DNA of 64,000 nt from Dongia rigui (GTDB lineage: Bacteria > Pseudomonadota > Alphaproteobacteria > Dongiales > Dongiaceae): the NCBI RefSeq assembly GCF_034044635.1, contig NZ_JAXCLX010000002.1, positions 62,001 through 126,000 of the forward strand. Reading direction: 5' to 3'. Under the pieces are notes generated by a model. It ran no database searches and was not told where the DNA came from. It worked only from the letters and a program-made list of their open reading frames with translations. Within the stretch, counting starts at the first letter, position 1. Every line of letters begins with the position of its first letter. Made by a program: the position numbers and the translations under genes. Below, piece after piece: positions 1 through 64,000 of the stretch.

Positions 1-805
1 GCGAGGTGACGAACAGAAAGCCGGCAAAGCAACGGCGCAGGATGATTTGCGGCATGGTATGCGCGACCTTGGCGCCGATCGGCGCAAAGATGAGGCTGCT
101 CGGCACCAGGGCCAGCACGGCGACGAGATTGACATAGCCGACCGACACCGGTGGCAGTCCGCCTTCACCGAACCCGGTGACCATGAAAGTGATCGTGCCG
201 GGCACGGCGATGATGAGGCCGAGAGCCGAGGCGGTGCCGACGGCGCGGCGGATCGGATAGGAGCACAGCGTCATCGCCGGCACAGAGAGGCTGCCGCCGC
301 CGATCCCCATCATGGCCGAGACCCCGCCGATGAAGAGGCAGATCGCCTGGCGGATGGGCGTCCCCGGCAGTTTGTCGGTGAGGTGGAAGTCAGGCCGCCC
401 CAGCGCCAGATAGAGCGCCACGATCATGCTCATGATGCCGAAGATCAGTGTCAGCGTGGCGCCGCGCACGTCGCTGGCGATGATCGAGCCCAGGATGACG
501 CCGACAGCGACCCAAGGCCCCCATTGCCGGAACAGCGGCCAGTCGACAGCACCGCGCCTGTTATGCGCCCGCAGCGAGATGATCGAGGTCGGAACGATTG
601 ACCCCAATGAGGTGCCGACGGCGATATGCATCCGAAGGTCCAGCGGTACGTCGAATGCGCCCAGCACTTGGAACAAGGCCGGCACCACGACGATGCCGCC
701 ACCCACCCCCAGCATGCCGGCCAGGAACCCGGAGCCGCAGCCCGCGAGTGCCAGTACGCCGATCAGAATCCAGATTTCACCATCCAGTAGGCCAGAAAGA
801 TCCAT
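1..805 (-). CDS. TauE/SafE-family anion exporter (partial, C-terminus cut by window edge)
   Basis: The minus-strand frame opens at an ATG at 805 and stays open to base 1, giving 268 visible residues. The protein is strongly hydrophobic with about seven membrane segments. It carries the two internally repeated glycine-rich motifs typical of TauE/SafE exporters: GMLGVGGGIVVVPAL near residue 30 and MMGIGGGSLSVPA near residue 165. The family moves sulfite, sulfoacetate or other small anions across the inner membrane. The ATG directly abuts the stop codon of the cysA gene upstream, so it is co-transcribed with the sulfate transporter, which supports a sulfur-related role. The substrate is inferred from context only. 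Confidence 0.85.
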   Translation of the reverse strand, partial: MDLSGLLDGEIWILIGVLALAGCGSGFLAGMLGVGGGIVVVPALFQVLGAFDVPLDLRMHIAVGTSLGSIVPTSIISLRAHNRRGAVDWPLFRQWGPWVAVGVILGSIIASDVRGATLTLIFGIMSMIVALYLALGRPDFHLTDKLPGTPIRQAICLFIGGVSAMMGIGGGSLSVPAMTLCSYPIRRAVGTASALGLIIAVPGTITFMVTGFGEGGLPPVSVGYVNLVAVLALVPSSLIFAPIGAKVAHTMPQIILRRCFAGFLFVTS

Positions 806-1855
806 TTACCCCGGCAGGACGTCGAACTTCGCGAAGTTCACCGTCACGCGCTGCCCCTTTGCCAAAATTGCACCCGCTTCGTCGGGGGGCAAGGTTACGT
901 CAAGCGCCAGGGATGTATCAACCAATTGCACTTCGACCCGCGGCAGCGGGCTGGCGCGAAAGACATGCTGCACGATCGCCGGCACGCCACCGCCATCGGC
1001 ACGGCCGATGCTGATCTCCTCAGGGCGGACATAGGCGGTCCCCGGCCCGTCCTTGAGATCGGCAACCTGCGGGGCCGCGATGATGGTGCTGCCGATCCTG
1101 ACCACGCCGCCGCGGATCTCGCAGGGGACGCGGTTGGCGCCACCCAGGAATTCGTAGACGAAGGAGGTCTGCGGCTTGTGATAGACCTCTTCAGGTGAAC
1201 CCACCTGTTCGATCAGGCCCTGGTTCATGATGACGACCTTGTCGGCCAGTTCCAGCGCCTCTTCTTGGTCATGGGTCACGAAGACCGAGGTCAGCTGCAT
1301 GCTTTCATGGAGGCGGCGCAGCCAGCGGCGCAATTCCTTGCGCACCTTGGCGTCGAGCGCGCCAAAGGGCTCGTCGAGCAGCAGCACCGAGGGCTCGATG
1401 GCCAAGGCGCGGGCCAGGGCGACACGCTGCCGCTGGCCACCCGACAATTGGCTGGGATAGCGATCGCCGAGGCGCTCCAACTGCACCAGGCGCAGCAATT
1501 CATCGACCCGCGCCTTGATCTCCGCCTTGTTGGGGCGCTCCGTGGTCGGCCGCACGCGCAGGCCAAAGCCGATGTTCTCCGCGACCGTCATATGCTTGAA
1601 GAGGGCATAATGCTGGAACACGAAGCCGACGCGGCGGTCGCGCAATTTGCGCCCGGTCATGTCCTCCTCGTTGAACAGCACATGACCTTCATCCTGCGCA
1701 TCGAGGCCGGCCAGGATCCGCAGCAAGGTCGTCTTGCCGGAACCGGACGGGCCTAGCAACGCCACGAACTCGCCGCGCTTGATGTCGAGGTCGATGCCGC
1801 CCAGCGCCTTGAAGGTGCCGAACGTCTTGACGATGCCCTGTGCCTGCAAGCCCAT
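806..1855 (-). CDS. cysA: Sulfate/thiosulfate ABC transporter ATP-binding protein CysA
   Basis: This 349-aa ABC ATPase has Walker [10 protein letters not shown] near residue 38, the signature [15 protein letters not shown], Walker [13 protein letters not shown] and the switch histidine in VFVTHD. A C-terminal TOBE-like extension (about residues 240-349) is typical of CysA. It would energise sulfate/thiosulfate import with CysT and CysW. Two in-frame ATGs lie six bases apart. The second (1855) is preferred because an AGGAG Shine-Dalgarno sits 6 nt before it, whereas it touches the first ATG at 1861. It is the third gene of cysT-cysW-cysA-tauE. Confidence 0.93.
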
Positions 1856-1875
1856 GATCATCTCCTATCGGCGCA

Positions 1876-2736
1876 TCAATGGGCTCTTCCGGCACTGAGC
1901 CGGTCGCCATAGCGCCATTCGAGGAAGGATTTGGCGGCGAGCGTCACCAAGGCCAGCAAAGCCAGCAGCGAGGCGACGGCAAAGGCGCCGACGAAATCAT
2001 ATTCGTTGTACAGAATCTCGACATGCAGCGGCATGGTGTTGGTCTGGCCACGGATATGGCCGGACACGACCGAGACCGCACCGAATTCGCCCATCGCGCG
2101 GGCATTGCACAGCAGCACGCCGTAAAGCAGGCCCCAGGCGACGTTGGGCAAGGTCACCAGCCGGAAGGTCTGCCAGCCATTGGCGCCGAGCGAGATGGCC
2201 GCTTCTTCTTCCTCGGTGCCCTGTTCCTGCATCAAGGGGATGAGTTCGCGCGCGACGAAGGGGAAGGTGACGAAGATGGTCGCCATCACCAGCCCAGCGA
2301 CATTGAAGATGACCTTGATGCCCCATTGGTCGAGCGTCGGCCCGAACCAGCCATGGGCGCCATAGAGCAACACATAGATCAGGCCGGAGATAACCGGCGA
2401 GACCGAGAAGGGCAGGTCGACCAGCGTCAGGAGCAGGCTCTTGCCGCGGAATTCGAACTTGGCAATGGCCCAGGCACCAGCGAGGCCGAAGACGACATTG
2501 AGCGGGACCGAGATCGCCGCAACCTGCAATGTCAGCAGGATGGCGGAGCGCGCATCGGGCTCGGTGACGGCTGCGAAATAGGCGCCAAGCCCATGCCGCA
2601 ACGCTTCCAGAAAGACCAGGGTCAAGGGCAGGAACAGCACCAGCGCGATGAAGGCGAGGGCGAGGGCGATCAACACCCAGCGCACGGGCGCCGGGTCGCG
2701 CAGGGTCAGCTTGTTGTTGCGCAGGTCGACGCTCAT
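1876..2736 (-). CDS. cysW: Sulfate ABC transporter permease CysW
   Basis: A 286-aa inner-membrane permease with about six hydrophobic segments. The conserved EAA loop appears as [16 protein letters not shown] near residue 165, where the ATPase docks. Length and motifs match CysW. The start codon overlaps the cysT stop by 4 bases, so translation is probably coupled. It forms the membrane channel with CysT. A GAGG ribosome site lies about 9 nt before the ATG. Confidence 0.92.
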
Positions 2737-3590
2737 CGGTCGTTATCCTCGTGCCGCCGCGCCCAGCGTTGGATGAGGTTCAGCACCAGCAGCATGACGA
2801 AGGAAATAACGAGCATCACCACCGCGATGGCCGCGGCCCCCGCGTAATCGAACTGTTCCAGCTTGCTGACGATCAGCAGCGGCGCAATTTCCGACTTCAT
2901 CGGCATGTTGCCGGCGATGAAGATGACCGAGCCGTATTCACCCACTGCGCGCGCAAAGGCGAGGGCGATGCCGGTCAGAAGGGCCGGCATGATCGACGGC
3001 AGGATGACCAGGCCAAAGACCTGCAAGCGCGAGGCGCCAAGGCTTGCCGAGGCCTCCTCAAGCTCGCTGTCGAAATCCTGCAGCACCGGCTGCACCGTAC
3101 GGACGACGAAGGGCAGGCCGATGAAGATGAGCGCGATGACGATGCCGGTCGGCGTGAAGGCGACTTTGAGGCCCAGCGGCGTCAGCAGGGCGCCGATCCA
3201 GCCATTGGGCGCGTAAAGTGTCGTGAGGGCGATGCCGGCAACTGCCGTCGGCAAGGCAAAAGGCAAATCGACGAAGGCATCGATGAGGCGTTTGCCCGGA
3301 AACTGATAGCGCACCAGCACCCAGGCGATGATCAGCCCGAAGATCCCGTTGATAACGGCGGCGATCGCCGCGGTGCCGAAACTCACGCGCAAGGCGGCAA
3401 GAACACGCGGCGTGGTGACGGTGTCGAAGAAACCGGCCAGGCCCAGTTCAGCCGGCCGCAGAATGAGGGCCGCCAACGGCAGCAGGACGATGATGCTGAG
3501 ATAGAGAAGGGCATAGCCCAGCGTCAGCCCGAATCCCGGCAGAACGCTTGGTCGCTTCCAGTTGCTCCATGTTCCGGCACGTGCCGACAT
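2733..3590 (-). CDS. cysT: Sulfate ABC transporter permease CysT (CysU)
   Basis: A 285-aa permease with six predicted membrane helices. Its EAA loop is [17 protein letters not shown] near residue 175, and the segment [14 protein letters not shown] is typical of CysT. It is the first gene of the operon and is preceded by a GAGG ribosome site. No periplasmic sulfate-binding protein gene (sbp or cysP) lies next to it, so the binding protein must be encoded elsewhere. The 144-bp gap upstream, after the Rrf2 gene, probably holds the operon promoter. Confidence 0.92.
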
Positions 3591-3734
3591 CGCTCACCCT
3601 CGTCCCACAGGCCACTGGCCCAACGTCATGCGCCATTCTGGCCCCAAGATCACAGGGCAATACAGGGCATGGGTATTTGCCGCAACCTTTATGTATTTAC
3701 TCGGATTTGCTGTGGTTTAACGCCTGGGCGTCGA

Positions 3735-4181
3735 TCAGATGCCGTCGCCCATGACGAGCTCGCCCGTCCGGCCGTCGAGAACGTCGGAGAGGCTGGTCCG
3801 GTCCAAAATGCCGGAGGATGCATCACGGACCTGTTTGAGGACGCGGCGGATGACGCAGGTCGCCTCGTCCTCGCAATCGACGCAGCGGCGATAGGCGGTG
3901 AGGCTGGCGCAGGGGAGTGCCGCCAGCGGTCCATCGATGAGGCGAATGACCTCGCCGAAATGGATCTCCTCCGGCGCTTTGGCCAGGGCATAACCACCAT
4001 GTTTACCGCGAAAGCTTTGGACGAAGCCGTTGCGCTTCAGCTCCAGCAGGATCAGTTCCAGGAATTTGCGCGGCACGGCCTGCTTGGCGGCGATCTCAGC
4101 GATTCCAACGGGTTCGTCAGAGTTTGCCTTGGCCAGATAGAGCAAGGCGCGCATGGCGTATTTGGCTTTTTGCGACAGCAT
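3735..4181 (-). CDS. Rrf2-family transcriptional regulator with four-cysteine cluster
   Basis: A 148-aa Rrf2 protein with an N-terminal winged helix-turn-helix (about residues 1-65, including RKFLELILLELKRNGFV and RGKHGGYALA). A cysteine-bearing loop follows, with Cys91, Cys100, Cys103 and Cys109. Rrf2 proteins include the Fe-S sensor IscR and the cysteine regulator CymR; three cysteines normally hold the IscR cluster, so metal or cluster binding is plausible here. The gene lies 144 bp upstream of cysT on the same strand, which suggests it controls sulfate uptake. A promoter and inverted repeat upstream of it suggest autoregulation. The effector is unknown. Confidence 0.85.
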   Translation of the reverse strand: MLSQKAKYAMRALLYLAKANSDEPVGIAEIAAKQAVPRKFLELILLELKRNGFVQSFRGKHGGYALAKAPEEIHFGEVIRLIDGPLAALPCASLTAYRRCVDCEDEATCVIRRVLKQVRDASSGILDRTSLSDVLDGRTGELVMGDGI

Positions 4182-4188
4182 TCTAAAA

Positions 4189-4234
4189 TCTCTATAGGGT
4201 AACTAGAGAATATTACTTAAGGCCGGAATGTCAA
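4189..4234 (-). promoter_or_regulatory. Promoter and likely autoregulatory operator of the Rrf2 gene
   Basis: On the minus strand a perfect -35 TTGACA (4229-4234) lies 16 bp from a -10 TATTCT (4207-4212). An inverted repeat TCTCTA-N9-TAGAGA (4189-4194 and 4204-4209) overlaps the -10 and the start region, as expected for a repressor site. The Rrf2 start codon is at 4181. Assigning the repeat to this Rrf2 protein is an inference. Confidence 0.6.
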
Positions 4235-4271
4235 GCATCAGCCCTTAAAACTTTCTCGTGATCTAGGGTGC

Positions 4272-5579
4272 TTAGCGGTGATTTGCCGAATCGGGTGTGA
4301 GTTCGTCGAAGAATGCTGAAAGAAGTCCCATTCCTGCCACAGGATCGCTGCCCATGGCAATCGCCGTCGCCAGGCCGATCGCCGACGAGACGGGGTTATG
4401 GCTGCCGCCACCCGCCCGCAAATTCATCACCAGCGTCGGGCACAGGAACAGCGCGAGCTGCACGACGCGCCGCCAATCCGTCGGCAGCAACTTGCGGGCG
4501 GCGAGTTCCGCCAGCAGCGGCTTCCACAGCAGGTCGCGTTTGGCTGCCAGCAAAGCAAGGCGCACCGGGCTCGGCCGCCAATCCGTCTCGATATGGAGGA
4601 CGTCGCCGATCCGTTTGGCGTTTGCCGTGAAAGTCTCGGCCGCTGCCGGGGCGTCATAGAGCCACAGCGGGTGGGCGAAGATGTTGTGGAAGGTCGTCTT
4701 CACCTCGGCGAGCAGCGCCGGCACATGGCGCCCGGCAAAGGCTGGGTCGAACATCGAAAGCCGTGCCGCGTCACCCCCATCCTCGTACCAGACATTGGCG
4801 TTGTGGGCGTCGCCATGGGCGGTGACGCCGCCGCAATCCCCCAGCCGTGCCGGCTCCAGACGCACAAAAGCCTCGGCAAAGAGTGCGCCTAGGCTGTCGC
4901 GATAGCGCACGCCATTTACCTCGAAGGTAAGGTGCTGCAATTCATCCCACGACAAAGTCTCGCCGGGCAGTGCGAAAACCTGGTCGCGATAGAAGCTCCC
5001 GAAACGCCCGCCAAGGTGGCCCGGCCGGTCTGCATCGACCAGCCGCGCATGAAACAGGCGATGGATCGGTTCGGCCGCCGATTGTGCCGCCGTGATCGGA
5101 TGCAAGGTGCGGCGATAGACCGCGATCAGCTCCTCATTGAGTCGTCGTTCGGCAGCAACCGCCCGTAGAATGGCCGCTTGGTCGGTGCTGAAATCGAGCG
5201 ACTTCAGCACATCGGCAAAGCGCCGGTCGTCGCGGCGGCGATAGACGAGAATCTGCTCGCCCGGCTCTGTCGAGACATGCAGCGGCTGGTCGACGGGCAG
5301 GCCTGCCTCGGCCAGCAGAGCGGCGCGGTAATATTCGCCGGCCATCGCTTCCTCGTTTTCCTCCTGGTGGAACTTGAAGAAGAACGGCTTGTCGCTGGCC
5401 GTGAAAAATCCGTTCAGCGAATTGAGGCTGTAGATGTCGACATTGATGCGGATGTCCCGGGCTTCAAGGGCGAACTTCTCCTGCAGCAGCCGCGCGATGA
5501 TCTCGCCCGCACCGGCCAGGTCGCCTGCTTTGGCGCGCGCCCGGGCCTCGGCGGTCAGGGAAGGGGCAGGGATGGGCAT
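4272..5579 (-). CDS. Aminoglycoside-phosphotransferase-fold (choline-kinase-like) protein
   Basis: A 435-aa protein with the signatures of the APH/choline kinase fold. A nucleotide-binding N-lobe lysine lies in the FFFKFHQEENEEA region. The catalytic loop reads HGDAHNANVWYED near residue 255, with FDPAFAGRHVP after it at the metal-binding position. Such enzymes phosphorylate small hydroxylated substrates. The substrate cannot be read from the sequence. The gene stands alone: it is divergent from the SDR gene at 5638 and is followed by the Rrf2 gene on the same strand. Confidence is high for the fold and low for a specific function. Confidence 0.7.
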   Translation of the reverse strand: MPIPAPSLTAEARARAKAGDLAGAGEIIARLLQEKFALEARDIRINVDIYSLNSLNGFFTASDKPFFFKFHQEENEEAMAGEYYRAALLAEAGLPVDQPLHVSTEPGEQILVYRRRDDRRFADVLKSLDFSTDQAAILRAVAAERRLNEELIAVYRRTLHPITAAQSAAEPIHRLFHARLVDADRPGHLGGRFGSFYRDQVFALPGETLSWDELQHLTFEVNGVRYRDSLGALFAEAFVRLEPARLGDCGGVTAHGDAHNANVWYEDGGDAARLSMFDPAFAGRHVPALLAEVKTTFHNIFAHPLWLYDAPAAAETFTANAKRIGDVLHIETDWRPSPVRLALLAAKRDLLWKPLLAELAARKLLPTDWRRVVQLALFLCPTLVMNLRAGGGSHNPVSSAIGLATAIAMGSDPVAGMGLLSAFFDELTPDSANHR

Positions 5580-5637
5580 GACAGGCGGTTCTTTTCGGTT
5601 ATGCTGCGGGCGCCTCGATATCTAGCGTGAGTGTCCC

Positions 5638-6405
5638 ATGCAAGTCGATCTTTCCCGTTTCAGCCTTGCCGGCAAGCGCGCCCTCGTCACCGGCGCCAGC
5701 CGCGGCATCGGCCAGGCCATCGCCATCGGCTTGGCGCAAGCCGGCGCCTCGGTGGCCGTCAGCGCGCGCAAGGAAGCGAGCCTTGCCGAAACGCTGGCGG
5801 GCCTCTCCGGGAAAGGCGTCGCCATCGCCATGGATGTGGCCGCCGTCGATGCCTGCCATGCCGGGGTCGCGGCGGCTGTGAAGGCGCTGGGCGGACTCGA
5901 CATCCTCATCAACAATGCCGGTGTCGAGGAGGTGCGCCCCTCCCTCGATGTCGACGAAAAGCTGTGGGACCGCATCCTCGATACCAATTTGAAGGGTGCC
6001 TTCTTCTGTGCGCAGGCTGCGGCGAAGGCGATGCAGGCCGAGGGTCGCGGCGGTGCCATCCTCAACATGTGCTCGCTGACCTCCGAGGTGGGCGTGCCGA
6101 CGGCCGTCCCCTATGGCTCCTCGAAAAGTGGGCTGCTGGGCATGACAAGGGCGCTGGCGGCCGAATGGGCGCCGCTCGGCATCCGCGTCAACAGCCTTGG
6201 CCCGGGCTATTTCCGCACCGCTCTCACCGATGTTTTCTACGAGAACCAGGATTGGGCTGCCGCGATGCTGCAGAAGATCCCGCTGAAGCGCTTCGGCCAG
6301 CTCGACGATTTGGTGGGTGCGGCGATTTTCCTCTCCTCGGATGCCGCCGCCTATGTCACCGGAATTTACATGCCGGTCGACGGTGGCTATCTTGCCTCGA
6401 TCTGA
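5638..6405 (+). CDS. SDR-family NAD(P)-dependent oxidoreductase
   Basis: A 255-aa classical short-chain dehydrogenase. The cofactor site is TGASRGIGQA near residue 19, followed by NNAGVEE. The catalytic Ser is in NMCSLTS and the YxxxK motif is YGSSKSG near residue 162. The C-terminal TGIYMPVDGGYLASI is the usual end of FabG-like sugar or alcohol dehydrogenases. It is followed after 34 bp by a histidinol-dehydrogenase-like gene, so the two enzymes probably oxidise one substrate in sequence. That substrate is not identifiable from the sequence. Confidence 0.82.
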   Translation: MQVDLSRFSLAGKRALVTGASRGIGQAIAIGLAQAGASVAVSARKEASLAETLAGLSGKGVAIAMDVAAVDACHAGVAAAVKALGGLDILINNAGVEEVRPSLDVDEKLWDRILDTNLKGAFFCAQAAAKAMQAEGRGGAILNMCSLTSEVGVPTAVPYGSSKSGLLGMTRALAAEWAPLGIRVNSLGPGYFRTALTDVFYENQDWAAAMLQKIPLKRFGQLDDLVGAAIFLSSDAAAYVTGIYMPVDGGYLASI

Positions 6406-6439
6406 TTTCCGAACAATTTGACCGAATGGAGAGGCTGCA

Positions 6440-7765
6440 ATGTCCCGCAGCGTCAATCTGCACGAGCTCGCGCGCCTCAGCGCCGACGACCGCGCCAATC
6501 TCTTGAAGCGCAGCGAGAGCGATCTTGGCGCCTTCCTCGACCGCGTCCGCCCCATCATCGAGGCCGTGCGCACCGAGGGCGACGTCGCCTTGGCGCGCTT
6601 TGCCAATGAATTCGACAAGTCGCCGGTGAAGGCGAATGAGATCGCGGCAACACCGGCCGATTTCGACGCCGCCTTCAAATCGGTCGAGCCCGAGGTCATC
6701 GAGGCCATCGAGTTCGCGGTCGAGAACATCCGCAAGTTTCATTCCGACCAGAAGCCGGAAGAGATGTGGCTGCATGAGATGCGCCCCGGCGCCTTCGCCG
6801 GCGATCGCTTCCGGCCCATCCCGTCGGTCGCCTGCTATGTCCCGCGCGGCAAGGGCTCCTTCCCCAGCGTCGTCATGATGACGACGGTGCCGGCGGTCGT
6901 TGCCGGGGTGAAGAACATCTGCGTCATCACGCCCCCGGGTCCGGACGGCAAGATCGACGCGGCGACGCTGGTGGCAGCGCGCCTCGCCGGTGTCGACAAG
7001 GTCTATAAATGCGGCGGTGCCCAGGGCATTGCGGCGGTCGCATTCGGCACCCAGACCGTGCCGAAATGCGCCAAGGTGCTGGGGCCGGGTAGCCCCTATG
7101 TCGTGGCCGCCAAGCGTCTCCTCTCGGACGTGATCGATCCCGGCATTCCCGCTGGCCCCAGTGAATCGATCATCTTCGCCGACGATACCGTCGATGGTGC
7201 GCTGGCTGCCCTCGATCTGCTGGTCGAAGCCGAGCACGGGCCGGATTCATCGGCCTATCTGGTGACGCCCAGCCGGAAGGTTGCCGAAGAAGCGATCAAA
7301 GCTCTGCCTGATTATTGGGCAAATATGAGCGAGCAGCGCGTCAACTTCTCCTCGACCGTGCTGTCGGGGCGCAGCGGCGGCATCGTGCTCACCCCCGATA
7401 CTGACAGCGCCATCGCCTTCATCAACGACTACGCGCCGGAACATCTGGAAATCCTCTCCGACGAGCCGTTCGCCTATCTCGGCCGCATCGAGAATGCGGG
7501 CGAGGTGTTGCTCGGCAAGCACACGCCGGTCACCTTGGGCAATTTCGTGCTGGGGCCGAATGCCGTGCTGCCCACCAGCCGGGGCGCCATGACCCATTCG
7601 CCGCTCTCCGTCTTCGATTTCATGAAACGCATCTCGGTGGGTTACGTGACCTCGGTCGGTTATCCGCAGCTTGCCAAGCACGCGCGCGTGCTGGCCAAGT
7701 ACGAAGGTTTCGACGCCCATGCCAATGCCGTCTCGGATATCCGCGACAGATTGCTGAAGAAGTAG
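6440..7765 (+). CDS. Histidinol-dehydrogenase-family enzyme (probable catabolic paralogue)
   Basis: A 441-aa member of the HisD superfamily. It keeps the family blocks YVPRGKGSFPS, PSESIIFAD, VEAEHGPDSSAYL, YAPEHLEI and a C-terminal AHANAV. HisD proper has GDY before the block carrying VLPT; here it reads GNF, so the usual Asp of the zinc site is Asn. No other his gene is nearby, and the partners are an SDR and a NitT/TauT-type transporter. A catabolic dehydrogenase, such as the sulfopropanediol dehydrogenase HpsN group, is therefore more likely than histidine synthesis. The exact substrate is not resolved. Confidence 0.72.
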   Translation: MSRSVNLHELARLSADDRANLLKRSESDLGAFLDRVRPIIEAVRTEGDVALARFANEFDKSPVKANEIAATPADFDAAFKSVEPEVIEAIEFAVENIRKFHSDQKPEEMWLHEMRPGAFAGDRFRPIPSVACYVPRGKGSFPSVVMMTTVPAVVAGVKNICVITPPGPDGKIDAATLVAARLAGVDKVYKCGGAQGIAAVAFGTQTVPKCAKVLGPGSPYVVAAKRLLSDVIDPGIPAGPSESIIFADDTVDGALAALDLLVEAEHGPDSSAYLVTPSRKVAEEAIKALPDYWANMSEQRVNFSSTVLSGRSGGIVLTPDTDSAIAFINDYAPEHLEILSDEPFAYLGRIENAGEVLLGKHTPVTLGNFVLGPNAVLPTSRGAMTHSPLSVFDFMKRISVGYVTSVGYPQLAKHARVLAKYEGFDAHANAVSDIRDRLLKK

Positions 7766-7849
7766 GGCCATTTGCTTGACGAATGCCGGGCCGGCCATCA
7801 CTATCGCCGCCGGATTGGGGAAACACGTTTGGGAGAGGGAGCAAAACAC

Positions 7850-8854
7850 ATGAATTGGACACCGAACCGCCGCCAGGTCCTGCAGGCTGGCGCCGCTACT
7901 TTGGCCGCCGGCAGCTTTGCCAAGGTTGCCTTTGCGCAGTCGATTCCGACCACGCCGGAAGAAGGCGCCATCAAGATGGCGATCGAGCCGTGGCTGGGTT
8001 ACGGCCAGTGGCACATCGCCGCCAAGAAGGGCCTGTTCAAGAACAGCGGCCTTGCCGATGTCGAGGTCGTCAACTTCAACACCGACGCTGACTTGAACGC
8101 GGCCCTCGCCGCCGGCCAGGTCCAGTGCGGCAATATCGCGACGCATACCGCGATGGCGTTTGCCGCCGCCGGCCTGCCGATCAAGATCATCGCGCTGCTC
8201 GATGTCTCGATGACGGCCGATGCCATGATCACCGATGGCTCCGTTACCTCGATTGCCGATCTCAAGGGCAAGCAGGTCGCGTTCGAGGAAGGCACCACCA
8301 GCCACATCCTCCTCAACTACGCGCTGGGTCAGAATGGCATGACGTTGAACGACGTCGAGAAGGTACCGATGCCGGCCTCCGATGCGGGTTCGGCCCTCAT
8401 CGCCGGCAAGGTGCCGGTCGCCGTCACCTACGAGCCCTATCTCACCCTCGCCATGCAGCAGAACAACAAGGTGAAGATGCTGTATTCGGCCGGTGAAAAT
8501 CCGGGCCTCATCTCCGACGTCTTCGTCGTGCGTGAAGATTTCCTGGCCGAGAAGCCGGGCCAGGTTCTGGCGCTGCTCAAGGCCTGGGATGCGGCGCTCG
8601 CCGATTACAATGCCGACACCACCGGCGGCCGGACGATCATCTCCGAAGCCGTGGGTGCCAAGCCCGAGGAACTGGCGACGGCGTTCGACGGCGTCAAATA
8701 TTTCTCGGTCGCGGACAACAAGACCCAGCTGACCGGCGATTTCGTGAAGAAAGTGGTGCCGGAAGTGAAGAAGGCCGCGACCGAAGCCGGCCTGCTCTCG
8801 AAGGACGTCGATCTCGCCAAGTTGATCGATACCCGCTTCGTCGAAGCGCTCTAA
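7850..8854 (+). CDS. NitT/TauT-family ABC transporter substrate-binding protein
   Basis: A 334-aa periplasmic binding protein of the SsuA/TauA/NrtA type. The start at 7850 is chosen because GGGAGAGGGAG lies just upstream and the N-terminus is a Tat-type signal (NRRQVLQAGAATLAAGSFA, cleavage after AFAQ). The mature part holds the family pattern of a lobe with WLGYGQWHIAAKKGLFK, then DLKGKQVAFEEGTTSH and AVTYEPYL. It delivers a small organic anion or sulfonate-like ligand to the downstream permease/ATPase; the ligand is unknown. A strong stem-loop follows the stop codon. Confidence 0.85.
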   Translation: MNWTPNRRQVLQAGAATLAAGSFAKVAFAQSIPTTPEEGAIKMAIEPWLGYGQWHIAAKKGLFKNSGLADVEVVNFNTDADLNAALAAGQVQCGNIATHTAMAFAAAGLPIKIIALLDVSMTADAMITDGSVTSIADLKGKQVAFEEGTTSHILLNYALGQNGMTLNDVEKVPMPASDAGSALIAGKVPVAVTYEPYLTLAMQQNNKVKMLYSAGENPGLISDVFVVREDFLAEKPGQVLALLKAWDAALADYNADTTGGRTIISEAVGAKPEELATAFDGVKYFSVADNKTQLTGDFVKKVVPEVKKAATEAGLLSKDVDLAKLIDTRFVEAL

Positions 8855-8860
8855 GTCGAT

Positions 8861-8896
8861 GCCGGGGGAGAAACAGGAGCGATCCGCTCCCCCGGC
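8861..8896 (+). terminator. Intercistronic stem-loop between binding protein and permease
   Basis: Perfect 10-bp arms GCCGGGGGAG (8861-8870) and CTCCCCCGGC (8887-8896) enclose a 16-nt loop and are followed by a T-rich stretch. It lies 7 bp after the binding-protein stop. In binding-protein-dependent transporters such structures stabilise the upstream mRNA and reduce read-through to the permease. Inferred from sequence only. Confidence 0.65.
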
Positions 8897-8909
8897 TTAT
8901 TCTTCCAAA

Positions 8910-9692
8910 ATGTTCTCATTGACCGCCACCGTCTCCGGACGGCGCTTCATCGCGATTGCGATCCTGGTTTTTCTGGTTCTCGGCCTGCTGTGGTGGGGCG
9001 TGACCGAGACGGGATTGGTGACGCCGCTTTTCCTGCCTTCGCCGGCAATGGTGATGTTGCGCCTGCAGGAACTGGCGGTGAGCGGGAAGCTCCTCGACGA
9101 CCTCATCGTCAGCGTCTATCGCATCTCGCTGGGCTTCCTCATCTCGACCCTCTTCGCGCTTCCCATCGGCATCCTCATCGGCTCCTATCGCGCCTGGGAA
9201 GCGGCGATCGAACCGCTGGTCGATTTCATCCGCTACATGCCGGTGGTGGCCTTCGTGCCGCTCACCATTCTTTGGACCGGCACGGGTGATGCGCAGAAAT
9301 TCCTCATCATCTTCATCGGCACCTTCTTCCAGCAGGTTCTGCTGGTGATGGACAACGTCAAATCCGTGCCGCGCGATTTCATCAATCTCGGGCGTACGCT
9401 ACAGATGCCGGAATGGCGCATCCTCTCGCGCATCATCCTCCCTTCCGCCATGCCGGCGATCTGGGATTCGATGCGCATCAGCCTGGGCTGGGCCTGGACC
9501 TGGCTGGTGGTGGCCGAGTTGGTGGCCGCCACTTCGGGCCTTGGCTATCGCATCACCACGGCGCAGCGTTTCTTTCAGACCGACACCATCTTCGGCTATC
9601 TGCTGCTCCTGGGCGTCCTGGGGCTTGCCACCGATCAGGCGATGAAATGGGCGCATCGGCGCCTGTTCCGCTATCTGCGGGTGCAGCGATGA
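8910..9692 (+). CDS. NitT/TauT-family ABC transporter permease
   Basis: A 260-aa inner-membrane permease with six hydrophobic segments. The EAA loop for ATPase contact is INLGRTLQMPEWRILSRIILPSAMPAIW in spaced form around residue 165. An in-frame ATG also exists at 8859, but a start there would place the initiation region inside the stem-loop at 8861-8896. The ATG at 8910, immediately before the first membrane segment, is preferred though it lacks a good ribosome site. The gene overlaps the ATPase gene by 4 bp. Confidence 0.85.
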   Translation: MFSLTATVSGRRFIAIAILVFLVLGLLWWGVTETGLVTPLFLPSPAMVMLRLQELAVSGKLLDDLIVSVYRISLGFLISTLFALPIGILIGSYRAWEAAIEPLVDFIRYMPVVAFVPLTILWTGTGDAQKFLIIFIGTFFQQVLLVMDNVKSVPRDFINLGRTLQMPEWRILSRIILPSAMPAIWDSMRISLGWAWTWLVVAELVAATSGLGYRITTAQRFFQTDTIFGYLLLLGVLGLATDQAMKWAHRRLFRYLRVQR

Positions 9693-10486
9693 CCGCGCCC
9701 AAGCTCGTCGTCTCAAACCTTGGCAAGACCTTCCGCGGTGATCGCGGCGATGTCGTCGCCTTGAACGGCGTCGACCTCGTCATCGGCGAAAATGAATTCG
9801 TTTCATTGGTTGGGACCTCCGGCTGCGGCAAGTCGACCCTGCTCTCGATCGTCGCGGGGCTCGAGAGCCACGATCAGGGCACCCTCACGCTGGACGGCAA
9901 GCCGATCAGAGGCCCCGGCCTCGATCGCGGCGTCGTGTTCCAGAGCTATACCCTGCTGCCCTGGCTCACCACGCTCGGCAATGTCGAATTTGCGCTGCTC
10001 GCCGCGGGCAAGTCGCGGAAAGATGCCCGCGACATCGCCCGATCGCATCTGTCGCTGGTTGGGCTCGATGGGTTTGCGGATCGCTTCCCCAGCGAACTGT
10101 CCGGCGGCATGAAGCAGCGCGTCGCCATCGCGCGGGCCCTTTCCTATCGCCCCAACATGCTGCTGATGGACGAGCCCTTCGGCGCCCTCGATGCCCTCAC
10201 CCGTCATCACATGCAGGAGCTGCTGGCCCGCATCTGGGAACAGCACCGCTTGACCGTCCTCTTTGTGACCCATGATGTGGAGGAGGCGGTCTATATGTCC
10301 GACCGCGTCGCCGTCATGTCGAACCGTCCCGGCCGCATCAAGAGCATCATCCCGATCGATCTGCCGCGCCCGCGCACCTATGAGATGACCGGGTCGCCGG
10401 AATTTGCGCGGTTGCAGCGCGACGTGCTCTCCGAGATCCGGGCCGAATCCATCGCCATCGCCGCACTCGGCGACGCGCTGGTCTGA
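9689..10486 (+). CDS. NitT/TauT-family ABC transporter ATP-binding protein
   Basis: A 265-aa ABC ATPase of the SsuB/TauB/NrtD group. It has Walker A GTSGCGKSTL near residue 45, Q-loop VVFQSYTLLPWLT, signature LSGGMKQRVAIARAL, Walker [14 protein letters not shown] and the switch His in VLFVTHDVEEA. The start overlaps the permease stop (ATGA), which indicates translational coupling. The segment before 9689 in the same frame is read-through of another frame and not part of the protein. Confidence 0.9.
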   Translation: MTAPKLVVSNLGKTFRGDRGDVVALNGVDLVIGENEFVSLVGTSGCGKSTLLSIVAGLESHDQGTLTLDGKPIRGPGLDRGVVFQSYTLLPWLTTLGNVEFALLAAGKSRKDARDIARSHLSLVGLDGFADRFPSELSGGMKQRVAIARALSYRPNMLLMDEPFGALDALTRHHMQELLARIWEQHRLTVLFVTHDVEEAVYMSDRVAVMSNRPGRIKSIIPIDLPRPRTYEMTGSPEFARLQRDVLSEIRAESIAIAALGDALV

Positions 10487-10493
10487 GCTTTCC

Positions 10494-11939
10494 ATGAACC
10501 GCGCCGACTATCTCGCCCAGGATGGTCTCGGTCTCGCCGATCTCATCCGTCGCCGCGCCGTCTCGGCCGATGAGGTTCTCGTCGCCGCGCGCGAGGTGAT
10601 TGCGGCCACCAATCCCGAGACCAACGCCATCGTCGACCTGTTCGCCAATCCTGCTGAATCCAACATGGATCCAGCAGCGCGCTTTCACGGTGTGCCGTTC
10701 CTGCTCAAGGATATCGGCGGCGCCCTCAACGGCGCCAGGACCACCGGCGCCAGCCGCTATCTGGCCGGGCTGCCGCCGCTCGACACCGACGATGCGCTGA
10801 CGGCCCGCTTCAAGCAGGCTGGCCTGCGCATTCTCGGGAAGACGAATCTCCCCGAACTCGGCTTCAACGTGACGACCGAGCCTGCCATGTTCGGGCCTGC
10901 CCGCAATCCCTGGAATCTGGCGCATTCGACTGGCGGTTCTTCCGGCGGCTCGGCGGCGGCGGTCGCCGCCGGCATGGTGCCGCTTGCCCACGCGACCGAC
11001 GGCGCCGGATCGATCCGCATTCCGGCGGCGGCGTGCGGCCTGGTCGGCTTGAAACCGTCGCGCGGGAGCCTCCCGCAAGGTCCGGCCCATGCCGATATCT
11101 ATGCTGGGCTGGTGAGCGAGGGCGTGGTGAGCCGTTCCGTGCGCGATACGGCGGCGGCTCTCGACATCGCCTACGGTCCCGATGCGGGGGCGCCTTATGG
11201 CGCACCGCCGGCACCCATTGCCGGCTTCCTCAGCGCGCTCATGCAGAACGGGCCGCGCCTCAAGATCGGCGTCAATCACCAGCATCTTGATGACGTCGCC
11301 TTGGCGCCGGAGGGATTGGCAGCGCTGGAAACGGCAGCGGAACTGCTCCGCGGGCTCGGCCATCACGTAGCGCCGATCGCCCTGCCGATCAAAGAACACG
11401 ATCTCGTCCTTCCGCGCCGCGTCTACAAGGCACAGGTCTGCGCCCAGGCTGCGGCGGACGCGGCCGAACTCAAAACGATCCTCGGCCGTCCGCCGCACGA
11501 AGGCGAAATGGAACGCATCAACCTTGCCGCCGCCGAAGCGGGGCGGCGCATGGGCGCTGCCGAATACGTCGCCACCATCCGCGCCGGGCAGGCTTTCACG
11601 CGGACCATGGCGCTGCTCTGGGACGATATCGACGTGTTGCTGACGCCGGCATTGGCCGGCCCCGCACCGCAACTCGGCGCCTTCCCGACCGATCATGACG
11701 ACGTCGATCTGCATGTCGCGCGCATGCTGCGTTTCTCGCCCTTCACCGCCACCTACAACGTGACCGGCGAGCCGGCGATCACCTTGCCGATCCAGCAATC
11801 GGCCGATGGGTTGCCGCTCGGCATCCAGCTTTGCGCCGCCTTAGGAAATGACGCCTCACTGCTGGTCCTGGCCCAGGAAATCGAGACGGCGCGCGTGTTT
11901 GCGCTGTCACCGATGCTGCGCCGGCAAGGCGACCTTTAG
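10494..11939 (+). CDS. Amidase (amidase-signature family)
   Basis: A 481-aa amidase with the Ser-cisSer-Lys triad of the amidase-signature family. The lysine is in PFLLKDIGGA near residue 78. The cis-serine and nucleophile region runs from GGSSGGSAAAVAAGMVP to DGAGSIRIPAA, around residues 145-180. It begins 7 bp after the transporter ATPase gene, so it is probably the last gene of the uptake operon and hydrolyses an amide or a derivative of the imported compound. The substrate is not determined; these proteins are often mis-called GatA, but no gatB or gatC is present. Confidence 0.85.
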   Translation: MNRADYLAQDGLGLADLIRRRAVSADEVLVAAREVIAATNPETNAIVDLFANPAESNMDPAARFHGVPFLLKDIGGALNGARTTGASRYLAGLPPLDTDDALTARFKQAGLRILGKTNLPELGFNVTTEPAMFGPARNPWNLAHSTGGSSGGSAAAVAAGMVPLAHATDGAGSIRIPAAACGLVGLKPSRGSLPQGPAHADIYAGLVSEGVVSRSVRDTAAALDIAYGPDAGAPYGAPPAPIAGFLSALMQNGPRLKIGVNHQHLDDVALAPEGLAALETAAELLRGLGHHVAPIALPIKEHDLVLPRRVYKAQVCAQAAADAAELKTILGRPPHEGEMERINLAAAEAGRRMGAAEYVATIRAGQAFTRTMALLWDDIDVLLTPALAGPAPQLGAFPTDHDDVDLHVARMLRFSPFTATYNVTGEPAITLPIQQSADGLPLGIQLCAALGNDASLLVLAQEIETARVFALSPMLRRQGDL

Positions 11940-12104
11940 ACCATCCATCGCTTGTATCGAGACAAGCTCATCCACAACTGTATCGAAGCAATAACCCGCT
12001 GGACGGGCAGGGCCGCGCCAGCGCATGCTTGGGCGTTGTTGGCGGCCCGGCCGCCGCTTTCTGGTGCTGACCGATCGGTCGGAATGCGTGAGGAGAAAGA
12101 CGTT

Positions 12105-13190
12105 ATGACCAAAGCTGGAATGTTCGCGCGGGCGCGGGTCGGGGCCACGGGCTTCACCCTGGTCGCCGCGGCCATCACGGCCATCATATCTGGCACGCTC
12201 ATCGCCCAGCCCGCAGCGGCGCGTGAAGTAAAGAAGCTTGCCATTCTGACACCGGAAGATCCCACCGATTACGGCTGGAACCAGCAGGGCTATGATGCGG
12301 CGAAGGCCGTGGCGGAAAAACTCGGCCTCGATTTCATGCCGGCAACCGGCCTTGGCTATGGTGATGTGCATCCCACTTTACGCGAACTTGCCGATGACGG
12401 CGCCAGCCTGCTCATCGCCCATGCCAGCGGCTACAACACGGCCGCACCCGAAGTCGGCGCCGAAAAGAACGTAGCCGTCGCCATCGTCGACCGCCCGAAC
12501 GACAGCAAAGAAGGCGCCGTTGCCGATTATACCTTGAGCGGTCATGAAGGTGCCTATCTCGCCGGCGTGCTGGCGGCGAAGACGACGCAGACGAAGGCCG
12601 TCGGCATCGTCGTCTCCGGCGAGCCGCCGTCATGGAATTCGCAATCCGCCGCTTTCGCGCAAGGGGTGAAGGCCACGCGTGCCGACGTGAAGATTCTCTA
12701 CGCCGTCATCGGTCCGGCGGCCTATTCGGATGCAGCTGGCGGCCGCCGGGTGACGGACTCAGTCATCGGCGCTGGCGCCGATGTGATCTTCGGCCAGGGC
12801 GATGGTGCCAGCTTCGGCATGCTGCAGGCGGTCGAAACGGCGAAATCGACTTCGGGCGGGAAGGTCTGGTTCATCGACGTCATCGGCGACAAGACGCCGA
12901 TCGACAAGGGGCATCTCCTCTCCTCGGTCGTCTGGAATCTGGAGCCGGTCTATACGGCGATGGTCGAGGATCTGAAGGCCGACAAGTTCGGGACCCATCC
13001 CTATTCAATCCAGCTGGCCGACGATTCCGTGCGTCTCTTGAAGACCAACCATATTGCCGATGATGTCTGGGCTGCGGTTTCCGAGGTGCGCCAGCAGATC
13101 GTCGACGGCAAGCTGAAGATCGAGCCGGTCTGGGAGGCGGACAAGGTCCGCGCTCTTATGAGCTCGATCACCGATGCCGGCGCGCAATAA
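12105..13190 (+). CDS. BMP-family ABC transporter substrate-binding protein
   Basis: A 361-aa binding protein of the basic membrane protein / PnrA (nucleoside-binding) family. The start at 12105 is chosen for the GAGGAG ribosome site 10 nt upstream. The N-terminus is a Sec signal ending in PAAA, with no lipobox cysteine. The mature part starts with the family strand KKLAILTPEDPTDYGWNQQGYDAA, and later has GQGDGASFGMLQA and FIDVIGDKT. It delivers ligand to the two permeases and double ATPase encoded next. Purine nucleosides are the family norm, but the ligand is not fixed here. Confidence 0.85.
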   Translation: MTKAGMFARARVGATGFTLVAAAITAIISGTLIAQPAAAREVKKLAILTPEDPTDYGWNQQGYDAAKAVAEKLGLDFMPATGLGYGDVHPTLRELADDGASLLIAHASGYNTAAPEVGAEKNVAVAIVDRPNDSKEGAVADYTLSGHEGAYLAGVLAAKTTQTKAVGIVVSGEPPSWNSQSAAFAQGVKATRADVKILYAVIGPAAYSDAAGGRRVTDSVIGAGADVIFGQGDGASFGMLQAVETAKSTSGGKVWFIDVIGDKTPIDKGHLLSSVVWNLEPVYTAMVEDLKADKFGTHPYSIQLADDSVRLLKTNHIADDVWAAVSEVRQQIVDGKLKIEPVWEADKVRALMSSITDAGAQ

Positions 13191-13246
13191 GGGGGCAGGG
13201 GGCCGGCGGCCTGGACTTGGGGCCGCCCGGGGGGCAAGCTGGCGAC

Positions 13247-14869
13247 ATGGCAAGCGACAACGGACAGCCGCGATCGAACTCGGCGACGGGCGCAGATTCT
13301 GCGCCCGTTTTATCTGTGCATGCCCTCACCAAGCGCTTCCCCGGAATCGTTGCCAATGACCAGATCTCGCTCGACTTTCATGCCGGTGAAATTCATATCC
13401 TGCTCGGCGAAAACGGTGCCGGAAAATCGACATTGATCGGCATGCTCGCCGGCATGCAATCGCCCGATGCCGGTGAAATTCGCGTCGGTGGTGAAATCGT
13501 GCAGATCAAATCCCCCCGCGAGGCCCTCAATCTTGGCATCGGTACGGTCTTCCAGCATGTGCTGCTGGTGCCGAGCCTTTCGGTCATCGAGAATCTGATG
13601 CTGGGTGGCGCCTGGTGGCAAAGGCTGGCACGCGGGTCGGCCCTGGCGCGCTTTGCCGAATTGTCCGGCTTGCTGGGTGTGACCCTCGATCCCAATGCCA
13701 GGCTCGGCAGCCTGTCCTTGGGCCAGCAGCAGCAGGTCGAAATCATGCGTGCCCTGTGGCGCGAGGCACGGCTCCTCATCCTCGACGAACCGACATCGAT
13801 GCTGACGCCGCAGGGCGTCAAGGATCTGGCGGCGGTCCTCCGACGCCTTCGCGACAAAGGCGTCGCCATCATCCTGGTCACGCACAAGCTGGGCGAGGCC
13901 ACGGATCTTGGCGATCGCATATCGGTGCTGCGCCATGGCCAGCTGGTCGGCGCGGTCGCCCCTGCGGATTGCCGCAGTTGGACGGCGGCCGAGGTGAGCG
14001 ACCGTGTCATCGCCATGATGTTCGGCGGCAGCGACGCGTCGGCAGAGCGCGCCATCCAGGTTGGCAGTGGCGAAGGCCATGCCTCGCTGGTCGCCCATGC
14101 CGGTGCGCCTTGCCTGCAGGTCAGCGGTCTGACCACGGCGGCCGAACGGGGGGCCTGTCCCTTGCGCGACGTGACGCTCGACCTGTGGCCGGGCGAGGTC
14201 TTGGGCATTGCCGGTGTCGACGGCAATGGGCAGAAGCACCTGGCCGAGACGCTGGCCGGGCAGCGCGCGGCCAGCAGCGGAACCATCCGCGTTGACGGGA
14301 AGGACGTGACCGGTGGCGATGTCGCCGCGCGCCGGCAGGTCGGCATCCGCTATGTAACGGATGATCGCCTGGGCGAAGGGACGGTCGGCAGCCTCTCGGT
14401 CGCAGTCAATTTGCTGCTGAAGGATATCGGAAGACCGCCCTTCTGGCGCCATGGCATCGCCGATCGCGCGCGCATCCGCGCAGCTGCCGTCGGTCGCATC
14501 GAGGCCAATGACATCCGCACGCGCGCCCCCGAGACACCGCTCGGCAAACTGTCCGGTGGCAATATCCAGAAAGTCCTCCTGGCGCGCGAGCTGGGCGAAG
14601 GTGCGGGCGCTGCGCCCACGCGGGTCATCATCTTCGCCAAGCCGACCCATGGCCTCGATCTGCAGAACGCCGAGCTTGCCCATGACCGCATTCGCCAAAG
14701 CGCCGCTGCCGGGCAAGGGATCCTGTTGCTGTCGACCGATCTCGACGAATTGCTGGGCCTGAGCGACCGCATCGCCGTCCTCGTCGACGGGCGCGTGGTC
14801 GGCATCGTGGCGAACGGTGCAGGCGCCGGTCTCGCGGTGGGGCGCCTGATGACCGGGGCGGCGGCATGA
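13247..14869 (+). CDS. Double-domain ABC transporter ATP-binding protein (nucleoside/sugar type)
   Basis: A 540-aa protein with two ABC domains, as in the YufO/RbsA type. The first domain (about residues 20-255) has Walker A GENGAGKSTL and signature LSLGQQQQVEIMRAL. The second (about residues 285-535) has a degenerate P-loop, GVDGNGQKHLAE, and signature LSGGNIQKVLLARELG. An asymmetric second site is normal in this family. It powers uptake with the BMP binding protein and the two permeases downstream. An in-frame ATG at 13217 is possible; 13247 fits family length better. Confidence 0.87.
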   Translation: MASDNGQPRSNSATGADSAPVLSVHALTKRFPGIVANDQISLDFHAGEIHILLGENGAGKSTLIGMLAGMQSPDAGEIRVGGEIVQIKSPREALNLGIGTVFQHVLLVPSLSVIENLMLGGAWWQRLARGSALARFAELSGLLGVTLDPNARLGSLSLGQQQQVEIMRALWREARLLILDEPTSMLTPQGVKDLAAVLRRLRDKGVAIILVTHKLGEATDLGDRISVLRHGQLVGAVAPADCRSWTAAEVSDRVIAMMFGGSDASAERAIQVGSGEGHASLVAHAGAPCLQVSGLTTAAERGACPLRDVTLDLWPGEVLGIAGVDGNGQKHLAETLAGQRAASSGTIRVDGKDVTGGDVAARRQVGIRYVTDDRLGEGTVGSLSVAVNLLLKDIGRPPFWRHGIADRARIRAAAVGRIEANDIRTRAPETPLGKLSGGNIQKVLLARELGEGAGAAPTRVIIFAKPTHGLDLQNAELAHDRIRQSAAAGQGILLLSTDLDELLGLSDRIAVLVDGRVVGIVANGAGAGLAVGRLMTGAAA

Positions 14870-15885
14870 ACCATCTTTGGCGCCTCTGCCTTCCGCTCCT
14901 GCTGGCCCTCGTGGCTGGCGGCCTGGTGCTGGTCATCCTGGGCAAGGATCCGCTCGCCTATTATTTCTATGTGCTCGACCGTGGCATCCTCAGCTGGGGC
15001 GGCTTGCAGGAAACGCTGACCCGCATGGCGCCGTTGTTGCTCATCGCCGCAGGGCTCATCGTTGCCTTCCGGGCCGGTATTTGGAATCTGGGCGGCGACG
15101 GGCAATATCTGCTGGCGGCGGTGGTGACGGCGGCCCTGGCTCCGGCCCTGATCGGCTTTGTGCCGCGCGGCCTCACACTCATCCTCTGCATGCTGGCGGC
15201 GACGCTCGTCGGGGCCCTGTGGTCGCTGCTGCCGGCTTTCTTGAAGGCGCGCTACGGAATCAACGAGATCATCACGTCGCTGATGATGAGTTTCCTCGGC
15301 ATTTCCCTGGCAAATGTGCTGGTGAAGCTGTTCTTCTGGGACCCGGCGACAACTGTCCCCCAAACCCGTACCCTCGACATCGCCAGTCGCCTGCCGCGAA
15401 TTTCCGGCAGCAATATCCATATCGGTCTCCTAATCGCTCTCTGCCTTGTCGTCCTCGTCCATCTGCTGATGACGCGCACGGCCTTTGGACTGAAATTGCA
15501 GGTCGTCGGCGCCAGTCCGGCTGCGGCGCGTCATGCGGGCCTCAAGGTGGGTTTTCTCACCGTCGCCACCTTCGCCTTGAGTGCCGGCCTCATCGGTCTG
15601 GCCGGCGCGGTCGAGATTCTTGGCGTCTGGGGCAATGTGCGGGCGGATTGGAACCCGGCCTATGGCATGCTGGTGGTGCCGCTGGTCTTTCTGGCGCGGA
15701 TGAACGGCCTTGCCGTCATCGGCTTTACCTTCTTTTTCGCGGCGCTGATGATCGGCGGCGAAAGTGCCGCCCGCCGCATCGGTGTGCCGCAGGATTTCGT
15801 GCTCCTCCTCATGGGCCTCGTGCTGGCGTTTCTGGGCCTCGTCGAATATCTCGACCATCGCCACCAGATGCGGGCGGCAGCGTGA
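14866..15885 (+). CDS. ABC transporter permease (BMP/nucleoside type), first subunit
   Basis: A 339-aa hydrophobic permease of the BPD_transp_2 family with eight to ten membrane segments. Family motifs include IVAFRAGIWNLGGDGQYLL near residue 65 and RYGINEIITSLMMSFLGI near residue 130. It overlaps the ATPase gene by 4 bp and is followed 4 bp later by the second permease. It probably forms a heterodimeric channel with that protein. Confidence 0.87.
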   Translation: MNHLWRLCLPLLLALVAGGLVLVILGKDPLAYYFYVLDRGILSWGGLQETLTRMAPLLLIAAGLIVAFRAGIWNLGGDGQYLLAAVVTAALAPALIGFVPRGLTLILCMLAATLVGALWSLLPAFLKARYGINEIITSLMMSFLGISLANVLVKLFFWDPATTVPQTRTLDIASRLPRISGSNIHIGLLIALCLVVLVHLLMTRTAFGLKLQVVGASPAAARHAGLKVGFLTVATFALSAGLIGLAGAVEILGVWGNVRADWNPAYGMLVVPLVFLARMNGLAVIGFTFFFAALMIGGESAARRIGVPQDFVLLLMGLVLAFLGLVEYLDHRHQMRAAA

Positions 15886-15889
15886 CGCC

Positions 15890-16825
15890 ATGACCGAATT
15901 GCTCTCGCAACCCTTCCTCGTCTCGCTGCTCTTTGGGGCCGTCACCGCTGGTATTCCGTTGCTGCTGGCCGGGCTCGGCGAGCAGATATCCGAGAAGGCG
16001 GGCGTGCTCAATATCGGCATCGAGGGCATGATGCTGCTCGGCGCCTATTGCGGTTTCGTCGCCGCCTATTATTCCGGCTCCTTCACCCTGGGTTTTGTCG
16101 CCGGCGGTCTCGGTGGCATGGCCGCTGCTGCCCTGATGGCGTTGTTATGCGTTCGCCTTGGCCTCAACCAGATCGTCATCGGCATCGCCTTGACGCTTGG
16201 TGCCGAAGGGCTGACCGCCCTGCTGCATCATTTTCAGTTCTCGCGCACCTATCCGCGCCTCGACCAGGCGCCGGTGCTGGCCTTCCCGCTGCTCCTCGAC
16301 ATCCCGGTGATCGGCCCGGCGCTCTTTGCCCACAATCCAGTTGTCTATCTCGCCGTTGCCTTCGTGGCGGTTCTCGCCTGGGTGTTTCGCAATACGCATG
16401 TCGGCCTCAATCTCGAAGCCGCCGGCACCCATCCGGCGGCGCTCGATGCCGCCGGTACCAGCGTGGTGGTGACCAGAAGTGGGGCGGTGCTGGCGACTGG
16501 CTTCCTGTCGGGTGTCGCTGGCGCCTATCTTGCCAATGTCGGGGCCGGCCTCTTCGTGCCGTTCATGACCCATGGTGCCGGCTTCATCGGCATCGTGCTG
16601 GCCATGCTGGCGCGTGGCAGACCGGTTTGGGTCTTGCTCGGCGCGCTGTTCTTCGGCCTCAGCCTGGCGATGACCACGGCGCTCCAGGTCGCCGGCATCG
16701 ACATCCCCACCGACATCGTGCAGATGCTGCCCTTCGCCGTCGTCATGCTGGTGCTGGTCATCTTCGCGCGCCACGCGGTCCTGCCGCCGGCCCTGGGCCA
16801 GCCCTACCAGCGCGGCGAGCGTTAG
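15890..16825 (+). CDS. ABC transporter permease (BMP/nucleoside type), second subunit
   Basis: A 311-aa permease of the same family as the preceding gene. The diagnostic GEQISEKAGVLNIGIEGMMLLGAYCG lies in spaced form around residues 25-50, with further membrane helices to the C-terminus. The start at 15890 is the first ATG after the previous stop. It is the last gene of the four-gene transporter operon; a long GC-rich inverted repeat follows immediately. Confidence 0.87.
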   Translation: MTELLSQPFLVSLLFGAVTAGIPLLLAGLGEQISEKAGVLNIGIEGMMLLGAYCGFVAAYYSGSFTLGFVAGGLGGMAAAALMALLCVRLGLNQIVIGIALTLGAEGLTALLHHFQFSRTYPRLDQAPVLAFPLLLDIPVIGPALFAHNPVVYLAVAFVAVLAWVFRNTHVGLNLEAAGTHPAALDAAGTSVVVTRSGAVLATGFLSGVAGAYLANVGAGLFVPFMTHGAGFIGIVLAMLARGRPVWVLLGALFFGLSLAMTTALQVAGIDIPTDIVQMLPFAVVMLVLVIFARHAVLPPALGQPYQRGER

Positions 16826-16829
16826 CCTG

Positions 16830-16932
16830 CCCCTCACCCCAACCCTCTCCCCACTTCGTGGGGCGAGGGAGTTTCGAGTGAGTTCGTTATAAAGCCCCTC
16901 GCCCCTCTGGGGAGAGGGGTTGGGGTGAGGGG
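16830..16932. repeat. Long GC-rich inverted repeat between convergent genes
   Basis: A 23-nt arm beginning CCCCTCACCCC (16830-16852) pairs with a 24-nt arm ending GGGGTGAGGGG (16909-16932), differing by one extra G. Inner sequence also pairs, as GGGGCGAGGG against CCCCTCGCCCC. It fills the gap between the transporter operon and the convergent aminotransferase gene. It could act as a bidirectional terminator, or be one copy of a dispersed intergenic palindrome; a similar type occurs at 24266-24404. Confidence 0.75.
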
Positions 16933-16938
16933 TCCGTT

Positions 16939-18114
16939 TCAGCCGGCGGCGATCACCGCGAGGGCCGCTTCAATTCCGGCACCGACATCCACTTTGTGCC
17001 CCAGCTTGCGCAAGGCCCCACCCATGGCGGTGATGGCGGTCGTTGCATAGATCGGCTCCGCCGCCGGCCCCATATGGCCGACGCGCAACACCTTGCCCGC
17101 CGTGGCGCCGAAGCCGCCGGAGAACACAACGCCGAATGCGTCTCGTGCCGTACTCACCCAGGCCTGTTCCGTGACGCCATCCGGAACGCGGATCGCCGTC
17201 GTGGTGGGGGAGGCGATGGCCTCCGTCTTCGCCCAGAGTTCCAGCCCCATCGCCTTGACGCCGGCCCGGGTGGCGGCGGCGGTCAGCGCATGGCGGCGCC
17301 AGACCTTCTCCGGCCCTTCATTGAGATACTGGTCGAACACGGCGTCGAGCCCGTTGATCTCGGCGACCGACGGCGTGAAGGGGAAGGGCTTGTCGTGCCG
17401 CCAGGCATCCTTCCAATCGAGATAGGAGAGGATCGAGGCGCGCGGCGCCTTCGGATTGGCTTCCATATGCGCCCAGGCACGCTCGCTCACCGCGACGACG
17501 GTGGTCCCCGGCGCACCGCCCAGGCATTTGCCGGGACCGGTGATGAAGACGTCGACATGGCAGTCATCGGGATGCACATCCATGCCGCCAAAGGACGAGA
17601 CCGCGTCGACCAGCAGCAGCGCGCCATGATCGCGCACGATCTTGCCGATTTCGCGGATTGGGTTGATCGTGCCGGAGGGCGTGTCGTGATGGACTAGCGA
17701 CACGATCTTGATGTCGGGGCGCTGCTTGAAGGCGGCGGCGACATCGGCCGGATCGATCGCCTCGTTGAACGGCACCTCGATCTCGACCATGTCCTTGTGA
17801 TAGCGCGCCGACCAATAGCCGAAGCCCTTGCCATAGACGCCGGACGCCAAATTGAGCACGGTATCCTCAGGCCCAATCAGCGAGGCGGCCGCGGCTTCGA
17901 TGGCCGGCGCCGGTTCCACCTGCAGCAGCAAAGCCGGTTCCTTGACCCGCAAGGCCGTCGCCGCTTTCTTCGCCACACTTTCGAAGAAATGCTGGAAATA
18001 GGGGTCGTAATGATAGGCGACCGGTCGCGACAGGGCGCGCAGGACGCTCGGATAGACCGCAACCGGTCCGGCGGACAACGTGACGACGGCTTCCTTGATG
18101 GTGGGCGCGCTCAT
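16939..18114 (-). CDS. Class V aminotransferase, pyridoxamine-pyruvate aminotransferase-like
   Basis: A 391-aa PLP fold-type I enzyme. The Schiff-base lysine is Lys196 in TGPGKCLGG and the PLP aspartate is Asp170 in LLVDAVSSFGG. Long blocks agree closely with what I remember of Mesorhizobium loti pyridoxamine-pyruvate aminotransferase: LNLASGVYGKGFGYW, HHDTPSGTINPI, FPFTPSVAEINGLDA and ASPTTTAIRVPDG. That enzyme converts pyridoxamine plus pyruvate to pyridoxal plus alanine at the head of vitamin B6 breakdown. None of the later B6-degradation enzymes is seen nearby. It is convergent with the BMP-type transporter operon. A general alanine-glyoxylate-type aminotransferase is the alternative. Confidence 0.7.
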   Translation of the reverse strand: MSAPTIKEAVVTLSAGPVAVYPSVLRALSRPVAYHYDPYFQHFFESVAKKAATALRVKEPALLLQVEPAPAIEAAAASLIGPEDTVLNLASGVYGKGFGYWSARYHKDMVEIEVPFNEAIDPADVAAAFKQRPDIKIVSLVHHDTPSGTINPIREIGKIVRDHGALLLVDAVSSFGGMDVHPDDCHVDVFITGPGKCLGGAPGTTVVAVSERAWAHMEANPKAPRASILSYLDWKDAWRHDKPFPFTPSVAEINGLDAVFDQYLNEGPEKVWRRHALTAAATRAGVKAMGLELWAKTEAIASPTTTAIRVPDGVTEQAWVSTARDAFGVVFSGGFGATAGKVLRVGHMGPAAEPIYATTAITAMGGALRKLGHKVDVGAGIEAALAVIAAG

Positions 18115-18185
18115 GATCTGGGCATTTCCCCTGTGGTCGAGACGGCTTATTCTGATGCCGCCAATTCTAGACTGCGGCCGCGCCC

Positions 18186-18605
18186 ATGAAAATACATCCG
18201 CTTCTGCTTTCGCTCCTTCTTCCTGCAGCTTGTATGCATACGCTTGGGGATCATGCCGTCAATCTGCAGCTCACCAATGCGGGGGCAGAACCGCTTTCAT
18301 GCAAGATCGTTTATGGCCATTGGGTTGAGCGCGACCTGGGGCGCCTCGATCCCGGCACCACCTTCGACATCGCTTTGCGGCAGCAGAGCGAGGACCACGC
18401 GCTTTTCATCTACCGCGACGACATGCAGCGCCGATTGATGATTGAGAACATCCTGTGCGGCCGCGCGGGGAACTGGCATGAGACGACCGGCCAGGTCGAT
18501 CTGGCGCGCCCGCGCCAGGCGGATATCGCCTATCTCGAAGCCACTTGCGCTGCCCCCGCAGGACCGGGCAGGGTGTCGTGCCAACTGACCGACATTGCGC
18601 CTTAA
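18186..18605 (+). CDS. Small predicted lipoprotein, unknown function
   Basis: A 139-aa protein with a signal peptide ending in the lipobox-like LLPAAC, so Cys16 would be lipidated. Three further cysteines (in LSCKI, ILCGR and ATCAA) and one near the C-terminus suggest disulfides in the periplasm. No family is recognised. It is divergent from the aminotransferase gene and 12 bp upstream of the acyl-CoA synthetase gene, so it may share that transcript. Confidence 0.6.
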   Translation: MKIHPLLLSLLLPAACMHTLGDHAVNLQLTNAGAEPLSCKIVYGHWVERDLGRLDPGTTFDIALRQQSEDHALFIYRDDMQRRLMIENILCGRAGNWHETTGQVDLARPRQADIAYLEATCAAPAGPGRVSCQLTDIAP

Positions 18606-18617
18606 GGAATAAGATCG

Positions 18618-20132
18618 ATGACCACCGCGACCCATGTTCCCGCTCTGCTGCAGGGCGATCCGCAGGCCGACGCCATCGGCGCGCCTGAGCGCCGCACCAT
18701 GACGCGCGGCGAACTCGCGGCACTCGTCGCCCGCATCGGCGGTGCCTTGCGGGCGATCGGCATCGGGCAGAAGGATGCGGTGGCGATCGTCATGCCCAAC
18801 GGCCCGGAAATGGCGGCGATGTTCGTGGGCGTCGCCAGCTATGCCGTGGCCGCCCCCTTGAACGCCGCCTACCGCGCCGACGAGTTCGATTTCTACTTGA
18901 GCGATCTCGATGCCAAGGCGCTCATCATCCTCGGCGGCCCGGACCAGCCCGCGCGCGCGGTGGCGGCGAAGCGCGGCATCCGCGTCATCGACGTGACGCC
19001 CGATCTCGCCGGTCCCGCCGGCGCGCTGACACTCTCCGTGCCCTTTGCCGATCACGGCGCCCCCAACCCGTCGCCCGATGATGTGGCGCTGGTGCTGCAT
19101 ACCTCCGGCACCACCTCGCGCCCGAAGATCGTGCCGCTCACCCATCGCAACCTCGCGACCTCGGCCGGCAATATCCGCAACACCCTGGCGCTCACGCCGG
19201 CCGACCGCTCTCTGGTCGTCATGCCGCTCTTCCACATCCACGGGCTGATTGCGGCACTCCTCTCCTCCTTCGCTGCCGGTGCCTCGGTCCATGTGCCGGC
19301 GGGCTTCAATGCCCTCAAATTCTTCGCGCAGCTCGATGAGGCCAAGGCCAGCTGGTATACGGCGGTGCCGACGATGCACCAGACCGTGCTGGCGCGCGCC
19401 GACCGCAACCAGGATGTGCTGGCGCGCAACAAGCTGCGCTTCATCCGCTCCTCTTCCGCCAGTCTGCCGCCCCAGGTGATGAAGCAGCTCGAAGAAACCT
19501 TCGGCTGCCCCGTCATCGAAGCCTATGGCATGACCGAGGCGGCGCACCAGATGGCCAGCAACCCACTGCCGCCCCGTGCGCGCAAGCCCGGCTCTGTCGG
19601 CATCGCGGCGGGGCCGGAGGTCGCCATCATGGGCACTGACGGCGCGCTGCTGCCGGCCGGCGAGGTGGGCGAGATCGTCATCAAGGGCGCCAATGTGACG
19701 CCGGGCTATGCCAACAACCCGAAGGCCAATGCAGAAGGCTTCCGCGATGGCTGGTTCCGCACCGGCGATCAGGGAATCCTGGACACGGAAGGCTATCTGC
19801 GTCTCACCGGGAGGCTGAAGGAGATCATCAACCGCGGCGGCGAGAAGATCTCCCCGCGCGAGGTCGACGACATCCTGATGGACCATCCCGCCGTGGCGCA
19901 GATCGTCACCTTCGGCATCCCGCATGAAAAACTGGGCGAGGAAGTCGGCGCCGCCATCGTGCTGAAGGAAGGCCAGAGCGCCAGCGAGCAGGACATCCGC
20001 AGTTTCGCGGCATCGCGCCTTGCCGATTTCAAGGTGCCGAAGAAGATCGTCTTCCTCGCCGAAATCCCGAAAGGGGCCACCGGCAAGCTGCAGCGCATCG
20101 GCCTGGCGCAAAAGCTCGGCCTCGTATCATGA
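18618..20132 (+). CDS. AMP-forming acyl-CoA synthetase, oxalyl-CoA synthetase-like
   Basis: A 504-aa ANL-superfamily ligase. The AMP-binding motif is LHTSGTTSRPKIVPLTH near residue 160, and the adenylation motif YGMTEAAHQMASNP lies near residue 300. The A8 hinge is RLTGRLKEIINRGGEKISP and the catalytic lysine is in GATGKLQR near the C-terminus. The EAAHQMASNPLPP pattern followed by RKPGSVG resembles plant and yeast AAE3/Pcs60 oxalyl-CoA synthetases. It would activate a small carboxylic acid with ATP and CoA. It overlaps the next reductase gene by 4 bp. Confidence 0.72.
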   Translation: MTTATHVPALLQGDPQADAIGAPERRTMTRGELAALVARIGGALRAIGIGQKDAVAIVMPNGPEMAAMFVGVASYAVAAPLNAAYRADEFDFYLSDLDAKALIILGGPDQPARAVAAKRGIRVIDVTPDLAGPAGALTLSVPFADHGAPNPSPDDVALVLHTSGTTSRPKIVPLTHRNLATSAGNIRNTLALTPADRSLVVMPLFHIHGLIAALLSSFAAGASVHVPAGFNALKFFAQLDEAKASWYTAVPTMHQTVLARADRNQDVLARNKLRFIRSSSASLPPQVMKQLEETFGCPVIEAYGMTEAAHQMASNPLPPRARKPGSVGIAAGPEVAIMGTDGALLPAGEVGEIVIKGANVTPGYANNPKANAEGFRDGWFRTGDQGILDTEGYLRLTGRLKEIINRGGEKISPREVDDILMDHPAVAQIVTFGIPHEKLGEEVGAAIVLKEGQSASEQDIRSFAASRLADFKVPKKIVFLAEIPKGATGKLQRIGLAQKLGLVS

Positions 20133-21103
20133 AGGTAGCGATCTATGGTGCCGGCGCCATCGGCGGTCTGATCGGCGGTCACCTGGCGCGGACGGGTCAA
20201 GACGTCACGCTCATCGCCCGCGGCGCACATCTCACCGCCCTTAAGGAGAAGGGCCTGCACATCCATGGCATGAGCGGTGACTTCACCGTGCACCCGAAAG
20301 CCACCGAACACGCGATTGAGGCCGGCCCGCAGGATTTCGTCATCGTCGCATTGAAGGCCAATGCGGTCCCTGGCATCGCCGACAAGCTGGCGCCGCTCCT
20401 GGGCGCAAACACGGCCGTCGTCATGGCCGTCAACGGCATGCCCTGGTGGTATTTCTATGGCCAGGAAGGTGCCTTGAAGGATGCGCGCATTCCCGCCGTC
20501 GATCCGGATGGGAAGCTCTGGGATCTTGTGGGGCCGCAGCGCGTCATCGGCTGCGTCGTCTATCCGGCGGCCGAAGTCGTGGCACCCGGCGAGATCCGCC
20601 ATGTCGAGAACGACCGCTTCTCCCTGGGTGAGGCGAGCGGCGAGAAGACCGAGCGTGTGCAGGCATTGTCCGCCGCCTTCATCGCCGCCGGTTTCAAGGC
20701 GCCGGTCAAGACCGACATCCGCACCGAAATCTGGGTCAAGCTCTGGGGCAATGTCGCCTTCAATCCCTTATCGGCCCTGACCGGCGGGACGCTGGCGGGG
20801 ATCTGCAGCGACCCCGACACCCGCGCCGTCGCCAAGGCGATCATGGGCGAGGCCGAGGCCATCGCGAATGCCCTCGGCGTCAAGATGCCGATCGATGTGG
20901 AGAAGCGCATCAACGGTGCCGCCGGGGTGGGTGAGCACAAGACGTCGATGCTGCAGGACATCGAACGCGGCCGCCCGATCGAGCTCGAAGCCATCGTCGG
21001 CGCCGTTCGTGATCTCGGAAGGCTCGTTCATGTGCCCACACCGATGATCGACACGATCTACGCCCTGGTGAAACAGAAGGCGGGATTGCTGGGGTTGCTG
21101 TGA
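20129..21103 (+). CDS. 2-dehydropantoate 2-reductase family protein (PanE/ApbA)
   Basis: A 324-aa protein with an N-terminal Rossmann site IYGAGAIGGLIGGHLA and a C-terminal ketopantoate-reductase domain. The catalytic lysine region is EIWVKLWGNVAFNPLSALTGG near residue 200, in spaced form. KTSMLQDIERGRPIELEAI is the family's C-terminal block. PanE reduces ketopantoate with NADPH in CoA synthesis, but many paralogues act on other 2-keto acids. The 4-bp overlap with a CoA ligase suggests a catabolic paralogue. Confidence 0.75.
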   Translation: MKVAIYGAGAIGGLIGGHLARTGQDVTLIARGAHLTALKEKGLHIHGMSGDFTVHPKATEHAIEAGPQDFVIVALKANAVPGIADKLAPLLGANTAVVMAVNGMPWWYFYGQEGALKDARIPAVDPDGKLWDLVGPQRVIGCVVYPAAEVVAPGEIRHVENDRFSLGEASGEKTERVQALSAAFIAAGFKAPVKTDIRTEIWVKLWGNVAFNPLSALTGGTLAGICSDPDTRAVAKAIMGEAEAIANALGVKMPIDVEKRINGAAGVGEHKTSMLQDIERGRPIELEAIVGAVRDLGRLVHVPTPMIDTIYALVKQKAGLLGLL

Positions 21104-21172
21104 GGCACATCTAGCTCCACCGTCATGGTCGGCGAAGGCAGAGCATCACTGACGAGCAAACCCTTGGTAACT

Positions 21173-21203
21173 GTGGATCCCCGGGTCAAGCCCGGGGATG
21201 ACG
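21173..21203 (+). repeat. Dispersed palindrome, copy 1
   Basis: Starts GTGGATCCCC and ends GGGGATGACG. The core is two perfect 9-bp arms, ATCCCCGGG and CCCGGGGAT, separated by TCAAG. It lies in the gap after the PanE-family gene. The same unit recurs at 21261, 21624, 21717, 26370, 34262 and 34310. Confidence 0.8.
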
Positions 21204-21260
21204 CAGTTGGTTCGGGAGAGACTGCAGAAACAGTATCGCACGACCTGTCCTGCAAAGCAC

Positions 21261-21291
21261 CGTCATCCCCGGGCTTGACCCGGGGATCCAC
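21261..21291 (-). repeat. Dispersed palindrome, copy 2 (inverted)
   Basis: Same unit as at 21173 in the opposite orientation, 57 bp away. It ends just before the GIY-YIG gene's stop region. Confidence 0.8.
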
Positions 21292-21293
21292 GC

Positions 21294-21581
21294 TCACAGC
21301 ATGAGTCGGTCATAAAGGTCTTCCCAACCAGGATTGGTCTTTTCGATAAGTTCGATCTTCCAGTTTCTTGGCCAGCGTTTGATATTCTTCTCGCGTTGGA
21401 TTGCGGCCTGAATGGTCTCGTGAAGCTCGGCAAAGACCAACTGCTTCAACGCATATCGGGCCGTAAACCCGTCTATACCAGCTTCTCTATGTTCCCAGGC
21501 GCGCTTGGCAAGATCGCTCGTGACGCCGACATAGAGTGTTCCTTGCGGATGATTGGTGACGATATAGACCCAGCCGCTCAA
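21294..21581 (-). CDS. GIY-YIG nuclease-domain protein
   Basis: A 95-aa single-domain protein. It begins WVYIVTNHPQGTLYVGVTSDL, which contains the GIY-YIG strand pair as VYI and YVG. The catalytic Arg is in LAKRAWEHR and a Glu in IQREKNIKRWPR. These short proteins resemble the YhbQ/UvrC-type nuclease domain and their cellular role is poorly known. The gene is flanked on both sides by copies of the dispersed palindrome. Confidence 0.85.
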   Translation of the reverse strand: MSGWVYIVTNHPQGTLYVGVTSDLAKRAWEHREAGIDGFTARYALKQLVFAELHETIQAAIQREKNIKRWPRNWKIELIEKTNPGWEDLYDRLML

Positions 21582-21623
21582 TGCTTGCCCCTGTCGTCAA
21601 GAATAGATCCATCCTCAGCAACA

Positions 21624-21654
21624 GTGGATCCCCGGGTCAAGCCCGGGGATGACG
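21624..21654 (+). repeat. Dispersed palindrome, copy 3
   Basis: Same unit as at 21173, exact in the core arms, in the gap between the GIY-YIG gene and the UxaA-family gene. Confidence 0.8.
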
Positions 21655-21716
21655 GCTCTTTTCGAATAATCGCTTCTGCGATGCATAGACCCTGGCTGCC
21701 TCGGCCCCAAATCAAC

Positions 21717-21747
21717 CGTCATCCCCGGGCTTGACCTGGGAATCCAC
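21717..21747 (-). repeat. Dispersed palindrome, copy 4 (inverted, diverged)
   Basis: Inverted copy with two changes in one arm (CCTGGGAAT instead of CCCGGGGAT). With copy 3 it forms an inverted pair 62 bp apart, so the 21,582-21,865 gap is mostly repeat sequence. Confidence 0.7.
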
Positions 21748-21865
21748 TCTCATGGCACCAAAACCCGATATCGAATGCTCCCCAAAAGAAAAGCCCTCCC
21801 GCGATGGGGAGGGCGAGGAAGGGGACGTTGTTTGCGACAGGTCCCCGGCTATGCTGTGGCGCCGC

Positions 21866-23407
21866 TCACATCGTGGCGCCGATCTGCCACGGCACGAATT
21901 CGTTGTCGCCATAGCCCAGCTGCTCCGACTTCGACTGCTCGCCCGACGCCACGCGCAGGATCAGCTCGAAGATCTCCTGGCCCTTCTCCTGCACGGTGAC
22001 ACCGTCGAGGATGTCGCCGCAATTGATGTCCATGTCCTCGACCATGCGCTGATACATCGGCGTGTTGGTGGCGAGCTTGATGGAGGGTGTCGGCTTGCAG
22101 CCATAGGCAGAACCGCGGCCGGTGGTGAAACAGAGGATATTGGCACCGCCCGCCACCTGGCCAGTCGCGGAAACGGGGTCATAACCGGGCGTGTCCATGA
22201 AGACGAAGCCCTTGGCCGTCACCGGTTCGGCATATTCATAAACGGCGGTGAGGTTGGTGGTGCCGCCCTTGGCTGCAGCACCCAGCGACTTCTCAAGAAT
22301 GGTGGTGAGGCCACCCGCCTTGTTGCCGGGCGAGGGATTGTTGTTCATCTCGCCGCCGTTTCGGGCGGCGTATTCTTCCCACCACTTGATCCGGCTCACC
22401 AGCTTTTCACCCACCTCGCGGTTGACGGCGCGGCGGGTCAGCAGATGTTCGGCGCCATAGATTTCCGGCGTCTCGGACAGAATGCCCGTGCCGCCATGCT
22501 TCACGAGGAGGTCGACCGCGGCACCCAGCGCCGGGTTTGCGGTGATGCCGGAATACCCGTCCGACCCGCCGCATTGAAGGGCGAGAATGAGTTCGGAGGC
22601 CGAGATCGTCTCGCGCCGCACGTCATTGGCCTTCGGCAGCATTTCCTTGATCGCGGCGACGCCGGCTTCGATGGTCTTTCGCGTGCCGCCGGTATCCTGG
22701 ATGGTCATGGTGCGGAAGGTATCGCTCTCGACGATGTTGTAGAGCTCCTTCATGCGGCTGATCTGGAACACTTCGCAGCCCAGTCCCACCAGCAGCACGC
22801 CGGCAAGGTTCGGATTGGTGGCGTAACCCCACTGCGTGCGCTTCAGAATGTCGAAGCCTTCGCCCTTGGCGGCCATGCCGCAGCCGGTGCCATGGACGAA
22901 GGGGATGATGCCGTCGATATTGGGATACTGCGCCAGGATGCCGCTCTTGGTCACCGCTTCCGCCATGAAGCGCGCCACCGACGCCGAGCAGTTCACCGAG
23001 GTGAGGATGCCGATATAGTTGCGGGTCCCCGATTTGCCGTTGGCGCGGCGATAGCCTTGGAAGGTGGCGCGCGCCTCGACCGGCAACACCTCGTCGTTCT
23101 TGGCACCAGCAGCGAATTCATAGTCGCGGTCGAACTCGCCCATGCTGGTGTTATGCTCATGCACCCAATCGCCCGGCGCGATTTCCTCCGTCGCAAAACC
23201 GATGATCTGGCCGAACTTCAGCACCGGCTGTCCCACGGCAATCGGCGCCACTGCCATCTTGTGGCCGCGGGTGACGCGCGCATTGGCGGCGATGCCGCCG
23301 GCCGCCAATTTGCCCTTCTCGATTTCGTCGACGGCGACGACGACATTGTCTTTGGGCGACAGGCGAATGGACCGGGGTTCGGCGGCGACGACGCTGAGAT
23401 TGCTCAT
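21866..23407 (-). CDS. UxaA/GarD-family sugar-acid dehydratase (altronate dehydratase-like)
   Basis: A 513-aa dehydratase with an N-terminal SAF-like domain (about residues 12-90), then the catalytic GarD/UxaA region. Conserved pieces are GTRNYIGILTSVNCSASVA, HGTGCGMAAKGEG, LQCGGSDGYSGITANPALG and FTTGRGSAYGCKPTPSIK. Family members remove water from aldonic or aldaric acids such as D-altronate or galactarate. Some are known in L-fucose and L-galactose routes, which fits the lactonase, SDR and FAH genes just downstream. It is divergent from a GntR regulator, with a palindrome between them. Confidence 0.85.
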   Translation of the reverse strand: MSNLSVVAAEPRSIRLSPKDNVVVAVDEIEKGKLAAGGIAANARVTRGHKMAVAPIAVGQPVLKFGQIIGFATEEIAPGDWVHEHNTSMGEFDRDYEFAAGAKNDEVLPVEARATFQGYRRANGKSGTRNYIGILTSVNCSASVARFMAEAVTKSGILAQYPNIDGIIPFVHGTGCGMAAKGEGFDILKRTQWGYATNPNLAGVLLVGLGCEVFQISRMKELYNIVESDTFRTMTIQDTGGTRKTIEAGVAAIKEMLPKANDVRRETISASELILALQCGGSDGYSGITANPALGAAVDLLVKHGGTGILSETPEIYGAEHLLTRRAVNREVGEKLVSRIKWWEEYAARNGGEMNNNPSPGNKAGGLTTILEKSLGAAAKGGTTNLTAVYEYAEPVTAKGFVFMDTPGYDPVSATGQVAGGANILCFTTGRGSAYGCKPTPSIKLATNTPMYQRMVEDMDINCGDILDGVTVQEKGQEIFELILRVASGEQSKSEQLGYGDNEFVPWQIGATM

Positions 23408-23437
23408 GGCGGTTGTGCTGGCTCTGGCAAAAAGGGG

Positions 23438-23470
23438 TTGCGTTTCTTCGGCTACATTCTAACATGTTAG
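23438..23470 (+). promoter_or_regulatory. GntR-gene promoter with overlapping 12-bp palindromic operator
   Basis: TTGCGT (23438-23443) and TAACAT (23460-23465) are spaced 16 bp. The perfect palindrome CTAACATGTTAG (23459-23470) overlaps the -10 and ends one base before the ATG at 23472. Start of transcription about 7 nt after the -10 would fall on the A of that ATG, giving a leaderless message; no Shine-Dalgarno is seen. The site also faces the divergent dehydratase gene, so one regulator could control both. Confidence 0.55.
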
Positions 23471-23471
23471 T

Positions 23472-24245
23472 ATGAATGTCAAAGCGGAATCCTATGCGTT
23501 TTTGGGCGACGTCAGCGCATCGGCGCGTGGCGGCACGACCGCGCGCGTGGTCAGCGCCTTGCGCGAAGCCATTGTTTCGCTTGAACTCCTCCCGGGCACG
23601 CCGATCGACAAGGCAGCGCTCTGCGAGCGGCTGGGTGTTTCCCGTTTCCCCGTTTCAGAGGCGCTCTCGCGTCTCCAGGCCGAGGGGCTGGTCGATATCC
23701 GGCCGCAAAGCGGCACCACCGTCTCGCTCATTCGCTTAGGGGATGTGCGCGAAAACCTCTTCATGCGGCGCGCGCTTGAGGCGGAAGCCGTGCGCTCCCT
23801 CGCCCGCAACCTGGCGCCCGATGTGCTCGCGGCCTTGCAGCGGAACATCCGCTACCAGAAGGCCGCGGCCGGCGCCGGCGATCCGGTGGGCTTCCACAAG
23901 CTCGATCTGGAATTCCACGAGATCATCTTCTCCGCCCTCGGCTTCCCGCGTGCGCGGGCCGCAGTGGAAAGCGCGCGCCTGGGTCTTGATCGCATCCGCC
24001 GTCTGCTGGCGTCCAAGCGCCGCCACAAACTGACCTATGATGAACATGCCAAGATCGTCACTGCACTCGAAAGAGGCGATGGCGATGCGGCGGCCTCGGC
24101 GATGATCGTCCATCTCGACGCGGTGATGGGCGAATTGCTGAGCCTGGCCGAGAAACAGCCCGAAATCTTCGCCGACCGCAGCACCCAGCCCGTCCGCCGC
24201 GCGGCACTCGCCGCCAAGCCACAAGCGAAGAAGCGGGGGACGTGA
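23472..24245 (+). CDS. GntR-family transcriptional regulator, FCD subfamily
   Basis: A 257-aa protein with an N-terminal winged helix (about residues 20-85, including CERLGVSRFPVSEALSRLQAEGLV in spaced form). A C-terminal FCD ligand domain has metal-type residues in LEFHEIIF and the HEKIV-like DEHAKIVTAL block. Regulators of this group respond to sugar acids and similar metabolites. The position between the UxaA-family dehydratase and the aldose dehydrogenase operon suggests it represses that pathway. The C-terminal about 25 residues are Ala/Lys-rich and probably disordered. Confidence 0.88.
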   Translation: MNVKAESYAFLGDVSASARGGTTARVVSALREAIVSLELLPGTPIDKAALCERLGVSRFPVSEALSRLQAEGLVDIRPQSGTTVSLIRLGDVRENLFMRRALEAEAVRSLARNLAPDVLAALQRNIRYQKAAAGAGDPVGFHKLDLEFHEIIFSALGFPRARAAVESARLGLDRIRRLLASKRRHKLTYDEHAKIVTALERGDGDAAASAMIVHLDAVMGELLSLAEKQPEIFADRSTQPVRRAALAAKPQAKKRGT

Positions 24246-24265
24246 TGCAAACTTTGCTCATAGTT

Positions 24266-24404
24266 CTTCCCCCTCCCCCCTTGAGGGGGAGGGTCGGGGA
24301 GGGGGGTATCTCTCAACTGCCGAGATGCATCGTTACTGAAACGAACCACACCCCCCTCCCGCGCTAACGCGCGACCTCCCCCTCAAGGGGGAGGTAAGGG
24401 GAAG
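24266..24404. repeat. Paired GC-rich inverted repeats
   Basis: Two palindromes, one around CCCTTGAGGGGGAGG (about 24278-24293) and one around CCTCCCCCTCAAGGGGGAGG (24375-24394), lie as inverted copies around 50 bp of unique sequence. A third stem GCGCTAACGCGC sits at 24361-24372. Located between the regulator gene and the catabolic operon. It is probably an intergenic repeat element rather than a gene-specific site. Confidence 0.7.
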
Positions 24405-24437
24405 ACGCCGAGAAGAATAGAAAGCCAGGGGAATGAC

Positions 24438-25469
24438 ATGAAATCGAAGATCTTCAAGGCGCCATCGGGTGCCGAAATCCCGTTCACCGAGCTTGGCTTC
24501 GGCACGGCGCCCTTGGGCAATCTGTTCCGTGCGCTTAGGGAAGACGAGGCGCAGGCGACGATGCAGGCGGCCTGGGAAGCGGGCATTCGTTACATCGACA
24601 CGGCGCCGCTTTACGGCCTGGGGCTCTCCGAAACCCGCATCAATCATTTCCTGCGCGGCAAGCCGCGCGATTCTTATGTGCTCTCCACCAAGGTCGGCCG
24701 CCTGCTCGAGGTCTGCCCGCCGAGCGAGCGCACCGGCATCGGCAAGTTCTTCGACACGCCCTCGCGCCGCGAAATCTACGATTACAGCCATGACGGCATC
24801 ATGCGCTCGATCGAATTCTCGCTGGAGCGCCTTGGGGTCGACCGCATCGATATTCTCTTCGTGCACGATATCGACGTTGCCAATCACAAGAGCGCGGCAG
24901 TGCGTGACGAAAAGGTCGCCGAGCTGATGAAGACCGGCTATGGCGCGCTGGTGAAACTGCGCGACCAGGGCGTCATCAAGGCCTTCGGGGCCGGCGTCAA
25001 CGAATGGGAAGTGTGCGAGAACCTCGCCAAACAGGGCGATTTCGACATCTTCCTGCTGGCCGGCCGCTACACGCTTCTCGAACAGGAAGCGTTGAACTCC
25101 TTCCTGCCGCTTTGCGAACGGCGCAAGATCGGGATCGTGATCGGTGGCGCCTATAACTCCGGCATTCTCGCCACGGGTGCGAAGCCTGGCGCCTTCTACA
25201 ATTACGACCCGGCGCCGCAGCATATCCTCGACCGCGTCGCCGGCATCGAGAAGGTGGTGGCAAAGCATGGTGTCAAACTGGTGGAAGCGGCCTTGCGCTT
25301 CCCGCTGGTGCATCCGGCGGTCGTCACCGTCGTTCCCGGCGCCAGTCGGCCGGAGGAGGTGGCCCTCAACATGCGGACACTCGCCGCCGATATTCCGGCA
25401 GCCCTCTGGGCCGATCTCAAATCCGCCGGCTTCATCCGCGCCGAAGCGCCGGTTCCGGGCAGCAAGTGA
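24438..25469 (+). CDS. Aldo/keto reductase, aldose 1-dehydrogenase type
   Basis: A 343-aa AKR of the D-threo-aldose/L-fucose dehydrogenase and pyridoxal dehydrogenase group. The catalytic tetrad is visible: Asp and Tyr in YIDTAPLYGLG (near residue 55), Lys in VLSTKVGR and His in ILFVHDID. It would oxidise an aldose at C1 to the lactone with NAD(P). The ATG follows AGGGG by 6 nt. It overlaps the lactonase gene, so it probably makes that enzyme's substrate. L-fucose or a related 6-deoxy or L-galacto sugar is the best guess. Pyridoxal is an alternative substrate within this AKR group. Confidence 0.78.
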   Translation: MKSKIFKAPSGAEIPFTELGFGTAPLGNLFRALREDEAQATMQAAWEAGIRYIDTAPLYGLGLSETRINHFLRGKPRDSYVLSTKVGRLLEVCPPSERTGIGKFFDTPSRREIYDYSHDGIMRSIEFSLERLGVDRIDILFVHDIDVANHKSAAVRDEKVAELMKTGYGALVKLRDQGVIKAFGAGVNEWEVCENLAKQGDFDIFLLAGRYTLLEQEALNSFLPLCERRKIGIVIGGAYNSGILATGAKPGAFYNYDPAPQHILDRVAGIEKVVAKHGVKLVEAALRFPLVHPAVVTVVPGASRPEEVALNMRTLAADIPAALWADLKSAGFIRAEAPVPGSK

Positions 25470-26293
25470 TGCGCATCGACGCTCATCAGCATTTCTGGGC
25501 GCGTGCGCGCGGCGATTACGGCTGGCTGGAGACGATCGAGGCGGTGAAGCCGATTCGCCAGGATTACTATCCGGCCGATTTTGAGGCGATCCGCGCGCGG
25601 CACGGCATCGACCGCACGGTCCTGGTGCAGGCCGCGCCCAGCGTCGAAGAAACCGAATACATGCTGGGCCTTGCTGACGCGACGCCCTGGATCGCCAAGG
25701 TCGTGGGCTGGGTCGATTTCGAAGATGCCACCCACCGCCGGCACCTCGAACGCTGGTCGCATCATGCCAAGTTCTCAGGCGTGCGGCCGATGATCCAGGA
25801 TATTGCCGATACCGATTGGATGCTGCGGCCGGATGTGCAATGGGGCTATGCCGCCGTCTGCGCACTCGACCTCACTTTCGATGCGCTGGGCCTGCCGCGC
25901 CATCTCGACAACTTCCTGCGCCTGTTCGACCGCTACCCGAAGATGCGCGTCGTCATCGATCACTGCCTGAAGCCGGAAATCCGCAACGATGCCTTCGACG
26001 ACTGGGCGGTAAAGATGGCGTCCATCGCCGACAAGACCGGCGCCTTCTGCAAGCTCTCGGGCCTTGGCACCGAAGCAAAACCGGGCTGGAGCGCCGCGAC
26101 CCTCAGGCCCTATGCCGAGCATGTCATCAACAGTTTCGGGCCCTCCCGCGTCATGTGGGGCTCCGACTGGCCGGTGATCAATCTCAACGGCAGCTATGAC
26201 AGCTGGCGCGCCGCCGCAGAAGAGATCGTAAAACCCGCCGACGCTGCCCGCATCTTCGGTGGTACTGCGAAAGAGTTTTATCGGATTGCTTGA
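25469..26293 (+). CDS. Amidohydrolase-family sugar lactonase
   Basis: A 274-aa amidohydrolase_2 (TIM-barrel) protein. Metal ligands are seen as HxH in IDAHQHFWAR at the N-terminus, His in VVIDHCLKPE near residue 170, and Asp in MWGSDWPVINL near residue 232. This group contains L-fucono-, L-rhamnono- and L-galactono-lactonases. The ATG at 25469 overlaps the upstream stop (TGATG), so a GTG three bases earlier is unlikely to be the start. It would open the lactone made by the neighbouring aldose dehydrogenase. Confidence 0.82.
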   Translation: MRIDAHQHFWARARGDYGWLETIEAVKPIRQDYYPADFEAIRARHGIDRTVLVQAAPSVEETEYMLGLADATPWIAKVVGWVDFEDATHRRHLERWSHHAKFSGVRPMIQDIADTDWMLRPDVQWGYAAVCALDLTFDALGLPRHLDNFLRLFDRYPKMRVVIDHCLKPEIRNDAFDDWAVKMASIADKTGAFCKLSGLGTEAKPGWSAATLRPYAEHVINSFGPSRVMWGSDWPVINLNGSYDSWRAAAEEIVKPADAARIFGGTAKEFYRIA

Positions 26294-26369
26294 TGCCTAT
26301 TATTGAGTCGTCATGCCCGGGCCCAGAGTTTATCCCATTGGCCGGGCATCCACTTTCTCCAGGCCATCA

Positions 26370-26401
26370 GTGGATCCCCGGGTCTTCGCCCGGGGATGAC
26401 G
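26370..26401 (+). repeat. Dispersed palindrome, copy 5
   Basis: Starts GTGGATCCCC, with arms ATCCCCGGG and CCCGGGGAT separated by TCTTCG instead of TCAAG. A diverged inverted partner with GCCCGGGC and GCCGGGCATCCAC lies at about 26309-26353. It sits between the lactonase and SDR genes. Confidence 0.75.
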
Positions 26402-26423
26402 GAATAGAGAAGGAAACAGAAAA

Positions 26424-27182
26424 TTGACCAACAGACTTTCCGGCAAGATCGCTCTCGTCACCGCTGCCGCCCAAGGCATCGGTGAGGCCTCGGCGCGTGC
26501 ATTCGCCGCTGAAGGGGCGCAAGTGATCGCCACCGACATCTCCGCCGCCAATCTCGAAAAGCTGAAGGGCGTTCCCGGCATTCGCACGCGTTTACTGGAT
26601 GTGACGAAACAGGACGCCGTCGATGCCTTGGTGAAGGACGAGCCCAGGATCGACGTGCTCTTCAATTGCGCCGGCTTCGTCCATAACGGCACGATCCTCG
26701 ATTGCGCCGAAAAGGATTGGGATTTCAGCTTCGACCTCAATGCCAAGGCGATGTACCGCATGATCCGCGCTATTCTTCCGGGCATGCTGGAGCGGGGCAA
26801 AGGCTCGATCGTCAACATGTCCTCGGTCGCCTCGTCGATGATCGCCGTCCCCAACCGCTTCGTTTACGGCGCCAGCAAGGCTGCGGTGATTGGTCTCACC
26901 AAGGCGGTGGCGGCCGATTTCGTGACCAGGGGCATCCGCTGCAACGCCATCTGCCCGGGCACGGTGGAATCTCCCTCCCTGCAGGACCGCATGCGCGCGG
27001 TCGGCGAGACGATGGGCGGCGATTACGACAAGGCGCGCGCCGCCTTCATCGCCCGCCAGCCCATGGGCCGGCTGGGCACGCCGGAGGAGATTGCCGCCGC
27101 AGCGGTCTTTCTTGCCAGCGACGAATCTGCTTTGATGACTGGAACCGCTCTGGCCGTCGATGGCGGCTGGACGAATATCTGA
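26424..27182 (+). CDS. SDR-family dehydrogenase (2-keto-3-deoxy-sugar-acid dehydrogenase candidate)
   Basis: A 252-aa classical SDR. The cofactor loop is VTAAAQGIGEASA near residue 12, with FNCAGF at the NNAG position. The catalytic Ser is in NMSSVASS and YxxxK is YGASKAAVIG near residue 150. The start is TTG at 26424, behind an AAGGA ribosome site. Between a lactonase and an FAH hydrolase it fits the 2-keto-3-deoxy-L-fuconate 4-dehydrogenase step, giving a 2,4-diketo acid. Close homologues include 3-hydroxybutyrate-type dehydrogenases, so the substrate is inferred from context. Confidence 0.78.
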   Translation: MTNRLSGKIALVTAAAQGIGEASARAFAAEGAQVIATDISAANLEKLKGVPGIRTRLLDVTKQDAVDALVKDEPRIDVLFNCAGFVHNGTILDCAEKDWDFSFDLNAKAMYRMIRAILPGMLERGKGSIVNMSSVASSMIAVPNRFVYGASKAAVIGLTKAVAADFVTRGIRCNAICPGTVESPSLQDRMRAVGETMGGDYDKARAAFIARQPMGRLGTPEEIAAAAVFLASDESALMTGTALAVDGGWTNI

Positions 27183-27190
27183 GGAATAAG

Positions 27191-28039
27191 ATGAAACTTT
27201 TGCGTTACGGCGCCCGCGGTGCCGAAAAGCCGGGCCTCCTCGACAAGGACGGCAAGATTCGTGACCTCTCGCAGCATGTGCCGGATATTGCCGGTGCGGT
27301 GCTTTCGCCGGAGAGCCTCGCGCGCCTCGCCAAGATCGATGCGGCGACCCTGCCGCTGGTCGAGGGCAACCCGCGTTATGGCGCCTGCGTCGGCAATATC
27401 GGCAAGTTCATCTGTGTGGGCCTCAATTATTCGGATCACGCCAAGGAAACCGGCGCCGAGCCGCCCAAGGAACCGATCCTGTTCATGAAGGCGACCAGCG
27501 CCGTGGTCGGTGCCAATGACAATGTCATGATCCCGAGGAATTCGGTGAAGACCGATTGGGAAGTCGAGCTTGGCGTCGTCATCGGCCGCGAGGCGCGCTA
27601 TGTCGACGAGAAGAGCGCCCTCGACTATGTCGCCGGCTATTGCGTCATCAACGATGTCTCCGAGCGCGCCTTCCAGACCGAGCGCGGCGGCCAGTGGGTG
27701 AAGGGCAAGTCCGCCGACACCTTCGGTCCCACCGGCCCCTGGCTGGTGACCAAGGACGAGGTGAAGGATGTCCAGAACCTCGGCATGTGGCTCGATGTCG
27801 ACGAGAAGCGCTATCAGAATGGCTCCACCAAGACGATGATCTTCGGTGTGGCACATCTGGTGCATTACATCTCGCAATTCATGAGCCTGCAGCCGGGCGA
27901 TGTGATTTCGACCGGCACGCCGCCGGGCGTGGGTCTGGGGCAGAAGCCCAATCCGATCTATCTCAAAGCCGGCCAGGTCATGCGCCTTGGGATCGAGGGC
28001 CTGGGCGAGCAGCGCCAGCAGGTCATTGCGACGCCGTAA
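27191..28039 (+). CDS. Fumarylacetoacetate-hydrolase-family protein (2,4-diketo-3-deoxy-L-fuconate hydrolase candidate)
   Basis: A 282-aa FAH-fold hydrolase. The metal-binding acids are in TDWEVELGVVIGREA near residue 123, followed by AGYCVINDVSERAFQ. The family blocks LFMKATSAVVGAND and ISTGTPPGVGLG are present. It starts behind GAGGAATAAG. In the oxidative L-fucose route this enzyme cleaves 2,4-diketo-3-deoxy-L-fuconate to pyruvate and lactate. Immediately upstream is the SDR that would make that diketo acid. Confidence 0.82.
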   Translation: MKLLRYGARGAEKPGLLDKDGKIRDLSQHVPDIAGAVLSPESLARLAKIDAATLPLVEGNPRYGACVGNIGKFICVGLNYSDHAKETGAEPPKEPILFMKATSAVVGANDNVMIPRNSVKTDWEVELGVVIGREARYVDEKSALDYVAGYCVINDVSERAFQTERGGQWVKGKSADTFGPTGPWLVTKDEVKDVQNLGMWLDVDEKRYQNGSTKTMIFGVAHLVHYISQFMSLQPGDVISTGTPPGVGLGQKPNPIYLKAGQVMRLGIEGLGEQRQQVIATP

Positions 28040-28040
28040 G

Positions 28041-28985
28041 ATGTTCCTGTCCTGCGGCGACGCGCTCTTCGACTGTTTCTCCGTTCCGACCGACGGCCCG
28101 GCCACCATCCGTTTGGATGGCCGGGTCGGCGGCTCACCGCTCAATGTGGCGCTCGGCCTCGCCCGTCTCGGCCGGCCGGTCGGCTATTTCACCAAGAACT
28201 CGACCGATCTCTTCGGTCGGCGCATCCTCGCCTTCCTGCAAAAGGAAGGGGTCGATACCAGTTTGATCGTGCCGACATCCCGCAATTCGACGCTGGCGAT
28301 GGTCGAACTCGACAAGACCGGCAGTGCATCCTACGCCTTCTACACCGGTGGGACCGCCGACCGATCGCTGGAACAAAGCGAATTGCCGGCACAATTGCCA
28401 GCGGCCATCCGCGCCATTCATATCGGTTCCTACACCACGGCGACCGAACCCACAGCGTCGACGCTGGTGGCCCTGGTGAAGCGCGAGCGCGACCGCCGCT
28501 TCATCTCTTATGATCCCAATATCCGCCCGTCGATCGAACCCGACCTCGATCTCTGGCGCGCCCGCATCGCGTCACTCGTCGGTACGGCGCATCTCCTGAA
28601 GCTGAGCTCAGAGGATGCCGAGCTGCTGTTCCCGAAACAGTCGCTGGAAAGCCTCGCCCAGGATTGGACCCGTCGCGGCGTGCGCCTCGTCATCGTCACC
28701 AAGGGCGGCGAGGGGGCCATCGGCTTCACCGGACATGGCGTCAGTGCCGCCGTTCCCGGTGTTCATGTCAATGTCGTCGATACGGTGGGGGCGGGCGATA
28801 CGTTCCAGGCAGCGACGCTGGCCTGGCTCGAAAAGCACGACGCCCTGGGCGGTGCCGAAGCGGCCGATCTCGATTCCGACGCGCTGCGTGCGCTGCTTTC
28901 TTTCGGCGCCCGGGCTGCGGCCATCACCTGCAGCCGTCGCGGCGCCGATCTGCCGTTCGCGGCCGACCTCAAGGATTTCTCATGA
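28041..28985 (+). CDS. PfkB-family sugar kinase (fructokinase-like)
   Basis: A 314-aa ribokinase-fold kinase. The N-terminal GGSPLNVALGLARLG substrate block and the C-terminal anion hole and catalytic base VDTVGAGDTFQAA (near residue 255) are clear. YDPNIRPSI is typical of bacterial fructokinases. It begins one base after the FAH-gene stop, so it belongs to the same operon. It overlaps the transaldolase-like gene by 4 bp. The pairing suggests handling of a ketose or its phosphate alongside the acid pathway. Confidence 0.82.
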   Translation: MFLSCGDALFDCFSVPTDGPATIRLDGRVGGSPLNVALGLARLGRPVGYFTKNSTDLFGRRILAFLQKEGVDTSLIVPTSRNSTLAMVELDKTGSASYAFYTGGTADRSLEQSELPAQLPAAIRAIHIGSYTTATEPTASTLVALVKRERDRRFISYDPNIRPSIEPDLDLWRARIASLVGTAHLLKLSSEDAELLFPKQSLESLAQDWTRRGVRLVIVTKGGEGAIGFTGHGVSAAVPGVHVNVVDTVGAGDTFQAATLAWLEKHDALGGAEAADLDSDALRALLSFGARAAAITCSRRGADLPFAADLKDFS

Positions 28986-29641
28986 CTTACCGCCTCTTCA
29001 TCGACAGCGCCAACCCGGCCGATTGGGATCTGGGCTTGGCTCGCGGCTGGTTGCATGGCGTCACCACCAACCCGCTCATCATCTCGCGTGCCGGCAAGAA
29101 GGTCGACCTCGCCACCGCGCAGGATCTCGTTGCCAATGCCAAGAAGCGCAATCTCCATGAACTGCAGCTGCAGGTGACCGGCCACACCGCCGGCGAGCTA
29201 CATGCCAGTGGTGCCGCCTTGCGCGACCTCTGGGACAAGGTGACGATCAAGATCCCGGCGACCGCCGCCGGTTTCGAAGCCGCGGCACCGCTCTGCCGCC
29301 AGGGCTACAGCGTCACCATCACCGCCTGTTACACCGCGCATCAGACCATGCTCGCCGCCAGCATCGGTGCCAAATATGTGGCGCCCTATTACGGCCGCAT
29401 GCTCGATGCCGGCCTCGATGCCGATGCGCGGTTGAATGCGATGCTCGAAATCAGCCGCCGCGAGGATGTCCGGGTGCTGGTCGCCAGCATTCGCTCGATC
29501 GACCAGTTGGAGACCCTGACGGCGCGTGGTTTCGACACCTTCACCATCACCGCGGCGCTGGCCGGTCAGCTCGGCACCGATGCCCAAAGCGACGGGGCGG
29601 CGGCCGATTTCATGGCGGCTGCCGAGGCCAGCCTGAAATAG
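28982..29641 (+). CDS. Small transaldolase / fructose-6-phosphate aldolase-like protein
   Basis: A 219-aa TIM-barrel protein, the length of the FSA/TalC subfamily rather than full transaldolase. It begins YRLFIDSANPADW and has the entry motif GVTTNPLIISRAG. The Schiff-base lysine lies in VTIKIPATAAGFEAA near residue 86. The start is the ATG overlapping the kinase stop codon (ATGA). It may cleave or form a sugar phosphate made by the upstream kinase. Confidence 0.82.
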   Translation: MTYRLFIDSANPADWDLGLARGWLHGVTTNPLIISRAGKKVDLATAQDLVANAKKRNLHELQLQVTGHTAGELHASGAALRDLWDKVTIKIPATAAGFEAAAPLCRQGYSVTITACYTAHQTMLAASIGAKYVAPYYGRMLDAGLDADARLNAMLEISRREDVRVLVASIRSIDQLETLTARGFDTFTITAALAGQLGTDAQSDGAAADFMAAAEASLK

Positions 29642-29674
29642 CCCCCTCGCGGGGGATGCAAAATCCGCTTTTAG

Positions 29675-29711
29675 CCTGAATATCTGTTCAAAATTTGAAC
29701 AGGTATTCAGG
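29675..29711. repeat. 37-nt near-perfect palindrome (terminator or operator)
   Basis: Two 18-nt arms, CCTGAATATCTGTTCAAA (29675-29692) and TTTGAACAGGTATTCAGG (29694-29711), flank a single A. The only mismatch is a T against a G, which still pairs in RNA. No run of T follows it on either strand, so it is not a textbook terminator. It lies 33 bp after the transaldolase-like gene and 55 bp before the AsmA gene. Confidence 0.7.
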
Positions 29712-29766
29712 CAACCGCTGCCCTTGCCGATTGTTCCTGATCACCTCTTCATTGATCGGGTCCGGC

Positions 29767-31578
29767 GTGAAATTTTTCCTGCGCATCGTTCTTGGCCTAG
29801 TCGTCGTCATTCTCCTCCTCATCGGCGGGGCGGTGATCTGGCTGACCCAGGCCGATTTGAAACCGATCGCCGAACGGGCGGCGAGCGAAGCGTTGGGCCG
29901 CACCGTGGCCGCCGAGAGCTTCAGCGTCGACTGGGGCGCGCCGCTCCATATCGAACTCACCAATCTGCGTATCGCCAACGCGCCGTGGGGCAGCGAGCGT
30001 GACATGATCACGCTCAAGAGCTTCAACGCCGATGTCGAGCCGATGTCGCTGTGGCGTGGCGTTCCTGTTTATCAGCATATGCGGGCGCAAGGCCTCAAGG
30101 TCGTCCTGGAACGTGATAAGCAGGGCATCGGTAATTGGAAGTTCGGCAGTGAAACGTCAAGTGGCGGCTTTGCGCTTATTCCGAAAAACCGGACTCAATT
30201 TCCGACACTGCTCGACATGGTGCTGAAGGATGCGCTTGTCACCTACCGCACCTATTCAGGCAATACCTTGCGCATCCAGCTGGACAATGTCGCCATCGCG
30301 GCACCTGACGACGTCTCGGCGGTCACGCTGAAGGCAGCCGGTGCCTATAACAACACGCCTTTGGGCCTTGATGCGACGACTGGATCGTTCCGGGACATGC
30401 GCCTGGCGGATAAGCCGTTCCGCACTGATTTCGAAATTTTCGGCAAGACTGCGCGCCTCAGCTTCAAGGGCACGCAGATGGAGCCCTTGGATTTCGACGG
30501 TGTCGATGGTCAGGCCCATCTCAAGGCGGAGGAACTCGACAATCTGCTGGCAAGTTTCGGCGCCGATCTGGTCGCCGACTATCCCCTGGTCATCGATGCG
30601 CATTTGACCAAGAAGGGCGACCATTGGGAACTGACGCGTGCCAAGGGCCAGTTGGATCAAGGAAATTTCAGTGGCCAGCTGATCCTAGACGAGGGCAGCA
30701 AGGGCGCGCCGGACCGCGTTGCGACAGAACTCTCCTTTGACCGATTGGATGTCGATCGGCTTCTGGCTGGTCAGTCATCGGGTGCCGAGCCCAACCTGTC
30801 GGCGCCTGGCCAGTCGGGCGTTGTGCTGGATGCACAGCTGCGGGCCGATCAGTTCGTCTACCGCTTCATCAGGCTGCGTGATGTCGAGGTGAGCGGTCAC
30901 ATGGGGCCGGGTGTCCTGGCATTGAAGTCGCTGCGCTTTCCCTATGCCGGTGGGCGCGTGCAGGCGTCGCTTGACGTCAAAGATCGCATTGCTGCCACGG
31001 CCATCGTCGATGGCGTGGATGCCGACAAGCTGGCGCGCGAAATGGGGGCGGCGGCAGGCGATGTCACGGGAAAGATATCGGGGCGCATCAAACTTGATAT
31101 GCCGAGCGGCACGCTGCGTGAGGCCCTGGGGCAAAGCCAGGGTGCTGCCGTCATCAGCATGAGCGAGGGAGGCTTACGCCGCGCGATCCTCGAACAGATG
31201 TCGACCGATCTGCGGTCCTTGTTTCGCGAAAAGGAAGGCAGTTCGCCGATCCGCTGCATGGGTGGGATCGTCATTCTGAAAGATGGGATCGCCGTGGTGG
31301 CACCGCTGCGCCTGATGGCCAAGGGGGCCATCCTCAATGGCGGCGGCACGATCGATATGGCCAAGCGACAGGTCGATCTGCGCCTGCGGTCGGAGCGCAA
31401 ATCCACGGGCTTTTTCGCGCTGGATCTGCCGATCGGGATCAGCGGCAGCTTCGATAATCTGTCGGCGGGTCTTGCCGGGGATGGGGCCAAGAAATGGGCG
31501 CCACCGCCGGGGCCGAAGGCCACTGCGCTCGATCCCGACATGCAAAAGCTCGTGAGCGGCAATCCCTGCCTCAATTAG
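29767..31578 (+). CDS. AsmA-family outer-membrane biogenesis protein
   Basis: A 603-aa protein with one N-terminal membrane anchor (FFLRIVLGLVVVILLLIGG) and a long beta-rich periplasmic part. It has AsmA-type features: DLKPIAERAASEALGRTV after the anchor, and a C-terminal region with GGGTIDMAKRQVDLRLRSE. AsmA-like proteins are inner-membrane anchored and affect envelope lipid or outer-membrane protein traffic. The start chosen is GTG at 29767, directly before the anchor. The same frame continues upstream to a TTG at 29695, inside the palindrome, which is less likely. Confidence 0.8.
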   Translation: MKFFLRIVLGLVVVILLLIGGAVIWLTQADLKPIAERAASEALGRTVAAESFSVDWGAPLHIELTNLRIANAPWGSERDMITLKSFNADVEPMSLWRGVPVYQHMRAQGLKVVLERDKQGIGNWKFGSETSSGGFALIPKNRTQFPTLLDMVLKDALVTYRTYSGNTLRIQLDNVAIAAPDDVSAVTLKAAGAYNNTPLGLDATTGSFRDMRLADKPFRTDFEIFGKTARLSFKGTQMEPLDFDGVDGQAHLKAEELDNLLASFGADLVADYPLVIDAHLTKKGDHWELTRAKGQLDQGNFSGQLILDEGSKGAPDRVATELSFDRLDVDRLLAGQSSGAEPNLSAPGQSGVVLDAQLRADQFVYRFIRLRDVEVSGHMGPGVLALKSLRFPYAGGRVQASLDVKDRIAATAIVDGVDADKLAREMGAAAGDVTGKISGRIKLDMPSGTLREALGQSQGAAVISMSEGGLRRAILEQMSTDLRSLFREKEGSSPIRCMGGIVILKDGIAVVAPLRLMAKGAILNGGGTIDMAKRQVDLRLRSERKSTGFFALDLPIGISGSFDNLSAGLAGDGAKKWAPPPGPKATALDPDMQKLVSGNPCLN

Positions 31579-31680
31579 CGCCAAAAGCGGCCGAATGTCA
31601 TGGCCGGGTCATGGACAGAAGGCGGGCAGAAAGGTTAAAACCCGGCGCGCAAGGATGTTTGCGCGAGGGAGCCTTTTGCC

Positions 31681-32577
31681 ATGTCGAATGCGTTGCTGAA
31701 CGGCCGCCAGGTTGCCGATACCATGCTGGTGCAGACCCGCGCCCAAGTGGCGGATCTCAAAGCCAATGGCTGGGCACCGCGGCTGTGTTCGATCTCGGTC
31801 GGCGACGTCAGCGCCGTGCAGCTCTATGTGCGCAACCAGAAGCGCACGGCTGAAAAGGCCGACATCCAGTTCGAAGAAGTCCATTTCCCGGCCGAGATCC
31901 ATCAGGAGCAGTTGCTGGCGGCGATCCACGGCATGAACGCGGATCCCCGCGTGACCGGCATCATCCTGCAGCGCCCGGTGCCGCAGCATCTGTCGATCAA
32001 GCAATTGCAGGGCGCCATCCATCCGCTCAAAGATGTCGAAGGCATGCATCCGGCCTCGATCGGCAACATTGTCTATAACGAACTGGAACTGGGGCCGTGC
32101 ACGGCGATGGCCTCGGTCGAGTTGCTGCGCCAGACCAGCCTCAGCCTCGCCGGGCTTGAAGTCGTCGTCGTCGGCCATTCGGAAATCGTCGGCAAGCCCA
32201 TCGCCTTCCTGCTGATGGCGGAAGGGGCCACCGTTACGGTCTGCCATCATATGACGCGGAACCTGTCGGTTCATTCGCGCCGGGCCGATGCGCTGTTCGT
32301 GGCGGTGGGGAAGCCGGGCCTCATCAAGGCCGAGATGGTGAAGCCGGGGGCTGCCGTCATCGATATCGGTATCAATCAGATCACGCTGCCGGACGGGTCG
32401 ACCAAGGTGGTCGGCGATGTCGATTTCGATTCCGTGTCGCAGATTGCCGGCTGGATCACGCCGGTCCCGGGTGGTGTCGGCCCGGTGACGGTCGCGGTGC
32501 TGATGCGCAATGCGGTCATCGGCGCCACCCGCCAGAAAAAGCACTACGAGAGCCTGTTCGGCCCGCAGGCACAGTAG
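31681..32577 (+). CDS. Divergent FolD-family methylenetetrahydrofolate dehydrogenase
   Basis: A 298-aa protein with the FolD fold: substrate block VGDVSAVQLYV, KDVEGMHPASIG, the NADP-binding VVGHSEIVGKPIAFLL and C-terminal TPVPGGVGPVTVAVL. In ordinary FolD the catalytic Lys lies four residues after the Tyr (YxxxK). Here the motif is Tyr49-Val-Arg-Asn-Gln53-Lys54, so Gln occupies the Lys56 position and Lys is shifted by one. PCTP is PCTA and GRS is GHS. Dehydrogenase activity may persist while cyclohydrolase activity is doubtful. A GAGGGAG ribosome site precedes the ATG. Confidence 0.75.
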   Translation: MSNALLNGRQVADTMLVQTRAQVADLKANGWAPRLCSISVGDVSAVQLYVRNQKRTAEKADIQFEEVHFPAEIHQEQLLAAIHGMNADPRVTGIILQRPVPQHLSIKQLQGAIHPLKDVEGMHPASIGNIVYNELELGPCTAMASVELLRQTSLSLAGLEVVVVGHSEIVGKPIAFLLMAEGATVTVCHHMTRNLSVHSRRADALFVAVGKPGLIKAEMVKPGAAVIDIGINQITLPDGSTKVVGDVDFDSVSQIAGWITPVPGGVGPVTVAVLMRNAVIGATRQKKHYESLFGPQAQ

Positions 32578-32584
32578 CCAATCT

Positions 32585-32764
32585 ATGAAGTCACCCTGCA
32601 TCGACATCTGCAAGTTCGACGGCCGCACCGGCTGGTGCGTCGCCTGCGGCCGCACCAAGGAAGAATGCCGCGGCTGGAAGAAAGCGCCGCGTCCAAGACT
32701 GATTTCCTTGAGCGCGGAACTGCCGCGCCGGCTTGCCAAGCTCGCGGCAAGGGACGCAGGCTGA
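32585..32764 (+). CDS. DUF1289 small cysteine-rich protein
   Basis: A 59-aa protein beginning MKSPCIDICKFDGRTGWC, followed by VACGRTKEECRGW. The CxxxC...CxxC arrangement with RTxxE and W is the DUF1289 pattern, and the cysteines probably bind a metal. The function is unknown. It starts 7 bp after the FolD-like stop codon, so the two are likely co-transcribed. Confidence 0.85.
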   Translation: MKSPCIDICKFDGRTGWCVACGRTKEECRGWKKAPRPRLISLSAELPRRLAKLAARDAG

Positions 32765-32823
32765 CCTTTTCTTTGAGGACGCCACATGCTCTAAACGCCT
32801 GATCAACCGGGCGTGAGGATGCG

Positions 32824-34248
32824 ATGAGTTACGGGCTTTACATCGGCAAGAATCTGACGGCGGACGGAATCGCCTATCTTGCCGGATATGGCGATGAGCC
32901 GTCGAGCCACTGGCTGGAGATCGTACCGCGCGCGCATCATCCTGCAGGCGCCACGATCCATGTCGGTGTCACGCCACAAGCCGATCTGCCTGGCGTCATG
33001 AGCACCATCCCGCAGGTCGCCGAGACGGCGCGCAATATCCGTGTCAGCTATTCCTATTATCTCGGCGTGCCGGCGCCGCTCACCAATGGCGGCTTGAACG
33101 AGCATGGTGTTGCCGTGCGCGATATCTGGTCGACCTCGCGCGACGAACTCATCGCGCTGACGCCCAAGGACCAGAGCGGACCGAATTACAGCGACCTTGC
33201 CCGCATTGTGCTGGAGCGGGCGCGCTCGGCGCGGGAAGGCGTCGATCTCATTGCGGATCTCATCGCCCGCCATGGTTATGCGGATTATGGCGGCAATTCG
33301 CATCTCATTGCCGACGCCAATGAAGCCTGGGTCGTGATCGAATGTTCCGGCGGCAAGGGACTTTGGGCGGCGGAACGCCTGGGCGCAGACAGCGTCCGCG
33401 CCTCACGGCCCGGTTATATCGGCGTCATTCCGATTGATCAGCCGAACCATCCGGACTTCCGCTATTCGCCCAATCTGGTCTCGTTCGCGGTCGAGCAAGG
33501 CTGGTTCGATCCTGCCGCCAAGCAACCGTTCGATCTCAACAAGGTCTATGGCGACGGCAAGGGGCGCTGGGCGGGGGTTGCTTGGATCGAAGGCGAGATG
33601 ACCCGGCGTGCCGCGCGGCGTGAGAAGATCGGCATCGCGGATATCTTCTGGGCCGTGCGCACCGAGAAGCTCACCGGCGATACAGCGGGCTACGGTCAGG
33701 TGGTGCCACTTTACGGGAAGGTCGCGCCCGAGCTGCGCATGCTGTGGCACACCCAGGTCGGCGCCATTGCCGCACCCTTCGCGCCAGTCTTCATGGGGGT
33801 AAGCGAGGTGCCGGAGGAATACCGCCAGCATCGCTATCTGACGACCGGGGAATCGGCACGCTTCCTCGATCTGCGTCATGGCGATGCCGTCTCCATCGTG
33901 CCACAGGGCATTGAATCAACGCGGTCGGCGAGCGCGGTCTTCAAGCGGCTGCAGAACCTCGTGGCCCAGCATGACGATCTGTTCCGGCCGGAAGTGACGG
34001 CGGTCTGGGAGGCGATCGAGCGCAAGTTGACGGCGGATTATCCGGGCGTTGTCGACACGGTGCAGACCTTGATCGATGCCGGCAAGCCGCAACGCGCCGC
34101 AGCCTTTCTCACCTATTACTGCCGCACCGAATTGCTGGCCGCCTTGGAACTGGGCGAGACCCTGACGCGCAGCATCGAAGCGCGCACACGGGCGCTCTTT
34201 GGCATCAGTGCCGATCCGGTGCCGAAATCAGCCGCGCAGATCTGGTAG
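32824..34248 (+). CDS. Peptidase C69-like Ntn-hydrolase with Ser at the nucleophile position
   Basis: A 474-aa protein with the dipeptidase D (C69) layout: an N-terminal strand YIGKNLTADG, then NGGLNEHGVAVRDIWSTSRDEL near residue 90 and GGNSHLIADANEAWVVI near residue 160. Normal C69 enzymes start Met-Cys-Thr and expose Cys2 as nucleophile after Met removal. This one starts Met-Ser-Tyr-Gly, so Ser2 takes that place. It may be a serine Ntn hydrolase or inactive. It follows the DUF1289 gene after 59 bp. Confidence 0.72.
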   Translation: MSYGLYIGKNLTADGIAYLAGYGDEPSSHWLEIVPRAHHPAGATIHVGVTPQADLPGVMSTIPQVAETARNIRVSYSYYLGVPAPLTNGGLNEHGVAVRDIWSTSRDELIALTPKDQSGPNYSDLARIVLERARSAREGVDLIADLIARHGYADYGGNSHLIADANEAWVVIECSGGKGLWAAERLGADSVRASRPGYIGVIPIDQPNHPDFRYSPNLVSFAVEQGWFDPAAKQPFDLNKVYGDGKGRWAGVAWIEGEMTRRAARREKIGIADIFWAVRTEKLTGDTAGYGQVVPLYGKVAPELRMLWHTQVGAIAAPFAPVFMGVSEVPEEYRQHRYLTTGESARFLDLRHGDAVSIVPQGIESTRSASAVFKRLQNLVAQHDDLFRPEVTAVWEAIERKLTADYPGVVDTVQTLIDAGKPQRAAAFLTYYCRTELLAALELGETLTRSIEARTRALFGISADPVPKSAAQIW

Positions 34249-34261
34249 GCGACGACTGTGC

Positions 34262-34292
34262 CGTCATCCCCGGGGCTTGACCTGGGGATCCA
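34262..34292 (-). repeat. Dispersed palindrome, copy 6 (inverted)
   Basis: Begins CGTCATCCCC and ends GGGGATCCAG; diverged from the 21173 unit at a few positions. It pairs with copy 7 (34310) as an inverted duplicate between the convergent C69-like and MFS genes and could fold into a long hairpin. Confidence 0.7.
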
Positions 34293-34309
34293 GTTTCGTC
34301 CGCCAAGCA

Positions 34310-34340
34310 GTGGATCCCAGGGTCAGGCCCGGGGATGACG
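34310..34340 (+). repeat. Dispersed palindrome, copy 7
   Basis: Begins GTGGATCCCA and ends GGGGATGACG, with the internal linker TCAGG. Forms an inverted pair with copy 6. Confidence 0.7.
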
Positions 34341-34370
34341 AACTTAATATACTGTGGTGCCGTCGTGTCG

Positions 34371-35675
34371 TTACTCCGCCGCCACCTGGACCGGCTTGAC
34401 GTGCTTCTTCACCGTGATGACAAGCACCGAGGCGACGAGGCAGAGGGCGCCGGCGGTGAAGAAGGCGGGGAGATAGGTATCGAGTTCCGTGCGAGACCAG
34501 CCGGCGCCATAGGCCGCCGCCGCTGCACCCAGTTGATGCGCCGCAAAGACCCAGCCGAAGACGAGGTTGGCGCGCTCGCGACCGAAGCGTTCGGCGCAGA
34601 GTTTCACGGTCGGCGGGACCGTCGCGATCCAGTCGAGGCCGTAGAACATGGCGAAGACGCCGAGGCCGACGAAGGTGAAGTCCGACGCCGGCAGATAGAG
34701 CAGCGAGAGACCGCGCAGGCCGTAATACCAGAACAGCAGCCAGCGATTGTCGAAGCGGTCGGAGAGCCATCCTGACGCCACCGTGCCGAGGAAGTCGAAG
34801 ATGCCCATCATCGCCAACAGATTGGCGCTGGTCTGTTCCGGCACGCCGAAATCGAGGCAGAAGGGGATGAGATGCGGCTGAATGAGGCCGTTGGTGCTGG
34901 TGCCGCAAATGAAGAAAGTGAAGGCGAGCACCCAGAACACCCAGGAGCGCGACGCGTCCCGGAGGGCGTGCAGGGCCGCGAAAGCAATTGAATGCGAGGC
35001 CGCTGCCGCTTGCGCCGCAGCAGCACCGGCGACCGACGCACCTGTATCGCCATAAGGAACGAGGCCAAGATCCGATGGCCGATCGCGCATGAGGGCGGCA
35101 ACGACAATCGCCACGATTGCGAGCAGGATGCAGAGCAGGCCGATCGACCAGCGCCAACCGGCAACCTCGGCGATATGGATGAAGAGGGGGATGAAGACCA
35201 ACTGGCCGGTGGCGGAACTGGCGGTGAGGAAACCCACGACCAGGCCGCGACGCCGGGTGAACCAGCGTGTCGCCACCGTGGCGCCCAGCACCATCGCCGT
35301 CATGCCGGTGCCGAAGCCCAGCACCACGCCCCAGAGCAGGATCAACTGCCAGACCTCGGTCATCGCCAGCGAGGCGGCGAGGCCGCAGATGATGAGCGCC
35401 AGTGATGTGAGGATCATGCGCCGCACGCCGAACTTGTTCATCAGGGCGGCGGCAAACGGGCCCATCAGGCCGAACAGCACCAGGCGCACGGCGAAGGCGC
35501 TGGAGATGTCGGAAGTGGTCCAGGCAAATTCCTTCTGCAGCGATATCAACAACACCGCCGGGCCGCCCATGGCGCCAGCCGTCACCAGCATGGTGAGGAA
35601 GGTGGTCGCCGCCACCAGCCAGCCGTAATGGATTTGCCGACGGGCGAGGCTGGCTGCAAGGATATTGGAGATCAT
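34371..35675 (-). CDS. MFS transporter
   Basis: A 434-aa major facilitator with twelve predicted membrane segments. It has a loop 2-3 motif variant FGVRRMILTSLAL, and TRWFTRRRGLVVGFLTASSATGQLVF near residue 130, as in monocarboxylate/oxalate-formate type carriers. The start at 35675 is preferred because the first hydrophobic segment begins 20 residues later; a longer reading to 35798 would add an unlikely polar leader. It is divergent from a TetR gene with palindromes in between, so that regulator probably controls it. Confidence 0.85.
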   Translation of the reverse strand: MISNILAASLARRQIHYGWLVAATTFLTMLVTAGAMGGPAVLLISLQKEFAWTTSDISSAFAVRLVLFGLMGPFAAALMNKFGVRRMILTSLALIICGLAASLAMTEVWQLILLWGVVLGFGTGMTAMVLGATVATRWFTRRRGLVVGFLTASSATGQLVFIPLFIHIAEVAGWRWSIGLLCILLAIVAIVVAALMRDRPSDLGLVPYGDTGASVAGAAAAQAAAASHSIAFAALHALRDASRSWVFWVLAFTFFICGTSTNGLIQPHLIPFCLDFGVPEQTSANLLAMMGIFDFLGTVASGWLSDRFDNRWLLFWYYGLRGLSLLYLPASDFTFVGLGVFAMFYGLDWIATVPPTVKLCAERFGRERANLVFGWVFAAHQLGAAAAAYGAGWSRTELDTYLPAFFTAGALCLVASVLVITVKKHVKPVQVAAE

Positions 35676-35801
35676 GGCGACATCCTGGTATGAAGCGCGG
35701 GACTTAGGAACAAATGCGGCTTGCGACTGGATCCTGAAAAGAGATACAGGCGTCCTGCGGCACGATGCCAATGTCCATATTCGATGGGTGCTCTGCAAAT
35801 A

Positions 35802-35834
35802 ATCATGATGGGCGTCATGATAACCATGGTATCA
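35802..35834. promoter_or_regulatory. Two adjacent palindromes in the MFS/TetR divergent region
   Basis: A perfect inverted repeat ATCATGA-N6-TCATGAT (35802-35821) is followed, sharing four bases, by TGATAACCATGGTATCA (35818-35834). The second is palindromic around ACCATGGT with one extra A. TetR dimers bind such sites, so this is the probable operator controlling both divergent genes. Confidence 0.5.
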
Positions 35835-35905
35835 TCGTGGGAATAACGATACCGGTGACCCAGTCGCCGCGCGGCGTCGGGTTGCCTGGCTGAAGGGTTA
35901 GGGCG

Positions 35906-36472
35906 ATGAAGGTCACGCGAGAGAAGGCAGCAGCACATCGGGCTGCGATCGTGAAAGCGGCGGCGGATTTGTTCCGCGCGCGGGGCCTGGGCGGTGTCGG
36001 TGTTGCCGAGATCATGCAGGCGGCCGGGCTCACCCATGGCGGCTTCTATGGGCATTTCAAATCGAAGGATGCGCTGGCGGCCGAGGCCTGCACGGAGGCC
36101 TTCACCGAAGGGTTGCAGCGGGTCGCCGCTGATTCAGACCTTGCCAATTATGTGGCGCGTTATTTCACCAAGGCGCATCGCGACCGGCACGACGGCGGCT
36201 GTCCCATGGTGGCGCTGGGCAGCGAGATCGCGCATCAGGAAAAGGATGTGCAGGCCAAGTTCGCCGACGGAATTGCCGCCTATCTCGCCGGGATCGAGGA
36301 TTTGCTGCGGCGGAGCGATGACGGCACGGACCCGGTGGCCCAGCGTGCCCAGGCGATTGCGACGGTGGCGACGCTGGTGGGCGGTATGATCCTCGCCCGT
36401 GCGACCGCTGAAACGAAGCCCGAGCTTTCGGCCGAGATCCTCGAGACCCTGCCGCGCGTCATCACCCACTGA
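35906..36472 (+). CDS. TetR-family transcriptional regulator
   Basis: A 188-aa TetR protein. The N-terminal helix-turn-helix is GVGVAEIMQAAGLTHGGFYGHFKSKDAL, around residues 29-57. The C-terminal ligand domain contains HDGGCPMVALGSEI, typical of the TetR_C group near NemR/AcrR-like proteins. The cysteine there could sense electrophiles, but this is speculative. It is divergent from the MFS gene, implying efflux or uptake control. Confidence 0.88.
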   Translation: MKVTREKAAAHRAAIVKAAADLFRARGLGGVGVAEIMQAAGLTHGGFYGHFKSKDALAAEACTEAFTEGLQRVAADSDLANYVARYFTKAHRDRHDGGCPMVALGSEIAHQEKDVQAKFADGIAAYLAGIEDLLRRSDDGTDPVAQRAQAIATVATLVGGMILARATAETKPELSAEILETLPRVITH

Positions 36473-36537
36473 CTTTTCCGCACAGCCGGGCAATCCGCTT
36501 CAGGGCGTTGGGAAGGCGCCATCTTCTTATCTTGAAC

Positions 36538-36567
36538 ATTGTATACAATATTCTATTCTGCTATACT
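36538..36567 (+). promoter_or_regulatory. Promoter of the DapA-family gene with GntR-type palindrome over the -35
   Basis: A -35 TTGTAT (36539-36544) and a perfect -10 TATACT (36562-36567) are 17 bp apart. The 12-bp perfect palindrome ATTGTATACAAT (36538-36549) covers the -35. This resembles operators of FadR-type GntR repressors, but no GntR gene is adjacent; the one at 23472 has a different palindrome at its own promoter. Confidence 0.6.
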
Positions 36568-36611
36568 CTTATCCAGTCTTAGAGATTTCAAACACTTAAG
36601 GAGCGACGATC

Positions 36612-37550
36612 TTGAGCAGCAATGTCTTTGCGGGCTGTATCCCGGCCTTGATGACCCCCTGCAAGCCCGACCGGACCCCGGATTTCGCGGCCCTGGTGAA
36701 GAAGGGGCAGGAACTGATCGGGCTTGGCATGTCGGCGGTGGTCTATTGCGGCTCGATGGGCGATTGGCCGCTGCTCACCGATGAGCAGCGCATGGAAGGT
36801 GTCGAAAAGCTGGTGAAGGCCGGCGTGCCGGTCATCGTCGGCACGGGTGCGCAGAACCCGGCGCGGGCGGCGGCGCTTGCGGCCCATGCCAAGAAGGTCG
36901 GCGCCAAGGGCCTGATGGTGATCCCGCGCGTGCTGTCGCGTGGGCCCGTCGTCGCGGCGCAACGCGCGCATTTTGCCGGCATCCTCGAGGCCGCCGTTGA
37001 TCTGCCTGCCGTCATCTATAACAGCCCCTATTACGGCTTCGAGACCAAGGCCGATCTGTTCTTCGATCTGCGCACGAAGTATCCGCACCTCGTCGGCTTC
37101 AAGGAATTCGGCGGCGCCAAGTCGCTGAGCTATGCCGCCGAGCACATCACCGGGCGTGACAAGGCGCTGACCCTGATGGTCGGCGTCGATACGCAGGTGG
37201 TGCATGGCTTCGTCAATTGCGGTGCTGCCGGGGCCATCACCGGCATCGGCAATGTGCTGCCCAAGCACGTGCTGCATCTCGTTGAGTTGTCGGCGAAGGC
37301 GGCGAAGGGTGACGCGAAGGCGCGCAAACAGGCACAGGAACTCGACAACGCGCTGATGGTGCTCTCAAGCTTCGACGAGGGCCCCGACCTGGTGCTGTTC
37401 TACAAGTATATGATGGTGCTTGAAGGCAACCCGGAATTCACGCTGCACTTCAACGCCAGCGACGAGCTGTCGGCCAGCCAGAAGCACTATGCCGAGACGC
37501 AGCTGAAGCTGTTCAAGGATTGGTACGCCAATTGGGACGGGAAGAAGTAA
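36612..37550 (+). CDS. DapA-superfamily aldolase/deaminase, 1-pyrroline-4-hydroxy-2-carboxylate deaminase-like
   Basis: A 312-aa class I TIM-barrel enzyme. The Schiff-base lysine is in LVGFKEFGGAK near residue 160 and the tyrosine in VIYNSPYYGFETK near residue 134. The N-terminal FAGCIPALMTPC and VVYCGSMGDWPLLTDEQR closely match what I remember of rhizobial and Pseudomonas deaminases of trans-4-hydroxy-L-proline breakdown. Such enzymes give alpha-ketoglutarate semialdehyde and ammonia. No other hydroxyproline genes are adjacent, so the assignment is tentative; the superfamily is certain. It has its own promoter and terminator. Confidence 0.7.
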   Translation: MSSNVFAGCIPALMTPCKPDRTPDFAALVKKGQELIGLGMSAVVYCGSMGDWPLLTDEQRMEGVEKLVKAGVPVIVGTGAQNPARAAALAAHAKKVGAKGLMVIPRVLSRGPVVAAQRAHFAGILEAAVDLPAVIYNSPYYGFETKADLFFDLRTKYPHLVGFKEFGGAKSLSYAAEHITGRDKALTLMVGVDTQVVHGFVNCGAAGAITGIGNVLPKHVLHLVELSAKAAKGDAKARKQAQELDNALMVLSSFDEGPDLVLFYKYMMVLEGNPEFTLHFNASDELSASQKHYAETQLKLFKDWYANWDGKK

Positions 37551-37587
37551 CCGCTGGCGTTTTCATATCCCCCGGCAAATTGCAGAA

Positions 37588-37620
37588 GGGAGATGCCATC
37601 GCCGGCATCTCCCTTTTTTT
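37588..37620 (+). terminator. Rho-independent terminator after the DapA-family gene
   Basis: Perfect 10-bp stem GGGAGATGCC (37588-37597) and GGCATCTCCC (37604-37613) with a 6-nt loop, followed by seven T (37614-37620). It begins 38 bp after the stop codon. Confidence 0.92.
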
Positions 37621-37652
37621 CGTTGAAAGCCGTGCCGGCGGATGCGGCGCGC

Positions 37653-38048
37653 TTATTCCGGCGCGCGGTAGGGGACCTGGGTCACGCGGTCGATGGCAAA
37701 GACCATGCAGGGTGCGCCTTTGCTCTGGCATGTGCTGACGGCGTCGGCCTGGACCTGTTGCGTGTCGGCGCAGGCAGCGGCGTCGCAGGTCGCTGCCGCC
37801 GATGCCGAGGCGCCGTCGTTCGAAATGGCGAAGGCGCCGCGCTTGCTCTTGTCGATGCCTTTGAGATAGGCCTGGAACGAACTCCAGACATCCGGCCCCA
37901 GGCGCAAGCTGATATTGACTGGGGCGTTGGGGTCGCTGGAGGTAGCGGCGGCCGCAGGGGCATCGCCCTGGCCGTCGGTTGCAGCAGTGGAGCAGGCGGC
38001 AACAACCGCCAGAAGAGCAACTGCCAACGCCGCTCGAAGAAACGCCAT
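37653..38048 (-). CDS. Small predicted lipoprotein, unknown function
   Basis: A 131-aa protein starting at 38048 behind a GGAGG ribosome site. The N-terminus is a lipoprotein signal ending in VVAAC, with Cys18 or so as the lipidated residue. A Thr/Ala/Ser-rich linker follows, then a domain with four to five cysteines in the second half (TCDAAACADT, STCQSKGAPCMVF). The function is unknown. It is convergent with the DapA-family gene and is the last chromosomal gene before the island. Confidence 0.7.
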   Translation of the reverse strand: MAFLRAALAVALLAVVAACSTAATDGQGDAPAAAATSSDPNAPVNISLRLGPDVWSSFQAYLKGIDKSKRGAFAISNDGASASAAATCDAAACADTQQVQADAVSTCQSKGAPCMVFAIDRVTQVPYRAPE

Positions 38049-38152
38049 GTCGACCTCCACATTCGCGAGGTGGGTAACATGCCATAGATGCGGACCGGCG
38101 CAAATGGCACGGCGGCCAAAGGCCAAAGTTGTTCGCATCACTTATGGGGGAA

Positions 38153-38206
38153 AATGGTGGGCGGTACAGGGATTGAACCTGTGACCCCTACCATGTCAAG
38201 GTAGTG
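38153..38206. other. Left attachment site (displaced tRNA-Val 3' fragment)
   Basis: 54 bp identical to 62266-62319. It contains the acceptor 3' strand, T arm, variable loop and anticodon arm of tRNA-Val in minus orientation, but then diverges (GATTATTCC instead of the D arm), so it cannot make a tRNA. It is the attachment-site copy left by integration. Confidence 0.9.
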
Positions 38207-38242
38207 GATTATTCCAAGTAAACCGCATTTTCTGGGCTTTAA

Positions 38243-39514
38243 TCATCCTGCTTTTTTTATCTGCACGTTTTTTGCACGTGAAGCCATCCCGAACTCAAGC
38301 TCGTTGGCGAGGTCTTTGGCATGCTCGGGGGAAAGGTGCTGGTACCGCTTAAGCATCCGGGGGCTAAGCCAACCGCCCGCTTTCTGGACGTGTCGGTCCG
38401 AGAAGCCGCGCATGGTCAGGTGGCTGGCAGCGTTATGCCGGCCCCAATGGGGCGTAACGGTCCTGACTATTGCCGCCCGACCCCGGAGGCGCAGCGCGGC
38501 CGCCGCGTCGCCCTGGTGGGCCTTCTGGCTTGCCAGACGCTCGATAACGATCGCCGCCCGCTCCCGCATGGCTTTCCAGGCAGTCTTCACCACGAACCCG
38601 GTCTGCTTCTTGGGACGTTTATAGGGTTTGCCGTCATCGGCCAGGAATAAGGCGTCGTGACTATCCGTCCGCTTCTCTAGGCTTTCCCGGATCATCTCGG
38701 CATACCAGTCCGGGATTGTCCGAAAGATGGGCTTCTTGGACTTTGAAAACCCGAGAAATATATGTTCATGGCCGGGCTCCATGCTGATCCCGGTGCCGTC
38801 CGGACGCTGGTAGTTGGGTAGCCGACGAGGCACAAACAGTAATTCTCCGCCGCGGATGCCCGTCGCGAATACGCCGGCCACGAACAGTTTAAGATGCTTT
38901 GGCGCCTTACGGATCAATAGCGCTATTTCCTCGGCATAGAGCCATTTATTAACGGGTTGCTCCGCAATATCGTATTCGGGAAGGTCGGGGCGTTCGTATT
39001 CGCTTATCCACCGCTGCGCCACGGCATGGTTCATGATGGTGCAAAAGACGGTTGCCTCACGTTGCATCGTGGAGAGCGAATTGCCCTTCGCAATGTGCAT
39101 CTCATCGAAATAGGCCGCGAGGTGTCCCTTCGAACTTTCGACGAACTCTTTGAGGGGGATGTCGGCCACCCGCCTCGCCCGCAAGAAGTTGACCCATTTG
39201 ATAACGTACTCGATTTCCTTATCTGGCTGGCCGGCAAGGGCGGGGTTTCCCGCTACGCGGCGTCGATTCCGAACATCGGCGTAGTCTGCCGCTGCTTCGA
39301 TGAATGTCTTGACGGCTGCTGCACCATAGAGAAGCTCATTGTAGATTTCGCCTTCTCGGCGGAGGCGGATTTCCTCGGCACGGGTTGCAGCCCCGGGCTC
39401 CCCTGCGCCAATGCCTGTAGTCTCATAAACGGATCGCGATTTTTTCCCTGCGCGGACCGTGCCACGGAGGTAGTACGTCGAGCGACCGGCGGGGATGCAG
39501 ACCTTGAGAGACAT
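38243..39514 (-). CDS. Tyrosine-family site-specific integrase
   Basis: A 423-aa tyrosine recombinase. Catalytic residues are visible: Arg in GVFATGIRGGELLF (near residue 220), the HxxR box in TPHWGRHNAASHL (near residue 355), and the C-terminal His/Trp and Tyr nucleophile in GGWLSPRMLKRYQHLS (near residue 385). The N-terminal part is an arm-binding/SAM-like region. The position next to the left attachment copy, transcribed toward it, is usual for tRNA-targeting islands. It should catalyse integration and excision at tRNA-Val. Confidence 0.92.
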   Translation of the reverse strand: MSLKVCIPAGRSTYYLRGTVRAGKKSRSVYETTGIGAGEPGAATRAEEIRLRREGEIYNELLYGAAAVKTFIEAAADYADVRNRRRVAGNPALAGQPDKEIEYVIKWVNFLRARRVADIPLKEFVESSKGHLAAYFDEMHIAKGNSLSTMQREATVFCTIMNHAVAQRWISEYERPDLPEYDIAEQPVNKWLYAEEIALLIRKAPKHLKLFVAGVFATGIRGGELLFVPRRLPNYQRPDGTGISMEPGHEHIFLGFSKSKKPIFRTIPDWYAEMIRESLEKRTDSHDALFLADDGKPYKRPKKQTGFVVKTAWKAMRERAAIVIERLASQKAHQGDAAAALRLRGRAAIVRTVTPHWGRHNAASHLTMRGFSDRHVQKAGGWLSPRMLKRYQHLSPEHAKDLANELEFGMASRAKNVQIKKAG

Positions 39515-39726
39515 GGCAGCAACTCGATTATAAGGTTGTAGTGGTGTTTCTCAAAAAGCTTGTGACGCTCGGTTCCCGAGTAGAAGACAGTATCAGGGAA
39601 CCGCCTGCGGAGATTCGCAAGCCAGTTCTGTAGCGTGCGAGGTGAGCACTGCAATTTGTCACGCAATTGCGCCTGAATCAGTGGCCAGCGGTCGTTTAGG
39701 CGATCCGCTTCTTGTTCCTGATGCAC
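39253..39726 (-). CDS. Putative small DNA-binding protein upstream of integrase (end uncertain)
   Basis: A 157-aa frame beginning MHQEQEADRLNDRWPLIQAQL, with a plausible helix-turn-helix (DKLQCSPRTLQNWLANLRRR, about residues 23-42). Only the first about 70 residues lie outside the integrase gene; the remaining half overlaps it in another frame and looks like shadow sequence. Either this is a long overlap or the real gene has been truncated. An excisionase-like or regulatory role is suggested by position only. Confidence 0.35.
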   Translation of the reverse strand: MHQEQEADRLNDRWPLIQAQLRDKLQCSPRTLQNWLANLRRRFPDTVFYSGTERHKLFEKHHYNLIIELLPCLSRSASPPVARRTTSVARSAQGKNRDPFMRLQALAQGSPGLQPVPRKSASAEKAKSTMSFSMVQQPSRHSSKQRQTTPMFGIDAA

Positions 39727-39813
39727 GGCTCAGGCCTGCACCGGGTTGGCTTGATTTGCTGCAATTGCGAACGCGCGGCAGTTGCAGTGTTGCAGCACCG
39801 GACCAGGAGGCAT

Positions 39814-40128
39814 TTAGGCTTGTCCTCTTTGGCTTGTCAGCTCAGCGAACCTCTGCCTCGTGCAGTTCCAAGTGGATTCATAGAGATCTGCCATATAGTC
39901 AAATCGCTGATCGGCTTCCAAGTTCGCGACATGGTTTTCGTCGATCGCCATATCAAACGTTCTGAGGACTGCTCTTAGGAACATGAGCATTGCCTCATAC
40001 TTGTCGTCAAAGTCTGCGGAGGTCAGGTCCTGCCCAGAGCGGAGCTTCGCCATGCGTGTTCCGCTAGGGTCGGGCGCCGGAGGCTCTCCTTGCCAAGGGT
40101 GACGGGTATGGATGTCAATCACGTTCAT
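39814..40128 (-). CDS. Hypothetical protein, 104 aa
   Basis: Starts MNVIDIHTRHPWQGEPPAPD at 40128 behind a GGAGAAGAG ribosome site. The middle and end are mostly helical and charged (DFDDKYEAMLMFLRAVLRTFDMAIDEN in spaced form). No family is recognised. It lies between the replication gene and the integrase on the same strand. Confidence 0.6.
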   Translation of the reverse strand: MNVIDIHTRHPWQGEPPAPDPSGTRMAKLRSGQDLTSADFDDKYEAMLMFLRAVLRTFDMAIDENHVANLEADQRFDYMADLYESTWNCTRQRFAELTSQRGQA

Positions 40129-40241
40129 CTCTTCTCCAATTCTTCGTTTTGATGAAAGCCGAATCAGGGAACCACTGGCACCGCTGCAACTGCTAACGCG
40201 ACATTTGGCGCAGCAATTGCAGCAGTGCAGCAAGCCGGTCT

Positions 40242-42344
40242 CTACTTCACGATCTGCCAATGCCCCCCGCCGGGAAGCTCAATGACCTGGCCGTGGTCCT
40301 TTAGGACACTCAACCCGCGGACAACGAGATCTTTGGCTCGGATCCGGTTGTGGCCGTGAGTGTAGATATCCCGGAGGCTGGCTGTACCGCCCAGATTCTC
40401 TATTGCTGAGCGCACCCTTTCCGCCAGGACGATGTCGGGGTGTACGGACATGACGCCAGACAGCCGCAATGCTTCAGCCCGGTAATACTCCATGAGCTCA
40501 ACACTCCGCTGCATGGACTGGCCAGATACTTCCATCGCATCCGGGTTCCCCACCAGTTCGATGATGGCTGCTATTCTGGCGGCATTCTCCGTGCAGCGGG
40601 CACTGAACTCTAGGATGTCATCAAATGCTCCGCCGGGTGCACGTTGAGCCTCGTTGGCATCGTGGAACTTGATCGCTATCTCCTTTGCCTGCGGTGACAT
40701 GGTTAGGTTCTTGAATTGCAGCCGAGCAGGTTCTCCGATCGCAGGCAGGTCGATCCGGCTTAGCAGTTCTTTCATGGCGCGCTCGTAAGTCTCGATTGCG
40801 CCCGGACTTGCAGCTTTCGGTGCACGGTACATCCTCGTCCCAGCGACCGAAGGTGGTGCAGATATGAGCATGCGAGCCATTAGACCCTGAGATTTCAACA
40901 AAGGGTCGCCTAGCAGCATGTCGGCAATACTTGGCTGCAACATCAAGTGAAGGGCGAACCGAACGCCCCGTACAGTCTGCAACGGCTCACCAGCTCTTGT
41001 GCGCATGAACGATCCACTGCTCCACAGGCCGGACAGATGAGCCGCTGTCTTTGTGCGGTTGTCTTTGTTCATCGCGAAGCCGCCCAGAAAGCTCCCTCCT
41101 TCGTCCGAGAACAATCCCGCGCTACCAGGATTGGATGTCAGTAGCTTGAACGCTCCCTCAATTGTCGGCTCCGAGCAGAGAAGGTATGGCTTGACGGGCG
41201 GGACGGGTTTTGCCCGAAGCGCTTCCAAGTCACATTCCGAGCCTGCCCGTTGCTCCTTCGAGCCCTTTCCGGTGCCATCCAGAGCGTCATTAAAATCCGC
41301 CTCCCACTGGGCGAGCATTGCCTGATAGCGGGTGTCGTCCAAGCGTCCCATACGTTCGTGCTCAATCTCCCAATTGCGGATTGGACGCATGGCAATACTG
41401 TCGCTTGATGATTTCCCCTCGCCTGAAGCAGCGATCGTCACCAAGAACAACGTCGTCGGTGACTGCCCACCTACAATCGGAGTAACGTCGGCAAAGCTCT
41501 GGACGCACAGCGATGCCGCTCCCAAAACCGACTGAGCGGCGACCGCAGGCGGGGTTTGAGTTACGTCATGAATCGCTTCCGCTGCCGGACCCAAGATGGG
41601 GCCGAGAGCGTGAATCGGGAACGGCGCGCTTTCTTCGACCGGTCGCCGCAGTGGCAAAGGGCCGTTGGCCGAAAGTGCCTCGGTTGCTGCTTGCTGCAAC
41701 TGCTGCAAACCGTGAACGGTGACACCGTCCGGCAACTCATCGGCCAGATCCCATCCCTCAGGGTAGGTTGAAGGGACATTGACGATCTTGATGGACTTTG
41801 CACCGCTAATGCGGCAGGCGCGAGCAACGTCAGCCGAGTAGCGCCTCCCAGCATCGTCGTTGTCCGGCCAGATCCACACGTCCCGGTCCTTGACGGGTGA
41901 CCAGTCAGACTTGTCCGCCCCATTTGAGCCCCCGACCGACGTGGTGACTGCCATTGCCGGAAACTTCTCCGCCGCGGCGATGACCGTCTTCTCTCCCTCT
42001 ACCACCAAGATACCTTGTGACGGGTCCTGCAAGAGTTCTGCCAACCGGAAGAGGGGAATGTTCTTCGGTCTGCCGGTCCATGTCAGACTGCCGTCGCCAT
42101 TCAGAGACGCAAATCGATATGTCTTGCCTGCCGCCGTCTGGAAACGAAGGACATGGCCAACCAGTGACCCCTCCCTATCCCGGTAAGGCCAACCGGCGGC
42201 AGGGCTGCCCAGCCCCCGGTGTTCAAAAGCTGCCAGTTGTGCCTCATCAAGAGCCGAAAGAAGTTCGACGGTGGGTGATGAGGGGGGACCAAGCAGCAAC
42301 GCGGTGGGGCTAGTACCGTCCAACGCGTCAATACGACTATTCAA
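40242..42344 (-). CDS. Toprim-DUF3987 replication protein (primase/helicase-like)
   Basis: A 700-aa protein with an N-terminal Toprim region: the Glu in GILVVEGEKTVIAA near residue 115 and the DxD in VWIWPDNDDAGRRYS near residue 158. A DUF3987 region follows with a Walker-A-like ASGEGKSS near residue 310. Proteins of this type occur in phages, satellites and islands and are thought to support element replication. The start is TTG at 42344, immediately after the TAA of the upstream gene, with GGGAG 7 nt before it. Coupling to the small primase-like gene is therefore likely. Confidence 0.8.
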   Translation of the reverse strand: MNSRIDALDGTSPTALLLGPPSSPTVELLSALDEAQLAAFEHRGLGSPAAGWPYRDREGSLVGHVLRFQTAAGKTYRFASLNGDGSLTWTGRPKNIPLFRLAELLQDPSQGILVVEGEKTVIAAAEKFPAMAVTTSVGGSNGADKSDWSPVKDRDVWIWPDNDDAGRRYSADVARACRISGAKSIKIVNVPSTYPEGWDLADELPDGVTVHGLQQLQQAATEALSANGPLPLRRPVEESAPFPIHALGPILGPAAEAIHDVTQTPPAVAAQSVLGAASLCVQSFADVTPIVGGQSPTTLFLVTIAASGEGKSSSDSIAMRPIRNWEIEHERMGRLDDTRYQAMLAQWEADFNDALDGTGKGSKEQRAGSECDLEALRAKPVPPVKPYLLCSEPTIEGAFKLLTSNPGSAGLFSDEGGSFLGGFAMNKDNRTKTAAHLSGLWSSGSFMRTRAGEPLQTVRGVRFALHLMLQPSIADMLLGDPLLKSQGLMARMLISAPPSVAGTRMYRAPKAASPGAIETYERAMKELLSRIDLPAIGEPARLQFKNLTMSPQAKEIAIKFHDANEAQRAPGGAFDDILEFSARCTENAARIAAIIELVGNPDAMEVSGQSMQRSVELMEYYRAEALRLSGVMSVHPDIVLAERVRSAIENLGGTASLRDIYTHGHNRIRAKDLVVRGLSVLKDHGQVIELPGGGHWQIVK

Positions 42345-42659
42345 TTAATAACTCCCATGAAGTTGATTCAGAATCTGACGAGCCGCTTCGGCTGGGCGAC
42401 AGCGGTTGAGGTACGCAAACAGGGCGACTAGATCGCCGCCGCGGTCTTTCGTGGCAAAATCTGCCCATTTGCCGCTCTGAACATTCACAGAGAAGCTTCC
42501 GGCAGCGTGATCTGTACGCGTGGGATTCCTGACGACGTACTCATTTCCCTTGAACACGCCTCCGGGTAGCCAGGACGGCACAAGCCATCTGGCGCAGGAC
42601 AGCGCCTTATCCGCAGCCATGCGGATAGGAGAGGGCAAATGCCCTCGTACATTGTTCAT
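42345..42659 (-). CDS. Primase N-terminal-domain-like small protein
   Basis: A 104-aa protein whose second half (YVVRNPTRTDHAAGSFSVN, then GKWADFATKDRGGDLVALFAYL) matches the beta-rich N-terminal fold of bacterial primases. It lacks the CHC2 zinc cysteines. It ends directly before the Toprim-DUF3987 gene. Together they look like a primase split into two coupled cistrons. Confidence 0.65.
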   Translation of the reverse strand: MNNVRGHLPSPIRMAADKALSCARWLVPSWLPGGVFKGNEYVVRNPTRTDHAAGSFSVNVQSGKWADFATKDRGGDLVALFAYLNRCRPAEAARQILNQLHGSY

Positions 42660-43198
42660 GTGCTCTCACGAAGAAGTCAGATGCGCCCTGCGGGCGACTA
42701 TCTGACGAGTTCTTGCGCATTCGCGTGGACGGCGCACAGCCTTGGTGCCCACTTACGGCGCGACCGCATTTTATCGCGGGTATTGACGCTACCGAGCGGA
42801 GATTGCTCGGAGAGTGCGGCGTCTCTATTGGAGGCGCCAGGTACGGCAACATGCGTATCAGCACGTCATGTTGCACTAACTCAGCGACCTTGACGGAAAT
42901 GGTTGGCGAGATAAAGCCAAAAATTCGTGCCTCGATCATTTCGCCAACAGAATCGCAAAATAAAGCATCAACTGGATTTTTGTGAGCACGGAGCTTCAAA
43001 TTTCGTTCGAGAAGCGTCCGCGATACGAATGAGGAGTATGCCCGCCGGAAGCGCTTTTAGAAAAAGATGTTGGCAGCGGGTGCCTTGTGTCCGCTGCCAT
43101 TTCTTTCTCAGCAATTTCGCTCGTTGGTATGAGCGAAATGACCTCACGGAAACCCCAAGGACAGCTGGTTTACGGCTATGATAATTGGCCAGATCTAA
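42660..43198. other. 539-bp gap without a convincing gene
   Basis: Frames exist on both strands (for example 42607-42999 minus and 42713-42985 plus), but they overlap each other, lack ribosome sites and show no family pattern. The stretch probably holds the promoter for the minus-strand replication genes. I see no clear repeat or RNA gene. Confidence 0.4.
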
Positions 43199-43534
43199 TC
43201 AATCATCGGATGCAGCAGGCGGGCCGTCACGGTCATTCCCGGAACGCCGACGCCAAGACGGCCTGACATAGCCTTCGTAGCCCAACAGTTGGAAAGCTGT
43301 GTCCGCGACATCGTGCAGCGACTGCCGAATGCTATTAGCCTCCAAGAGGGAGAAGTGCTCCGCGCCCCTCTGAAAGACGACGTAGGCGGCAGCCAGAGAG
43401 AACATCACTGCGTGCCATTCCCGGTCGAATTTAGGGCCGGCAAGCGCCTCCCTGGCTCGGAATACGGCAGAGAGGTCGTCGTAGTAGGCTGCGAACGCGG
43501 CCGCTTGCTCTTTCAGTAGATCAATTTGGCTCAT
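43199..43534 (-). CDS. Hypothetical protein, 111 aa
   Basis: A helical protein starting MSQIDLLKEQAAAFAAYYDD, with a hydrophobic central segment (WHAVMFSLAAAYVVFQ) that looks amphipathic rather than membrane-spanning. GAGG lies 5 nt before this ATG; two earlier in-frame ATGs lack spacing to it. The function is unknown. Same strand as the replication genes. Confidence 0.55.
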   Translation of the reverse strand: MSQIDLLKEQAAAFAAYYDDLSAVFRAREALAGPKFDREWHAVMFSLAAAYVVFQRGAEHFSLLEANSIRQSLHDVADTAFQLLGYEGYVRPSWRRRSGNDRDGPPAASDD

Positions 43535-43681
43535 CATATCCTCACACATGCAGAACCATGCCCTAACGGCACATCTTCCAATGGTGGGATAACGGGATGC
43601 GCCTATGTAGAGGCGCTTGGCTCATATGCTACGCGGAGGAAATACAGGTCGCTAAGACATCGCTAATCTGACTCCGCAGCG

Positions 43682-44407
43682 TCAAGCTTTGTCGGTGTCA
43701 CCAGAAGCGTCGGTTCCAGCGCGATTGCGCCATTCCTGCAAGGACGTAACCGAACCTTTAGTCTCATCGGGCCCCTCTGAAGCGGGTGGGCGCGGAAACG
43801 ACGCCCGGATGATCTTCCATGTGGTCAGGAAGGTCGCGTGCTCAGCAGCTACCGCACTCATTGCTGCTTCCAATGTGTCGGTCTTAGGCCAGCTGATACT
43901 CCGCTCCGTGGGAAGAGCGTGTTTGATGAAGCCGGACCAGGGAACGTCGGTTGCATAAAACTGACCAAGGAGATACCTAGCCGCGTCGTAAATCGAATCA
44001 TAACAGTCCTCAGGCGGCAATCCCTTCGTCGCCCGGCGAGCGCGCGCCGGCTCGTACAATGACGCAGCAGTCAACACAGCGGCGATTGCGACCGGTGACC
44101 CATCGGCGGACGCGAGAAGCTGTAGAGTCATAAGGCGACCTTTACCACCTGACACTCGGTCCTGGATGATACGACCCGGCGTGCCTGGTGCCTTGGCCCA
44201 GAATGCCCGATTGCGCTCTAGCTCGGCCGCGATTTCGTCGGTCTTCCAGAAAACGAATTCGTCGGCCCGCACATAGTCCCTGGTTGCATTGCCGCCGTCG
44301 TCCAGCTCGATATGCGTAACTAGCTGGTTTAGGTCGATCCCGGCCTGGTCGAGCGTGCGACGCCAAATCTGGAAGTACTGATGCCAAACGGCCTCTAGGG
44401 TGCTCAT
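43682..44407 (-). CDS. Hypothetical protein, 241 aa
   Basis: Starts MSTLEAVWHQYFQIWRRTL at 44407 behind AGGAGAGG. Mostly alpha-helical, with no catalytic motif I can recognise; the C-terminal 40 residues are polar and probably disordered. It is divergent from the XRE regulator gene, with an inverted repeat between them, so it may be under that regulator's control. Confidence 0.6.
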   Translation of the reverse strand: MSTLEAVWHQYFQIWRRTLDQAGIDLNQLVTHIELDDGGNATRDYVRADEFVFWKTDEIAAELERNRAFWAKAPGTPGRIIQDRVSGGKGRLMTLQLLASADGSPVAIAAVLTAASLYEPARARRATKGLPPEDCYDSIYDAARYLLGQFYATDVPWSGFIKHALPTERSISWPKTDTLEAAMSAVAAEHATFLTTWKIIRASFPRPPASEGPDETKGSVTSLQEWRNRAGTDASGDTDKA

Positions 44408-44512
44408 TAGCCTCTCCTGGTCAATCGAGCGCATATGGCGCGGTTCGGTTGGCTGCATAGTGGGATGGCCATGCCTGCGCGCGGACGCTAGCTGAACCTA
44501 ACGCAACCGAAG

Positions 44513-44529
44513 TGGGTCATAAAGACCCA
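44513..44529. promoter_or_regulatory. Inverted repeat, candidate XRE operator
   Basis: TGGGTC-ATAAA-GACCCA, perfect 6-bp arms, in the divergent region 41 bp before the XRE start codon. Its assignment to that regulator is inferred from position. Confidence 0.45.
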
Positions 44530-44569
44530 ATCGGTGGAATCGACATGTTAACCCGGCTTTTCTCTCGCC

Positions 44570-44821
44570 ATGATCACCTCTGGCGAAATCCGGGCAGCAA
44601 GAGCCTATATGGGTTGGACTCGGCAGCAATTGGCTGATCGGGCTAAGGTGGCGCTTAACTCCGTTACCCGTATGGAGATGGAGCAGGTTGATCCCCGTTT
44701 GGATACGCTCATGGCAGTTCGGCGCACCTTCGAGAAGCATGGTATCGAATTTCTGTCGGTGGTCGAAAGCCGGGAAGGTATACGAATTCGGCAGAAATCG
44801 GACCGAGCCACGAAACGCTGA
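44570..44821 (+). CDS. XRE-family helix-turn-helix regulator
   Basis: An 83-aa single-domain Cro/C1-type protein. The HTH is GEIRAARAYMGWTRQQLADRAKVALNSVTRME across residues 5-36, and no effector domain follows. Small XRE proteins of this kind control island genes or act as antitoxins. The adjacent plus-strand gene is a secreted protein, not an obvious toxin. Confidence 0.85.
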   Translation: MITSGEIRAARAYMGWTRQQLADRAKVALNSVTRMEMEQVDPRLDTLMAVRRTFEKHGIEFLSVVESREGIRIRQKSDRATKR

Positions 44822-44898
44822 CGGCATCGCAGTTTAGCCACAATCCTGTGTCAGCTTCTCATTTCAGTGCAGTGTATTCGCGCGCGGGTAGGGGATCC

Positions 44899-45531
44899 AT
44901 GGAACACGGCCGAATCAGACTTCTTCTTCGCTGCGAATTTATTGGCGCGGTCGCTCTAGCTTCGCTGCTGGCGACCACGCTATCGCCGAAATCAAGCCGC
45001 GCAGACGAATACTATAATTTTTACTCAATCCGGTGCTTCGAAGAGCTTGGGGCAGCTCGAATTGAACGGGTCGGCCTATGGAACGTTCGAAGTGTGGTGT
45101 GGCCAATCGGTGGCATTGACGAGGTAAATCGGACGATGGAAATGCCTAGGGCGCAGCGAATGCAACACCGATGGGATTCGCATAGTCAAAGTTTGAAGCG
45201 GCTTGAGGAAGAGCAGAGCCTTTACGTCTTTGGTGAGGGGTACGGGCGCTACGAAGAGCCACCGATACGCTGCCAGTTTCCGAACGGCTTTCTCGAAATT
45301 ACGTACGAAAAGCTAGACCGCGATTACGTCACGTCGGGCGACCCAAGAGTTTACTATCGAGGGCCGATGAGTCTCAAAGTTCAGCGGAGCGATGGGAAAG
45401 TTATATTTGAGAACAAGACGTTCATACCTGAGAGCTTCCAGGTTCAGGACACCGACGGCCATTTTGTCTATTCGGTCTGCGGGCAGACTGGTCCGTGCGT
45501 CGAAAAAACCGTTTTGCTCAACGATCAATAA
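44899..45531 (+). CDS. Hypothetical exported protein, 210 aa
   Basis: Starts at 44899 with a basic N-terminus and a hydrophobic stretch FIGAVALASLLATTL, then SSRADEYY, consistent with Sec export. The mature part is polar with about four cysteines (RCFEE, IRCQF, SVCGQTGPC). Unknown family. It follows the XRE gene by 77 bp and ends 5 bp from the stop of the convergent recombinase gene. Confidence 0.6.
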   Translation: MEHGRIRLLLRCEFIGAVALASLLATTLSPKSSRADEYYNFYSIRCFEELGAARIERVGLWNVRSVVWPIGGIDEVNRTMEMPRAQRMQHRWDSHSQSLKRLEEEQSLYVFGEGYGRYEEPPIRCQFPNGFLEITYEKLDRDYVTSGDPRVYYRGPMSLKVQRSDGKVIFENKTFIPESFQVQDTDGHFVYSVCGQTGPCVEKTVLLNDQ

Positions 45532-45536
45532 GGAAC

Positions 45537-46091
45537 TTAAGGGCTGCCGAGCAGCCGATAGATCGACGCTTTTGAGAGGCCAAAAGAGGTCATTAAGTCG
45601 CGAATTAACTCTCCCTTTTGTCGCCGCGCCTTTAACTGTGCAATCTGGTCGTCAGTCAGGACTCGCTGCCTTCCGAAGGCAACGCCACGTTCCTTTGCCT
45701 TTGCGATGCCCTCCAACTGGCGCTCCTTGCGGATATCTGCCTCAAACTCGGCAATTAGAGCCAAGAGGCCTACCATCAGCTTGCCGTGCTTGGTGGTTGT
45801 ATCCAGCCCGCTCTGGTCCAGGCAACGGAAGCCCACGCCCTTGTCCTTTAGACGGGCCAGGATGGCGTAGAAGTCGGTTGTGGAGCGGGCTAGGCGGTCA
45901 AGCTTGGTAACTAGCAGCACGTCGCCTTCTCGGACGTAGTCGAGGCACTTGGCGAGTTCGACGCGCTTGCCATCGAGTCCAGATTTCTTTTCGGCATAGA
46001 TCTTTTCGCAGCCGGCGTTCTTCAACATATCGTGCTGCACTGCGAGCGTTTGGCCGGTGGTCGAGACGCGGGCATATCCAACTATTGCCAT
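45537..46091 (-). CDS. Serine recombinase (resolvase/invertase family)
   Basis: A 184-aa resolvase. The catalytic serine lies in GYARVSTTGQTL near residue 10. Conserved arginines and the KLDRLARS block (near residue 65) follow, along with the AEFEADIRKERQLEGIAKAK linker helix in spaced form and a C-terminal HTH (KGELIRDLMTSFGLSKASIYRLL). It could invert or resolve DNA within the island. No inverted-repeat pair bounding a switchable segment was found by eye. Confidence 0.9.
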   Translation of the reverse strand: MAIVGYARVSTTGQTLAVQHDMLKNAGCEKIYAEKKSGLDGKRVELAKCLDYVREGDVLLVTKLDRLARSTTDFYAILARLKDKGVGFRCLDQSGLDTTTKHGKLMVGLLALIAEFEADIRKERQLEGIAKAKERGVAFGRQRVLTDDQIAQLKARRQKGELIRDLMTSFGLSKASIYRLLGSP

Positions 46092-46280
46092 GACTCGAAT
46101 ATCCTAGACGTTGCGAGAAACTACTTATAAGACACCAATTTGGACACTGCAACCCTAGGTTCTCATCTAGTATAAAATTCGAGACTGTCAGGCGACGTGA
46201 ACGAGTCTGTCGATATCGAAGATGTTTCAGCCGACGGAATTGGTAGTTTGGCGGCGTCCTAGCCCGCTGAGAGCCAATCA

Positions 46281-46478
46281 ATGACAAACATCTTCTATGC
46301 CCTAATTTTCTTCTCGCCCTACGCGCTAGGCCCTTGGATCCTAGTCGAGGGCCTGGTTCGCTTGCTGGCAGGAAGGTGGATGGGGTTGGAATGGAGGCTT
46401 TGTGCTCTGGCTCTGAGCATCCTGGCCACGCCGTTCACAGCGATTGCATATCTGATAGCTATAGATGCCAAGTGGTAA
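46281..46478 (+). CDS. Small membrane protein, 65 aa
   Basis: Two hydrophobic helices (FYALIFFSPYALGPWILVEG and LCALALSILATPFTAIAYLI) joined by a basic loop. No family is recognised and the ribosome site is weak. It opens the run of very small plus-strand genes; a stem-loop repeat lies about 180 bp downstream. Confidence 0.5.
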   Translation: MTNIFYALIFFSPYALGPWILVEGLVRLLAGRWMGLEWRLCALALSILATPFTAIAYLIAIDAKW

Positions 46479-46655
46479 GTGCCAATGGCAATGGCCTGAG
46501 CCAAGTGAGTTCCCTTGTCGGAGCGCTAAGGCTTTCCTCAACCTTCTTCGGAGTCTCTACCTTCGATAGCGTTAGCGCGAAATGGAACGCCTGGTGGGTA
46601 CTATTGTGGGCGTCGATCAGCATTTACCGAGAGGGGCCAGGGGGTAAACGCGACT

Positions 46656-46694
46656 GCCAATAGATCTGCCCGTGCATACGATTTCGCGCGGGCA
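46656..46694 (+). repeat. 39-nt stem-loop repeat, copy 1
   Basis: Begins GCCAATAGATCTGCCCG. The stem is GCCCGTGC (46668-46675) with GCGCGGGC (46686-46693), eight pairs including one G-T. A T-rich tract (46701-46708) follows, so it may terminate transcription. The second copy, at 49067-49105, differs at four positions. The surrounding gap 46,479-46,838 (360 bp) holds no other feature I can support. Confidence 0.7.
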
Positions 46695-46838
46695 TCGAGA
46701 ATTTTTTGCAAAAAAATTGAACCGTATCCGTGAGCGGCGTTGAACTCCTCCCTTGGGCTGAGGCTTCTTTCAGGCTTTCCGGCAAGCAACCAAGGGCTGT
46801 AAGATGGGGCGGTAACAACCAAACAGGGAGAGTCGAAA

Positions 46839-46979
46839 ATGCCTGCACTTGGAGAACCGGACCCCGCCGCTATGCGCCAACAAATCCAGGATCACGAGAA
46901 CAGAATCAAAAAGCTTGAACGTGCCTTAGTAGATTTGGAAGGGCTGGTGGCGAGGTTGAAACGTGAGGTCAGGAAGTAA
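46839..46979 (+). CDS. Tiny coiled-coil protein, 46 aa
   Basis: The reading frame MPALGEPDPAAMRQQIQDHE continues into a heptad-patterned helix (IKKLERALVDLEGLVARLK). GGGAG lies 10 nt upstream. The helix could form a dimeric or trimeric coiled coil. Function unknown. It is followed 35 bp later by the next small gene. Confidence 0.55.
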   Translation: MPALGEPDPAAMRQQIQDHENRIKKLERALVDLEGLVARLKREVRK

Positions 46980-47014
46980 GCGACGGCACAGAAACTAGAC
47001 GGGAGGGATGCAGG

Positions 47015-47329
47015 GTGGCTATCAAAGCGATTTTCCAACCATCAGCAAGAGAACTGAAGTTGCTTGAAGACTTGGCCGCTGAAGTGAAGGCGATTGAGGA
47101 CGCACATTGGGAAGGGTACCGGAACCACCTGAAGACCGAGCAAGGCATGAACGATGAACAGGCTGATGCACATATAGCCAGTCTGAAGAGCTCACAGTCC
47201 AGGAGAAGGGCACTCAAAAGGACAGCTAAGAAGGTCGTCAAGAAACCCACCGCAAATAAGGCAGTCAAGCCCAAAGGCAAGCTACCCAGCAAACCAAAGA
47301 AGCCGAAGAAACCGAGTAGGCCGAAGTGA
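47015..47329 (+). CDS. Small lysine-rich protein, 104 aa
   Basis: Begins with GTG at 47015 behind GGGAGG. The N-terminal half is a charged helix (LKLLEDLAAEVKAIEDAHW). The last about 40 residues are a Lys/Pro/Arg-rich tail (PKKPKKPSRPK), which could bind nucleic acid. Unknown family. It is 13 bp before the zinc-ribbon gene. Confidence 0.6.
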   Translation: MAIKAIFQPSARELKLLEDLAAEVKAIEDAHWEGYRNHLKTEQGMNDEQADAHIASLKSSQSRRRALKRTAKKVVKKPTANKAVKPKGKLPSKPKKPKKPSRPK

Positions 47330-47342
47330 AGGGGTAGAGGTC

Positions 47343-47585
47343 ATGGCATCAAGAGTTAGATACCCGCTCCAATGTAAATGCGGGCACACTGGCGAACTGG
47401 TGATGAAGGAGAATGACACTCCCTATTCAGCATCTTGGGAAGAATACTCGACAACTGGCTTCGATAGTGCCGGCTATCAAGTCCAAGGCAGGACAGCGGG
47501 TTTTCAAGAAGTGTTCAAGGAAATGACGGTCAAGTGTCCACAGTGCGGGAGTCAGTTATCGGAAGCGAATGTTGTGGAGAAGTAA
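47343..47585 (+). CDS. Small zinc-ribbon protein, 80 aa
   Basis: An N-terminal CKCGHTGEL pair and a C-terminal VKCPQCGSQL pair form a CxC...CxxC zinc-ribbon pattern around a variable middle. Zinc binding is likely; the biological role is unknown. The gene sits in the tightly packed small-gene cluster and is followed 10 bp later by the Rap1a-like gene. Confidence 0.7.
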   Translation: MASRVRYPLQCKCGHTGELVMKENDTPYSASWEEYSTTGFDSAGYQVQGRTAGFQEVFKEMTVKCPQCGSQLSEANVVEK

Positions 47586-47595
47586 GGGGTAGGGA

Positions 47596-47967
47596 ATGAA
47601 GTGGCTGGCTTTGATCGTGACAGGGCTTTTCATTTCCAGCACCGATCAAGCCCAACAGGTTCAAGAACTCCATTATAGCAATGGGATGCTGCTTTCTTAC
47701 ACGTGCAGCCAACCGGACAAACCGGGTGCCAGCATATCGGGGCAAAACCGCTGCATCATGCTCTTGGATGGGTTGATCGGTGGAATAGCCTATCGAGCAA
47801 ACAAAGAAGGCACTTGTCTGTTCAACATCGATGCGTTGCCGGAAATGGAGAAGGTCAGGAAGCAGGTTGTCGCATGGTTTGAGTTGAACAAGACGATTGA
47901 TGATCTAAACCGGTCAGATGCTTCCATTGTCGAAGAAGTGTTGATGAAGGTCTATCCGTGTAAGTGA
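47596..47967 (+). CDS. Rap1a/Tai-like exported protein
   Basis: A 123-aa protein with a signal peptide (MKWLALIVTGLFISSTDQAQ). The domain has the spacing of Rap1a/Tai immunity proteins: LSYTC, CIMLLDGLIGGI, a middle cysteine in GTCLFN, and a final ALMKV-like VLMKVYPCK. In known cases such proteins neutralise type VI secretion peptidoglycan amidases in the periplasm. No amidase effector is seen in the cluster, so it may be an orphan immunity gene or serve another role. Confidence 0.55.
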   Translation: MKWLALIVTGLFISSTDQAQQVQELHYSNGMLLSYTCSQPDKPGASISGQNRCIMLLDGLIGGIAYRANKEGTCLFNIDALPEMEKVRKQVVAWFELNKTIDDLNRSDASIVEEVLMKVYPCK

Positions 47968-47990
47968 CAGAGTAGGGTCAGGGGGACAGG

Positions 47991-48341
47991 ATGAAGTGGG
48001 GATTGATTGCGTTGCTGCCTCTGATCTTGGCTGGCATGATGTTATTGCCTTGCGGGATGGCCAGTGCTGAGACGCTATTCGAATTGGTCGCTTCCAATCA
48101 GTACCAGTCATTGTGGTCCGGGTACGCGACGGTCGAGACGTGCACCAGTTCGAAGGAAAGCATCGAGTTGGGACCGTACCTTTTTGTCTGTGATCAATAT
48201 GAATACGCCTACCCCTACCACTACGGCGATACTATGCTTCTGGGCAAGCAGGTGGAGTTAAACGGGAACAAATTCTATATCTTTTATCTGTGCATGAAAG
48301 GTGAAGACGATTGCATTAAAGGATCGGTCTACAAAAGATAA
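47991..48341 (+). CDS. Small exported protein, 116 aa
   Basis: A signal peptide (ALLPLILAGMMLLPCGMASA, cleavage after ASA or possible lipidation at the Cys) precedes a short polar domain with three to four cysteines (TCTSS, FVCDQY, LCMKG, DDCIKG). Unknown family. It follows the Rap1a-like gene by 23 bp and shares its small-exported-protein character. Confidence 0.6.
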   Translation: MKWGLIALLPLILAGMMLLPCGMASAETLFELVASNQYQSLWSGYATVETCTSSKESIELGPYLFVCDQYEYAYPYHYGDTMLLGKQVELNGNKFYIFYLCMKGEDDCIKGSVYKR

Positions 48342-48346
48342 TTCGT

Positions 48347-48553
48347 CTAGCTCTTTTGGTGATCCAAAGCCAAGGCCAGTAAGTCCCAACCCAGTTGGTT
48401 ATCGTATATCTGTTTGCCGGCTTCTCGCAGCACGGATATCCGCCATTTTCTGAGCATGCTCTGGCACGACCTTTCCGTATAGAGAGCCGGAGGTATCTCA
48501 ATGTGAACAAGTCTCGCGTGATGCCAGGTGCATAGAAGCTGTAGATCATTCAT
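48347..48553 (-). CDS. Possible small gene on the opposite strand, 68 aa
   Basis: A frame starting MNDLQLLCTWHHARLVHIEI, with mixed hydrophobic and charged composition like a real protein, ending 5 bp from the convergent 116-aa gene. There is no ribosome site and no family match. It could be spurious. Confidence 0.2.
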   Translation of the reverse strand: MNDLQLLCTWHHARLVHIEIPPALYTERSCQSMLRKWRISVLREAGKQIYDNQLGWDLLALALDHQKS

Positions 48554-48593
48554 CGTGCTGCCCAGGAGCCCATTTGCTCTAAAGGAGCGCCAC

Positions 48594-48674
48594 ATGAAGA
48601 TCGTTCTATGGAGCGTAGGTATTGGCTGCGCGCTATTGTACTTGTGGCTCAGCAGAATTTCATTCGTGTTCTAA
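48594..48674 (+). CDS. 26-aa predicted membrane peptide
   Basis: MKIVLWSVGIGCALLYLWLS continues to a stop after six more residues. A good GGAG ribosome site lies 8 nt upstream (AAAGGAGCGCCAC). One hydrophobic helix fills almost the whole peptide. Such tiny proteins occur as toxins or membrane modulators, but there is no direct evidence here. Confidence 0.45.
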   Translation: MKIVLWSVGIGCALLYLWLSRISFVF

Positions 48675-48762
48675 CGCTCACAGCCACGTGAAAGCGCTGC
48701 TCGGTGGCTGCACATATCAGCGGTTTCGACAGCATGAGACATTTCTATGAGAGTGATGGCAG

Positions 48763-48957
48763 ATGACCGGGCTGGCGTTCGGCATAGCACTCTTCGCGCC
48801 AATGTTTGTGCTACTGGCCGCGACCAAGAACATTCAGTCAATGACCATCAGGCTCTTGGTGTCGCTGGGTGGCGGATTGGTGTTAGGCGCACTTGGGGTC
48901 GTCGCTTTATTGCTCTACGAGTTCCTTAGCTGCCCATTCATAATGGGGTGTCAGTAG
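48763..48957 (+). CDS. Small membrane protein, 64 aa
   Basis: Two hydrophobic helices (LAFGIALFAPMFVLLAAT and LLVSLGGGLVLGALGVVALLLY) with a short polar turn. No family is recognised. It is not obviously homologous to the 65-aa gene at 46281, yet both are followed by the same stem-loop repeat. Confidence 0.5.
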   Translation: MTGLAFGIALFAPMFVLLAATKNIQSMTIRLLVSLGGGLVLGALGVVALLLYEFLSCPFIMGCQ

Positions 48958-49066
48958 GCGCAGGGTGAGGTTCGCAGTTGGGTCCGATATTTGGGCGAAA
49001 CAGTGGCCGATTCCCTAGGATCGTCCAGGTGCGGCGCAATGGGGGGGGGACCCCCTAAGCACCATC

Positions 49067-49105
49067 GCCAATAGATCAGCCCGTACATACGATTCCGCAC
49101 GGGCA
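49067..49105 (+). repeat. 39-nt stem-loop repeat, copy 2
   Basis: Begins GCCAATAGATCAGCCCG. The stem is GCCCGTAC with GCACGGGC, with one A-C mismatch. 35 of 39 bases match copy 1 at 46656. A short T run follows at 49116-49121. Confidence 0.7.
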
Positions 49106-49761
49106 GCTACATTCCATTTTTGCATGTGTCTTCTGAGGTCACCCCCTGAGTCTTCAAGGCCCGCGACGAAGTAAGCGACCCGGTCGACCGCCAGTTGATG
49201 AATTTCTATCGGTCAGGACTTCGTATAAACCGGCATTATTTCGTCGTCGTGAGTTCTCTGCATTGCTACCGAGCAAAATGTTTTAGACACTCATTCTGAT
49301 CCAAAGATGTCGAGATGAGACACGCTACAGGCTTTGGCACTAACCTGCTCTGCGATAGCCGGCTTTCTTTGTGAGAAAAATCCCGGGCTCGCAGAATTCG
49401 TGGCGCAGCATACAGTGATCGCTCACGGCGGCTGATCTTCGCAAGCCCGATCATGAGGGCGGTATATAGGGGTCGATCAGTGGACATTTTGTAGACTAGT
49501 AGACCAGTCAGATTTCGCTCAATCGAGAAATTGCGTTTCCCCAACGTCGCATCCTCCCGTGGTGTCAGTTGGGCATAGCTTCGTTCCCAATGGACTAATA
49601 CGGATGAATGGATGATTCCGATCCGCGCGTGCTTCGAACGCCGGTCGACTTGGAAAGTCTGCTTGCTGCTAAGCGTCACCGGGCAATCAGCGTCGTGTCA
49701 CATCTCCATGACCTCCCCGCCGTTTATAACTATTAAAGTACCGGTGTGTCCATAATACAAC

Positions 49762-49789
49762 TTGAGGTTACATCCGTTCTTGCTACAAT
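49762..49789 (+). promoter_or_regulatory. Promoter of the Tat-signal protein gene
   Basis: TTGAGG (49762-49767) and TACAAT (49784-49789) with 16-bp spacing. The expected start is near 49796, about 30 nt before the ATG at 49826. Confidence 0.5.
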
Positions 49790-49825
49790 TACAAAGGAAC
49801 TTGCGCAAGGGGCACCTTGTCGAAC

Positions 49826-50695
49826 ATGGCTGGCAATTCGAATTTGCAACGCTGGAGTCTTTCCCGACGGTCCTTCGGACTGAGCGTCTCTGTTGGGATG
49901 GCGTTATCGTGGCGGCAGGCCCTCGCTCAGGATCAGACATTGGAGTTCAACGCAACACCGGACGAAACGCCTACGACTTCGGAAGGCACGCAGGGCACTT
50001 CGCACTACAAAGACTCCAATGACGAGTCTTCTAGTGAAGGCGGAGAAAGCGATTCCGCAAACCGTGGCGACCCATCGCAGGGTTTACACTATCGCGAGCG
50101 TGTCGATTTCTTTGACGACCGAATAACAATGGAATCTCTGGGGCAAACGTCGACGACGCAAGGTGGTCAACGAGGCACTCGATCAGACAACGTAACAAGC
50201 GCGAGAGATGCAGCCCTTATAGGCTTGGTTCTTGCCAAAATGGCTGTTGATATACGATCTGGCCAGTTGGGGAATCTAGCGAGTGATCTCTACCTAGGCC
50301 AGAATGCATTCACATACGGTAATCTTTCTCAGGCGGCGCTAGTCAAGCAAACTGACGAAGCGTTGGCGGACCTTGCATCAAATCTGCTAGTTGACGGCAC
50401 ATTATTTCTCGCATCCGACATGTTAATCGGTGCGGCAGCCGGCGGCGTTACTATTGCAAGCGCCGCTGTTGCCTTGGGAATCTCCCCTGCCATTCTCGGT
50501 GCTGCAGGGGCGGCCGCACTGATTTATTCCAGCATTCTTATCGGTAACGCGGCTCAGCCCCTAAAAAATGAGATCAAACAAGGAATCAAAGGTGATTTGC
50601 AGAAGCTGCGTCAGAAAACTACGAAAGATGGCAGCATTCGTCCTGATATTGGATTCAACCGCCCTGGCGGCACTCGCGCAACTAAGCATCTTTGA
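49826..50695 (+). CDS. Hypothetical Tat-exported protein, 289 aa
   Basis: The N-terminus has a twin-arginine motif SRRSFGL followed by a hydrophobic stretch and an AxA-like site before QDQTLEF. A low-complexity Ser/Glu/Asp/Thr-rich segment (about residues 35-85) follows, then a helical and glycine/alanine-rich hydrophobic region (about 185-245) that could insert in a membrane. The tail is basic. A TTG at 49817, closer to an AAGGGG site, is an alternative start. No family is recognised. The 523-aa unknown gene follows after 74 bp. Confidence 0.6.
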   Translation: MAGNSNLQRWSLSRRSFGLSVSVGMALSWRQALAQDQTLEFNATPDETPTTSEGTQGTSHYKDSNDESSSEGGESDSANRGDPSQGLHYRERVDFFDDRITMESLGQTSTTQGGQRGTRSDNVTSARDAALIGLVLAKMAVDIRSGQLGNLASDLYLGQNAFTYGNLSQAALVKQTDEALADLASNLLVDGTLFLASDMLIGAAAGGVTIASAAVALGISPAILGAAGAAALIYSSILIGNAAQPLKNEIKQGIKGDLQKLRQKTTKDGSIRPDIGFNRPGGTRATKHL

Positions 50696-50769
50696 TGGCA
50701 TTCCAACGACCTGGGAAAATGAGCTTTTGAAGTGATGGCAACTGCTTCTACCTTTTGGACGGGGAGAAC

Positions 50770-52341
50770 ATGGCAGATAGTAAATTCGAGTGGCCAGATG
50801 ATGAAGCGTTCCAACAGTTCCTTATAAAACGGGCGCAAACGTATCCGCCATCTATCGTTGATGTGGATCTCTACAATCGTGTCGCAGAGGGTTTGGAGCC
50901 GTTTGTAGACAGTACCTATCAGGCAACGCAGGCACTTTTCGAAACCGGCAATGCCGGCTCCGGCGCTCACGGTGTCGAAAAGCTCAACCCGCTGCATGTC
51001 GAAATTTTATTGGATCAAGCAGCGGATTTGTTAGAGAGGGCAGCCGCGGCGACGAGGAATCTTGATGAGCTTAAGCGGCGGCAGTTTCAGCAACGCCTTG
51101 AGTTCAGCGAATTTGAGCAAGTGGACAAGATCCACGCCAATGAGATTAGAGAGAACAAGTATAAAATTGACGGACTGACGGCGACTGCTGAGTTTAATGG
51201 AGTGAGTTCAGCCATATCTTCGCTAACTCTAAATCTTGAAGCCCTCGCGGCTCACCGCAATGACTATTGGGTTGGAGAAAATCTCAATAACATGATCTCT
51301 AGAGCCGCTACCTTGCTGACGATCCAACAGTTTCCAAGCGAAGGGTTTCCTGAGCAACAATTTAGCTTCGAAGACGCCGCGAGTCCGAAGGCGACTAACC
51401 CTAAAGCCCAAGCAGTATGGAAACTATCTCCATATCTGATTGCACCAGATCTTGGTGAACGAGCATTGCAATTGTCGATTCAATATCAAGAGATGTTTGG
51501 GCAAAGAGTAGCCTTGGAGGCGAAGAGGGAGGCACTTTCGGTTAAAAAAGATTTCGAAACGGCTAATGAGAACTTTCAACTCAGCCGCATCAAGGTGGCG
51601 CGCGACCTAGTATCGAGAAAGCTGGTTGAGAGCGCGATACCTGGGAGCGCGTTAAATTACGATTCGCAAGTTAAAGTGCATGAGGAGTTAGTTGACCAGG
51701 ATGTTCGCCGAGCCCTCTTTCGAATGATGGCCAGTCAGACAGGCTTAAAACGAATTTATGGTTTTGATGAAGCATTACCGGGGGGGGCAGGAAGCAACTC
51801 AGGCGCCGATGTCTACTCGCTGCTGAATTGGGTGCGCCGAGCTATTGACTTCCTGAGTATCTCGGCCGCAAGCGATCAGCTCACCGTGATGCCAGTATCC
51901 ATTCGTTCGCTTCTGAATGACGATACTGTGTGGGAAGAAGGAAAGAAACACGGGGTATGGACTTTCTCCATACCTGAGAATGGATCAGTGTTCGGCGCGC
52001 TTGGAAGGATGCTTTCAGATCTTTCCTGTCTTCGGATTCGTGGTGTAAGTGGTTTTACAGTCGGTTCGACTGAGTATTGGCAGTTGCGCATCGAGCGGCC
52101 AACTGAAAGCTGGCTCGGCGCACCCCTGTTGCCAGTGTGGCTCGGCCGCGTGACGGACCGTGGTGCCAATGCGGACGCCGAGGTTGCGGGGACTGCGACG
52201 TGGTTTAATGCTAGCCTATATGGAGACTGGAAGGTGTCACTAGCGAAAGCCGCTCAGGCGACATCGTCGGATCTTGCAGCAGTTAAGGATGTATATCTCG
52301 AGCTCATGACCGTGGCGCGACCAGCCGTTGCGCCAAAGTGA
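50770..52341 (+). CDS. Hypothetical protein, 523 aa, long helical region
   Basis: Starts MADSKFEWPDDEAFQQFL behind GGGGAG. Residues about 75-140 and 220-290 are strongly helical and coiled-coil-like (LLERAAAATRNLDELKRRQF; ALEAKREALSVKKDFETANE). A C-terminal mixed region carries GFTVGSTEYWQLRIERP and ends near VARPAVAPK. No signal peptide or enzyme motif is seen. It probably functions with the Tat-exported neighbour, but this is inferred from adjacency alone. The helical middle recalls toxin-complex subunits only vaguely. Confidence 0.6.
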   Translation: MADSKFEWPDDEAFQQFLIKRAQTYPPSIVDVDLYNRVAEGLEPFVDSTYQATQALFETGNAGSGAHGVEKLNPLHVEILLDQAADLLERAAAATRNLDELKRRQFQQRLEFSEFEQVDKIHANEIRENKYKIDGLTATAEFNGVSSAISSLTLNLEALAAHRNDYWVGENLNNMISRAATLLTIQQFPSEGFPEQQFSFEDAASPKATNPKAQAVWKLSPYLIAPDLGERALQLSIQYQEMFGQRVALEAKREALSVKKDFETANENFQLSRIKVARDLVSRKLVESAIPGSALNYDSQVKVHEELVDQDVRRALFRMMASQTGLKRIYGFDEALPGGAGSNSGADVYSLLNWVRRAIDFLSISAASDQLTVMPVSIRSLLNDDTVWEEGKKHGVWTFSIPENGSVFGALGRMLSDLSCLRIRGVSGFTVGSTEYWQLRIERPTESWLGAPLLPVWLGRVTDRGANADAEVAGTATWFNASLYGDWKVSLAKAAQATSSDLAAVKDVYLELMTVARPAVAPK

Positions 52342-52534
52342 TCTAGGCGCTTAGCCTTGTCAAAGGTCATAGCCATCTTTCGCTGGCCACTAGTACTCGC
52401 AAGTGCTTGTAGCCAGACGCTTCAAAGGTGCCGGGCGAGTGGATGCGCTGGCGCGAATCATTGACCTGGACCCCAACATTCACGCCCTCTGGGCGCACTA
52501 ATCCTTTCATGAGGTTGGAAGCGATCCGTAGCGC

Positions 52535-53842
52535 TCAAACCACGCCATCGTCGGACGCCACTTCCCCCCGGCCGGGATAGATCTCTTCAGGTGTTTTCCA
52601 TTGCAGAAACGTCTTTAGCGCATCCGTTTCACCGATCAATGCTTGAGCCCGGTCCAGTCGCTCTCGGAGGGCTCCCTGCTCATCAATTGGCATAAGGGAA
52701 AGCTGCGCCCGCGCATTTTTGAAGAAAGCTTCAAGCTGCTTGCTCTTGGCCCAATCCTCGATGATCGAGCGCATCTCTTCCGTGCTCTCTTCGAGCGCTT
52801 CAGCGCGCTTTTTGGCTTCTTCCTTGCGCTTCCATTCGTCCATTTGGGCCCGCCAGCGCTGGTGCTCGCGCTCGGCCTCTCGTTTTCCCTCCTCGATCAG
52901 CCGTGTGATTTCAGGAATCGAGTTTTCGAGTTCCTCGACGATCTTCCCGCTTTCCGGAAGGGGCGTGTCGCGCTCCTCGCGCCATACTCGGCTCCATTTC
53001 GCGAACCCGTATGGTGAGTAGGCGAGGACAGAGAAACGGCCAGTGGGAAGGTCTTTTTTCGTGGTCCAGGACCAATCGCCGGGCCGTTTTGCCAGTCTCG
53101 CTGTGACTTCCGTCTCGCGAACGTACTGACCGCCGACGTATCGCATCTCAACGTCTTCAGCGAGCTCTATAATCGTAAGCCCGAACGCCATCTCGCCCAC
53201 GCGTGCAACGGTTATGCGACGTGGCCCCCAGAGATGATGGCGGCCGTGGCGGTCTGTCTTTCTCGGAACCTCACGCTCGTCGATTTCAGGACGGTAGTGA
53301 AATTTATCCTCACTTTTTGCAATTGAGACGCGATAGCCTCTTGCTTCGAAAGCGGAGAACAGTCGATTGGCGACACTCAACCCCTTATCAAGGCCGCTTT
53401 CTGTCACGACCAGATCGACAAGCAGTTGTTTGGTGGGGCGCAGATACTGAGAATCGTATGCGGTCCTCGACCCATGAAATAGTTCTCTTGCACCCGCCAG
53501 GAGCGGATGTGTTTTCGGTACTCTGGATGCGCCCGCGCTGGATGTTTCGCGAATTCGAGTCCGTTGCATCTTCGGCGGACGCTTCGCCGGAACTTTCGAT
53601 CCCGGCTTCCACTCAGCAGGTTGTCCGGGGGCCGCAGGTGGCAGTTGTGGCCGCTTAGGTGCCCGTCCGACAGCATGCTTGCCCCAGTACCCGGGGGCAG
53701 GGCGAGGGATTCGGAGCGCGTCACAGGCCTCGGCAAACTGGATTGCCGACACACCAAACTGTACCGCCAATCTATTCAGCGGTTCCGACCATGCCAGTTC
53801 ATAGAGTTGAACTCGCGAGATTGTTGAGTTCTGCAATTTCAT
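52535..53842 (-). CDS. Putative HTH-domain protein, 435 aa
   Basis: The first about 60 residues include ISRVQLYELAWSEPLNRLAVQFG and ACDALRIPRPAPGYWGK, a pattern I associate with HTH-bearing hypothetical proteins of bacterial islands. A basic proline-rich linker (about 60-100) follows, then an unknown domain. A long charged coiled coil spans about 300-370 (KREAEREHQRWRAQMDEWKR). It lies 209 bp downstream of vsr on the same strand, so it may be part of, or regulated with, the restriction-like operon. Function unknown. Confidence 0.55.
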   Translation of the reverse strand: MKLQNSTISRVQLYELAWSEPLNRLAVQFGVSAIQFAEACDALRIPRPAPGYWGKHAVGRAPKRPQLPPAAPGQPAEWKPGSKVPAKRPPKMQRTRIRETSSAGASRVPKTHPLLAGARELFHGSRTAYDSQYLRPTKQLLVDLVVTESGLDKGLSVANRLFSAFEARGYRVSIAKSEDKFHYRPEIDEREVPRKTDRHGRHHLWGPRRITVARVGEMAFGLTIIELAEDVEMRYVGGQYVRETEVTARLAKRPGDWSWTTKKDLPTGRFSVLAYSPYGFAKWSRVWREERDTPLPESGKIVEELENSIPEITRLIEEGKREAEREHQRWRAQMDEWKRKEEAKKRAEALEESTEEMRSIIEDWAKSKQLEAFFKNARAQLSLMPIDEQGALRERLDRAQALIGETDALKTFLQWKTPEEIYPGRGEVASDDGVV

Positions 53843-54051
53843 TAGGTGCTGGGACTTCCTTGGCGAAAGGGAGAAGCCCTTCTTGCATTACTTAACGGCG
53901 CTACCGGAACTACGCGATTCGTCATCTCGCCTGGTAATCCGCAGTGGGGCCTTGAGCTGAAGAGTCTTGGCACGACGTCCGATTCCCCAACTAGTTGACC
54001 AAGTTTCGGAAAGCAGGCGCTTCAGCGGTTTGCGCTCGCACCAGCGATCGA

Positions 54052-54528
54052 TCACGACGCGCCACGGATCTGCACCGTCTTTCCGGCTGATCTGATGCCG
54101 GGTCTATTTTCCAGTATGAATTTCTCGCAGGCTTCGAGGACATCATCTGGTTGGCGCCGCCTCGGTCCCCTAAGCGCACATTCCCAAACAAGCATAACGC
54201 GCCAACCGGCTGAGCGCAGCCTGTCGAGAATTTGCTCATCTCGCTTTCGATTGCTGTCTATCTTCGACTGCCAGAACGCCTGACGCGTTTCCGGGAGCTT
54301 AAACAATGAGCAGTTGTGACCGTGCCAAAAGCAGCCATGAACGAAAATGACAGCCTTATGCCTAGGAAAAACTAGGTCCGGTCGGCCCGGGAGGTCACGT
54401 GAGTGCAATCGGAAGCGAAACCCCATTCGATGCAAGCCTCGTCGGAGAAGCCATTCGGGCTTGGTGTCTTTACTCCGAACACGGCTCATATTGAGCCGCC
54501 GCTGCTCTGGTGTCAGGACGTCAACCAA
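54052..54528 (-). CDS. vsr: Very short patch repair endonuclease Vsr
   Basis: A 158-aa Vsr protein. It opens LTPEQRRLNMSRVRSKDTKPE and holds the catalytic and zinc-site core GRPDLVFPRHKAVIFVHGCF followed by WHGHNC. Vsr nicks T-G mismatches that arise when 5-methylcytosine deaminates, and it usually accompanies a cytosine-5 methyltransferase. It is the last gene of the methyltransferase-ATPase-Z1-nuclease operon and starts 15 bp after the preceding stop. Confidence 0.93.
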   Translation of the reverse strand: MVDVLTPEQRRLNMSRVRSKDTKPEWLLRRGLHRMGFRFRLHSRDLPGRPDLVFPRHKAVIFVHGCFWHGHNCSLFKLPETRQAFWQSKIDSNRKRDEQILDRLRSAGWRVMLVWECALRGPRRRQPDDVLEACEKFILENRPGIRSAGKTVQIRGAS

Positions 54529-54543
54529 TTATCCATGTCCTTC

Positions 54544-55533
54544 TCAGGCGTAGCTTGGATTGGCAGCGCCAACGATTGTTTTTAACTCATTGGAGTCCAG
54601 CGTTGGTAGATTGGCCAAATCGATTGTGTAGCGAATAGCAACGATCCCCGTCGGTAATGCCAGATTGTCCGGGAACCTGGGAAACTCATCATCGACTTCA
54701 TATGCTGAGACTTCACGAAGATTAAATCGTAATAGCTCCCCAGAATCACGCATCTCTTCTGACCAACCCATGCTGACCATCTTAGCCAGAAATAGATCCA
54801 GTGACGCTGCGTCCTTCCGCATTGCCTCGATAATGGAATCTACCCGCGTAGCGATCGTTTCTCGCCCCCCAATCGTTTCCTCCAACTGAACCGATATCAT
54901 CAACAGCTGGCAACCTGACGGCGCTGTCAATTGATCTAAGCGCGAAATCTCGTGCTCATGTCGGCTCTTGCGGGTTGTCTTCACCTCTATATGCAATTGG
55001 TCACCGACAAAATCGTGTCGCTCAGAATCTGGCCCGCTCCATTGCTCGACCGCAGCTGACCCAAGGCATGGAATCATTAGTGTTTCGAGAACGAAGAGCT
55101 CGCCAAACAAGCCAACCTGAGTAGTCTTGTCCATTTGCTGTCGCGAGGGCTTCCAAGCCGACTGCCAAGCCCGAATAGTTGCGGCCACTGCAGCCCATGG
55201 CTCACGATAGTCCACTAGAATTGCTTCGACGAACTCTCTGCAGAATGGAGTGAATACCCGCTCATGGGAAGGATGTGCCGTTACAACGAGAAAATCTCCG
55301 GTCTCAAGGCGTCTATATCGAACTTTCAGCCCGTTCAGATCCGGAATCTTTTGGGTGGTCGGGCCGCGAGAGACTGGCACTAGCAAGAGAAGATTTCCCG
55401 CGTCATCTATCGCCATTGAAAGCGAAGTCTCCGCACCATCCGCCAGGATTGGAGTGGTTACCAAGGTGTCCCTATTAGAGGGCCTCTTGGTCCGAAGTGC
55501 AGCCCATTGCGCCGGAGTGGGACAATCAGCCAT
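54544..55533 (-). CDS. PD-(D/E)XK-motif nuclease of a Z1-type restriction system
   Basis: About 329 aa. The central HDFVGDQLHIEVKTTRKS (near residue 170) supplies the Asp and Glu-x-Lys of a PD-(D/E)XK nuclease core, preceded by a helix with GLFGELFVLETLM. The start at 55533 overlaps the Z1 gene end by 8 bp, implying translational coupling; an upstream ATG at 55548 is also possible. This type of protein is a regular partner of Z1-domain proteins and MORC-like ATPases, and is the probable DNA-cutting subunit. Confidence 0.82.
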   Translation of the reverse strand: MADCPTPAQWAALRTKRPSNRDTLVTTPILADGAETSLSMAIDDAGNLLLLVPVSRGPTTQKIPDLNGLKVRYRRLETGDFLVVTAHPSHERVFTPFCREFVEAILVDYREPWAAVAATIRAWQSAWKPSRQQMDKTTQVGLFGELFVLETLMIPCLGSAAVEQWSGPDSERHDFVGDQLHIEVKTTRKSRHEHEISRLDQLTAPSGCQLLMISVQLEETIGGRETIATRVDSIIEAMRKDAASLDLFLAKMVSMGWSEEMRDSGELLRFNLREVSAYEVDDEFPRFPDNLALPTGIVAIRYTIDLANLPTLDSNELKTIVGAANPSYA

Positions 55534-57898
55534 TGGCGACCATCTCATTAACTACCCAAGGCGCGTCGGCATCTGAGGTGTGTGGCAGACTGAGAGCCAG
55601 AGCGATTACAGTGTCGGCTTTCTCAGTACCCAGTGGTTCAGGGTCCAACGGATAGATTAGCAGCAAGCCCTGCGTCGCAGGTCTTGCTGCACGCATCGCG
55701 TCTGAATCATAAGTATTGTTCTCACGCTTGTAGGCTTCGGGTCCGTCAACGAGATCAACGCCTTCGTGACGAGGGTCAATCAGAATTCCAATGCTTTCGC
55801 TACTCTCGCGACGGCGTCTTACGAGGCCAATGTTCTGGTTGCCGATCGTTATCCGCCGTCCTTGCTCCGGAGACGCGATGAAGATTGTCCAGTCCGTGAG
55901 TTCGCCAAGAACAGAACGTGACATGATCCAATCAGCAAGCTCGTAGCTGCGAAACGCGACAATGTCGTCATGAGTTTGATACCTGCGCAGTATAGCGCAG
56001 ACTGCTTCCGGAGCTACGTCGCGTATAATCAGGCCGCCGTGCCGTTGCTGGGGACGCGGAAGTGTCTGAATGGACTCGTCAATAAGGGTTCGATTCTCCA
56101 AGATTTTTACGGAGTCCGACAGAGGCAAAAGAACGGTCTGGGGATGTTCGCCCGACCAGGAATCTTGCTGAGTCACCGCGGTTGCCGACTTATTTCGGGC
56201 AGTGAGCAGCAAGTCGCTATGACCCCGGAGACGGATGGCCATCTGATCCGGTCTTCGGCCGGCGCGTTCCAGGGCGATGATTGAGTCTCTCATCGCCTGC
56301 TCAACGATGGCCAACTCTGAGAACCACCTTGCAATCCCGTCTGTTGTCCAGACTCGTATCAGATCCTCATATCCGCGTCTGAATCCGTACCAGCGTGCCA
56401 TCTGGAGAAGCGTATCGCACATTGACGCGGTGCGCAGAAAGTAGGAGATCGTTAGCCCTTCAAGTGTAAGGCCGCGAGATAAACGGTTTCCACCCACGGC
56501 AATAAGGTGTCGGCCGGGTTTCTCGTCATATTCGAGATTTTCTCCAGTCGCACTGTTCAGCACGACAATAACGATCCGACGTAGAACCGAAAGTGCCTGT
56601 TCGACGACATCGGCATCATCCGGTGGCGATTCCATCCCAACCTTCAAATTGGCCCAGGCAGCCCGTAGGAGTGCTTCGAGTGGCTCGCGCTGACCCAGTT
56701 CTTCCGCATTACGCCACAGTCTTATGTGTTCGCTGATTGTCTTTGCAATGCGCTCCTGATCATCTGTTCTCGCGCTGACATGTACGAGCATAGTGTGGCT
56801 TTGACCGGCCAAATTTGGCCGCAATTGACGTACCCCGCCCGCTACGCAGAACGATAGAACTGCGTCGGATAGCGACGTCGGCAGACTCTGTCCGCCAGCT
56901 TCAATCACGATCTCGGCGCTCTTCCGACGGCGAGGCGCCCGAAGTGCTTTGACATCCTCATCCGGGACAACACGCAGAACCTCACGGCCCTGAGCCGAAA
57001 CGCCAAAAAGCTCCTCGGTGCCGGTGTAACCAGCCGGACGAGGTAGCTGCACTACAAAATCCTTTGGAAACAAGTCTTCGCCCACCCGCCGATCCACGGC
57101 ACTGGGATTTATAAAGATGTTTGCGAATGGCGTGGCAGTATATGCGACGTAGGCCGCTTTCGGCGCACGAGACAATATTGAGCGAATTAGCGCGTTCGTT
57201 CTGGACGGCGCCAAATTCTCGTCCGCTTCATCGTCTTCGGTAATAGTAGGGTCGGGCGGTCTGTTGCCTTTAGTGTTTATGGAGGCTTGGTCAGCCTCGT
57301 CGTCAATAATCAAGACGGGCATCTCGTCGAGATAGCGTCTGGCGGAGTTCAGCCAGTGGTCCAGCTTTTTCAGAACTGCAACATGCTTTTTTACCACTGC
57401 CAGGAATGGCGCAGAGGATTGCAATATGCGGACATCTTGCTCCTTAAAATCCTCCGTTGGGGTCGTAAGTCTTATCCATTCCCGACCCCTCTCAGCTGTC
57501 GGCGCATCAGCTTGGTGTCCGGTCAGCTCTCGTTCAAGCCGGTTCTGTGTTTGATTTCTGAGAGAGTCGTGGATGCCCGACAGAACAATCACAATTCTAT
57601 AGCCCGCGTCCGCAGCGCGCGCGGCAAGGGCAGTATAGTTCGCTGTCTTCCCACTCTGGACATAACCGACCACGAGGCCTCGACCTTGAAAGGGAGAATC
57701 GCTCTCCGGGTCGCGTAAGTGACGCAGCACTCTTAGAGACTCTGCTGCGACAGAGGCGATCTGCTGAGGTTGCCATTTCGGGTCGGCGCGCAATAGCGCT
57801 TCTAGCCGTGTCCAATGATACCAGGAAGCATCACGGACAAGACGGTCAGTCCAGTTGGGCCTTAGAGGAAGGCTCCCAATGACGCGCACATTTGGCAT
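55526..57898 (-). CDS. Z1-domain SF2 helicase-like protein
   Basis: A 790-aa ATPase. Walker A is GYVQSGKTANYTAL near residue 78, the DEAD-box equivalent is LIIDDEADQAS near residue 200, and motif III is AYTATPFANIF near residue 250. The Z1 block lies around residues 460-505, with GGNRLSRGLTLEGLTI and the arginine-finger region QMARWYGFRRGYEDL. Z1 proteins are helicase-like ATPases found mainly in restriction-type operons. The ATG overlaps the ATPase-gene stop by one base (TGATG). Its likely role is NTP-driven translocation linked to the neighbouring nuclease. Confidence 0.88.
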   Translation of the reverse strand: MPNVRVIGSLPLRPNWTDRLVRDASWYHWTRLEALLRADPKWQPQQIASVAAESLRVLRHLRDPESDSPFQGRGLVVGYVQSGKTANYTALAARAADAGYRIVIVLSGIHDSLRNQTQNRLERELTGHQADAPTAERGREWIRLTTPTEDFKEQDVRILQSSAPFLAVVKKHVAVLKKLDHWLNSARRYLDEMPVLIIDDEADQASINTKGNRPPDPTITEDDEADENLAPSRTNALIRSILSRAPKAAYVAYTATPFANIFINPSAVDRRVGEDLFPKDFVVQLPRPAGYTGTEELFGVSAQGREVLRVVPDEDVKALRAPRRRKSAEIVIEAGGQSLPTSLSDAVLSFCVAGGVRQLRPNLAGQSHTMLVHVSARTDDQERIAKTISEHIRLWRNAEELGQREPLEALLRAAWANLKVGMESPPDDADVVEQALSVLRRIVIVVLNSATGENLEYDEKPGRHLIAVGGNRLSRGLTLEGLTISYFLRTASMCDTLLQMARWYGFRRGYEDLIRVWTTDGIARWFSELAIVEQAMRDSIIALERAGRRPDQMAIRLRGHSDLLLTARNKSATAVTQQDSWSGEHPQTVLLPLSDSVKILENRTLIDESIQTLPRPQQRHGGLIIRDVAPEAVCAILRRYQTHDDIVAFRSYELADWIMSRSVLGELTDWTIFIASPEQGRRITIGNQNIGLVRRRRESSESIGILIDPRHEGVDLVDGPEAYKRENNTYDSDAMRAARPATQGLLLIYPLDPEPLGTEKADTVIALALSLPHTSDADAPWVVNEMVANG

Positions 57899-59889
57899 CA
57901 GTCGGCTTTCTTATTGAGAAGGTGCTTCTGCACCTCCATCTGATCCAACCGGTCGAGAAAGGCCGCCAGGTGGGAAAGCGTCGCTTCGTCCTTTCCAATC
58001 TGCCTTACTAGCGCTGAAAGCGCCGGATCTGCTTCACTGACCTGTACGGCAACATCCCCGGCCAACCCCCGGGTCACCTTCCAGACAAATTTCGTTGTCT
58101 TCACCTCGCGGACCGCGATCTTTGGCGTAGGGGGCGCAGCTACACCTGTTCCCGTGCTACCGGGCGGCGGGTTCGGTTTACCCGCACGACTGACTCGGGG
58201 GCCAGCGTCGCCCGGCTTACCGGTCGGGCGCGACGCCTTCCGATACTTACTCTGGCTATCCCGACGTGCGTCGGTGGCAATCTTCTTGATTGCTTCCTGT
58301 AACTGTAAGGGGAGCTGGACAAACTGTTTACTGATGTTGACTTCCATCGCGTCATCGAGAGCTTGACCGAAGTTCACAACCACTCGCGCGAGCTTCGTCT
58401 TCTCGTCGCTCGTGGCCCACATCTGATGCCAGCCTCCCCATTTGATGAGGCGATCATTTCGGTATATGAAGAGCCCCTGGCTCTCGTTGCGTTTCCCGTG
58501 AAGTCCGATCTGGTCGAGCGCCGCGTTTATTGATTCCTGGCCACCAGCTTTGTGATGAGCCTCGATTTCATCCTCACTCGGCAAAAGAAAAGCTTGCACC
58601 TCAACCTTCGCGTCACCGTTCTCGGTAGGAATCTTGATCGTCTTCCTATCATACGCAGCGGTAAGCGGGTGCCCGACAGGATTGTTGGCCGCAATGGGCT
58701 TCCCGTTTATTGAGATAGTCACGCGCTTGCGGCCAGCGGCCTTACCTTCGATAAATCGATGAAAGACCAGTGCTAGGTGTCGCTGGAGTTCCATGATTTC
58801 CCAGGAGTACGGATCAAGTCCGCGCAGTCCTCTTGATGCCTGGGGTGGGCGCATGTTTTTCCATAGCACAACGGTGCCTTGTTTCCCGAGCCGGGTAGCC
58901 TCCTGTTCCCACGCTTCGAGTGGATCGGAAAGCACATCCCATTCCCCAAGACGATCTTTGTCCCACGTCAGATGGTGAGCCTGCTGACCATCCTGCTTTG
59001 TAACTACCGTCAGAACTTTCGCCTGTGACCAGGATGCTCCCTTCAACCCGTAACCATATTTCCCCAGCGCATTATCATCGTAATCAGTAACGCTCCCAAT
59101 GCGCATCGCTTCGTCGAGCGTACTTGGGTCCATGCCCTTGCCGTCATCGGCAATTGTCAGCCAGCGTCCGTGCCCTGTGTCGGGACGGCCGAAGAATATT
59201 TTGATATTGGTGGCTTCGGCTCCAATAGCATTGTCTACAATGTCGGCAACGGCGCTTGGCATCGAATGCCCGACCGACGACAAGATGTCGATTAGCCGTG
59301 GGGCATTTGGAGGCAGCTGCTTCCGTCCTGAAGAATTGTCTTTGTGAGAGTTAGGCATAACCTTTCCCTTACCCTTCCTCGAAGTTCCGAACAGATCCGG
59401 CCGACTCTCACACAAAATCCTTCGGACCTTCTGACCTTCTTCACCGTGAAGCGCGATCATCCCCGATTTCGATTTTGCTAGATTGCTTGTCTCGCCGGTC
59501 GCAAAGATTGCCCGGGTCGTCCGATCGTCCGGCGGGAAAATCGCCCAGGCTCCCGATGCAGGAGTCTTACTGGAATTGATTTCCATTGCGAACAAGCATC
59601 CGGGCTCTACGAAGTGAAAGCACTTGTCTTTTGGGCAATTTCCTTCAAGCCGCCAGTTCTTATCCTGTCGCTTCAGCCAATGCTTTTTCTCGCTGACACC
59701 GATGTCCGTGTCATACCGCAAGTCCATGTAAATCAGCTCTGAATCTTTCGCGGCCGGGAAAACTCGGTCTACGACATCCCAGTCAAAATTTACTGCGCGC
59801 TGCTTCGAGCCTTCCTTGCCCTGGCGCCGATACTCATGGAACATCCCAAGTTCGCTATGCGTGAGGCGGCGTAATATAAGGAAGATCAT
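57898..59889 (-). CDS. GHKL/MORC-like ATPase with N-terminal extension
   Basis: A 663-aa protein. Residues about 195-420 form a Bergerat-fold ATPase: motif I SAVADIVDNAIGAEA, motif II IADDGKGMD and motif III GKYGYGLKGASWS. This resembles MutL, Hsp90 and eukaryotic MORC proteins. The catalytic Glu of motif I (ExxxN) appears as Asp (DIVDN). A 185-residue N-terminal domain beginning MIFLILRRLTHSELGMFHEY precedes it, and a proline-rich linker with a helical tail closes the protein. It overlaps the methyltransferase stop by 4 bp. It probably acts as an ATP-driven clamp in the restriction complex. Confidence 0.86.
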   Translation of the reverse strand: MIFLILRRLTHSELGMFHEYRRQGKEGSKQRAVNFDWDVVDRVFPAAKDSELIYMDLRYDTDIGVSEKKHWLKRQDKNWRLEGNCPKDKCFHFVEPGCLFAMEINSSKTPASGAWAIFPPDDRTTRAIFATGETSNLAKSKSGMIALHGEEGQKVRRILCESRPDLFGTSRKGKGKVMPNSHKDNSSGRKQLPPNAPRLIDILSSVGHSMPSAVADIVDNAIGAEATNIKIFFGRPDTGHGRWLTIADDGKGMDPSTLDEAMRIGSVTDYDDNALGKYGYGLKGASWSQAKVLTVVTKQDGQQAHHLTWDKDRLGEWDVLSDPLEAWEQEATRLGKQGTVVLWKNMRPPQASRGLRGLDPYSWEIMELQRHLALVFHRFIEGKAAGRKRVTISINGKPIAANNPVGHPLTAAYDRKTIKIPTENGDAKVEVQAFLLPSEDEIEAHHKAGGQESINAALDQIGLHGKRNESQGLFIYRNDRLIKWGGWHQMWATSDEKTKLARVVVNFGQALDDAMEVNISKQFVQLPLQLQEAIKKIATDARRDSQSKYRKASRPTGKPGDAGPRVSRAGKPNPPPGSTGTGVAAPPTPKIAVREVKTTKFVWKVTRGLAGDVAVQVSEADPALSALVRQIGKDEATLSHLAAFLDRLDQMEVQKHLLNKKAD

Positions 59890-61481
59890 TTGTCTTCCTT
59901 CCCGGTCGTGGTGTGCAGCAGCCGCCTGTCGACTCCCAGGACATCACTGCGAATATCCGGAAGGTGCCGGCACCCCAGCATTGTCCTCATAGCCATGGCA
60001 ATTGCGTATGCGACAAGAGGAGGAACCGCGTTACCTATCTGCTTCAGCGCCGGATTCATTGAACCCTTGAGGGAAAAGCCGTCCGGAAAGGATTGAAGTC
60101 GCGCAGCCTCTCGCACGGAGATTGTGCGAGCTTGCTCACTGTCGAAGTGAATATGACTGTAGGAGTCTTTCCCAAGGTGAGCCATTAAGGTACGCACGGG
60201 CCTGTCGCGATAAAGCTTCCACCATTTGTTCGGAAATTTCCCGGGATCGTAGGGAAGGGTCCATTGCCTCGCAAACTCCTTGGCGTCCTGACTGTTCGAA
60301 AATCCGTTCACCCCCGCGCGCCAGCGGCCGTTCATCAGCTGCTCGCGCTTGGCTTCGACGAAACGCCATATCTGCGGGTATTCCCAGCCTTCCTCCATCA
60401 TCCTGAAGATCTTGTAGTCCCTCGGCAAATATCGGATGACATGGCCAGTCGTATGGCCACTTGCTCCAAACCCAGGCCATTCACGCATGAGGCGAGACCA
60501 TTTTGTCGTCGGCTTCACCGACAAGTAAGTCACCGGCTCGGAAGGATCCTTTCGGCCGCGAGAAAGCTTTCCTGCCTCCAGCAACTCAAGTGCGTGGATT
60601 GGTGGAAGGTCTGCGAGGGCCTGTTCAGCCGTAGTCGCAGGTAGAGCACTTCCTTCGCTTGGATCATCTATCCATCGGTGACTTTGCTCTGAGGCAAAGG
60701 GAAGGCCGATCGCTTCAGAGATCAGCTTTCGCGCAGTCGCCCGGGTGCCTTCGTAACCAGGTGGCAATGGCGTGTGATGGGTAGGCGCCGGAAAAAGTAC
60801 GTCTTCGTCGAGATCCCGATGAACGCCAACGAGAAACATGCGTTCGCGGATCTGTGGCACTCCGAACCATGACGCATTCAGCAATGTGTAACGAACTCTG
60901 TATCCTTCTTTCCGGAGGTGCTCCGAAACAGTATCCGCGACATTTTTCCCTCCATGATTCAGGATGTCGGGGACATTCTCCATGAGCAGGGCGAGGGGCT
61001 TGGTTTTTCGGACGTAGTGGAGATATCTTCTCCACAGGTTCACCCGCCCGTCGACAAGAAAGGCCACATCGGCATCGTCCTCATCGCGACGGTGCGCTTC
61101 GTGCCTCAGCTTCGCCCGCCCGACCCTGGCGAATGCCTGGCATGGCGGCCCGCCTACTAGAACGTCAACCTGGTCGTCGGCTGCGCCATCAATTCCCAGG
61201 TCGCGGAAAATCGAACTTGGCGTTTCGATCATTATGTCGCGGGCCTTGAAATGGCCTTGTTGACGCGAGCCATAGGAAATGTGGGCGAAATTGGCGCCGT
61301 GTGATTCGGCTGCCCAGGGATCGGAATCAACCGAAGCTACCAGTTCAAATCCGGCCGTGACAAAACCAAGAGTGATACCGCCACAACCCGCGAACAAGTC
61401 CATGAAACGGGGAGGATTACCGGCTCTCAGCCTCTTAAGTTTCTTTTTAATTGTATCCATGTCCGTCCGTATTGCTTGCAT
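59886..61481 (-). CDS. DNA cytosine-5 methyltransferase
   Basis: About 531 aa with C5-methyltransferase motifs: I FMDLFAGCGGITLGF, IV with the catalytic Cys in VGGPPCQAFARVG, VI ENVPDIL, VIII QIRERMFLVGV, IX AARLQSFPDGF and X QIGNAVPPLVAYA. The target-recognition region lies between about residues 260 and 440. The recognised sequence cannot be read directly. It is the first gene of the operon and would protect host DNA, while Vsr limits mutation at its sites. ATG 61481 is chosen over a GTG three bases earlier; ATG 61460 is also possible. Confidence 0.93.
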   Translation of the reverse strand: MQAIRTDMDTIKKKLKRLRAGNPPRFMDLFAGCGGITLGFVTAGFELVASVDSDPWAAESHGANFAHISYGSRQQGHFKARDIMIETPSSIFRDLGIDGAADDQVDVLVGGPPCQAFARVGRAKLRHEAHRRDEDDADVAFLVDGRVNLWRRYLHYVRKTKPLALLMENVPDILNHGGKNVADTVSEHLRKEGYRVRYTLLNASWFGVPQIRERMFLVGVHRDLDEDVLFPAPTHHTPLPPGYEGTRATARKLISEAIGLPFASEQSHRWIDDPSEGSALPATTAEQALADLPPIHALELLEAGKLSRGRKDPSEPVTYLSVKPTTKWSRLMREWPGFGASGHTTGHVIRYLPRDYKIFRMMEEGWEYPQIWRFVEAKREQLMNGRWRAGVNGFSNSQDAKEFARQWTLPYDPGKFPNKWWKLYRDRPVRTLMAHLGKDSYSHIHFDSEQARTISVREAARLQSFPDGFSLKGSMNPALKQIGNAVPPLVAYAIAMAMRTMLGCRHLPDIRSDVLGVDRRLLHTTTGKEDK

Positions 61482-62265
61482 CACCAGGTTAGGGCCGAAA
61501 ATGCGTCGATTCGGCTGCTAACCGTCACTCTTGGGCAAATCTAGAAAACTCGCAATTGGCTAGCTGCCAGTTTGTTCGCAAGTTACCTGCTGAAGCCACA
61601 GCTAATATTAGCAGTTTGTGAACGCTAAGCTCCATCACTTCCTGTAGACGGTGGCTAGGTTTGCAATAGAGCGCGTCTCCAGAGTTGCCGTCATCTCAAA
61701 GTCAGTTGGGGCGACGCTTATGTAGCAGTATGCAGATGGAATATTAGGGTGGAGCGAGACGCGCTCATAAGGCAGTTTTGTTCCGCCGGAAGCTGGCATG
61801 CACGCCTTCGTTCGGCCAGCTGTAAGAGCAGGTGCAAATGACGCCGGTCGAAAGACTTGGCACGGCCACGGACCCCAGCCGCGACGTCGTGAGTCAGAGC
61901 GAGGCATTCTTCGCGCACCCGGATCCGGGACGCATCCCGCGCGCGAGGCGGAAACACCCCTCGTCGAATAAGCTCCGGAAACATTCACCATAAGATTTCG
62001 ATCGAGAGCCCACACCTCCGTCGAAGACTCTTCTTCGCGCAAGAGATGTGCCGGCAAGCCGAGAAATGCCTCATGGCGGACGTACCGATAGATTATGACG
62101 AGCGGCTATATAAGCGGATCTGTTGTGTGGAACGACCGGGCAACAAGTGCACGGCTTCTGCACGGCTTCAGCTGCCGGTTCATGCCGTGTTCTGCCTTAT
62201 CTTGCCGGATCGCTCTCAATCGCCCGCGGCACAATTGCGAGGAAGTGCTGATTTTAATTGGAAGG
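61482..62265. other. 784-bp gap at the right end of the island
   Basis: No convincing gene. A minus-strand frame at 61635-62057 has a protein-like C-terminal part but an arginine-rich, improbable N-terminal half; it could be a decayed gene. The stretch nearest the methyltransferase must hold the operon promoter, which I could not pin down. Two tandem 11-bp repeats lie at 62148-62169. Confidence 0.4.
62148..62169. repeat. Tandem TGCACGGCTTC repeat near the right attachment site
   Basis: Two exact 11-bp units (62148-62158, 62159-62169) lie about 97 bp inside the right attachment copy. A similar pair of TGCACGT, also 11 bp apart (38262 and 38273), lies 56 bp inside the left copy. They may be arm-type integrase sites. 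Confidence 0.4.
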
Positions 62266-62319
62266 AATGGTGGGCGGTACAGGGATTGAACCTGTGACCC
62301 CTACCATGTCAAGGTAGTG
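62266..62319. other. Right attachment site (within tRNA-Val)
   Basis: Exact 54-bp match to 38153-38206. It overlaps the 3' part of the intact tRNA-Val gene, so integration kept the tRNA functional. Confidence 0.9.
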
Positions 62320-62342
62320 CTCTCCCGCTGAGCTAACCGCCC
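62268..62342 (-). tRNA. tRNA-Val (anticodon GAC)
   Basis: A 75-nt cloverleaf including an encoded CCA. The acceptor GGGCGGT pairs with ACCGCCC, the D stem is GCTC/GAGC, the anticodon stem CTACC/GGTAG holds TTGACAT, and the T arm is ACAGG-TTCAATC-CCTGT. The anticodon GAC lies at 62308-62310. It is the integration target of the island. Confidence 0.97.
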
Positions 62343-62602
62343 GCCGTGACCTGCGACCAGCCCGCCTGGAACTCGGGGGTGGTGGCGTGAGCGGGCAACA
62401 AGGGAAGGCCCGTTCGGTCGGCGGGTGGCGAAATAGCATCCTCGCCAGGGGAATGCAAGCCTTGCCGCTGCGGCGATCCAATTGCGTGCGGATTTCCACT
62501 GGCTAGCAAAGGGGATAGGCACGGGAAAACGGCGCAAAAATCGCCGCTTTCAACGCTCCCGCCCCGTGACAGCGGCGGTAAATTTCTCTAAACCATCAGT
62601 GG

Positions 62603-63529
62603 ATGCCCAACGGTGATTTCCATCGCGAGCCGACCGGGACAGAGACGGGGCATGATTCCGTCGCGCCCGGTCACGCCATCCTCAATCTGGTCCGCCCCGA
62701 GACGTGGCGGGCCCCGCTGATTGTCGCCTCGCCACATTCGGGCCAGCATTACCCACCGGACTTCCTGGCCAGCACCGGTTTGACGCAACAGGAATTGCGT
62801 CTCTCAGAGGATTGCTATGTCGACGAATTGGTGAGTGCTGCACCCAGCGTTGGCGTGCCGCTGCTGGCGGCGCTGTTCCCGCGCAGTTTTTGCGACGTCA
62901 ACCGAGAGCCGCTGGAGCTTGACCCCAGCATGTTCAGCGACCGGTTGCCGGCGGGCGCCAATACCGCCTCGCCCCGGGTCGCCGCAGGCCTTGGCGTGGT
63001 GCCACGGCTTGGCGCCAATGACCGCGAGATCTATCGCCGCAAGCTCTCCTTCGCCGAGGCAGAGGCGCGCCTTGCCGTCTATTACCGGCCGTATCACGCC
63101 GCCCTCAACGCGCTCAGCAACGAGGCGATCGCCAAGTTCGGCGCCTGTCTCATTCTCGATTGCCATTCGATGCCATCGGTCGGCGGTCCCGGCGAGCGGG
63201 GCCCGGGTGGCCAGGGCCGGGTCGACTTCGTGTTGGGCGATTGCTTCGGCGCTTCCTGCGCGCCAGCAGTGACCGCGGCGGTCGATGCCTTTTTGCGTGC
63301 GGGCGGCGCCAACATGCGGCGCAATTCGCCCTATTCCGGCGGGTATGTGACGCAGCATTACGGCCGACCGGCAACCGGCGTGCATGTGCTGCAGGTCGAA
63401 ATCAACCGCGCGCTCTATGTGAATGAACGCTCGCTGGAGCGTAGCGCCGGCTTTGCCGCGATGCAGGCGAATATGACCGGGCTTATCAGCATGTTGGCCG
63501 AGAAGACCGCCGACTTGCTGAAAGGATGA
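62603..63529 (+). CDS. N-formylglutamate amidohydrolase family protein
   Basis: A 308-aa FGase-family hydrolase. Metal-site blocks are IVASPHSGQHYPP near residue 43, FCDVNREPLELDP near residue 96 and LILDCHSMPSVG near residue 182, with LQVEINRALYVNE near the C-terminus. In histidine breakdown the enzyme releases glutamate from N-formylglutamate, but no hut genes are visible here, so it may act on a related N-acyl amino acid. It is followed 7 bp later by an acetyltransferase gene. Confidence 0.85.
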   Translation: MPNGDFHREPTGTETGHDSVAPGHAILNLVRPETWRAPLIVASPHSGQHYPPDFLASTGLTQQELRLSEDCYVDELVSAAPSVGVPLLAALFPRSFCDVNREPLELDPSMFSDRLPAGANTASPRVAAGLGVVPRLGANDREIYRRKLSFAEAEARLAVYYRPYHAALNALSNEAIAKFGACLILDCHSMPSVGGPGERGPGGQGRVDFVLGDCFGASCAPAVTAAVDAFLRAGGANMRRNSPYSGGYVTQHYGRPATGVHVLQVEINRALYVNERSLERSAGFAAMQANMTGLISMLAEKTADLLKG

Positions 63530-63536
63530 GGGCGCG

Positions 63537-64000
63537 GTGACGGCATTTTCATTGCGGCCCACCGTTGCGGGCGATCTTGGCGTCATCCAGCGCATCTATG
63601 CGCACCACGTTCTGACGGGCCTCGCCAGCTTCGAGGAGACGCCGCCGGATATCGATGAACTGACGCGCCGCTGGCGGTCCATTGCCGAGATGGGGCTGCC
63701 CTATGTGGTGGCCGAGGGGCCGGGCGGCGAGATCGCCGGCTATGCCTATGCCAGCCCCTACCGGCCGCGCAGCGCCTATCGCTTCACGGTCGAGGATTCG
63801 ATCTATCTGGATCCGGCGTTCCAAGGCCAAGGCTTGGGGCGGGCGCTGCTCGCGCGTCTCATCGCCGATGCGACCGCCTGCGGCAAGCGGCAGATGATCG
63901 CCGTCATCGGCGATTCGGCCAATGCGGCCTCGATCGGCGTCCATCGGGCGCTGGGGTTCGAGATGACCGGCACCTTCAAGGGGATCGGCCGCAAGTTCGG
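63537..64000 (+). CDS. GNAT acetyltransferase, phosphinothricin N-acetyltransferase-like (partial)
   Basis: Starts with GTG at 63537 and runs off the window after 154 residues. Family features are RIYAHHVLTGLASFEETPP near the N-terminus, SIYLDPAFQGQGLGRALL with the acetyl-CoA loop QGQGLG near residue 100, and NAASIGVHRALGFEMTG. This matches the PAT/Pat (YncA-like) group that acetylates amino-acid-like compounds. The end is missing. Confidence 0.85.
   Translation, partial: MTAFSLRPTVAGDLGVIQRIYAHHVLTGLASFEETPPDIDELTRRWRSIAEMGLPYVVAEGPGGEIAGYAYASPYRPRSAYRFTVEDSIYLDPAFQGQGLGRALLARLIADATACGKRQMIAVIGDSANAASIGVHRALGFEMTGTFKGIGRKF

What the first reader, a model, noticed from the sequence alone, without database searches (positions are those of the whole stretch)
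54052..61484. Five-gene methyltransferase / GHKL ATPase / Z1 helicase / PD-(D/E)XK / Vsr operon
The sequence shows, in one tight minus-strand operon, a C5-methyltransferase, a MORC/MutL-like ATPase, a Z1-domain SF2 ATPase, a PD-(D/E)XK nuclease and Vsr. Three junctions overlap (4, 1 and about 8 bp). I recall comparative genomics predicting MutL/MORC-type restriction systems with these parts, but I know of little biochemistry. Inference: methylation marks self DNA, the GHKL and Z1 ATPases form an ATP-driven sensing and translocating complex, and the PD-(D/E)XK protein cuts. This is the strongest candidate for a poorly described defence system in the window.
Basis: partly seen in the sequence, partly recalled or inferred. 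Interest (0 to 1): 0.85.

Follow-up and report, generated by a model that had tools for sequence, protein, structure and literature searches.

The report
MORC restriction operon with DNA-recognition domain
A mobile island in this bacterium carries a five-gene, ATP-driven restriction-modification system of a kind predicted in 2008, and its MORC-type ATPase carries a predicted DNA-site-reading domain that suggests how such systems could find their target.

Summary
The five minus-strand genes are real and look intact: C5-methyltransferase, GHKL/MORC ATPase, Z1 SF2 ATPase, DUF4420 PD-(D/E)XK nuclease, Vsr. They lie on a low-GC island between 54-bp tRNA-Val repeats with a tyrosine integrase. The kind is known: Iyer 2008 described such MORC operons, and PMC9523054 lists the Z1/DUF4420/methylase core as putative defence. 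It is a distant relative of mza but lacks AIPR.

New here: the MORC protein's first ~170 residues, without a significant Pfam match, are predicted to fold as a B3/EcoRII-N-type DNA-recognition domain (VIA Z 12.0 to BfiI). The fusion marks one Z1 clade (20 of 22 rows). Related domains occur alone in four other Z1 systems, fused to NOV_C or AAA proteins, or beside HerA, next to one C5-methyltransferase subfamily wherever the neighbour is held. In the other direction, 12 of 21 methyltransferase loci examined have the domain. I infer that B3-MORC reads the unmethylated site, Z1 translocates (as proposed for CglI) and DUF4420 cuts. No activity is shown and the site is unknown.

The parts
59886..61484 (-). 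C5-cytosine DNA methyltransferase, 532 aa; motifs FAGCGG, GGPPCQ, ENV, QIRER present
   Evidence: Pfam DNA_methylase 6.9e-57; conserved positions; subfamily trees
57898..59889 (-). MORC-type GHKL ATPase, 663 aa, with an N-terminal B3-like domain fused
   Evidence: HATPase_c_3 1.1e-26; MORC S5 motif GLFIYRNDRLI at residue 472; AF2 model (mean pLDDT 74, pTM 0.53) residues about 189-555 match SMCHD1, MORC3, MORC4, MORC2 (rows 1-11, VIA Z 22.9 to 20.7)
59383..59889 (-). N-terminal B3/EcoRII-N-like DNA-recognition domain (residues 1-169 of the MORC protein)
   Evidence: AF2 mean pLDDT 79, under 50 only in residues 170-195; VIA Z 12.0 BfiI, 11.2 LlaJI.R1-N, 10.2 EcoRII-N; no significant Pfam match
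58225..59325 (-). GHKL + S5 ATPase module (residues about 189-555)
   Evidence: N-box ADIVDNA with D216, D219 and N220 at 95% or more of 45 rows
55526..57898 (-). Z1-domain SF2 ATPase, 790 aa; Walker A GYVQSGKT, DDEAD, TATP, DTLLQMARWYG
   Evidence: Pfam Z1 1.9e-63; MzaC-related; motifs
54544..55548 (-). DUF4420 PD-(D/E)XK nuclease, 334 aa; E150, D179, E188-x-K190
   Evidence: Pfam DUF4420 1.9e-67; residues at 95% or more of 46 rows; MzaD-related
54052..54528 (-). Vsr mismatch endonuclease, 158 aa
   Evidence: TIGR00632 156.7 bits against cut-off 97.85; E25, D51, H69 at 95% or more of 27 rows
62266..62319 (.). Right attachment repeat, 54 bp, overlapping the 3' part of tRNA-Val
   Evidence: exact direct repeat
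38153..38206 (.). Left attachment repeat, 54 bp
   Evidence: exact direct repeat
62268..62342 (-). tRNA-Val(GAC), the likely integration target
   Evidence: ARAGORN
38243..39514 (-). Tyrosine integrase of the island
   Evidence: Phage_integrase 4.6e-15

Best explanation
This is an ATP-dependent, sequence-specific restriction-modification system of the MORC/Z1 kind, carried on a tRNA-Val island. The C5-methyltransferase marks the host's sites (family knowledge). The N-terminal B3-like domain of the MORC protein binds the same site when it is unmethylated (inferred from fold and linkage). Binding lets the GHKL/S5 module close as an ATP-dependent dimeric clamp (inferred from recalled knowledge of MORC and MutL). 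The clamp loads the Z1 SF2 ATPase, which translocates along DNA (by homology to the CglI N-protein, for which translocation is proposed), and the DUF4420 PD-(D/E)XK subunit then cuts (motif shown, activity inferred). Vsr repairs T:G mismatches left by deamination of the methylated cytosines, so self-sites are not lost (family knowledge). Shown here: genes, motifs, a predicted domain fold, co-occurrence, clade structure and domain shuffling. Not shown: DNA binding, cleavage, methylation, protection, and the recognition sequence.
For: All five catalytic cores look intact. The predicted N-terminal domain matches restriction-enzyme DNA-binding domains, three of them solved with cognate DNA: BfiI Z 12.0, EcoRII-N 10.2, UbaLAI 8.4; LlaJI.R1-N is at 11.2. 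The fusion marks one Z1 clade (SH-aLRT 100, quick tree), without AIPR in any of its 22 rows as far as the stretches reach. A stand-alone ~190-aa version (hhalign prob 95.4, E 1.7e-8) sits between methyltransferase and Vsr in four Z1 systems whose MORC lacks it, AIPR being seen in three (L102, L104, L112): a separate part in one system is fused to the MORC in the other. Related domains are fused to a NOV_C protein (L060, L105) and an AAA protein (L099), or lie beside HerA (L062, L114). Of 11 other records found by the domain alone, 10 carry a methyltransferase of one subfamily next to it; the eleventh, L059, is cut there (L056-L059 are near-duplicates). For CglI, passages report site binding by a B3 domain and an ATPase with a Z1 domain.
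Against: From the methyltransferase side the link is loose. Of 21 loci found by methyltransferase and examined (6 of 6 genomes, 15 of 21 plasmids), 12 have a B3 domain found by sequence and 9 do not: L097, L100, L101, L103, L107-L111. L107-L109 are AIPR-type Z1 systems, and a third Z1 layout (DUF4420 before Z1, e.g. L040, L042, L046) has neither B3 nor AIPR, so Z1 systems can do without this domain. The DNA-contact surface was not analysed and no site is known. Foldseek E-values for the B3 model are weak (best 7.8e-3) and fluorescent-protein barrels appear from rank 12; support rests on VIA Z. The B3 of R.NgoAVII itself scored only Z 4.9. B3 identity tracks DUF4420 (0.93) more than the methyltransferase (0.77). 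In all 45 GHKL rows D216 stands where I recall the catalytic Glu of MutL; the effect on hydrolysis is unknown.
Confidence: 0.7

Rival explanations
1. It is a methylation-sensing or structure-sensing (type IV-like or Abi-like) defence: the B3-like domain reads methylated or otherwise marked DNA, or DNA ends, and the methyltransferase is a loosely linked neighbour.
For: The related mza/AIPR-type systems keep GHKL + Z1 + DUF4420 without this domain fused, and some have no methyltransferase hit in the stretch held (e.g. L028, L047). The LlaJI.R1 fold hit is to a McrBC-related enzyme (recalled). Nine of 21 methyltransferase loci examined have no such domain.
Against: In the fusion clade 19 of 22 rows have the methyltransferase, the other three being cut or rearranged. 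Where the domain was found first, the subfamily methyltransferase is beside it in 10 of 11 records, the eleventh being cut.
Confidence: 0.14
2. A selfish addiction restriction-modification module that mainly stabilises the island, with phage defence incidental.
For: It lies on an integrase island with attachment repeats and relatives sit on plasmids.
Against: Not exclusive of defence. No test here tells post-segregational killing from defence.
Confidence: 0.1
3. A DNA repair or mismatch-processing cassette (MutL-like ATPase + Vsr + nuclease), not restriction.
For: Vsr and a MutL-related ATPase in one operon; Iyer 2008 leaves repair open for some paraMORCs.
Against: The ATPase model matches MORC rather than MutL (Z about 21-23 against 16). 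There is a dedicated methyltransferase and a B3-like domain, and Vsr is not seen in 6 of 22 clade rows, some of them cut by contig ends.
Confidence: 0.05

Closest known systems
Prokaryotic MORC restriction operons, third type (Iyer, Abhiman and Aravind 2008, PMC2292703)
   Same: [quoted passage not shown] cytosine methylases and Vsr frequent
   Different: The text read (parts 1-3 of 4) does not describe a B3 domain on the MORC of this operon type; it mentions a VP1/RAV-type DNA-binding protein with the SWI2/SNF2 type. Figure 2 has uncharacterised X1-X3 domains that I could not see.
mzaABCDE (Gao 2020, recalled; paper not held; called validated in PMC9523054)
   Same: MutL-like ATPase, Z1 and DUF4420 related to MzaB, MzaC, MzaD
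   Different: No AIPR protein in window 30000-64000 or own genome; adds methyltransferase, Vsr and a fused B3-like domain; scores far under the NCBIfam cut-offs; a separate Z1 clade
Putative defence system with Z1 + DUF4420 (printed DUF4220) + C5-methyltransferase core (PMC9523054, section 11)
   Same: The three core genes; its Type I is associated with DNA repair endonucleases, as Vsr here
   Different: Type I has six genes that the section does not name, so identity could not be checked; no recognition domain is reported in that section
CglI / NgoAVII (PMC4267653 abstract, section 22 and passages; PMC5737866 abstract)
   Same: Restriction-modification with an SF2 ATPase carrying a Z1 domain and a B3 site-recognition domain; ATP hydrolysis required
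   Different: There the B3 domain is on a PLD nuclease; here it is on a MORC ATPase and the nuclease is PD-(D/E)XK; no MORC is named in the three-gene CglI system

Membership tests
Prokaryotic MORC family (Iyer 2008) | Intact GHKL ATP-binding motifs | tested here: met
   D216, D219, N220, D248, G250, G252, G276, G279, G281 at 95% or more of 45 rows
Prokaryotic MORC family (Iyer 2008) | S5 motif GhXhhpXXRhl | tested here: met
   Window GLFIYRNDRLI; 68 of 69 GHKL ORFs, against 5 of 381 other ORFs of 440 aa or more
MORC operon type 3 (Iyer 2008) | SFII helicase with DThhQXuRhFG | tested here: inconclusive
   Window has DTLLQMARWYG (Y for F). Strict form 0 of 23 in the clade and 43 of 87 overall; with F or Y allowed 12 of 23 and 58 of 87. 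Pfam Z1 match 1.9e-63
MORC operon type 3 (Iyer 2008) | RE-fold partner with E-D-ExK | tested here: met
   E150, D179, E188, K190
mza system | MzaB, MzaC, MzaD homologues | tested here: met
   NCBIfam E 4.6e-48, 4.9e-120, 5.3e-26, but all far under the curated cut-offs (163.8/850, 401.9/1500, 91.5/420 bits), so homologues and not members
mza system | AIPR protein (MzaE) | tested here: not met
   None in window 30000-64000 or in the own genome; 0 of 22 clade rows as far as stretches reach
mza system | Sigma-factor MzaA | tested here: inconclusive
   No sigma-factor Pfam hit in the proteins scanned, but no MzaA model was run; PMC9523054 names mzaA as a sigma factor
CglI/NgoAVII class | Z1-domain SF2 ATPase | tested here: met
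   Pfam Z1; the same family rings in the Corynebacterium glutamicum control genome
CglI/NgoAVII class | PLD-family nuclease carrying the B3 domain | tested here: not met
   No PLD domain in the five proteins by Pfam; the B3-like domain is on the MORC protein
B3-like DNA-recognition domain | Pseudobarrel fold like restriction-enzyme B3 domains (definition recalled) | tested here: met
   VIA Z 12.0 over 144 residues, rmsd 3.3 A, BfiI; 11.2 LlaJI.R1-N; 10.2 EcoRII-N, on a predicted model
B3-like DNA-recognition domain | Sequence-specific DNA binding | not testable with these tools
   Needs a binding assay
Vsr endonuclease | TIGR00632 subfamily model and catalytic residues | tested here: met
   156.7 bits against 97.85; E25, D51, H69 at 95% or more of 27 rows

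The most novel reading that the evidence does not exclude
The B3-like domain is a plug-in specificity module. One subfamily of C5-methyltransferases, usually with Vsr, has been combined through this domain with at least five different effectors: MORC/Z1/DUF4420 fused, short-MORC/Z1 systems with the domain stand-alone, a NOV_C protein, an AAA protein, and a HerA-linked protein. All would target the same or a similar DNA site. MORC systems, and through them mza-like systems, would then be sequence-specific ATP-dependent restriction enzymes whose MORC is the site-bound clamp, an ancestral role for eukaryotic MORC proteins.
Probability: 0.4. Interest if true: 0.75.

Novelty: new variant of a known kind. 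Interest (0 to 1): 0.55.

Why it matters
How MORC-containing restriction systems choose their DNA, and what the MORC ATPase does in them, is open; PMC8011034 calls bacterial MORCs poorly understood (passages). A MORC protein with a predicted site-recognition domain, next to a methyltransferase, makes both questions directly testable: find the methylated site, then ask whether the MORC protein binds it and whether ATP-driven clamping follows. It also offers a bacterial model for eukaryotic MORC2, MORC3 and SMCHD1 ATPase modules, its closest structural matches.

Tried and rejected
Filing it as mza: rejected, because AIPR is absent, curated scores are not reached and its Z1 clade is separate. Filing it as CglI: rejected, no PLD nuclease by Pfam.

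The claim that every methyltransferase of the subfamily has a B3 neighbour held in the first tree (22 rows against 20, 99/100). It failed when methyltransferases were sampled by themselves. In the second tree 29 of 38 subfamily rows have the domain, but most of those rows had been found through Z1 or B3. Counting only loci found by methyltransferase, 12 of the 21 examined have it: 5 of 6 genomes and 7 of 15 plasmids. Rows left out of the tree: L021, L034, L036, L041, L045 (long or partial), L056, L058, L059 (near-duplicates of L057), L064-L096 (short stretches). Left out of the tree: L056, L058, L059. Of the 21 plasmid hits I fetched the surroundings of 13; H4 and H13 lay in records already fetched as L060 and L061; H10, H16, H20, H21, H23 and H24 were not fetched.

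Residue-identity correlations between the parts were high for all pairs without Vsr (0.71-0.93), so they do not single out B3 with the methyltransferase. The B3 profile found nothing convincing in the PDB by sequence (one row, E 1.5). The window methyltransferase has no match in 50,697 phage records at E 1e-40. PHROGs gave one weak, unnamed match to the GHKL protein and none to five others. The 435-aa gene downstream (52535-53842) was checked as a possible sixth part: homologues in 1 of 50 loci, so it was left out. Gao 2020 could not be read. Searches for a published B3-MORC fusion showed none in their listings; most subscription papers are not held. Which site is methylated was not pursued.


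Full report
Observation. Overlaps are 4 and 1 bp, then 23 bp by the first ATG or 8 bp by M6, then a 15-bp gap. Catalytic residues are intact and conserved in the relatives.

Setting. The operon is at the right end of a genomic island. A 54-bp exact direct repeat lies at 38153-38206 and 62266-62319, the right copy overlapping the 3' part of tRNA-Val. A tyrosine integrase stands just inside the left copy. GC in the island is about 0.50-0.59, against 0.60-0.66 to its left (2-kb windows). None of the six other same-genus genomes searched with the B3 profile matches.

Census. A scan of genome contigs with the Z1 protein gave 50 loci. ORFs were sorted with profiles built from the window proteins. 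Three main layouts appear. In the first, the window's, the GHKL protein is 663-703 aa, Z1 is mostly about 770-790 aa, and no AIPR is seen. In the second, the GHKL protein is mostly about 460-540 aa, Z1 mostly about 890-970 aa, and an AIPR protein (Pfam 1e-102 in L026) usually follows DUF4420. In the third (e.g. L030, L031, L040, L042, L043, L046) DUF4420 precedes Z1, and neither AIPR nor the extra N-terminal domain is found. In a 73-row Z1 tree (quick method, with long-branch warnings) the first layout is one clade of 22 rows (SH-aLRT 100). The six most MzaC-like rows form a clade of their own (97). In the window's clade the methyltransferase is present in 19 of 22 rows, DUF4420 in 20, Vsr in 16, AIPR in 0, the N-terminal domain on the GHKL protein in 20. 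In 398 genomes of the phylum the N-terminal domain profile hits 3, the window's own among them, and the MzaC model hits 23 at E 1e-10, the own genome included, none over its cut-off.

The N-terminal domain. The first-layout GHKL proteins have about 170 extra residues in front of the ATPase module, strongly conserved (17 aligned), with no significant Pfam match. AlphaFold2 gave mean pLDDT 79, under 50 only in residues 170-195. Foldseek found no match at E 0.001 or better; its best rows are mostly B3-containing proteins (auxin response factor 7.8e-3; UbaLAI 1.3e-2, prob 0.98), with fluorescent-protein barrels from rank 12. VIA-align, a second look at Foldseek's candidates, gives BfiI recognition domain Z 12.0 (144 residues, 3.3 A), LlaJI.R1-N 11.2, EcoRII-N 10.2, UbaLAI 8.4, plant B3 domains 5.7-7.2, R.NgoAVII 4.9. 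The full-length model (mean pLDDT 74, pTM 0.53) places a GHKL+S5 module at about 189-555. Its best matches are SMCHD1, MORC3, MORC4 and MORC2 (rows 1-11, Z 22.9-20.7), above Hsp90 (about 18) and MutL (about 16). The MORC S5 motif of Iyer 2008 is present.

The domain elsewhere. Searches with the domain and, separately, with the methyltransferase found it in other settings. Several of these matches rest on an iterated profile. AIPR is seen in the first three; for L098 the contig ends just after DUF4420. (b) Fused to a NOV_C domain (a nuclease-like fold by recall): L060 and L105. Similar proteins stand beside the MORC system in L061 (NOV_C 1.8e-5) and L007 (B3 match; C-terminus not scanned). (c) Fused to a weakly matched AAA domain: L099. 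(d) As the front of a 649-aa protein next to a HerA-type ATPase in L062 and, with 51% and 68% identity, in L114 from the window's own family. (e) As a 168-aa orphan after a methyltransferase in viral contigs L056-L058, and at the edge of L059. Shared across settings are an invariant Q in the SKQR-like motif and KNWR.

Methyltransferase link. Starting from the domain: of the 11 records found by it alone (G253, G101, three plasmids, five viral contigs, G407), 10 have a methyltransferase scoring with this subfamily next to it, and L059 is cut there (L114's was not put in a tree). In the first tree all 22 methyltransferases beside such a domain form one side of a branch (99/100). Starting from the methyltransferase: 12 of 21 examined loci have the domain, and in the second tree 29 of 38 subfamily rows (clade 98/98). 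Of the nine without, four (L097, L100, L101, L103) have instead an AAA-like + DUF2357 pair (L101 by Pfam; L100, L103 by annotation; L097 by sequence likeness). L107-L109 are AIPR-type Z1 systems; L110 and L111 are unclear. So the domain goes with this methyltransferase subfamily, but the subfamily does not always go with a detectable domain.

Mechanism. For CglI, PMC4267653 (abstract, section 22 and passages) reports that B3 domains bind the site, the SF2 protein with a Z1 domain hydrolyses about 170 ATP per second per monomer, and cleavage needs it. PMC5737866 (abstract) proposes translocation. By analogy, the window system separates recognition and clamp (B3-MORC), motor (Z1) and scissors (DUF4420). 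Vsr and methyltransferase roles are family knowledge. Everything about activity is inference.

Comparison with the literature. Seen: PMC2292703 parts 1-3 of 4, PMC9523054 passages and section 11, PMC8011034 passages, PMC5379612 passages, PMC12137116 passages. Gao 2020 was not held and is recalled. The operon kind is therefore known by prediction. The B3-MORC fusion was not in the listings, but Figure 2 of Iyer 2008, whose legend names uncharacterised extra domains, could not be seen. Verdict: new variant of a known kind.

Noticed in passing
window 38153-62319: A ~24-kb integrative island at tRNA-Val with integrase, DUF3987/Toprim-type protein (40242-42344) and a resolvase (45537-46091); several other ORFs scanned had no Pfam match.
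   Followed up: partly
L062 519-6239 and L114 5900-11652: A four-gene cassette of C5-methyltransferase, B3-headed 649-aa protein without Pfam match (scanned in L062), HerA-type ATPase and Vsr, in two genomes (51% and 68% identity for the middle pair); looks like another restriction system.
   Followed up: partly
L056-L058 (and L059): Viral contigs carry a methyltransferase (69% identical to the window's in L057) followed by an orphan 168-aa B3 domain; possibly a phage's protection against such systems, or the remnant of a captured operon.
   Followed up: partly
L055 5424-11376: A viral contig carries methyltransferase, a GHKL gene split into two frames, and Z1 of the window's clade.
   Followed up: no
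L007, L061 and L105: Two candidate effectors share one methyltransferase and Vsr: the MORC system plus a second B3 protein (L007, L061), or a B3-NOV_C protein plus a DUF2357 pair (L105).
   Followed up: partly
window 52535-53842: 435-aa protein downstream of Vsr without convincing family; its homologues flank a Z1 system on both sides in L031 (Bradyrhizobium) but were found in no other of 50 loci.
   Followed up: partly
GHKL proteins, residue 216 in the window: The N-box position where I recall the catalytic Glu of MutL is Asp in all 45 aligned rows.
   Followed up: no
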